Assembly (NCBI GenBank): GCA_031291715.1
Contig: JARLIN010000243.1
Location: forward strand, 1-32,230
Direction of reading: 5' to 3'
Length of the DNA stretch: 32,230 nucleotides
Origin: Rhodopila sp.
Lineage (GTDB): Bacteria; Pseudomonadota; Alphaproteobacteria; Acetobacterales; Acetobacteraceae
The stretch's first letter is position 1. The number at the start of each line of letters is the position of its first letter. The notes beneath the pieces are model-generated. The model saw only the letters and a list, made by a program, of their open reading frames with translations, was not told where the DNA came from and did no database searches. The translations under genes and the position numbers were made by a program. Shown piece after piece: positions 1 through 32,230 of this stretch.

Positions 1-210
1 GACGATCCGGAGCTCCGCCGGCGCGCGTACCTCGTCGGCGATCTCGGGATTGCCCGGCATGGTTCGAGCAGTGCCTGGCCGTGCGGCGTTCCTGGCGGCG
101 GCGAGACGCCCGGGCTGCTTCTGGGTTTGGCGGGTATCGGCTATTTCTACTTGCGGCTGCATTCGCCGTCTGAGGTGCCGAGTATTCTGCTCGTCGAGCC
201 AAGCCGATAG
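1..210 (+). CDS. C-terminal fragment of lanthionine synthetase (LanM / LanC-like cyclase domain), start outside window
   Basis: Frame 1 reads DDPELRRRAYLVGDLGIARHGSSSAWPCGVPGGGETPGLLLGLAGIGYFYLRLHSPSEVPSILLVEPSR*, with the WPCG (zinc ligand Cys) and TPGLxLGLAGIGYFYLR motifs typical of LanM C-termini. Missing from the ORF track because it has no start inside the window. Confidence 0.85.
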   Translation, partial: DDPELRRRAYLVGDLGIARHGSSSAWPCGVPGGGETPGLLLGLAGIGYFYLRLHSPSEVPSILLVEPSR

Positions 211-341
211 GTCATTCGCGCCTGGACGGGAAATTCGGAGGCCTGCCTTGCGGCGGCCGACCTGTCGAGATTCTTTACACCTCCGCGCCGTATCTATTCT
301 TTTCACGGAAATTATCACAATTTTTCAACACGCCGTGGTTC

Positions 342-357
342 TGGCCCTATATTTGCA
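342..357 (+). promoter_or_regulatory. candidate sigma-54 (-24/-12) promoter upstream of the PEP-CTERM gene
   Basis: TGGCCCTATATTTGCA versus consensus TGGCACRNNNNTTGCW: correct GG/GC spacing, one mismatch within the TGGCAC block; about 62 nt upstream of the ATG at 420. Confidence 0.55.
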
Positions 358-419
358 TCAAATCGTGGTGAGAATTCCACCTGACTGAGATTGGTCCCAT
401 AGGTTCGTAAAGGCCGCCG

Positions 420-1364
420 ATGCTACGCAAGCTCTCGATCCAAATCCTCACGGTTGGTGGCCTGATCGGCATCGCGGCTCCGCATATGGCGGCCGCCCAG
501 GTGTCCGGGTTCGATCTCGGGTCAATGGGGGGCTTCGCTGTCGTCATCGACAACGTAAGCAACTTCCAGTTGACCAGCGATTCCGGAATCACCGGCAGTC
601 TTGGCATCGGCAGCATGACGGGTTCCCCGCAATTCAGCGGCGGCAGCGTCAGCGGCGCGGTTGCTTTCGCGTCCGCGACATTGCCGAACGGCGTGACGGC
701 GGGCACGCCCGGCAGTGGCACCGGTGGCACGCAGGGGTCGATCGCCGCCGGCGTGGCGTCGGTCGGTTCGGCGATCTCAACAATGAGCACGCTGTCCAGC
801 TATTACGTCGGACAGACCGGAACGACACTTAGTCTCAACCTCGGCAACAGCAGCACAACCGTCAATGTGGAGACCGGAACCAAGGCGGCGAACGGCTCTG
901 CCTATGTCTTTGACGTAGGAACCAGCTTCAACGTCACCAACGGCGGCACGATCACGATCAGCGGTTCGGCGTCCGACTACGTGGTCTTCAACTTCGCGGC
1001 GAGTTCCACACTCAAATTCAACGACTCGATCGTGCTGGCCGGCGGGATCACCAGCGACCACGTGCTGTTCGACTACACCGGCACGAACCAGATTTCATCC
1101 GCGGCGAATGGCGCGTATGTCTATGGGGTTCTCGACGCTCCGAATGCGGCGCTCTCTCTCGACAACATCAAATTCGATGGTCGCATCATGGCCGGCAAGG
1201 TCAACACCAACTCTTCGATCCAATCAGGTGCCTACGTGACCCAGCCGACAACCTATTCGCCACCAGCCTCGGTGCCGGAACCTCGGTCAGTTGTACTCTT
1301 GCTCGTCGCGTTGGGCGGGCTTGCATGGGTGAAGACCCATCGTCTTCGATACGACAGGCTGTGA
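420..1364 (+). CDS. secreted PEP-CTERM protein with choice-of-anchor A-like domain
   Basis: N-terminal signal peptide (MLRKLSIQILTVGGLIGIAAPHMAAAQ); Gly/Ser/Thr-rich beta-type body (GGTITISGSASDYVVFNFAASSTLKFNDSIVLAGGITSDHVLFDYTG); C-terminal VPEPRSVVLLLVALGGLAWVKTHRLRY, a PEP motif + TM helix + basic tail. Confidence 0.8.
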   Translation: MLRKLSIQILTVGGLIGIAAPHMAAAQVSGFDLGSMGGFAVVIDNVSNFQLTSDSGITGSLGIGSMTGSPQFSGGSVSGAVAFASATLPNGVTAGTPGSGTGGTQGSIAAGVASVGSAISTMSTLSSYYVGQTGTTLSLNLGNSSTTVNVETGTKAANGSAYVFDVGTSFNVTNGGTITISGSASDYVVFNFAASSTLKFNDSIVLAGGITSDHVLFDYTGTNQISSAANGAYVYGVLDAPNAALSLDNIKFDGRIMAGKVNTNSSIQSGAYVTQPTTYSPPASVPEPRSVVLLLVALGGLAWVKTHRLRYDRL

Positions 1365-1390
1365 TCGCCACGCCACCGCGGTCGCATTCG

Positions 1391-2422
1391 ATGTTGCCTA
1401 ACGCCCCGAACCTCGGCGTCAGCGTTTGTGCGCTGATGCTGCTCACGTTCTCGACGGCCTTCGCCCAGGAACCCCTGGCGAAACCAGGACAGCCCGGCTG
1501 GACACGGACCGACACCGGCTGCTTCGTCTGGAACCAAAACCCCCAGGCTGACGCGACGGTAAGCTGGACCGGGGGCTGCAAGGACTCTCGCGCGAACGGC
1601 CAGGGATCGCTTGTTTGGCATTGGCATTGGGCCTCCCTGCAGGAGCGCTACGAGGGAGACGTACGCGACGGCAAGCCAAGCGGCCAGGGCAAGATTACGT
1701 TCAGCAGCAACGACCGCTACGAGGGTGGATGGAGCGACGGCAAGCCAAACGGCCAGGGCGTTTATTCCTGGTCAAACGGCGATCGGTATGAGGGCGATTG
1801 GCTCAGTGGCCGGCGGTCCGGTCACGGCACGATCTCGCTCGGCGCTGGGGGCCATTACACAGGTGAGTGGAAAGACAACAAAGCCAACGGCAAGGGCGTG
1901 TTCGTATCCCGCACCGGCGACCGTTACGAAGGCGAGTGGCTGGACGGCAAAGCCAACGGTCATGGCACCTTTATCTGGGCGAATGGAGATCGCTACGAAG
2001 GCGAATGGCACGATGATATGCGTCTGGGCACCGGCACGCTGATGTTCGCGAATGGTGCACGGTACGAAGGCCAGTGGCGTGACAGCAAAGCGAATGGCCA
2101 CGGTGCATTGATATGGTCGTTCGGTGACCGTTACGACGGCGACTGGCACGATGATAAGCGAACGGGACTTGGCCTCATCACCTATGTTAACGGCGACCGC
2201 TATGCCGGCGAGTGGAAAGACGACAAACGCAGCGGATACGGCATCCTGGCGCGGGCCGATGGCTCCCGATACGAGGGCTCGTGGCTGGATGATAAGGCGG
2301 ACGGCCCAGGCGTATACAAAAGCCCGGATGGCACCGCGTATAGCGGCCTCTGGGACGTAGGCTGCTTCAAGGACGGCAATCGAAGGGCTGTCGTTGGGGG
2401 TGATCCAGCCAGTTGCCCCTGA
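1391..2422 (+). CDS. exported MORN-repeat protein
   Basis: Start at MLPNAPNLGVSVCALMLLTFSTAFAQ (signal peptide), followed by about ten consecutive 23-aa MORN units (RYEGDWxDGKxNGxGxxxxxxGD). Confidence 0.85.
   Translation: MLPNAPNLGVSVCALMLLTFSTAFAQEPLAKPGQPGWTRTDTGCFVWNQNPQADATVSWTGGCKDSRANGQGSLVWHWHWASLQERYEGDVRDGKPSGQGKITFSSNDRYEGGWSDGKPNGQGVYSWSNGDRYEGDWLSGRRSGHGTISLGAGGHYTGEWKDNKANGKGVFVSRTGDRYEGEWLDGKANGHGTFIWANGDRYEGEWHDDMRLGTGTLMFANGARYEGQWRDSKANGHGALIWSFGDRYDGDWHDDKRTGLGLITYVNGDRYAGEWKDDKRSGYGILARADGSRYEGSWLDDKADGPGVYKSPDGTAYSGLWDVGCFKDGNRRAVVGGDPASCP
1646..2362 (+). repeat. 69-nt-periodic MORN-coding tandem repeat
   Basis: Repeated RYEGEWxDxKxNGxGxxxxxNGD units at 23-codon period in the translation; boundaries approximate. 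Confidence 0.75.
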
Positions 2423-2460
2423 CGTCGCCGATGAACGGCTTTGCGGTTAGGCTGCGCCGG

Positions 2461-2676
2461 TCAAGCCCGCCGAAGCTGCGCTTCGTCGACCACGCGTTCG
2501 TGGCTGTCCAGCGCGCTTTTCGCCCGATACTGACACCCAAGCTGAGTCAGCGGCATGCGCCGGACGATCGTATAAATCCCAGCACGAACATTGGCGTTCG
2601 AACTGTTGGTCATCAGCGCGACCTTATCGCCGGCCGCGAACTTGTAATCGACCAATGGGCGTCCCCTCTGCAACAT
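2461..2676 (-). CDS. small conserved hypothetical protein downstream of the cold-shock gene
   Basis: From ATG at 2676: MLQRGRPLVDYKFAAGDKVALMTNSSNANVRAGIYTIVRRMPLTQLGCQYRAKSALDSHERVVDEAQLRRA. Same strand and close behind the csp gene. Confidence 0.6.
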   Translation of the reverse strand: MLQRGRPLVDYKFAAGDKVALMTNSSNANVRAGIYTIVRRMPLTQLGCQYRAKSALDSHERVVDEAQLRRA

Positions 2677-2707
2677 TGGGGCGGCGCACGAGGCGCCGCC
2701 CGGCATG

Positions 2708-2914
2708 TCAGCTCGCCTGGAGATTGACGGCGGAGGTCTTACCCTGCTGTCCACGCTCCAACTCGAAGCTGACCGTCTGACCCTCGTTGAGGGTCTTAAG
2801 CCCAGCGCGTTCAACGGCCGAAATATGGACGAAAACGTCCTTGGAGCCGTCGGCCGGCTGAATGAAACCAAAACCCTTCTGGGGGTTGAACCACTTTACA
2901 GTACCTGAAGCCAC
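2708..2914 (-). CDS. cspA: cold-shock protein (CspA family)
   Basis: GTG start at 2914 gives (M)[67 protein letters not shown], with RNP1 KGFGFI and RNP2-like VFVHI motifs. Confidence 0.95.
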
Positions 2915-3040
2915 GTGAAGTCTCCGCAACTGGCCAAATCCCGCGCACATGCGGGACATCTTACTTTTCAATTGGGGAGAGAACGGCGCGCCGCGGTGCG
3001 ATCATATGACGCAAAGCGGTGCGAATTAGGGATCTTGCCC

Positions 3041-3059
3041 CGGCTGAAAAGTTCAGCCG
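3041..3059. other. short hairpin (CGGCTGAA-AAG-TTCAGCCG) between csp and soxAG
   Basis: Perfect 8-bp inverted repeat with 3-nt loop; no clear T-tract, so a terminator role is uncertain. Confidence 0.35.
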
Positions 3060-3113
3060 TTCGTCCCTCATACAGGAACCGGCCCAAATAGGACAGCGCT
3101 TATTTCACCGGTC

Positions 3114-6100
3114 TTACACAACCTCGGCATCGGTGAATTCGAGCCGGGCTTCCTCCAGGCACGCCCAGACATACGGCACGAAAGATCGGGGAACATGCAG
3201 GTGAAAAACCTCGGCGGCGATTCGCCACAGCACCACCTCGGCTTTGCCCAGCAGCGTACGGGTGCACATCCCGACCGGGAATGCGCGCACGTCCAGATCC
3301 AGCGCGCAGAACGCATTCACACACCAGGCGGCGCGGTGACCGGTGATTTCCAGGGTCTGTGACCCATGGGAAACATCGACGATGCTCGCCGGGTGGTCTC
3401 CCACCGCCTTGCGCGCCTGCACCGCCAGGTCGGACGCGGTTTCGGGTGCGACGATCAGCCATTCGTCGGGTCCGAGCCATAGCGCCGCCCGGTCACGGGA
3501 GATGACGGACCGGCAGGGCACCGTCGGCAGAAGCACGCCAATCGCCAGCCCGATCGCGGTGGCGGCCGAGGATCCCGCCCGAACCGAAAGCCGCGTCGTG
3601 GGTGCCAGTGCCGCCAGCCGCACAGATCCGGAAGGGCGGGCCACCGGCGCGGATTGAACCTCAGCCGGCAACAGCGGTTCGGCGGCCGGCCGAGGCACTG
3701 GCCTTACACGGAGCCGCTCCCCGGTCTTGTCGTGGAACAGCGGCTCGGTGACCGTGACCTCGATGCTGCCTCCCGGCATCGGTACCAGCAGCTTGGAACC
3801 GATCTGCGCGCGCCCCCCGGCGACCAGAGCGAGCGCGAAGCCGCGCCCCAGCGTGGGGCTGCGATAGGATGAGGTGACGTGACCGATCGCAAAGGCCCGC
3901 CCGACAACCTCCTTCTCCTCGTGGCTACGCGCGTTGCCCCCTGCGTCATCCTCGGACGAAGCCCCGGGGATCGCCGCGAAACCCGGTGTCTGCGGGGATC
4001 GCCGGGCCAAGCCCAGGGATGACGTGGACGAAGCGGTCACCTGCGCCCCCTCCTCCAACACCACCGCCGGGTTCGCCGGCAGCAGCCCGACAAGCTGTTT
4101 ACGGTCTGTGCGCTTCAGATCTGGCAGCGACAACGACCGTTTGCCGACGAAATCGGGTCCCCCAATCGTCCAACCGAGGCCGACGTCGTCCGGCGTAACG
4201 GTCCCGTCCGTCTCCTGCCCCACGATGAGGTAGCCCTTCTCGGCGCGAAGAATGTGCATCGCATCGGTGCCGTAGGGCGTCACATCTCGTTCTCGCAACG
4301 TATCCCACATGCGCTGTGCCTGGACGGATGGCAGATTGACCTCGAATCCCGCCTCACCGGTGAAGCTGACGCGGAACAGCCGGATCGCGCTGTTGTCGAT
4401 ATGACCTTCACGCACGCTCATATGCGGCATCGCGCCCAGGTCGATATCCGGAATGAACGGCGCCAGCACCTCGGGGGCACGTGGCCCTTGCACCGCGATC
4501 ACCGCCCATTGCTCGGTCACCGAGGTCAGCCACACCCGTAACCCAGTGAATTCCGTCTGCAGGTAGTCTTCCATATGATGCAGCACGAAGGCCGCGCCGC
4601 CGGTCGTGGTGGTGACATGGAAACGATCCACCGCCAATCGCGCGACGATGCCATCATCTCGGATAAAGCCATCTTCACCCAGCAGGACGGCGTACCGGCA
4701 GCGCCCCGGCGCCAGGCTCGCGAAATCGCCGGTATAGATGCGACTCAGGAACGATGCTGCATCGGGCCCGGCGACTTCGATCTTTCCCAGCGTGCTGGCA
4801 TCGAGCATCCCGACATCGTTACGCACAGCCAGACACTCGCGTGCTACCGCCGCGTCGATCGTTTCACCGTCACGAGGAAAGCAGCGCGCGCGTTTCCATG
4901 AGCCGACATCCTCCAGCACCGCGCCGGCAGCAACGATCGGCGGCAGCCGCACCGGCGCGAATAGTTTTCCACGAAACGGCCCGGCGAACGCTCCGAACGT
5001 AACGGGCGTATAGGGCGGCCGGAACGTGGTCAGGCCGACCGCCTCCACACCCTGCCGGGTCAGGGCCGCCACGTCGGTCAGAGCGTTCAGGTTGGATGTC
5101 TTGCCCTGATCGGTCGCCATGCCGGTCGTGGTGTAGCGCTTGACGTGTTCGATGGACACGAAGCCTTCGGTCGTCGCGGTCGCAAGATCCTTCGCCGTTA
5201 CATCGTTCTGGAAATCCACGAACGCCCGCCTGTTCGGTGCGGCTGCCACCGGCGGCCCGGCGCTTGCCATCACAGGCACGCCCGCGACCGCGAACGACCG
5301 CGGCTCGCTGCCGCCGGCCGCTGTGCCGTCGCGCAGGCACGTGGCAAGATCGAAGACCCCGGCGCATGCTCCGATGGCCCCCTCGGACGGCAGGTAGGTG
5401 CCCGAGGCGGCATCAAACACAAGCTGCCCACGTGACTGGCTGAACAGATGCACCGAAGGCGTCCAGCCGCCGGACATCAGAACGGTATCGCATGGAATGA
5501 TATCGGTTCCGTTCGCCAGCTTGACGGAATGAACCCGACTGCGCCCCTCGGTACTGCCGATCGTCATGCCGGCATGGATCGGGATGCCAAGCGCGCGCAC
5601 CGCCTCGATCGCCTCGCTGTCGGGTGCTGCGCGCTGATCCACGACCCCGGCGATCGCCACGCCCGCCGCATACAGATCCGCCGCCACCCGATACGCGCTG
5701 TCATCAGCCGTGGCGATCACCGCACGCCGTCCCACCTTCACGCCATACCGGTGTAGATACGTCCGCGCCGCCCCGGCGAGCATCACGCCCGGGCGGTCGT
5801 TGCCGGGAAACACCAACGGCCGCTCGATCGCGCCGGCCGCCAGCACGACACGTCCGGCGCGGACCTGCCACAGGCGCTCCCGAGGCAGCTTTGCCGCCGG
5901 TTCGGCCAGGTGGTCCGTCACCCGCTCCACCAGCCCGATCATGTTGCCGGGATACCAGCCGAACGCCGTGGTGCGCGGCAGCAATGTGACGGACCCGCCG
6001 AGCGTCACGAGCACCTCCCGCACCCAGTCCGGTGCGGGCCAGCCGTCGATCGTCACATCCGGCTCCGACAGCAGCGATCCGCCCAGCTCGGCCTGCTCAT

Positions 6101-6698
6101 CGCACAGAATAACCCGCGCCCCGGTGGCAGAAGCCCCCAATGCCGCCGCCAGGCCCGCCGCACCGCCGCCGACGATCAGCACATCACAATGCACATACTG
6201 ATGTAGATACCGGTCTGGGTCCGCTTCGACCGGCGCCCGTCCCAGCCCGGCCGAGCGCCTGATCGCCGGCTCATAAACCCGCTTCCAGAACGACCGCGGC
6301 CACATGAAGCTCTTGTAGTAGAATCCAGCCGAAAGCAGCGGCGCGGCCACCTCGGCCAGGGCGCCCAGGTCGAAACGAAGCGACGGAAAACGGTTCTGGC
6401 TGCGCGCCGTCAGCCCTTCATAAAGTTCTATCTGAGTCGCCCGCAGGTTCGGCGTCACCCGCCCGGCCCCGCGATCGACCGTGACCAGCGCATTCGGTTC
6501 TTCCGAGCCGGCCGAAAGGATGCCGCGCGGCCGGTGATATTTGAACGACCGCCCCACCAGGTGCACGTCGTTCGCCAACAGCGCCGAGGCGAGCGTATCG
6601 CCCGCGAAACCCTGGAAGGCGGCACCATCGAACGTAAAACGAACCGGCCGGTCACGGTCGATCCGCCCACCCGCCGGAATACGAAACGGCTGCGTCAT
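3114..6698 (-). CDS. soxA: sarcosine oxidase alpha subunit fused to gamma subunit (SoxA-SoxG)
   Basis: 1194 aa. N-term DRPVRFTFDGAAFQGFAGDTLASALLAN...SFKYHRPRG; FAD/NAD motif VLIVGGGAAGLAAALGAS; GcvT-like C-terminal half of SoxA (GHVTSSYRSPTLGRGFALALV); then SoxG-like tail (AALWLGPDEWLIVAPE...SIVDVSHGSQTLEITGHRAAWCVNAFCALDLD). ATGA overlap with soxD. Confidence 0.92.
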   Translation of the reverse strand: MTQPFRIPAGGRIDRDRPVRFTFDGAAFQGFAGDTLASALLANDVHLVGRSFKYHRPRGILSAGSEEPNALVTVDRGAGRVTPNLRATQIELYEGLTARSQNRFPSLRFDLGALAEVAAPLLSAGFYYKSFMWPRSFWKRVYEPAIRRSAGLGRAPVEADPDRYLHQYVHCDVLIVGGGAAGLAAALGASATGARVILCDEQAELGGSLLSEPDVTIDGWPAPDWVREVLVTLGGSVTLLPRTTAFGWYPGNMIGLVERVTDHLAEPAAKLPRERLWQVRAGRVVLAAGAIERPLVFPGNDRPGVMLAGAARTYLHRYGVKVGRRAVIATADDSAYRVAADLYAAGVAIAGVVDQRAAPDSEAIEAVRALGIPIHAGMTIGSTEGRSRVHSVKLANGTDIIPCDTVLMSGGWTPSVHLFSQSRGQLVFDAASGTYLPSEGAIGACAGVFDLATCLRDGTAAGGSEPRSFAVAGVPVMASAGPPVAAAPNRRAFVDFQNDVTAKDLATATTEGFVSIEHVKRYTTTGMATDQGKTSNLNALTDVAALTRQGVEAVGLTTFRPPYTPVTFGAFAGPFRGKLFAPVRLPPIVAAGAVLEDVGSWKRARCFPRDGETIDAAVARECLAVRNDVGMLDASTLGKIEVAGPDAASFLSRIYTGDFASLAPGRCRYAVLLGEDGFIRDDGIVARLAVDRFHVTTTTGGAAFVLHHMEDYLQTEFTGLRVWLTSVTEQWAVIAVQGPRAPEVLAPFIPDIDLGAMPHMSVREGHIDNSAIRLFRVSFTGEAGFEVNLPSVQAQRMWDTLRERDVTPYGTDAMHILRAEKGYLIVGQETDGTVTPDDVGLGWTIGGPDFVGKRSLSLPDLKRTDRKQLVGLLPANPAVVLEEGAQVTASSTSSLGLARRSPQTPGFAAIPGASSEDDAGGNARSHEEKEVVGRAFAIGHVTSSYRSPTLGRGFALALVAGGRAQIGSKLLVPMPGGSIEVTVTEPLFHDKTGERLRVRPVPRPAAEPLLPAEVQSAPVARPSGSVRLAALAPTTRLSVRAGSSAATAIGLAIGVLLPTVPCRSVISRDRAALWLGPDEWLIVAPETASDLAVQARKAVGDHPASIVDVSHGSQTLEITGHRAAWCVNAFCALDLDVRAFPVGMCTRTLLGKAEVVLWRIAAEVFHLHVPRSFVPYVWACLEEARLEFTDAEVV
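3944..4024. repeat. imperfect palindromic repeat (family B, CATCCCCGGG...CCCGGGGATG-type) embedded in frame within soxA
   Basis: CGTCATCCTCGGACGAAGCCCCGGGGATC...GGGATCGCCGGGCCAAGCCCAGGGATGACG; 81 nt (27 codons); resembles the intergenic copy at 21309-21387, including the spacer. Confidence 0.65.
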
Positions 6699-6967
6699 GA
6701 CGGTGGCGCCTCACCCGGCTTATAGCTCGCCACGATCCGATCGCTTACCGTGTCGCGCACGCAATTGAAGAACCGGCCGCAGCCATGCAGATGCCGCCAG
6801 CGTTCGGCATGCCGCCCCTTCGGATTGTCCCGCAGATAAAGATACGCGCCCCAGGCCGCGTCATCGACCGCCGACGGATCGGGCGGCCGCACGACATGCG
6901 CCTGACCGCCGTAGCGAAATTCGCTTTCCGGCCGCGGGCCACACCAGGGGCAAGGGATCAGCAGCAT
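6695..6967 (-). CDS. soxD: sarcosine oxidase delta subunit
   Basis: [30 protein letters not shown]...WGAYLYLRDNPKGRHAERWRHLHGCGRFFNCVRDTVSDRI; CPWCG zinc motif and HxxGCxxFFxxxRDT; overlaps soxB stop and soxA start. Confidence 0.95.
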   Translation of the reverse strand: MLLIPCPWCGPRPESEFRYGGQAHVVRPPDPSAVDDAAWGAYLYLRDNPKGRHAERWRHLHGCGRFFNCVRDTVSDRIVASYKPGEAPPS

Positions 6968-8223
6968 CAGTGTGCCACGGCCGCGGCCGCGGCCTCATCG
7001 ATCAGGCGGCCGGTCACGAACCGGTCCAGACTGAACGGAGCCGCGATCGAATGCGGCTCCCCGCGCGCGATCGTCGCCGCGAACACGTGCCCCGAGCCGG
7101 GAGTCGCCTTGAACCCGCCCGTTCCCCAGCCGCAATTGACAAAAAGCCCCGGCACCGGCGTCAATCCGACGATCGGGGAGCGATCCGGCGTCGTATCGAC
7201 AATCCCACCCCAGTTGCGCAGCATGCGCAGCCGCCGGAATGACGGGAACAGCTCGCAAACCGCCTCCAGCGTCTCGCGACTGATGTGCAGCCCGCCGGCC
7301 TGGCTATAGGATGTATAGGCGTCCGTCCCGGCACCGATCACCAGTTCGCCCTTGTCGGACTGGGAGATATAGGCGTGGACGGTGTTCGACATCACCACGC
7401 AGGGCATCACCGGCTTCACCGGCTCGCTGACCAGCGCCTGTAATGGAAACGATTCCAAGGGCATCCGCACGCCGGCCATCGCCATCACGACGCTGGTGTG
7501 CCCCGCTGTGGCGACACCGACCCGCCGCGCCGCGATCGGTCCACGTGTCGTTTCGACTCCGGTCACCGCCCCAACCGCGTCGCGGGCAATACCCGTCACC
7601 GCGCAATTCTGAATGATATCGACGCCCATGGCGGACGCCGCCCGCGCATAGCCCCAGGCCACGGCGTCATGCCGCGCCACGCCGCCACGCCGCTGCAAGG
7701 CGGCACCAAGGACGGGATAACGCACACCCTGGCTGACATCCAACGGCGGACAAAACGCCTTGGCCTGAGCCGACGTGAGCCACTCATTGTCGATACCGTG
7801 CAGCCGGTTCGCGTGCACATGGCGCTTGAACACCTGCACATCGTGACGCGTGTGCGCCAGCATCAGGACCCCGCGCGGCGAATACATCACGTTGTAGTTC
7901 AGCTCCTGCGCCAGACCCTCCCACAACTTCAGCGCGTGCTCGTACAGCGCCGCGCTTTCGGGCTGGAGATAATTCGACCGGATAATGGTGGTATTGCGTC
8001 CTGTGTTGCCCCCGCCCAGCCAGCCCTTGTCCAGCACGGCGACGTCGCGGATTCCGTGCTCCTTCGCCAGGTAATAGGCGGTGGCCAGCCCGTGCCCGCC
8101 GGCGCCGACGATCACGACGTCGTACGCCGCCTTCGGCTGCGCGTCCCGCCACTGCCTGTCCCAGGCCTTTCCCAGTCCATGCCGCAGCAAGGACAGAAAG
8201 GAAAATCGTGCTGCTTCCCCCAT
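6967..8223 (-). CDS. soxB: sarcosine oxidase beta subunit
   Basis: [86 protein letters not shown]..., GxGxxG FAD domain; start chosen at ATG 8223. Confidence 0.95.
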
Positions 8224-8324
8224 CAGACGGCATCCTTGCCATACCCCCCGCCCGGCGCAAAGCCGCGAGCCTTCCACCCAGCCGAACCTGCCGCTATAGA
8301 TCGTCACAAACGGGGGATGAGACG

Positions 8325-9941
8325 ATGGCCGAGTTCGACTACATCATTGTGGGCGCCGGTTCCGCCGGCTGCGTTCTGGCGAACAGACTGACCGAAGATC
8401 AGCGCGCCACGGTCCTGCTGCTGGAAGCCGGACCAAAAGACAGCTCGATGTGGATCAATATTCCGGCCGGCTTCGTCAAGCTGCTCAACAATCCGAAATA
8501 CAACTGGAATTTCGAGAGCGAACCGGAACCCAACGCAGCCAACCGGCGCATTCCCATCCCTCGCGGGCGCACCCTGGGCGGCTCCAGCTCGATCAACGGC
8601 ATGCTTTACGTCCGCGGCAATCCGTTGGACTACAATACATGGTCTCAGTTCGGGAACCGCGGCTGGGGCTACGACTCGGTGCTGCCCTACTTCCGCAAGT
8701 CCGAGCATTTCGCGCCCGGTGGCGACGGTTCGCGCGGCCACGGCGGCCTGCTGCATGTGGATCACATGCGGGAGCGTGCCGAACTGCTCGATGCCTTCAT
8801 CGACGCAGCGGTGGATCAAGGCTTCCCGCGCAACAAGGACTACAACAACGGCCACCAGGAAGGTTTCGGCTATTTCCAGGTGACGCAGAAGAACGGCGAG
8901 CGCTGGTCCACCGCCCGCGGCTTCCTCGACCCGGCTCGCAGCCGCCCCAATCTGAAGATCGAGACCGACGCCCTCGCCACGAAGGTGCTGCTGGAGGGCA
9001 AACGCGCCATTGGCGTCGCCTACACCCAGGGTGGGGTCGTCAAGGAAGCGCGCGCCAACCGCGAGGTTATCCTGGCGGCCGGGGCAGTGAAGTCGCCGCA
9101 CATCCTCGAACTTTCCGGGATCGGCCAGCCGGATCTGCTGTCCTCGCTGGGCATCGAGGTGCGGCACGCCCTGCCCGGCGTCGGCGAGAACTACCGCGAC
9201 CACTATGCCCCGCGGATGAACTGGCGGGTAAAACTGCCGGTGACGCTGAATGAACGCAGCCGCGGCATCGCCTTGGCCAAGGAAGTAATCAAATACTACA
9301 CTCAACGGCGCGGCATTCTGACTTTCACCGCCGGCATCGCCTATGGCTTCGTGAAGACCCGGCCCGAGTTGGAGGAACCCGACGTCCAGTTCCACTTCGC
9401 TCATGCCAGCTACGGCAATGCGCAAAAGCGCGATCTGGAAACCGAGCCGGGCATGACGCTGACCGTTTATCAGTGCCGGCCGGAATCCAAAGGTTCCATC
9501 CACGCGAAGTCGAGCGACCCAGCGGCGGCACCGGCGATCCGGCCCAACTACCTGGCCGACCCGATCGATCAGCGCGTCCTGGTGGACGGGATGAAGGTCG
9601 GCCGGAGCATCATCAACAACCGCGTGCTCGACAAATACCGCGCCTACGAGATGAACCCCGGCGACAAGGTCCGGACCGATGACGAGTGGCTACAATTCGC
9701 GCGCGAGAACGGTCAGACGACCTACCACGTGATCGGCACCTGCAGGATGGGGCCTGACCCGATGGCGGTGGTCGATGACCGGCTGCGGGTCCACGGCATC
9801 GCCGGATTGCGTGTTGTGGACGCCTCGATCATGCCGACGGTTCCGTCGGGAAACACCAACGCCGCGGTGATCATGATCGCCGAAAAGGGCGCTGACATGA
9901 TCAAGGCGGCGACGACGGAAGACCTGCGCGCGGCGGCCTGA
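8325..9941 (+). CDS. GMC family oxidoreductase (choline dehydrogenase-like)
   Basis: [25 protein letters not shown]...[23 protein letters not shown]...[15 protein letters not shown]...[64 protein letters not shown] signatures 1 and 2. Confidence 0.93.
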
Positions 9942-9948
9942 TACTTTC

Positions 9949-9987
9949 CTTGTGATGGCGCGGCTTGTCCGGGCCATCACAAAGGGG
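9949..9987. terminator. hairpin between convergent GMC oxidoreductase and dnaA genes; REP-like (family A core)
   Basis: CCTTGTGATGGCGCGG...CCGGGCCATCACAAAGG inverted repeat, filling nearly all of the 50-nt convergent gap. Confidence 0.5.
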
Positions 9988-9991
9988 GCGA

Positions 9992-11461
9992 CTACGACTC
10001 CAGCAGCCGCCGCAGCAGTTCGACGTCTTCGGCGAAGGTGCCGTCGCGTTCCATCAGTTCGGTCACGCGGGAGACGGCGTGCATCACCGTGGTGTGGTCG
10101 CGGTTGCCGAACTTGCGTCCGATCTCCGGCAGACTGCGGCTGGTGAGTTGCTTGGCCAGGAACATCGCCACCTGCCGCGGCCTTGCCACCGCCCGCGCGC
10201 GACGGGCGGACGACATGTCGGTCAGCCGGATGCTGTAATGTTCCGCGACCTTTTTCTGAATTTCTTCGATTGTGACGCGACGATCGTGCGCTTTCAAAAT
10301 ATCGTGAAGTACTTCGTGCGTCGCCTCTAATGTAACAGGCCGGCCGAACAAGTTGGCATGTGCAACCAGGCGGTTCAGAGCACCTTCTAGTTCACGAACA
10401 TTTGATGTGATCTTGTGCGCCAGGAATTCCAGCACCTTCACCGGCACATCGACGCCGGCCCGCGCTGCTTTCGCCTCCAGGATGGAGATGCGCAGCTCAT
10501 AGGTCGTCGAATGCAGGTCGGCCACCATCCCGCAGCCCAGGCGGGTGCGCAACCGGTGCTCCAACCCGTTCAGGTCGGATGGCGACTTGTCGGCCGAGAC
10601 GACGATCTGCTTTCCCGCCTCCACCAGATAGTTGAAAGTATGGAAGAATTCTTCCTGCGTATTGTCCTTGCCGATCAGGAACTGCAGGTCGTCGATCATC
10701 AACACATCGACGCTGCGGAGGTTCTCCTTGAACTCCATCGTCGATTGGCTGCGGATCGCAGCAATGAATCGATACATGAATTTTTCAGCCGACATGTACG
10801 CGACCGAGACCGGGCTGCTGGTACGGTCCGTCAACTCCCACGCAATGGCGTGCATGAGATGGGTCTTCCCCAAGCCGACGCCGCCATACAAGAACAACGG
10901 GTTGAATCCCGGGCTGGACGGACGTTCCGCCACGCGACGGGCACAGGCATAGGCGAATTCGTTCGGCTTGCCGACGACGAACCCTTCGAAGGTGAAGCGC
11001 GGATCAAGCGGTGCGGCGAGGTCGGAGCGCGGTTCGGACCGATCGTCCGGCCACCCTGCGGGGCTCGGTGCGGCCTCGGTGCGGCCCGGGCGCGGGGGTT
11101 CGATACTTGCCGGGGGAACCGGCTCCCGGAGCCTCTCCCTGGGGGCGGACAGGGTTTCCACTGGTGGCGGGGACGGAGAAGCCGCAGTGCCCACGCGAAC
11201 ATCGACGCGGCGGACGGTTGGGTTTTCCGCCTGCCACAGCGCGCGCAGCCGGTCGCTGTAACGGGTTGATACCCAATCGCGCAGAAAGCGTGTTGGCAGG
11301 GTTACCGTGATCTCATCGCCGTCAAGACCCGCCAGTGTCATCTGGCGCAGCCATGTTCGGTACTCGACCTCGCCCACTTCGGCCTGCAGCCGCCCTCGGA
11401 TCTTTGCCCACTGGGCCGCGAGTTGCGGCATTTCCACGATCTCGGTTTCAGTCGTGGTCAT
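9992..11461 (-). CDS. dnaA: chromosomal replication initiator protein DnaA
   Basis: From ATG 11461: MTTTETEIVEMPQLAAQWAKIRGRLQAEVGEVEYRTWLRQM; Walker A NPLFLYGGVGLGKTHLMHAI; DVLMIDDLQFL; C-terminal RARAVARPRQVAMFLAKQLTSRSLPEIGRKFGNRDHTTVMHAVSRV (DnaA-box-binding signature). Confidence 0.98.
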   Translation of the reverse strand: MTTTETEIVEMPQLAAQWAKIRGRLQAEVGEVEYRTWLRQMTLAGLDGDEITVTLPTRFLRDWVSTRYSDRLRALWQAENPTVRRVDVRVGTAASPSPPPVETLSAPRERLREPVPPASIEPPRPGRTEAAPSPAGWPDDRSEPRSDLAAPLDPRFTFEGFVVGKPNEFAYACARRVAERPSSPGFNPLFLYGGVGLGKTHLMHAIAWELTDRTSSPVSVAYMSAEKFMYRFIAAIRSQSTMEFKENLRSVDVLMIDDLQFLIGKDNTQEEFFHTFNYLVEAGKQIVVSADKSPSDLNGLEHRLRTRLGCGMVADLHSTTYELRISILEAKAARAGVDVPVKVLEFLAHKITSNVRELEGALNRLVAHANLFGRPVTLEATHEVLHDILKAHDRRVTIEEIQKKVAEHYSIRLTDMSSARRARAVARPRQVAMFLAKQLTSRSLPEIGRKFGNRDHTTVMHAVSRVTELMERDGTFAEDVELLRRLLES

Positions 11462-11874
11462 CCAAAACTCCCCCCGCGTTGGCGGTACGCAGCTAGATTT
11501 GAAGTTCGTTACCGGCGATTTGAAATCGGCCGGCTCTTCTCCCTCATCTTGGTCGGCGCGGAACACAGTTATCCACCCCCTCACGAGGGTTCGACTTCGG
11601 ATATCATGGGTTTCCGGCTGACGAGACGAAGTATGTCAGAGATTAGGGCGGAGGCAATGGAAAATTCGCGCCGTTCAATCGAATCTAAATAAACGAAATA
11701 ACATTACCACGACGGATTACCTGCCACGACAATGGGTGTCGCCCCTATCGGGGCGGGGGATTTTTCGATATTAAAACGGGTATATTCGTATAGTAACGAC
11801 TATCCACTGGATAGTCCCAACCATGCTCGCCAGGAGCAGTCCGGTCAACCTCCCCAGTCGACCGGTCCCAAAAA
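11462..11874. promoter_or_regulatory. dnaA upstream/rpsT-dnaA intergenic region with candidate DnaA-box-like sites (possible autoregulatory or oriC-like region)
   Basis: TTATCCACC at 11569-11577 (one mismatch to TTATCCACA); perfect palindrome GACTATCCACTGGATAGTC at 11798-11816; AT-rich stretch about 11757-11797; GAATC (GANTC) at 11681. Confidence 0.4.
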
Positions 11875-12144
11875 TCAGGCGCTTGGCAGCGCCTTGATCC
11901 GGGCAGACAGCCGAGACAACTTGCGTGCCACGGTGTTGGCGTGAATGACGCCCTTGCCCGAAGCGCGCTGCATCTCCGGCTGGGCTTCCTGCAACGCCAC
12001 AGCCGCGGCGGACTTGTCGCCGCTGGCGATCGCGGTTTCCACCTTCTTCACGAAGGTTCGCATGCGGGACTTCCGCGCTTGGTTCCGCGCGGTGCGGGTC
12101 AGGGTCTGGCGGATGCGCTTGCGCGCCGATGCGGTATTGGCCAT
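11875..12144 (-). CDS. rpsT: 30S ribosomal protein S20
   Basis: [89 protein letters not shown]. Confidence 0.97.
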
Positions 12145-12285
12145 GCGTTCTTCGATCACAACGTTAAGAAGCCAAACAAACCCTGGTCTGCGAACCCGGG
12201 CTGGTTTGGCGGAAGACGCGGGTTTAAGCACCGCCCCGGGACGAGTCAAGTTCGTTGGCCATGTCCAACCCACGCACCCGGCCCC

Positions 12286-13173
12286 TCACAACACCGGGAC
12301 GCCGCATTGTTTCGCCTTTTCCTCGGGCTCCACGTGGATGGTGATCATCAGATGACCCATCTCGGCCTTCAGCGCATCCTCGATCCGATCACAAATCGCG
12401 TGGGCGGCAGCGACCGTCATGGTGCCCGGCACCACCAGGTGAAATTCCAGGAAAGTCAGCCGCCCGGCGTGCCGGGTGCGCAGGTCGTGCGCCTCGATCG
12501 CGCCTGCCGCGCTGTTCGCGACCAGTTCCTTGATCCGATTCATCACTGCCGGTTCGGGCGCCGTGTCCATCAGGCCGCTGACCGAGGACGAAATCATCCG
12601 CATGCCTGACCACAACACATAGACGCCCGTCGCCGCGGCCAGCAGCGGATCCAATATGAGATAGCCGGTGAAGACCGCCAGCAGGACACCTGCCACGATC
12701 CCCGCCGAGGTGACCACGTCGGCCATCAAGTGCCGCCCGTCGGCCTGCAGCGCCGGAGACCGCAGGCGGCGACCAGCCGAAAGCAGCACGACCGACCATG
12801 CACCGTTGATCGCGCTGGCCACCGCGTTCATGCCGAGGCCCTGAAACGGCTGCTCCAGCGGGTGGAGATGCATCCAGCTTTGCCACGCCTCATCGAAGAT
12901 CAGCAGGGCCGCGACCACGATCAGCACGCCCTCGATCACCGCGGCGAAGAACTCTGCCTTGTCGTGGCCGTAGGGATGATTCGCGTCGGCGGGGCGCGCG
13001 GCGAAGCGCAGCGCGATCCAGGCGATCAGGCTGGCCGCGACGTTGACCGTGCTTTCCAGCGCGTCAGAATACAATGCGGCGCTGCCGGTAAGCCACCAGG
13101 CAGCGCCCTTCAACCCGAGCACAAGGCAGCCAGCGACCATGCTGCCTAATGCGAAGCGCTCCCCGCTCGTCAT
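12286..13173 (-). CDS. cation diffusion facilitator (CDF) family transporter
   Basis: GSAALYSDALESTVNVAASLIAWIALRFAARPADANHPYGHDKAEFFAAVIEGVLI: CDF TM-domain signature with the HPYGHDKAEFFA motif. Confidence 0.92.
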   Translation of the reverse strand: MTSGERFALGSMVAGCLVLGLKGAAWWLTGSAALYSDALESTVNVAASLIAWIALRFAARPADANHPYGHDKAEFFAAVIEGVLIVVAALLIFDEAWQSWMHLHPLEQPFQGLGMNAVASAINGAWSVVLLSAGRRLRSPALQADGRHLMADVVTSAGIVAGVLLAVFTGYLILDPLLAAATGVYVLWSGMRMISSSVSGLMDTAPEPAVMNRIKELVANSAAGAIEAHDLRTRHAGRLTFLEFHLVVPGTMTVAAAHAICDRIEDALKAEMGHLMITIHVEPEEKAKQCGVPVL

Positions 13174-13305
13174 AGGAACGCGCCTAGCACATCATCACCC
13201 GCCCGTCAGCCAACCCGCCCGGATTTGAGTTTCGTATCCGAATATGTCGGTCTGCCTGCCCCTGGCACCCGCGCCCGTTCCATCCGCCGCGAGCGCCGAT
13301 CGGTA

Positions 13306-14628
13306 TCAGGCGTGCACCGCCTCCGCCAACCGCGCCGCCCGCTGAAGATGGTTGGCCCGCAGCGGACGCAGCACGAACAGCGCCAGCAGCACGACCACCA
13401 CATTGGTGACCGCGGCCACCAGAAACACCGATCCCCACGATCCGGTCGCGGTCTTCAGGATGTTCGCCAGCGGCACCACGAACGCCGAGGTGCCCTTGGC
13501 GGTATAGAGCAGGCTCGCATTCGCCGTGGCGTATTTTGGTCCGAACGTATCCGTGCAGGTGGACGGGAACAGCGAGAAAATTTCTCCCCAGGTGAAGAAG
13601 ATCAGCCCGGCGCACAGCACGAAGGCCCAAGGGGTTTGCCCGGCGACGGCCAGGAGCCAGTAGCTTAGGGCGCCGAGGGTGAAGGCCAGTGCCATCGTCT
13701 TCTCGCGCCCGATCCGGTCGGACAAGCCGCCGAAGAACGGCCTGGCAAGTCCGTTCAGCACGTTGTCCACCACAAGAGCGACACTGAGCGTGCTGGCGCC
13801 GAAGAAGATCGCGGTATTGGAGATACCATAGTCCTTGGCGATCGGGCCAAGCTGCGCCGTGGCCATCAGGCCGCTGGCGGAGACGCAGACGAACATCGCA
13901 TACAGCAGCCAGAAGATCGGCGAGCGCAGCATCTCCACGCTGGTGGCACTGCCAATGCTCTGCTGCACCTTAGTGGTGCCTTTGGGCGCGAGCACGACCG
14001 GCCTGTCCGGTCCGCGCAGGACGCGGGATATCACGACGAGTATCAGGGCCTGGCCAATGCCGAACCACAGGAAGGCCTGAGCGTAGCCGGCGGCGCCGAT
14101 GGTCAGACGAATCGGGATGACGGTCAAAGCCGCGCCGGCACCGAATCCCGCCGCGGTCAGACCGACGGCCAAGCCGCGCCGGTCGGGGAACCATTTCACC
14201 GCGTTACCGACGCAGGTGGCATAGATCGCGCCTGCCCCGGTGCCGGACACGGCTGCCCCCAGATAGAGTAATCCGAGCGAACCGGCGTAGGCGTTGATCA
14301 CCCAGCCGATCCCGACCAGCAGTCCGCCCACCGCGATGGTCAGACTGGGCCCCGAGCGCGGACCCAGGCGGTCGACAATGGCGCCGGCGGCCGGCGTCAG
14401 CCAGGTCTCGGTGGCTATGAAGATGCTGAAGGCCCACTGGATTTCCGCCAGGCTCCAGCCGCGCGCGACGTGTATGGGATCGACAAACAGCGTCCAGGCG
14501 TATTGCAGGTTGGCGATCAGCGCCATGCAAAGGACGCCCAGCCACAACTGGACCCACCGTCCGCTGAGACGCGGCACGGCAGACGAGATATTGACCACCG
14601 TATTCCTCCCAGGATGCCAATTCGGCAT
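13306..14628 (-). CDS. MFS transporter, oxalate/formate antiporter (OxlT)-like
   Basis: From ATG 14628; GRWVQLWLGVLCMALIANLQYAWTLFVDPI...WSLAEIQWAFSIFIATETWLTPAAGAIVDRLGPR...AVKWFPDRRGLAVGLTAAGFGAGAALTVIPI. Confidence 0.85.
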   Translation of the reverse strand: MPNWHPGRNTVVNISSAVPRLSGRWVQLWLGVLCMALIANLQYAWTLFVDPIHVARGWSLAEIQWAFSIFIATETWLTPAAGAIVDRLGPRSGPSLTIAVGGLLVGIGWVINAYAGSLGLLYLGAAVSGTGAGAIYATCVGNAVKWFPDRRGLAVGLTAAGFGAGAALTVIPIRLTIGAAGYAQAFLWFGIGQALILVVISRVLRGPDRPVVLAPKGTTKVQQSIGSATSVEMLRSPIFWLLYAMFVCVSASGLMATAQLGPIAKDYGISNTAIFFGASTLSVALVVDNVLNGLARPFFGGLSDRIGREKTMALAFTLGALSYWLLAVAGQTPWAFVLCAGLIFFTWGEIFSLFPSTCTDTFGPKYATANASLLYTAKGTSAFVVPLANILKTATGSWGSVFLVAAVTNVVVVLLALFVLRPLRANHLQRAARLAEAVHA

Positions 14629-14850
14629 TCGTTCTTTTTCTTTCAGTCCCTGCCCGGCCGCGGCAGCCCATGGGCCACGGACGACTACGGCTTGTCGCGT
14701 GAACCGGATACTCCAAGGATAACCGTTTTCATCGCTGGAAAACAGCAATATCGTAATAATTGCGTGATTCATCTATCGACGAATTGATTATGGCGGCGCG
14801 CGGCGACCCGCGCTATCCAGCCACCGGAATAGAAGAACAAGGAGAACCGT

Positions 14851-15366
14851 ATGCGCCGGCTCGTGAGTGCTATTACCGCGTTGACCGTCCTGACCGCCCA
14901 GCCTGTGCTGGCGCAACATCAGTGCACGTCGCTGGCCGACCAATCGGCCTTCGAGGTGCAGGCGTTGCGTAGCGAGCTGATGGTGCTGGCAACCGGCTGT
15001 CATGATGACGACCGCTACAACGCCTTCATCCGGCGCTATCAGGCCGACCTGCAGGCCAACGAGCGGACGATCAACGCCTATTTCCAGCATCGCTACGGAC
15101 GCGCCGCGCAGGTGGAACACGATCGCTTCGTGACCGACCTCGCCAACGCGATTTCTCGCCAGGGCAGCGACCTGGGCGGCGATTTCTGCCCGCGCAACGG
15201 GTTGATGTTCAACGAGGTTCTGGCGCTTGAATCGGCGGCAGAGCTGGCGGATTTCGCCGCCGGCAAGAATCTGGTCCCGGCCTCGGTGGAGATCTGCACG
15301 CCGATGCCCTCCAGCGCTGTCGCGACCCGCAAGGCGGCGACTCGCGTGGCGTCGACAAAGAAATAG
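14851..15366 (+). CDS. small exported protein of unknown function
   Basis: MRRLVSAITALTVLTAQPVLAQHQCTS... clean signal peptide; RBS-like AGGAGAA upstream; paired Cys in mature protein. Confidence 0.7.
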   Translation: MRRLVSAITALTVLTAQPVLAQHQCTSLADQSAFEVQALRSELMVLATGCHDDDRYNAFIRRYQADLQANERTINAYFQHRYGRAAQVEHDRFVTDLANAISRQGSDLGGDFCPRNGLMFNEVLALESAAELADFAAGKNLVPASVEICTPMPSSAVATRKAATRVASTKK

Positions 15367-15468
15367 GCGACGCACCGCCAGGGGGAAGTCGGTCTGGGGG
15401 GCGATGTCCCCAGGGTTCCGTATAGAGGCCGACTCTCGTTGGCCCAATCGTCATGGGCCCTCTACCTC

Positions 15469-15549
15469 GTCATGGCCCGGCGACAGTCCGGGCCATCTGC
15501 CACGGCATGGCGCTGGATCAGATGGCCCGGACGATCGCCGGGCCATGAC
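15469..15549 (+). repeat. 81-nt hairpin repeat, family A (31-nt arm / 19-nt loop / 31-nt arm)
   Basis: Arms GTCATGGCCCGGCGACAGTCCGGGCCATCTG / CAGATGGCCCGGACGATCGCCGGGCCATGAC, loop CCACGGCATGGCGCTGGAT. Confidence 0.8.
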
Positions 15550-15588
15550 GGATGGGGAGACGGTCGCCGGGCCATGACGGATGGGGAA
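15531..15588. repeat. 29-nt tandem duplication overlapping the right arm of the family A hairpin
   Basis: ACGATCGCCGGGCCATGACGGATGGGGAG followed by ACGGTCGCCGGGCCATGACGGATGGGGAA. Confidence 0.8.
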
Positions 15589-15671
15589 TGGCTGCGGGTT
15601 CATCTTTCGGCCGCTTGGTATGAGATGATGGCTCCGGCGCAAACCGTGAACGACAGACCCTTGGACGAAAA

Positions 15672-15697
15672 AAAGGGCGAAGAAAACTCCGCCCTTT
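15672..15697. terminator. Rho-independent-type terminator downstream of the BI-1 family gene
   Basis: AAAGGGCG-AAGAAAACTC-CGCCCTTT, with an A-rich run on the plus-strand left side (a T-run for minus-strand transcription). Confidence 0.65.
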
Positions 15698-15758
15698 AAC
15701 CCGATCGACGTATGGCCGGGTCCGATGCCGACCCAGAGAAGCGGATACCGCCGCTCCC

Positions 15759-16526
15759 CTAGTTGTTGTTGCGGTTGCCCAGGAGCTGCAGCAGCAGCAT
15801 GAACAGGTTGATGAAGTTCAGGTACAGGCTGAGCGCGTCATAGACGCTGCGCTTGGCGGCCCCATCCGTCCCCTCGGCGTAAGCGAACTGCAGATAGCTG
15901 GATTTGATCCGCTGCGTGTCATAGGCGGTCAGGCCGGTGAAGACGACGACGCCGATGATGCTGACAGCGAACTGCAAGGCGCTGCTCTGGAAGAACAGAT
16001 TCACCAGGCTGGCGATAATGATCCCGAACAGGCCCATCATCAGGAAGCTGCCCATGCGGCTGAGGTCGGCCCTCGTCGTGTAGCCATAGAGGCTGGTCGC
16101 GGCGAAGGTCGCGGCGGTGATGAAGAACACCCGCACGATCGATTCACTGGTGTAGACCAGGAAGATATTGGTCAGGCTGGCGCCCATCGCGGCACAGAAC
16201 ACCCAAAACAGGGCCTGGGCGGCGGAGGTGGACAGCTTTTCGACGCCCAGCGACAGCACCAGCACGAACGCCAGCGGCGCGAACATCGCGATCATCGCCA
16301 AGGCGGTGGGGTGATGCGCGAAACCAAATGGAGTCTGGACCAGCGGGTAGAACGCATTGATCAGGCTGGTGTTGGCGATCGCGTAAGCGACCACGCCGGT
16401 CACCAGCAGACCCGACGCCATCCAATTGTAGACCCGCAGCATGTAAGCCCGTAGCCCGGCGTCGAAAACGGCCGTGGTAGCGGCGGATGCCCGTGGATAG
16501 GCCCCGGATTGCGGACTGTAAGCCAT
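15759..16526 (-). CDS. Bax inhibitor-1 / YccA family membrane protein
   Basis: From ATG 16526: MAYSPQSGAYPRASAATTAVFDAGLRAYMLRVYNWMASGLLVTGVVAYAIANT...GLTAYDTQRIKSSYLQFAYAEGTDGAAKRSVYDALSLYLNFINLFMLLLQLLGNRNN. Confidence 0.93.
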   Translation of the reverse strand: MAYSPQSGAYPRASAATTAVFDAGLRAYMLRVYNWMASGLLVTGVVAYAIANTSLINAFYPLVQTPFGFAHHPTALAMIAMFAPLAFVLVLSLGVEKLSTSAAQALFWVFCAAMGASLTNIFLVYTSESIVRVFFITAATFAATSLYGYTTRADLSRMGSFLMMGLFGIIIASLVNLFFQSSALQFAVSIIGVVVFTGLTAYDTQRIKSSYLQFAYAEGTDGAAKRSVYDALSLYLNFINLFMLLLQLLGNRNNN

Positions 16527-16665
16527 GGTTCCCTGTTTCCTTTCGAGCGTAAGCCCGCGTTGACTATACCAAATCGGTCGCCCTGCTAACAGTCCAGGGG
16601 AGGACCAACCAAGCCGGTTTACATATGGTCCGTCAGCGGGGCCGGACGGAGACCGAATGGATGCG

Positions 16666-19170
16666 CTACTCATTCCTCAAGAGCGGCGCCGGCCTGGCCC
16701 GCAGAGCCGCCGCTGTTCCAGCATACCCGAACAGCAGCATGAGTGCGAGTGCTCCCGCAAGTGTGTAAATTAGGGTAACGGGCAGGAAAATCCACTCCGT
16801 GTGCATAATGTAATGCGCCACGCCATAGCTCGCGGCCGATCCGACGATGGCGGCGATCAGGCCAGCGACCAGGCCGAGAAGACCGAACTCGGTCAGCCAG
16901 GCGCCCCGGATCTGGCCGCGGGTGGCGCCGAGGGTTTTCAGGATCACCGCTTCCCTCACCCGGCGGCGCTGCCCGGCGGCGATCGCGCCAACCAGCACGA
17001 ATGTCCCCGCGAGCAGAGTCAACGCACCAGTGGCCGTCAGCGCGGCGGCAACCTGCTCCAGGAGGTCGGCGACCGCGGCCAGCACATCCTCGACGCGGAT
17101 GCCGGTGACGTTCGGCAGGGCGTCAGTCACCGCACGAAGCAAAGCGCCCTGCCCGGCCTTGTCGATCCGGACAGTCGCGATATGGGTGTGCGGCGCATGC
17201 GCGAGCAGACCCGGGCTGGCAACCAGTACGAAATTAATCGACAGCGACTGCCAGGCGATGTCGCGGAGATTGGCAATTTTCAGATCGATGTCGCGGCCGA
17301 GGACGTTGACCCGGATGATGTCGCCGATGCCCACGTGCCAGCCTTTGGCAAGATTGACGTCGAACGACACCAGCGGCGGCCCCGCGTAGTCAGGCGGCCA
17401 CCATTTGCCGGCGACCAGATGAGTCCCCTCGGGCGGGGTCGCGGCATAGGTCAGGCCGCGGTCGCCGCGCAGTGCCCAGGCGGTTTCAGGCGTGGCGACA
17501 ACATTCTCGGTTGAGACGCCATTGACCGCGACGATCCGGGCACGGAGAGATGGCACCTGATGCAGGTCCCGCACGCCCGGTTGTGCGCGGACGATCCGTT
17601 CGAAATCGGCAAGCTGGTCGTTTTGGATATCGACGAAGAAGAAGCTGGGGGCGTTGGCCGGCAGCTGCTCCTGAATCTCATGCTGCATATTGCCCTGGAT
17701 CAGGGCGACGGCCGCCAGAGTCGATAGCCCCAGTCCGGCCGACAACAGAAGCAAGGGCGTGGGTGCGCCGGGCCGGTGCAGGTTGCCGATGCCAAGGCGC
17801 ACCGAGGGCCAGGCCAGGGATGGGGCGAGGCGGGCAAGCCACATCACGGCGGAGCCGCTCGCGCGGAACAGCATCAGCGTCAGGCCGGCGCCGACGCAGA
17901 AACACAGCGCGAAAAAGCGGTCGGTGGCGGTTGCGACCGTCAGGCCAACCAAGGCGAGCGCAAGGGCGGCGTTCACCGCGATCAGTGTGACGGACGGCCG
18001 TGTCGCCTCCGGCATCAGCCCATCGCGAAACAGCGCACCGCCAGGAATCCGCGCCGCTCGGCCCAACGGCCAAAGGGCGAAGCACAACGCGGTTAGCAAT
18101 CCGTAGATGGCCGCCAGCAGAAGCGGTCCGGGATACAGGCCAAGAACCGGCGGCACCGGCAGGATCGGCGCAAGGAACCGGACACCCAGCAGCGGCAGGC
18201 ACGCGCCGGCGGCCACCCCAAGGGCGATGCCGCCTGCCGACAGGGTAAGCACCTGGATCAAACAGACGGCGAAGACGAAGCGAGCGGAAGCGCCGAGGCA
18301 GCGCAATGTGGCGATCGTCCGCGCGCGGGCATCGAGCCAGGCGCGCACGCCGTTAGCGACGCCGATGCCGCCAACGAGCAAAGAGGTCAGGCCGACCAGG
18401 GTCAGAAACAGCGCGGTCTGGTCGATGAAACGGCTGACACCTGGCGCGGCGTCGTGCGGGTCGCGGATCCGCCAGCCCTCTCCGGGGAATTTCTCGCGAA
18501 TGTCCCGGACGATGCCGGCTGGGTCCGAGGCGGTCAGGCGCAAGGCATAGCGGACCATGGAGCCTGGGGAGATCAAGCCGGTGGATGGCAGCGCATCGGC
18601 CGAGATCAGCACACGGGGACCAAGGATCGCGGCGGTGGCGACGCGGTCGGGCTCGTGCGTCAGCGTGCCGGCGATACGGAAGCTGGCGGTCCCAAGCCTG
18701 GCGACGTCGCCGGGATGGAGCCCGAGGCGATCGAGAACGACCTGTTCCGCCAACAAGCCGTACTGACCATCCTGTGGCCGAAGGGCGTCGGGAAGCGACC
18801 GGCCGGGCTCGATGCCAGCGTTGCCGACGAGCGGCCATCGCGCGTCCACGGCCTTCAGCTCGATCAACTGCCGCTCGCCTGACGAGGCGACAAGCATCGA
18901 GCGCATTTGCGTTACGTCGGACGTCGTGGCGCCGCGGCCGCGCAGCCAGTCGCGCAGTTGGCCCGGCAGCGGCTGGGAGCCGCCATCAATCTCCAGATCG
19001 CCGCCGAGGAGAGCGCGGCCGTCGGAGGCGAGGCCGGCATCAACCGCGGCGCGTAAGGTGCCGACCGCGGCGATGACACCGACACCTAGGGCGAGACAGA
19101 GAAGGACGATCCACAGGCCGCGGACCCCGCCACGAAGCTCACGCCGGGCCAGGGTCAGGGCGAGGATCAT
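16666..19170 (-). CDS. ABC transporter permease, YbbP/FtsX-type
   Basis: 834 aa: MILALTLARRELRGGVRGLWIVLLCLALGVGVIAAVGTLRAAV...; C-terminal FtsX-like domain (RRRVREAVILKTLGATRGQIRGAWLTEFGLLGLVAGLIAAIVGS). Confidence 0.9.
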   Translation of the reverse strand: MILALTLARRELRGGVRGLWIVLLCLALGVGVIAAVGTLRAAVDAGLASDGRALLGGDLEIDGGSQPLPGQLRDWLRGRGATTSDVTQMRSMLVASSGERQLIELKAVDARWPLVGNAGIEPGRSLPDALRPQDGQYGLLAEQVVLDRLGLHPGDVARLGTASFRIAGTLTHEPDRVATAAILGPRVLISADALPSTGLISPGSMVRYALRLTASDPAGIVRDIREKFPGEGWRIRDPHDAAPGVSRFIDQTALFLTLVGLTSLLVGGIGVANGVRAWLDARARTIATLRCLGASARFVFAVCLIQVLTLSAGGIALGVAAGACLPLLGVRFLAPILPVPPVLGLYPGPLLLAAIYGLLTALCFALWPLGRAARIPGGALFRDGLMPEATRPSVTLIAVNAALALALVGLTVATATDRFFALCFCVGAGLTLMLFRASGSAVMWLARLAPSLAWPSVRLGIGNLHRPGAPTPLLLLSAGLGLSTLAAVALIQGNMQHEIQEQLPANAPSFFFVDIQNDQLADFERIVRAQPGVRDLHQVPSLRARIVAVNGVSTENVVATPETAWALRGDRGLTYAATPPEGTHLVAGKWWPPDYAGPPLVSFDVNLAKGWHVGIGDIIRVNVLGRDIDLKIANLRDIAWQSLSINFVLVASPGLLAHAPHTHIATVRIDKAGQGALLRAVTDALPNVTGIRVEDVLAAVADLLEQVAAALTATGALTLLAGTFVLVGAIAAGQRRRVREAVILKTLGATRGQIRGAWLTEFGLLGLVAGLIAAIVGSAASYGVAHYIMHTEWIFLPVTLIYTLAGALALMLLFGYAGTAAALRARPAPLLRNE

Positions 19171-19318
19171 GCGATTGCGATCTTATTCGGACGGTGGCTA
19201 AGCACATTCCAGCAATCGTCAGGGCCCGGCCCCTCGTCATGGCACAGCCACAATGATGCGCGTCCCCTTCCGGATACGCCCGTCCAGGATGGCGAGGGCC
19301 TGATTGTCGCCAGCGCCC

Positions 19319-19996
19319 TCACACCGGCACCGCCTCATCCACCCGGCCGTCGGACAGATGCACCTGTCGGTCGCAGCGGCCCGCCAAATCCCGGTCGTGG
19401 GTGATCAGCAGCAGTGTCGCGCCGGTCCGCTGGCGCAGCGCGAACAGCAGGTCGATCACCGACTCCCCGGTTGCCTGGTCCAGGTTGCCGGTCGGTTAAT
19501 CGGCCAGCAGCAGCGCCGGCTCCGGGGCGAAAGCGCGGGCGAGCGCGACCCGCTGCTGCTCCCCGCCGGAAAGCTGCCCCGGGAGGTGCGTCAGACGGTG
19601 ACTCAGGCCAACGGCGTCCAGCGCAGCGCGCGCGCGCGCGTCGGCGTTGCGGACGCCGGCCAGTTCCAGAGGGATCGCCACGTTTTCCAACGCTGTCATG
19701 GTGGGGATCAGGTGGAACGCCTGAAAGACGATACCGACCCGCTCGCGCCGCAGTTTCGCCAGCGCATCCTCGTTCAGCCGGGTGATCTCCTGTCCATCGA
19801 GCGAAACGCTGCCGGACGTCGCGCGTTCCAGCCCCGCCACCACCATCAGGAGGCTGGTCTTGCCCGAGCCGGACGGACCCACCAGGCCGACCGCTTCGCC
19901 CCTGGCGATGTCCAGATCGATCCCACGCAATATGTTGACCGGTCCAGCGGTGGACGGCACGGTCAGGTGCAGATCCCTGATCCGCACGAGCGGCAT
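19319..19996 (-). pseudogene. ABC transporter ATP-binding protein, YbbA/LolD-type, interrupted by an in-frame TAA at 19496-19498
   Basis: Walker [22 protein letters not shown], signature [16 protein letters not shown], then LLLAD*PTGNLDQATGESVIDLLFALRQRTGATLLLITHDRDLAGRCDRQVHLSDGRVDEAVPV*. The frame stays intact on both sides of the stop. Start at 19996 (MPLVRI) or 20038. Confidence 0.85.
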
Positions 19997-20027
19997 GATG
20001 ACTTCGGCTGGGAGCGGAGAGAGCGGA

Positions 20028-20690
20028 ATGGAATCCATTGGCACTTTATATTGTGGTGCGGGATGGCGGCGAAAGGCCTGGTGCGTGGTTGCAATGGTGT
20101 TAGCCGTTGCCGGGCCGGCTCTGGCGGCGCCTCCGCGCCTGCTGGTGCTGGGGGATTCCCTGTCCGCCGGCTACGGGTTGCCGCATGATGAAGGGTTCGA
20201 GGTCCAGTTGCAGCGGGCGCTGAAGGCGCACGGCCATGACGTGTCCATTATCGACGGCGCCGTTTCAGGCGACACCAGCGCCGGCGGCCGCGCCCGGCTG
20301 GACTGGACGCTGGGCGATGGCGCCGATGCAGCGATCGTGGAACTCGGTGCGAATGACGGGCTGCGCGGCGTCGATCCAAAGGACATGGAGGCGAATCTGT
20401 CCGCGATCCTGGACGCCCTGGCGGCGAAGCACATCCCGGTGCTCTTGACCGGGATGTACGCGCCGCCGAACCTGGGACCGGACTATCAGGCGGCGTACCG
20501 CGCGGTGTTCGACCGGCTTGGGGCGCGGCCCGGCGTGCTGTATGACCCATTCTTCCTGGACGGCGTGGCGACGAAGCCGGACCTGATCCAGGCGGACCAT
20601 CTGCATCCAAATGCCGAAGGCGTGAAGCGCGAGGTTGCGCGACTCCTTCCCCTGGTGGAAAAATTGCTGGGCAAGGCAAATCCAGCATGA
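20028..20690 (+). CDS. arylesterase / TesA-type GDSL (SGNH) hydrolase
   Basis: Signal peptide [36 protein letters not shown] (block I), [29 protein letters not shown] (catalytic DxxH). Confidence 0.93.
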
Positions 20691-20700
20691 GGTTGACAGC

Positions 20701-21237
20701 ATGAGGCTATTTGTCGCCCTCGATCTGCCGTGGATATTGCGTGAGAGGCTTTCGGCGCTTGCCGGGGCTGGTGTTCCTGGCGCCCGCTGGGTGCCACCCG
20801 CGAATTACCACCTGACCCTGCGGTTCATCGGGGAGACTCCCGGACATCGCGCGGAAGACATCGACATAGCGTTGACCGGGCTACGGGCGCGGGGCTTTTC
20901 GCTGACTCTCGCCGGGGTGGGCACCTTCACGAAGGGCGGACGGAGCACGGCGCTTTGGGTGGGGGTAGAACGGAACCCGCAACTGGACCATCTGCAGAAC
21001 AAGATCGAAACCGCGCTGCAGCGTTGCGGGCTGGAGCCGGAGCGTCGGCGATTCCAACCGCACGTGACGCTGGCTCGGCTGGACAATGTGGCCGAGGGGA
21101 AACTGGTCTCCTACGTGCAGGCGCACAACCTGTTCCGGGCGGAACCGGTGCCGGTGGAGCACTTCACGCTGTTCAGCTCGCAGTTGGGGAAAGAGGCTTC
21201 GGTTTATACGGCCGAGGTGGAATACGAGTTGGGGTGA
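20701..21237 (+). CDS. thpR: RNA 2',3'-cyclic phosphodiesterase (2'-5' RNA ligase family)
   Basis: MRLFVALDLPWILRERLSALAG...NYHLTLRFIGET...FQPHVTLARL: two HxT motifs. Confidence 0.93.
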   Translation: MRLFVALDLPWILRERLSALAGAGVPGARWVPPANYHLTLRFIGETPGHRAEDIDIALTGLRARGFSLTLAGVGTFTKGGRSTALWVGVERNPQLDHLQNKIETALQRCGLEPERRRFQPHVTLARLDNVAEGKLVSYVQAHNLFRAEPVPVEHFTLFSSQLGKEASVYTAEVEYELG

Positions 21238-21243
21238 TACCAG

Positions 21244-21271
21244 CGGCCCGAAGGGTCGATACTTCGGGCCG
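21244..21271. terminator. bidirectional terminator hairpin downstream of thpR
   Basis: CGGCCCGAAG-GGTCGATA-CTTCGGGCCG followed by TTGTT. Confidence 0.7.
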
Positions 21272-21308
21272 TTGTTACAAGAGGCGTCCCGTGCCTTCTC
21301 ACCCCGCC

Positions 21309-21401
21309 GTCGTCCCCGGCTTTGGCCCAGGGACTCGGCTCACCCCATCGTTTGTAGGCATCCCCGGGTCAAGCCCGGGGATGATAGTGGACGATATGGG
21401 G
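21309..21401. repeat. intergenic palindromic repeat (family B) between thpR and ppdK
   Basis: Contains the perfect CATCCCCGGG-TCAAG-CCCGGGGATG hairpin (21359-21383), flanked by CCCCATCG / CGATATGGGG and preceded by the half-unit CGTCGTCCCCGGCTTTGGCCCAGGGA. Confidence 0.7.
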
Positions 21402-21420
21402 TAGTAACGCGGGGGAACGC

Positions 21421-24090
21421 CTACGCCGTCCGGTCGCCGCCTGCCCCCAGCGCCGCCTGCGCGGCGGCCAGCCGGGCGACCGGCACGCGGAACGGGCTGC
21501 ATGACACGTAGTCCAGCCCGACCTGCTCGCAGAACGCGATGGACGCAGGATCGCCGCCATGCTCCCCGCAAATGCCGAGCTTGAGGTTCGGCTTCGTGGC
21601 GCGGCCCTTCTCGGCGGCGATGCGGACCATCTCGCCGACACCCTCAACGTCGATCGACACGAATGGGTCCTTCGGCAGGATTCCCGCCTCCACATAGTGC
21701 GGCAGGAACTTGCCGGCATCATCGCGCGACAGGCCGAACACAGTCTGTGTCAGATCGTTGGTGCCAAAGCTGAAGAAGTCGGCAACTTCGGCGATCTTGT
21801 CGGCCAGGATGGCGGCGCGCGGCAGCTCGATCATGGTCCCGACGCTGTATTCGATCGTCGTGCCGGTTTCCTTGAACACCTCAGCGGCGATCCTATCGAC
21901 CTGGGCGCGGGTGATCTCCAGTTCCTTCTTCATGCCCACCAGCGGGATCATGATTTCCGGATGCGGCGCCTTGCCGGTTTCCTTGGCGACGGCGATCGCA
22001 CCCTCGAAGATCGCGCGAGCCTGCATCTCGTAGATTTCCGGAAAGGAAATGCCCAGGCGGCACCCGCGATGGCCCAGCATCGGGTTCGCCTCGGCCAGTT
22101 CCGCCGCGCGCTGGCGGATGGTCCCGATATCGGTGCCCAGCGAGTCCGCCACTTCCTGCATTTCCTGGTCGCCGTGCGGCAGGAACTCGTGGAGTGGTGG
22201 GTCGAGCAGCCGAATGGTCACCGGCAACCCGGCCATGATGGTGAACAGTTGCCGGAAATCCTCCCGTTGGAACGGCAGCAAGCGCGCCAGCGCGGTACGC
22301 CGGCCGGCCTCACTGTGGGAGATGATCATCTGGCGGACCGCCAGAATGCGCTCCGGGTTGAAGAACATATGTTCGGTCCGGCACAGGCCGATACCCTCGG
22401 CGCCGAACTTGCGGGCCGTTTCGGCGTCCATCGGCGTTTCCGCGTTGGCACGCACGCCCATGCGGCGGCACTTGTCGGCCCATTCCATCAACGTGCCGAA
22501 ATCGCCCGACATGGCGGGCTCGATCATCGCGACTGGGCCGACGAACACCTCACCGGTGGCGCCGTCGAGCGTGATGACCTCACCGGCGCGGATGAACTTG
22601 CCGCCGGCGGCGAGAACCTGGCTGTTGTAGTCCACGCTGATGCCGCCGGCACCAGCGACGCAGGGGCGCCCCATGCCGCGGGCGACCACGGCGGCGTGGC
22701 TGGTCATACCGCCGCGGGTGGTCAGGATGCCCTTGGCGGCGTGCATGCCGTGGATGTCCTCGGGGCTGGTCTCGATCCGGACCAGGATGACGGACTCGCC
22801 CTTGGCGGCGCGGCTTTCGGCTTCATCCGCGCTGAACACGACGGTGCCGCAGGCCGCACCGGGGCTGGCGGGCAGGCCTTTGCCGAGCAGGGTACGCGGG
22901 GCCTTCGGGTCCAGCATCGGATGCAGTAGCTGATCCAGCGAGGACGGGTTGACGCGCATCACCGCCTCAGACTCGTCGATCAGGCCCTCGCGGGCCATTT
23001 CCACCGCCATGCGCAGTGAGGCCGCGGCGGTGCGTTTGCCGTTGCGGGTCTGCAGCATGTACAGCTTGTTCTGCTGAACGGTGAACTCGATGTCCTGCAT
23101 GTCCTTGTAGTGCTTTTCCAAGGTCGAGCGGACTTCCATCAGCTCCGCGTACGCCTTGGGCATGGCTTGTTCGAGCGGGATTTCGCCCGGCTTGGCGACG
23201 GAGGCGGACAGCGGCTGCGGCGTGCGAATGCCGGCAACGACGTCCTCGCCCTGCGCATTCACCAGATACTCGCCATAGAACATGTTCTCGCCGGTCGACG
23301 GGTCGCGGGTGAAGCAGACGCCGGTGGCGCAGTCGTTACCCATGTTGCCGAACACCATGGCCTGGACGTTCACCGCGGTGCCCCAACCGGCGGGGATGTC
23401 GTGCAGGCGGCGATAGGTGATCGCGCGCGGGTTCATCCAGGAGCCGAACACGGCGCCGATGGCGCCCCAAAGTTGCTCGTGCGGATCCTGCGGGAATGGA
23501 TTCCCGGTCTCCTGATGGACGAGATCCTTGTAGCCCTCCACCACACCGCGCCAGTTCTGCGCGCTCAGCGCAGTGTCCTCGATCACGTTGGCGTCGAGTT
23601 TGGCGTGCTCGATAATCTCTTCGAAGCGGTGATGATCGACGCCCAGCACGACCGAGCCGTACATCTGGATGAATCGGCGGTAGGAATCCCACGCGAAGCG
23701 GTCATCGTTGGCGGCTTTGGCGAGGCCTTCGACGGTGATGTCGTTCAGGCCGAGGTTCAGGACCGTGTCCATCATCCCCGGCATCGACACGCGGGCGCCG
23801 GAGCGAACCGAAACCAGCAGCGGATGCGCGTTGTCGCCAAAATTCAGGCCGACCGCTTTCTCGACCGCGGCCAGGGCGGCATCGACCTGGCCCTTCAGGT
23901 CGGCCGGGTAGTTGCGGTCATTGTCGTAGAAGGCGGTGCAAACATCCGCCGTGATAGTAAAGCCCGGCGGGACCGGCAGGCCGATCGACGACATTTCCGC
24001 GAGATTGGCCCCCTTCCCACCCAGGAGATTGCGCATGTCCGCTCGGCCTTCGTTGTGGCCGGCGCCGAAGCTGTAAACCCACTTGGTCAT
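21421..24090 (-). CDS. ppdK: pyruvate, phosphate dikinase
   Basis: MTKWVYSFGAGHNEGRADMRNLLGGKGANLAEMSSIGLPVPPGFTIT...GILTTRGGMTSHAAVVARGMGRPCVAGAG...FGTNDLTQTVFGLSRDDAGKFL...KLGICGEHGGDPASIAFCEQVGLDYVSCSPFRVPVARLAAAQAAL. Confidence 0.97.
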   Translation of the reverse strand: MTKWVYSFGAGHNEGRADMRNLLGGKGANLAEMSSIGLPVPPGFTITADVCTAFYDNDRNYPADLKGQVDAALAAVEKAVGLNFGDNAHPLLVSVRSGARVSMPGMMDTVLNLGLNDITVEGLAKAANDDRFAWDSYRRFIQMYGSVVLGVDHHRFEEIIEHAKLDANVIEDTALSAQNWRGVVEGYKDLVHQETGNPFPQDPHEQLWGAIGAVFGSWMNPRAITYRRLHDIPAGWGTAVNVQAMVFGNMGNDCATGVCFTRDPSTGENMFYGEYLVNAQGEDVVAGIRTPQPLSASVAKPGEIPLEQAMPKAYAELMEVRSTLEKHYKDMQDIEFTVQQNKLYMLQTRNGKRTAAASLRMAVEMAREGLIDESEAVMRVNPSSLDQLLHPMLDPKAPRTLLGKGLPASPGAACGTVVFSADEAESRAAKGESVILVRIETSPEDIHGMHAAKGILTTRGGMTSHAAVVARGMGRPCVAGAGGISVDYNSQVLAAGGKFIRAGEVITLDGATGEVFVGPVAMIEPAMSGDFGTLMEWADKCRRMGVRANAETPMDAETARKFGAEGIGLCRTEHMFFNPERILAVRQMIISHSEAGRRTALARLLPFQREDFRQLFTIMAGLPVTIRLLDPPLHEFLPHGDQEMQEVADSLGTDIGTIRQRAAELAEANPMLGHRGCRLGISFPEIYEMQARAIFEGAIAVAKETGKAPHPEIMIPLVGMKKELEITRAQVDRIAAEVFKETGTTIEYSVGTMIELPRAAILADKIAEVADFFSFGTNDLTQTVFGLSRDDAGKFLPHYVEAGILPKDPFVSIDVEGVGEMVRIAAEKGRATKPNLKLGICGEHGGDPASIAFCEQVGLDYVSCSPFRVPVARLAAAQAALGAGGDRTA

Positions 24091-24102
24091 GGCAGACCCC
24101 AT

Positions 24103-26157
24103 CTAGCCTTCGATTCGGGAGAAATCAGCGATCTGGTCCATGATGGACCGGACCTGGTTGAGCAAACGCAAACGATTGCGGCGTAAATCGGGCTCCGTGG
24201 CGTTCACGGTCACCTTTTCAAAGAACGCGTCCAGGGGCGCGCGGATGCCGGCCATATAGACCATGGCTCCGCGATAGTCCTCGCGCCTTAGCGTTTCCTC
24301 GGCGGCGACCGTCAGAGCGGCCGCGGCGGTGTAGAGCTGCGCTTCCTCATCGGATCGCAGCTCGTCAACATCGGGTGCGCCGGAATGGGGCCCGTCTTTA
24401 CGGTCCTCGATGCGCAGGATGTTCGCCGCACGGCGGTAGCCGGCGAGCAGATTCGTGCCATCCGACGCCGCGAGCAATTCACCCACCGCCTCGGCGCGGG
24501 CGAGCAGTGCGACCAGATCGTCGTCCTGACCGGCCTCCAGGCCGCGCGCGCCGAACACCGCATTCAGAATATCGTAGCGCGCACCCTCCACCCGGAGCTG
24601 AACGGTCAGGCGTTCGACGATGAACTCGAACACGGCCTGCACCGTGGCCTGATCCGCGGTGGCGGCAGCCAGCAGATCGCGCAGGTGCACGCGCAGGCCG
24701 TTTTCGCGGATGATGCGGATCACGCCGAGCGCCGCCCGGCGCAGCGCATAGGGATCACCCGAGCCGGTGGGCTTTTCGCCGATCGCGAAAAAGCCCGTCA
24801 GTTGGTCCAGCTTGTCGGCCAGGGCGACGGCGATCGAAACCGGGGCGGACGGTGCGGCCTCGGCGGGACCACGCGGGGCGTAGTGGTCGCGGATGGCGTC
24901 CGCGACTTCGCGGGCTTCGCCGTCGTGCAGCGCGTAATAGCGGCCCATGACACCTTGCAGCTCGGGGAACTCCCCGACCATGCCGGTGACGAGGTCCGCC
25001 TTCGCCAGTTCAGCGGCGCGGGCGGCCTGGACCGGGTCGGCGTCGACCAGAGGGGCGATTCTGGCGGCCAGGGCCTTGAGGCGACGGACACGGTCGCCCT
25101 GCGTTCCGAGTTTGGCCTGAAAGGTAACCTTGTCGAGCGCCGGGATGCGGCTTTCCAGACGGGTCTTGCGGTCCAGGTCCCAGAAATGGCGGGCGTCGGA
25201 GAAACGGGCGCGGAGGACTCGTTCATTGCCGGCGATGATGGCGGCGCCGTGGTCGTCGGCCTCGATATTGGCGACGAAGGCGAACCAGGGGGCGGCATCA
25301 CCCTCGGCGGTGCGCAAGGCGAAGTAGCGCTGGTTCACGCGCATGGAGACCTGCATGACCTCCGGCGGCAGATCCATGTGCTCGTCCGCGATACGGCCCA
25401 GGTGCGGCACCGGCCATTCGACCAGACCGGCGACCTCATCCAGCAGACCGGGGTCATCCACAACGGTCAGGGATTTCTCGGCAGCCAGACCGGCGATACG
25501 GTCGGCGATGACGCGCTTGCGGTCGGTGGCATCGACCAGGACGCGGTGCGCGGCCAGCTTCTCCCGCCAATCGGCGGCGGAGGACACAGCGAAAGCGCCA
25601 GGGGCGTGGAAGCGGTGGCCCTCAGTCAGGTTGCCGGACGCAAGATTGTGGCCGTCATCGCTGCCGTCACGCAGGTCGAACGGCACGACCACACCGTCCA
25701 GCAGGCAGATGATGCGGCGGAGGGGACGGACCCAGACGAAGTTGCTACTGCCACCCCAGCGCATGGATTTCGGCCAGTGGAAGCGGCGCAGCAGTCCCGG
25801 CATGGCGCCGGCGATCAGCTCGGCGGCGGAGATCGCGGCGGCGCTTTTCTCCAGCACCCAGTAGTCGCCTTCCTGGCGAAGCTGGTCGCGGGTGGCATTG
25901 TGCTTGCGAAGGAAGCCGGTCAGCGCCTGTTCCGGCGCGTTGGCGCGGGGGCCGCGTTCGGTGGAACTGGCGGCGGCGACTTCGGCGGCCACCTCGGCAC
26001 CCAGCGCGATGCGGCGGGGACCGAACCAGGTGACGACGTTGGCGGGCGCGATCTGGGCGAGCACCGCCGTGACAGCGCGTTCGAGTTCGGCCGCGCCGCC
26101 GCGCTGCATGCGAGCGGGGATTTCCTCGCTGAACAGTTCCAGGAAAAGTTCGGGCAT
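24103..26157 (-). CDS. glyS: glycyl-tRNA synthetase beta subunit
   Basis: MPELFLELFSEEIPARMQ...GPRRIALGAEV...FHWPKSMRWGGSSNFVWVRPLRRIICLLDGVVVPF; ATG 26157 immediately follows the vapC stop. Confidence 0.97.
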   Translation of the reverse strand: MPELFLELFSEEIPARMQRGGAAELERAVTAVLAQIAPANVVTWFGPRRIALGAEVAAEVAAASSTERGPRANAPEQALTGFLRKHNATRDQLRQEGDYWVLEKSAAAISAAELIAGAMPGLLRRFHWPKSMRWGGSSNFVWVRPLRRIICLLDGVVVPFDLRDGSDDGHNLASGNLTEGHRFHAPGAFAVSSAADWREKLAAHRVLVDATDRKRVIADRIAGLAAEKSLTVVDDPGLLDEVAGLVEWPVPHLGRIADEHMDLPPEVMQVSMRVNQRYFALRTAEGDAAPWFAFVANIEADDHGAAIIAGNERVLRARFSDARHFWDLDRKTRLESRIPALDKVTFQAKLGTQGDRVRRLKALAARIAPLVDADPVQAARAAELAKADLVTGMVGEFPELQGVMGRYYALHDGEAREVADAIRDHYAPRGPAEAAPSAPVSIAVALADKLDQLTGFFAIGEKPTGSGDPYALRRAALGVIRIIRENGLRVHLRDLLAAATADQATVQAVFEFIVERLTVQLRVEGARYDILNAVFGARGLEAGQDDDLVALLARAEAVGELLAASDGTNLLAGYRRAANILRIEDRKDGPHSGAPDVDELRSDEEAQLYTAAAALTVAAEETLRREDYRGAMVYMAGIRAPLDAFFEKVTVNATEPDLRRNRLRLLNQVRSIMDQIADFSRIEG

Positions 26158-26159
26158 GT

Positions 26160-26555
26160 TCAGTCTTTCAGTGCCGGCTCGACGTCGGTTTGGGCGAAAT
26201 CGTCGCCAATGAACAGGAGGGGCTCTCCCGACAGCTTGGCGAGCGCGTAGGCAAAGCAATCGCCATAGTTCAGCTTCGCGGGATGGTTGCCGCGGCCATA
26301 GTCAGCATGGGCGCTCCGGCTGCGATAGGCGGCCTCGACGGTGACAGGCACCAATTCCATGCCAAGTTCTTGAATCAAGTCCTCGAATCTGGCTTTGGCC
26401 CGTGGATTTTTCCGCGAGTCGACGACCATGGCGGCTTCCACCCAGTTCGCGACCGACATGCGCAGCGCGGGCGCATCGACCATGGCCGCGGCCACGCGCG
26501 GCTCATCCGGTTCGTTCAGGATCATCGCCAGAAGTGCTGAGCTATCCACGATCAT
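26160..26555 (-). CDS. vapC: type II toxin, PIN-domain ribonuclease (VapC family)
   Basis: MIVDSSALLAMILNEPDEPRVAAAMVDAPALRMSVANWVEAAMVVDSRKN...LNYGDCFAYALAKLSGEPLLFIGDDFAQTDVEPALKD: PIN acidic residues (D4, E, GDCFAYALA, GDDF). Confidence 0.92.
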   Translation of the reverse strand: MIVDSSALLAMILNEPDEPRVAAAMVDAPALRMSVANWVEAAMVVDSRKNPRAKARFEDLIQELGMELVPVTVEAAYRSRSAHADYGRGNHPAKLNYGDCFAYALAKLSGEPLLFIGDDFAQTDVEPALKD

Positions 26556-26562
26556 CCCATGA

Positions 26563-26826
26563 TCACCGGGGCAAACCCGTCTCATCGTCGTAGAGCCAGC
26601 TATGATCGGAGGTCGGCAGGTCCTCTCCCATGGCGGCGCGGATATCCGAGGTGATCGCACGTAACCGCTTCAGCCGCTGTTCGCGGTCCTGGCTTTGCAA
26701 CTGCCGATGGAGACGCTCACGCAGCGCCTCAGTCACCACAGCCGTCAAGCTCTCGCCGGTCAATTCGGACAGGCGAGAAGCCAGGCGGTAAGCGTCCTCG
26801 CTCTTGATGTTCAGTTGCGTGCCCAT
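26563..26826 (-). CDS. vapB: VapB family antitoxin
   Basis: MGTQLNIKSEDAYRLASRLSELTGESLTAVVTEALRERLHRQLQSQDREQRLKRLRAITSDIRAAMGEDLPTSDHSWLYDDETGLPR, directly upstream of vapC; C-term YDDxGLP typical of VapB. Confidence 0.9.
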   Translation of the reverse strand: MGTQLNIKSEDAYRLASRLSELTGESLTAVVTEALRERLHRQLQSQDREQRLKRLRAITSDIRAAMGEDLPTSDHSWLYDDETGLPR

Positions 26827-26850
26827 ATCCACCTCGTGGTAGATTGTTGG

Positions 26851-26861
26851 ACCATTATGGT
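26851..26861. promoter_or_regulatory. candidate vapBC operator palindrome
   Basis: Perfect ACCAT-T-ATGGT palindrome 25 nt upstream of the vapB ATG; short, so chance occurrence is possible. Confidence 0.3.
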
Positions 26862-26930
26862 AGAATGAGCGTTCCGGCGCCACACACAAAGCATCCCGCC
26901 GGGCGCGGTCATCGTGGAAACCCGCTCTCG

Positions 26931-27089
26931 TCACAGAGGAACCTGTCGCCAGCCATGGTCCGACGTCACATCGTCGGGCCTGTTGACTATGATCTCATCC
27001 GCGATTGCCAACAGACGCGCCTTGAGACCCCTCGCGTCGCGAGGCTGTCGGGCGTCGTCCATCGGAGACGCTTTGGGGATGCCCGTCAT
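26931..27089 (-). CDS. 52-aa ORF overlapping the glyQ stop; resembles a truncated VapB C-terminus
   Basis: [56 protein letters not shown] overlap with glyQ; similar to VapB ...EQRLKRLRAITSDIRAAMGEDLPTSDHSW. Confidence 0.5.
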
Positions 27090-27949
27090 GCCGCCTCTCC
27101 GGCCACCCAGACCTCGCAGCAGCCCTTCGCCAGCGCGCGCACACGGCCGATGTAACTTGCCCGCTCTGTCACGCTGATCACGCCGCGCGCATCCAGCAGA
27201 TTGAACAAATGGCTGGCCTTGATGCACTGGTCGTAGGCCGGAAGCGCCAGCTTCCGCTCCAGCAGGGCGCCGCACTCGCCCTCGGCATCCGTGAAGTGGC
27301 GCGACAGCATGGCGGTGTCGGCGAACTCAAAATTATGCGCGCTGTATTCGCGTTCGGCGCGGAGGAAAACGTCGCCGTAGCTCACCCCTGCCCCGTTGAA
27401 GTCCAGGTCGTAAACGTTTTCCTTGTCCTGGACATACATTGCCAGGCGTTCCAGCCCGTAGGTCATCTCGAAGCTGGGATAGGTCACCGGAATACCGCCG
27501 ACCTGCTGGAAATAGGTGAACTGGCCGACCTCCATGCCGTCGCACCAGACTTCCCAACCCAGGCCCCAGGCGCCCAGGGTCGGGCTTTCCCAGTCGTCCT
27601 CGACGAAGCGGAAATCGTGCCGCAGCGGGTCCAGGCCGATTTCCCGATAGCTCGCCAGCAGCAGCTCCTGCGCGTCCGCCGGGCTGGGCTTCATGATCAC
27701 CTGGTACTGGTAGTAATGCTGCAGCCGGTTGGGGTTCTCACCATAGCGGCCGTCGGTCGGGCGGCGGCTGGGCTGCACATAGGCGGCGCGCCACGGCTTC
27801 GGCCCCAGCGCGCGCAAAGTGGTGGCCGGATGGAACGTGCCGGCGCCCATCTCAGCGTCGTACGGCTGCAGGATGAGGCAGCCCTGACGCGCCCAGAAAC
27901 CCTGCAGCCGCAGAATAAGGTCCTGAAAGCTGGGTGCGGTTGGGTTCAT
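27086..27949 (-). CDS. glyQ: glycyl-tRNA synthetase alpha subunit
   Basis: [90 protein letters not shown]. Confidence 0.98.
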
Positions 27950-28144
27950 CGTGGTCCTGGCGGCTTGATCTGTGCCCGTTCCGGTCTCCCGGCACGGCGG
28001 GCGCCATTAAGCATCCCGGCCAGAACTGGACAAGCGGTGGCGTGATTTTGACGCTTCTTCTTGCGGCGCACGTGATCCAGGTCGCCCTCCGGCACGTATG
28101 ACCTCCCGTGGCAAAGCCCATACGCACGCCGATCGCCATCGCGA

Positions 28145-28381
28145 TTGGTCGGCCTTCTCGCGCTGGCCGGCTGCGGCTACGGCTACGGCTACGGCTACGG
28201 CTACGGCTACGGCTACGGCTACGGCTACGGCTACGGCTGGATATCCGCCCGCCAGCCGGTCGTCGATGACACGACTTATCAATCTCTGCTCGGCCGATTG
28301 AAGGATCAGGGTTACGACATCGGCCAATTCCGCCGCGTGGCACAGACTCCGGCCAAGATCGGGAATCCCGGCTTCCAATGA
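28145..28381 (+). pseudogene. collapsed/truncated lipocalin (Blc-like) ORF: lipobox, Gly-Tyr repeat, lipocalin-like C-terminus
   Basis: LVGLLALAGC lipobox, then (GY)10, then GWISARQPVVDDTTYQSLLGRLKDQGYDIGQFRRVAQTPAKIGNPGFQ, which resembles the C-terminus of Blc lipocalins (YLWILSRTPxLxxxxYxxLLxxxxxxGFDxSxLxRxxQ). Only a TTG start is available after the in-frame TGA at 28073. Confidence 0.55.
28175..28237 (+). repeat. hexanucleotide microsatellite (GGCTAC)10 plus a partial unit
   Basis: Ten consecutive GGCTAC copies from 28175 to 28234, followed by GGC. Confidence 0.97.
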
Positions 28382-28516
28382 CCGCCTTAAGCGGTCTATG
28401 TGCGACCGGCCGGACTTCGGGCGCGACTCGGTCGCGATCGGTCGCGGCCCGACATTGCGACAGACAGAGGCTCATACGATATGACCGATAACCGGCCATC
28501 CCCTCATGGGGGCACG

Positions 28517-28945
28517 ATGCGGAACGGGGCACGGATCGCCCTTCTCATGACCGGCGTTCTGCTGGCCGCCTGTTCTCAGCCCCCCCAGGGCGCGGCCGGG
28601 TCCAAGCTGCGCGTTTATGCCGCCGATCTCTCGGGTGCGGCAAAGACATGCGAGGTGCCGCAGGTCACCCCGGCAGCCGGCAAGACAACTGAAGTGCCGA
28701 TCAAGGTGGGCAATGACGGTGGCTGGTGCGGCATCCGCGTACACCAGGACAGCCTCAAGCCGTTCGATGTCGGGTTGCTGTCCGCCCGCCCGGCGCATGG
28801 CGACGTGCTAATCCACCAGGTCGGTGACGATACACGGATCGACTACACGCCGGACCGCGGGTTCACCGGCTCCGACAGCTTCGCGGTGAAACTGATCCCC
28901 GGCGACGATACGATCCATGCCGTGGTCACCGTCACCGCGCCCTGA
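28517..28945 (+). CDS. small lipoprotein with Ig/cadherin-like beta domain
   Basis: MRNGARIALLMTGVLLAACSQPPQG lipobox; IDYTPDRGFTGSDSFAVKLIPGDDTIHAVVTVTAP resembles Ig-like YTPxxGFxGxDSF repeats. Confidence 0.75.
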   Translation: MRNGARIALLMTGVLLAACSQPPQGAAGSKLRVYAADLSGAAKTCEVPQVTPAAGKTTEVPIKVGNDGGWCGIRVHQDSLKPFDVGLLSARPAHGDVLIHQVGDDTRIDYTPDRGFTGSDSFAVKLIPGDDTIHAVVTVTAP

Positions 28946-28961
28946 GCTGGCCGTCCCTCTT

Positions 28962-28991
28962 CATCATGGCCCGGGATATCCGGCCATGATG
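28962..28991. repeat. short REP-like palindrome (family A core)
   Basis: CATCATGGCC-CGGGATATCC-GGCCATGATG. Confidence 0.65.
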
Positions 28992-29054
28992 GTTGGGAAA
29001 TGATTTGCCTGTCATCCAGAGCGTGATCGTTTCAGGTTGAAGAAATCAAGCTCT

Positions 29055-29112
29055 CCAGTGTCTCGAATCTGAAGTTGGGCCTAGCGGGCGAACCTCAGAT
29101 TCGAGACACTGG
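29055..29112. repeat. 22-bp near-perfect inverted repeat with 14-nt loop
   Basis: CCAGTGTCTCGAATCTGAAGTT (29055-29076) / AACCTCAGATTCGAGACACTGG (29091-29112), 21 of 22 positions pairing. Confidence 0.9.
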
Positions 29113-29339
29113 CTCTTTATGCAGTGGCCTGCTTATCCCCGAAGCTCGCCGCATCATGCGACGACCTTCGCAGGTAGGACACCAGCTCGTTTGCTTAAGA
29201 GGGCGATTCCCATCTGATGTTGATGTAACCTCAGACGTTCGCGCTCTAACACATTCCTGACAAGGGGTCGTGGCACCCCATTGCATGATACGCGTGTGTG
29301 CTGACATATAGCTCGGTGGCTTGTCGACAGAGGACTCCG

Positions 29340-30755
29340 ATGTCGCACCTTGATCCGCTTTTGCTGGCTCGCATCCAGTTCGGCTTCACGATCTCGTTCC
29401 ACATCATCTTTCCCGCGATCACCATCGGCCTCGGCAGCTATCTCGCCGTGCTTGAGGGCCTGTGGCTGCTGAAGAAGGATCCAGTCTATCACGACCTGTA
29501 TCACTTCTGGTCGAAGCTGTTCGCGGTCAACTTCGCAATGGGCGTCGTCTCCGGCCTGGTCATGGCGTATCAGTTCGGCACGAACTGGAGTTCGTTTTCG
29601 ACGTTCGCCGGCAGCGTTACCGGTCCTCTGCTGACCTACGAGGTGCTGACTGCATTCTTCCTGGAAGCCGGCTTCCTGGGCGTCATGCTGTTCGGCTGGA
29701 ACAAGGTTGGACCCGGCCTGCACTTCTTCGCCACGCTGATGGTGGCGGCCGGGACGATCGTGTCCATGACCTGGATCCTGGCATCCAACAGCTGGATGCA
29801 GACGCCGCAGGGTTATGAGATCATTGGCGGACGCGTGGTTCCGACCGATTGGCTCTCGGTGATCTTCAACCCGTCATTCCCGTACCGTCTGGTGCATATG
29901 GGCCTCGCCGCCTACCTGGCGACCGCGTTGTTCGTCTGCTCGGCCGGGGCCTGGCATCTGCTGAAATATCGCGACAACCCGCGCGTGAGGACGATGTTCT
30001 CGATGGCGCTGTGGATGGTGCTGGTCACCGCGCCGATCCAGATCTTCGTCGGCGACCTGCATGGCCGCAATACGCTCGAACACCAGCCCGCCAAGATCGC
30101 CGCGATCGAGGGACATTGGTCGAATGCCCCCGGCCAGAGCGTGCCGCTGATCCTGGTCGGCTGGCCCGACATGGCCGACCAGAAGACGCTGGGCGCGATT
30201 GAGCTTCCGCATCTGGGAAGCATGATCCTGACCCACACCTGGAACGGCCAGATCCCTGGCCTGGACGATTTTCCCGCAACCGACCGCCCGGACGCGACGA
30301 TCATCTTCTGGACCTTTCGCATCATGGTTGGCCTTGGCTCGCTGATGCTGCTGTTGGGCCTGGCCGGCGCCTGGCTCCGCTGGCGCGGGGAGTTGTATCA
30401 GCACCGGTTGTTCCTGCGCTGTGCGGTCGCCATGGGCCCAGCTGGCCTCCTGGCGATCCTGGCCGGATGGATCACGACGGAGGCCGGCCGTCAGCCCTGG
30501 GTTGTTTATGGCGTGATGCGGACCGCCGACGCCGTCTCCCACCATTCGGCTCTTGCGCTCAGTGTCAGCCTGTTGGTGTTCGTCGTCGTGTATTTTGCGG
30601 TGTTCGGCATTGGCATCTCCTACATGCTGAAACTCGTGGCGAAAGGACCTGATCGCGAGACCGGCGCCATGCCCCCGCCCCATACGGAGTTCCCTTCCCG
30701 GCCGATGTCCGCGGCGCCCGATGTGGAACCAACACCGGCCAGCACGGGAGCATGA
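29340..30755 (+). CDS. cioA: cytochrome bd-type (cyanide-insensitive) ubiquinol oxidase subunit I
   Basis: MSHLDPLLLARIQFGFTISFHIIFPAITIGLGSYLAVLEGLWLLKKDPVYHDLYHFWSKLFAVNFAMGVVSGLVMAYQFGTNW...; GWITTEAGRQPW. Confidence 0.95.
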   Translation: MSHLDPLLLARIQFGFTISFHIIFPAITIGLGSYLAVLEGLWLLKKDPVYHDLYHFWSKLFAVNFAMGVVSGLVMAYQFGTNWSSFSTFAGSVTGPLLTYEVLTAFFLEAGFLGVMLFGWNKVGPGLHFFATLMVAAGTIVSMTWILASNSWMQTPQGYEIIGGRVVPTDWLSVIFNPSFPYRLVHMGLAAYLATALFVCSAGAWHLLKYRDNPRVRTMFSMALWMVLVTAPIQIFVGDLHGRNTLEHQPAKIAAIEGHWSNAPGQSVPLILVGWPDMADQKTLGAIELPHLGSMILTHTWNGQIPGLDDFPATDRPDATIIFWTFRIMVGLGSLMLLLGLAGAWLRWRGELYQHRLFLRCAVAMGPAGLLAILAGWITTEAGRQPWVVYGVMRTADAVSHHSALALSVSLLVFVVVYFAVFGIGISYMLKLVAKGPDRETGAMPPPHTEFPSRPMSAAPDVEPTPASTGA

Positions 30756-31783
30756 CGGCGATGGGCATCGACCTTTCCCTGATCTGGGTGCTGATCATCG
30801 GCTTCGGCCTGATGATGTATGTTCTCATGGATGGCTTCGACCTGGGAATCGGCATCCTGTTCCCGTTTGTCCCGCACAGCAGCGACCGGGACATAATGGT
30901 CAACACCGTCGCCCCGGTGTGGGATGGCAACGAAACGTGGCTTGTGCTGGGCGGCGCCGGCCTGATGGCGGCGTTTCCCCTCGCCTACGCCGTTCTGCTG
31001 AGCGCGCTCTACATCCCGCTCGTGCTGATGCTGACCGGGCTGATATTGCGCGGCGTCGCCTTCGAGTTCCGCTTCAAGGCGGACGAGGCGCACCGGCGGT
31101 TCTGGGACATCGCCTTCGCCGGCGGATCCTATGCCGCGGCGTTTTTCCAGGGCGCGGCGCTGGGCGCATTCATCAATGGTTTCGTGATCACCGGCCAGAC
31201 ATACGAAGGCGGCGCGCTGGACTGGCTGTCGCCGTTCAGCGTCTTCACTGGGCTGGGCGTCATCGTCTCTTATGCCCTGCTGGGCAGCACGTGGCTGACG
31301 ATCAAGACCGAGGGCGTGCTGCAGGAGCACATGATCAGTTACGCCCGGCGCATCGTTCCGGTTCTGCTGGCCGGAATTGTCGTGGTCAGCCTGTGGACCC
31401 CGCTGGCGCACAGCGCCATCGCCAGCCGCTGGTTCTCGGTGCCGAACATCTTCTATTTCGCGCCGGTGCCGATCCTGGTGGTGGCGACAAGCTGGCAGTT
31501 GCTGCGGCTGCTGGCCGGCGGTTCGGAAGGCAATGTCCCCAGGGCGGGACCGTTTCTGCTGACGCTGTTCCTGCTGTTCCTGGGCTACAGCGGCCTGGCG
31601 ATCAGCCTTTGGCCCAACATCATCCCGCCCGGCGTGTCGTTCCGGGACGCGGCGGCCCCACCGCAGAGCCAGGGCTTCGCGCTGGTTGGCGCGCTGCTGA
31701 TCATCCCGATCATCCTGACCTACACCGGCTGGGCCTATTACATCTTCCGCGGCAAGGTGACGGGGAGCGAGGGCTACCACTGA
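30752..31783 (+). CDS. cioB: cytochrome bd-type ubiquinol oxidase subunit II
   Basis: MTAMGIDLSLIWVLIIGFGLMMYVLMDGFDLGIGILFPFVPHSSDRDIMVNTVAPVWDGNETWLVLGGAGLMAAFPLAYAVLLSALYIPL; ATGA overlap with cioA. Confidence 0.95.
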   Translation: MTAMGIDLSLIWVLIIGFGLMMYVLMDGFDLGIGILFPFVPHSSDRDIMVNTVAPVWDGNETWLVLGGAGLMAAFPLAYAVLLSALYIPLVLMLTGLILRGVAFEFRFKADEAHRRFWDIAFAGGSYAAAFFQGAALGAFINGFVITGQTYEGGALDWLSPFSVFTGLGVIVSYALLGSTWLTIKTEGVLQEHMISYARRIVPVLLAGIVVVSLWTPLAHSAIASRWFSVPNIFYFAPVPILVVATSWQLLRLLAGGSEGNVPRAGPFLLTLFLLFLGYSGLAISLWPNIIPPGVSFRDAAAPPQSQGFALVGALLIIPIILTYTGWAYYIFRGKVTGSEGYH

Positions 31784-31899
31784 TGTGGGGCCGCCGCGTC
31801 CTGTGGCTGGTCGCGATCTGGTCGGCGAGCGTGCTCGCGGTTGGCGTCGCGGCCTTGCTGATGCGCGGGTTAATGAGCATGGCCGGACTAACCGGCTGA
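31783..31899 (+). CDS. 38-aa single-TM protein, DUF2474-like (CydX-like accessory of CIO)
   Basis: MWGRRVLWLVAIWSASVLAVGVAALLMRGLMSMAGLTG*; ATG overlaps the cioB TGA. Below the ORF-track size cut-off, but visible at the end of ORF 30721..31899. Confidence 0.75.
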   Translation: MWGRRVLWLVAIWSASVLAVGVAALLMRGLMSMAGLTG

Positions 31900-31920
31900 G
31901 CCTGGGATCAATCGCCTCCG

Positions 31921-31952
31921 AAAGCGGCCAGCCCTGTCCTCCCGGCCGCTTT
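31921..31952 (+). terminator. terminator hairpin downstream of the cio operon
   Basis: AAAGCGGCC...GGCCGCTTT inverted repeat about 22 nt after the operon stop. Confidence 0.6.
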
Positions 31953-32094
31953 GCCATGCGCCGGCGTTGAGGCCGTCAGTTCATGTCCCCAACACGCATT
32001 CACACATCGCGACCATAGTATATACCTATATATATTATTCTGCTCCGGCCGTTACTTCTGGACATCGAACATTTCGAGCGGCCGGCCCGCGCAT

Positions 32095-32230
32095 GTCGTC
32101 CTCGCCCGGCGACAGTCATGTGGTCATGGCCCGGCGACCGTCCGGGCCATCTGATCCAGCGCCGTGCCGGGGCAGATGGCCCGAACTGCGCCAGGCCATG
32201 ACCACATGACTGTCGCCGGGCAAGGACAAC
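32095..32230 (-). repeat. long hairpin repeat, family A, with about 58-nt arms and a 19-nt conserved loop; reaches the window end
   Basis: Left arm GTCGTCCTCGCCCGGCGACAGTCATGTGGTCATGGCCCGGCGACCGTCCGGGCCATCTG (32095-32153); right arm 32173-32230 is its near-perfect reverse complement; loop 32154-32172 is the reverse complement of the 15500-15518 loop (17/19 identical). Confidence 0.85.

Follow-up and report, generated by a model that had tools for sequence, protein, structure and literature searches.

Why bacteria keep chromosomal toxin-antitoxin (TA) systems is a long-standing question. The VapBC30 and VapBC10 modules are type II TA systems that pair an Rv0623-like VapB antitoxin with a PIN-domain VapC toxin, and tRNA-Ser is the cleavage target of both VapC30 and the homologous VapC10 from S. 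meliloti (PMC10945364). In the T6SS orphan immunity arrays of Vibrio cholerae, modules are exchanged at a fixed locus, the toxin being displaced and the antidote kept (PMC5361080), and CDI/Rhs polymorphic toxins, whose toxin/immunity modules are exchangeable (PMC3150448), combine a constant part with a variable toxin/antidote part. According to theory on TA coevolution and intragenomic conflict, toxin-antitoxin complexes should mediate rock-paper-scissors dynamics (PMC3415908); this model is plasmid-centred, whereas the locus reported here is a single chromosomal one found in full, antitoxin-only and empty states. A single orthologous site thereby provides a natural experiment, with full, antitoxin-only, remnant and empty states alongside several exchangeable types in close relatives, and it makes TA allele displacement, protection by orphan antitoxins and stabilisation of a module by an essential operon testable.

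The window, i.e. the whole 32,230-nt stretch of Rhodopila sp. DNA that was analysed, carries glyQ, vapB, vapC and glyS in this order on one strand, an arrangement proposed in the preliminary description and confirmed by ORF calls and Pfam matches, as was the spacing of 2 nt between the vapC stop codon (26162-26160) and the glyS ATG (26157). The features of the locus are as follows:

27086..27949, minus strand: glyQ, glycyl-tRNA synthetase alpha subunit (ORF; PF02091, E = 5.4e-140)
26931..27089, minus strand: orphan VapB C-terminal tail (P0003, 52 aa; ORF, homologous tails in relatives)
26838..26864, minus strand: operator-like direct repeat TCTACC-N15-TCTACC directly upstream of vapB (repeat statistics)
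26563..26826, minus strand: vapB, Rv0623-like antitoxin, 87 aa (PF07704, 6.2e-21)
26160..26555, minus strand: vapC, PIN-domain toxin, 131 aa, type C (PF01850, 3.1e-16)
26158..26192, minus strand: last ~10 vapC codons, probable glyS translation start region (locus comparison)
24103..26157, minus strand: glyS, glycyl-tRNA synthetase beta subunit (PF02092, 8.4e-171; TIGR00211, 8e-202)
21421..24102, minus strand: ppdK-like gene, pyruvate phosphate dikinase by eye (ORF and reading)

The ppdK-like gene directly follows glyS and likely belongs to the same operon. The orphan tail and the operator-like repeat are additions to the preliminary description, as is cassette exchange with orphan antitoxin tails, the main feature of the locus. 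The best solved relative of the window VapC was M. tuberculosis VapC30 (E = 2.6e-29), and the acidic residues D4, E40, D99 and D119 are present in it and conserved in at least 61 of 64 on-site VapCs. The small antitoxin gene, whose PF07704 product has a predicted DNA-binding N-terminus, lies immediately upstream of the toxin gene, its stop codon 7 nt ahead of the vapC ATG, and regional identity values divide VapB into a conserved N-terminal part and a type-specific C-terminal tail. In gene order, domains, catalytic acids, sequence and operator-like repeats the module resembles VapBC30 and VapBC10. Unlike these, it is fixed within glyQ-glyS family-wide, contains a swappable specificity cassette, is accompanied by orphan antitoxin tails and holds the glyS start region inside vapC. 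A short extra stretch at the vapB-vapC junction (26553-26568) puts the vapC start at the ATG 7 nt on, unlike most relatives, in which vapC starts at a GTG overlapping the vapB stop.

Adjacency of glyQ and glyS, stated as the norm in the preliminary description, was seen outside Acetobacteraceae (an outgroup of 40 loci; the 120 genomes drawn from the order all belonged to Acetobacteraceae), where 33 of 39 measurable gaps spanned -8 to +20 nt, the other six 117-246 nt, and none of the 39 held vapBC. For 300 Acetobacteraceae genomes, 150 PF07704 matches were listed, 90 of them from genomes with a listed glyQ position; among these, the glyQ-glyS gap holds 43 of the 90 genes, one per genome. The 6.2-Mb genome of the window has 11 PIN matches and a single PF07704 antitoxin, the window copy. 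Since the only PF07704 antitoxin of this genome and 43 of those 90 listed for the family sit in the same gap, the placement is not due to chance, and by this comparison vapBC is no stray insertion. Among the loci read in detail, all Acetobacteraceae gaps above 550 nt contained a same-strand vapBC, except L039 with a decayed set. A general insertion hotspot was ruled out by the lack of any other cargo in these gaps.

On the glyQ+glyS tree Acetobacteraceae formed one clade comprising 65 intact, 10 remnant and 55 empty loci; all three states occurred on both sides of the deepest split of the family and the outgroup was empty, which fits an old arrival followed by many losses. The VapC tree placed 64 on-site VapCs, together with those of L239 and L248, in one group versus 35 other VapCs (2 label changes versus about 30 when shuffled); the underlying alignment is short, and support is low at some forks, with 85% for this group. 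VapCs from two genomes of the Roseomonas clade (L051, L227) fell in the other VapC clade. Repeated independent insertion of unrelated vapBCs was ruled out by this tree, and a recent plasmid origin by the best plasmid matches (Rhizobium, Sinorhizobium), which were only about 50% identical. As read from these phylogenies, one vapBC lineage has resided upstream of glyS since early Acetobacteraceae, and glyS is the partner with which it stays.

Several species lack vapBC altogether, some of them with overlapping glyQ and glyS, and the module is therefore dispensable. Antitoxin-only remnants, with vapB whole or in part and no vapC, were observed in L036, L048 and L090; no locus with a complete vapC and no vapB was seen, matching the order of loss expected for a TA pair. 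Many of the genomes are metagenome bins, and loci were partly chosen by a high glyQ score. In L239 (G128:C39) and L248 (G043:C2) glyQ is on another contig and vapBC is still directly upstream of glyS. In genome G235 the glyQ contig (C288) ends 6 nt past the glyQ stop codon and the glyS contig (L256, C140) starts inside vapC; such a break within the cassette may stem from a population with more than one cassette type, or just from a drop in coverage. The glyQ contig of G310, a genome in which no glyS was found, ends at the same distance past glyQ. A search of a limited literature collection for vapBC together with glyQ and glyS returned no paper.

Sequence variation at the locus is strongly regional. 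Mean pairwise identity across Rhodopila was 88% for GlyQ, 83% for VapB residues 1-36, 51% for the VapB tail, 56% for VapC residues 1-106, 87% for the VapC end and 76% for GlyS. Sister species were ~95-100% identical in glyQ, the operator, the vapB 5' part, the vapC 3' end and glyS, and ~55% identical in the vapB tail and vapC core. In the pair L080/L085, for instance, nucleotide identity was ~95% through glyQ and the vapB 5' part, ~55% from about +150-170 to +620, and back at 95-100% from about +650, with sharp edges. Similar mosaics were found in L071/L070 and L078/L079, and in other genera in L045/L046, L041/L218 and L098/L100, with L003/L010 as an unswapped control pair.

Three VapC types (A, B and C) formed clades on the VapC tree, requiring 2 changes, versus 8 changes on the glyQ+glyS tree; judged from these trees, cassette type ignores the species tree. 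AU tests on the VapC data rejected the species groupings L070+L071, L080+L085 and L077-79 (p = 4.7e-60, 2.6e-42 and 2e-94), values that are indicative because the groups were picked after the trees had been seen. The nearest VapB tail was of the same VapC type in 22 of 22 genomes, which indicates that tail and toxin travel together. The alignments and trees demonstrate a locus with conserved ends (operator and VapB N-terminus on one side, VapC C-terminus and glyS start on the other) and a middle that comes in divergent, matched types exchanged between species. As in polymorphic toxins, a variable toxin/antidote module is found beside conserved sequence with recombinational exchange.

We consider it probable that this is a glyS-anchored polymorphic VapBC locus subject to allele replacement and comparable to orphan-immunity arrays. 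Under this proposal, homologous recombination at the conserved ends would bring in a cassette from another strain. The previous toxin would be lost, and the previous antitoxin, or its toxin-binding tail alone read from the glyQ mRNA, would sometimes be kept because it protects against residual or newly entering toxin of that earlier type. Lodging at the essential glyS would anchor the locus and supply flanking homology for allele swaps. By analogy, the closest precedent is T6SS effector displacement with immunity retention (PMC5361080). Unlike the V. cholerae arrays, the present locus has no secretion or delivery part and VapC would act in the producing cell, in many cases only the toxin-binding half of the antidote is left, and displaced antidotes are located upstream of the resident module. 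Compared with CDI/Rhs toxins (PMC3150448), both ends are constant here, the variable stretch takes in the antitoxin tail and the toxin core, and there is no export domain. VapC is a 131-aa single PIN domain with no trafficking or delivery domain, so the locus is not classed with T6SS/CDI/Rhs polymorphic toxins.

Orphan antitoxins of another type beside the resident module, a further feature of polymorphic toxins, were also found. In the window the tail at 26931-27089 overlaps the glyQ stop codon by 4 nt (ATGA) and represents the decayed C-terminal half of another VapB. Its highest similarity is to type-A tails (63% over 30 aa), while the resident cassette is type C; on its own it gave no Pfam match. 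Near its end it is frameshifted, the usual ending (10 residues) lying in another frame with a stop at about 26909. Homologous open tails occupy the same position in L074, L077, L078 and L091, where the resident is type A: between glyQ and the operator, L074 carries a type-C VapB tail followed by a type-B one that overlaps it by 4 nt, L078 and L091 have one type-B tail each, and L077 has one type-A tail. L079, with a type-B resident, carries a complete extra VapB of type A between glyQ and the operator. Orphan and resident types differed for six of the seven orphans beside a resident, a proportion not significant against random typing; for those six only, the difference excludes simple duplication of the resident.

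That orphan tails are decaying debris with no antitoxin function, a reading compatible with allele replacement, we regard as nearly as probable as its opposite. The window tail is frameshifted, that of L090 is fused to a vapC remnant and decaying, and the tails of the sister species L077 and L078 differ; since some tails are decaying and none is clearly common to sister species, retention may be transient. Against debris, the reading frames of five other tails are still open, and three of these begin at the glyQ stop codon, and pairwise dN/dS of orphan tails versus residents was 0.03-0.15, similar to that of residents among themselves, although these low values may reflect time spent as residents, before displacement. 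The most far-reaching form of the allele-replacement explanation is put forward tentatively, as a possibility we hold somewhat less probable than debris: a chromosomal polymorphic compatibility system, in which incompatible VapBC types would compete by recombination for the glyS-anchored slot and retained, glyQ-translated tails would both record types that have been displaced or are arriving and shield the cell from them.

It appears unlikely that, through old polymorphism or tandem duplication, the ancestor had several vapBC types side by side in tandem that were then lost differentially, the tails being leftovers and recent exchange having been slight. The complete extra VapB in tandem in L079 and the tails of two further types in L074 are what such an ancestry could leave behind, but no genome was seen with two complete vapBC units at this site, and sister genomes ~95-98% identical on both flanks have different cores with sharp edges. 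Different sharp-edged cores between near-identical flanks require recombination, as proposed under allele replacement.

The preliminary description had placed the glyS ribosome-binding site inside vapC, and comparison between loci, through the vapC codons kept in remnants, bears this out. In most vapBC-less remnant loci in Acetobacteraceae (e.g. L073, L086, L084, L033 and L090), the glyS ATG is still directly preceded by the final 7-10 codons of vapC, and L038 and L040 keep the Belnapia version of the vapC end, which is intact in L041. Rhodopila-type loci often have AAGGA or AAAGA in the vapC end at Shine-Dalgarno distance from glyS, a motif usually missing from the vapC end in the Roseomonas group. 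Because the vapC end is usually kept where vapBC has been lost, glyS translation probably starts from within vapC. With the ribosome-binding site there, any deletion that took out the whole module would also affect an essential gene.

Of 66 on-site loci (a few near-duplicates included), 53 carry two TTCTACC repeats immediately ahead of vapB, spaced by about two helical turns, or the inverted version of this pair, against a shuffled mean of 0.015. The pair was absent from the vapBC-less loci whose sequences were inspected. In the window the pair is expected 0.01 times and occurs at 26864-26838. The whole genome has two TCTACC-pair sites, the second (G000:C483:1881-1906, L254) beside an SDR-type gene; it adjoins no recognisable TA gene, and use of the operator elsewhere in the genome was rejected on this ground. 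VapB or VapBC would repress its own promoter at these predicted operators. Given that vapBC has its own conserved operator-like repeats, an internal promoter ahead of vapB is likely, and transcripts from it, as well as from glyQ, would run on into glyS. The interval between vapC and glyS showed no terminator-like site, and a crude consensus scan, which is weak evidence, found no sigma-70-like promoter on the coding strand. Promoters and terminators isolating vapBC from glyS had been named beforehand as the finding that would speak against coupling; operator-like repeats are present and an isolating element was not found.

The preliminary description also raised a link with Gly-tRNA supply, and here, while adjacency and the glyS start within vapC stood, its interpretation was unsupported. 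It is very doubtful that vapBC lies at glyS because VapC acts on tRNA-Gly or senses the level of GlyRS, tuning glyS. The position next to glyS is fixed even where glyQ has moved, the glyS start region is in vapC and the repeats make an autoregulated promoter ahead of glyS likely; yet no tRNA genes were found in the window, the nearest characterised relatives, VapC30 and VapC10, cleave tRNA-Ser (PMC10945364), VapC cores with about half of their residues different share the slot in sister species, and the module was lost repeatedly while glyS was kept. Equally improbable is an ordinary selfish TA insertion that landed by chance in an essential operon and is hard to delete, which agrees with the wide occurrence of VapBC and with the constrained deletion seen in the kept vapC 3' end, but is disfavoured by the mosaic and leaves cassette exchange at a fixed place, the matched tail and toxin types (22/22) and the other-type orphan tails unexplained.

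Elsewhere in the window, a hexanucleotide repeat (CGGCTA, 11.8 copies, 98% match) occupies 28168-28238, just upstream of glyQ, inside a plus-strand ORF (28145-28381) whose predicted product is a small, lipoprotein-like protein containing a Gly-Tyr repeat, possibly of variable length. The minus-strand ORF 9992-11584, ~15 kb from glyS-glyQ, reads by eye as DnaA, and the locus may be near the replication origin. By eye, the plus-strand ORF 420-1364 has an apparent signal peptide and a PEP-CTERM-like ending.
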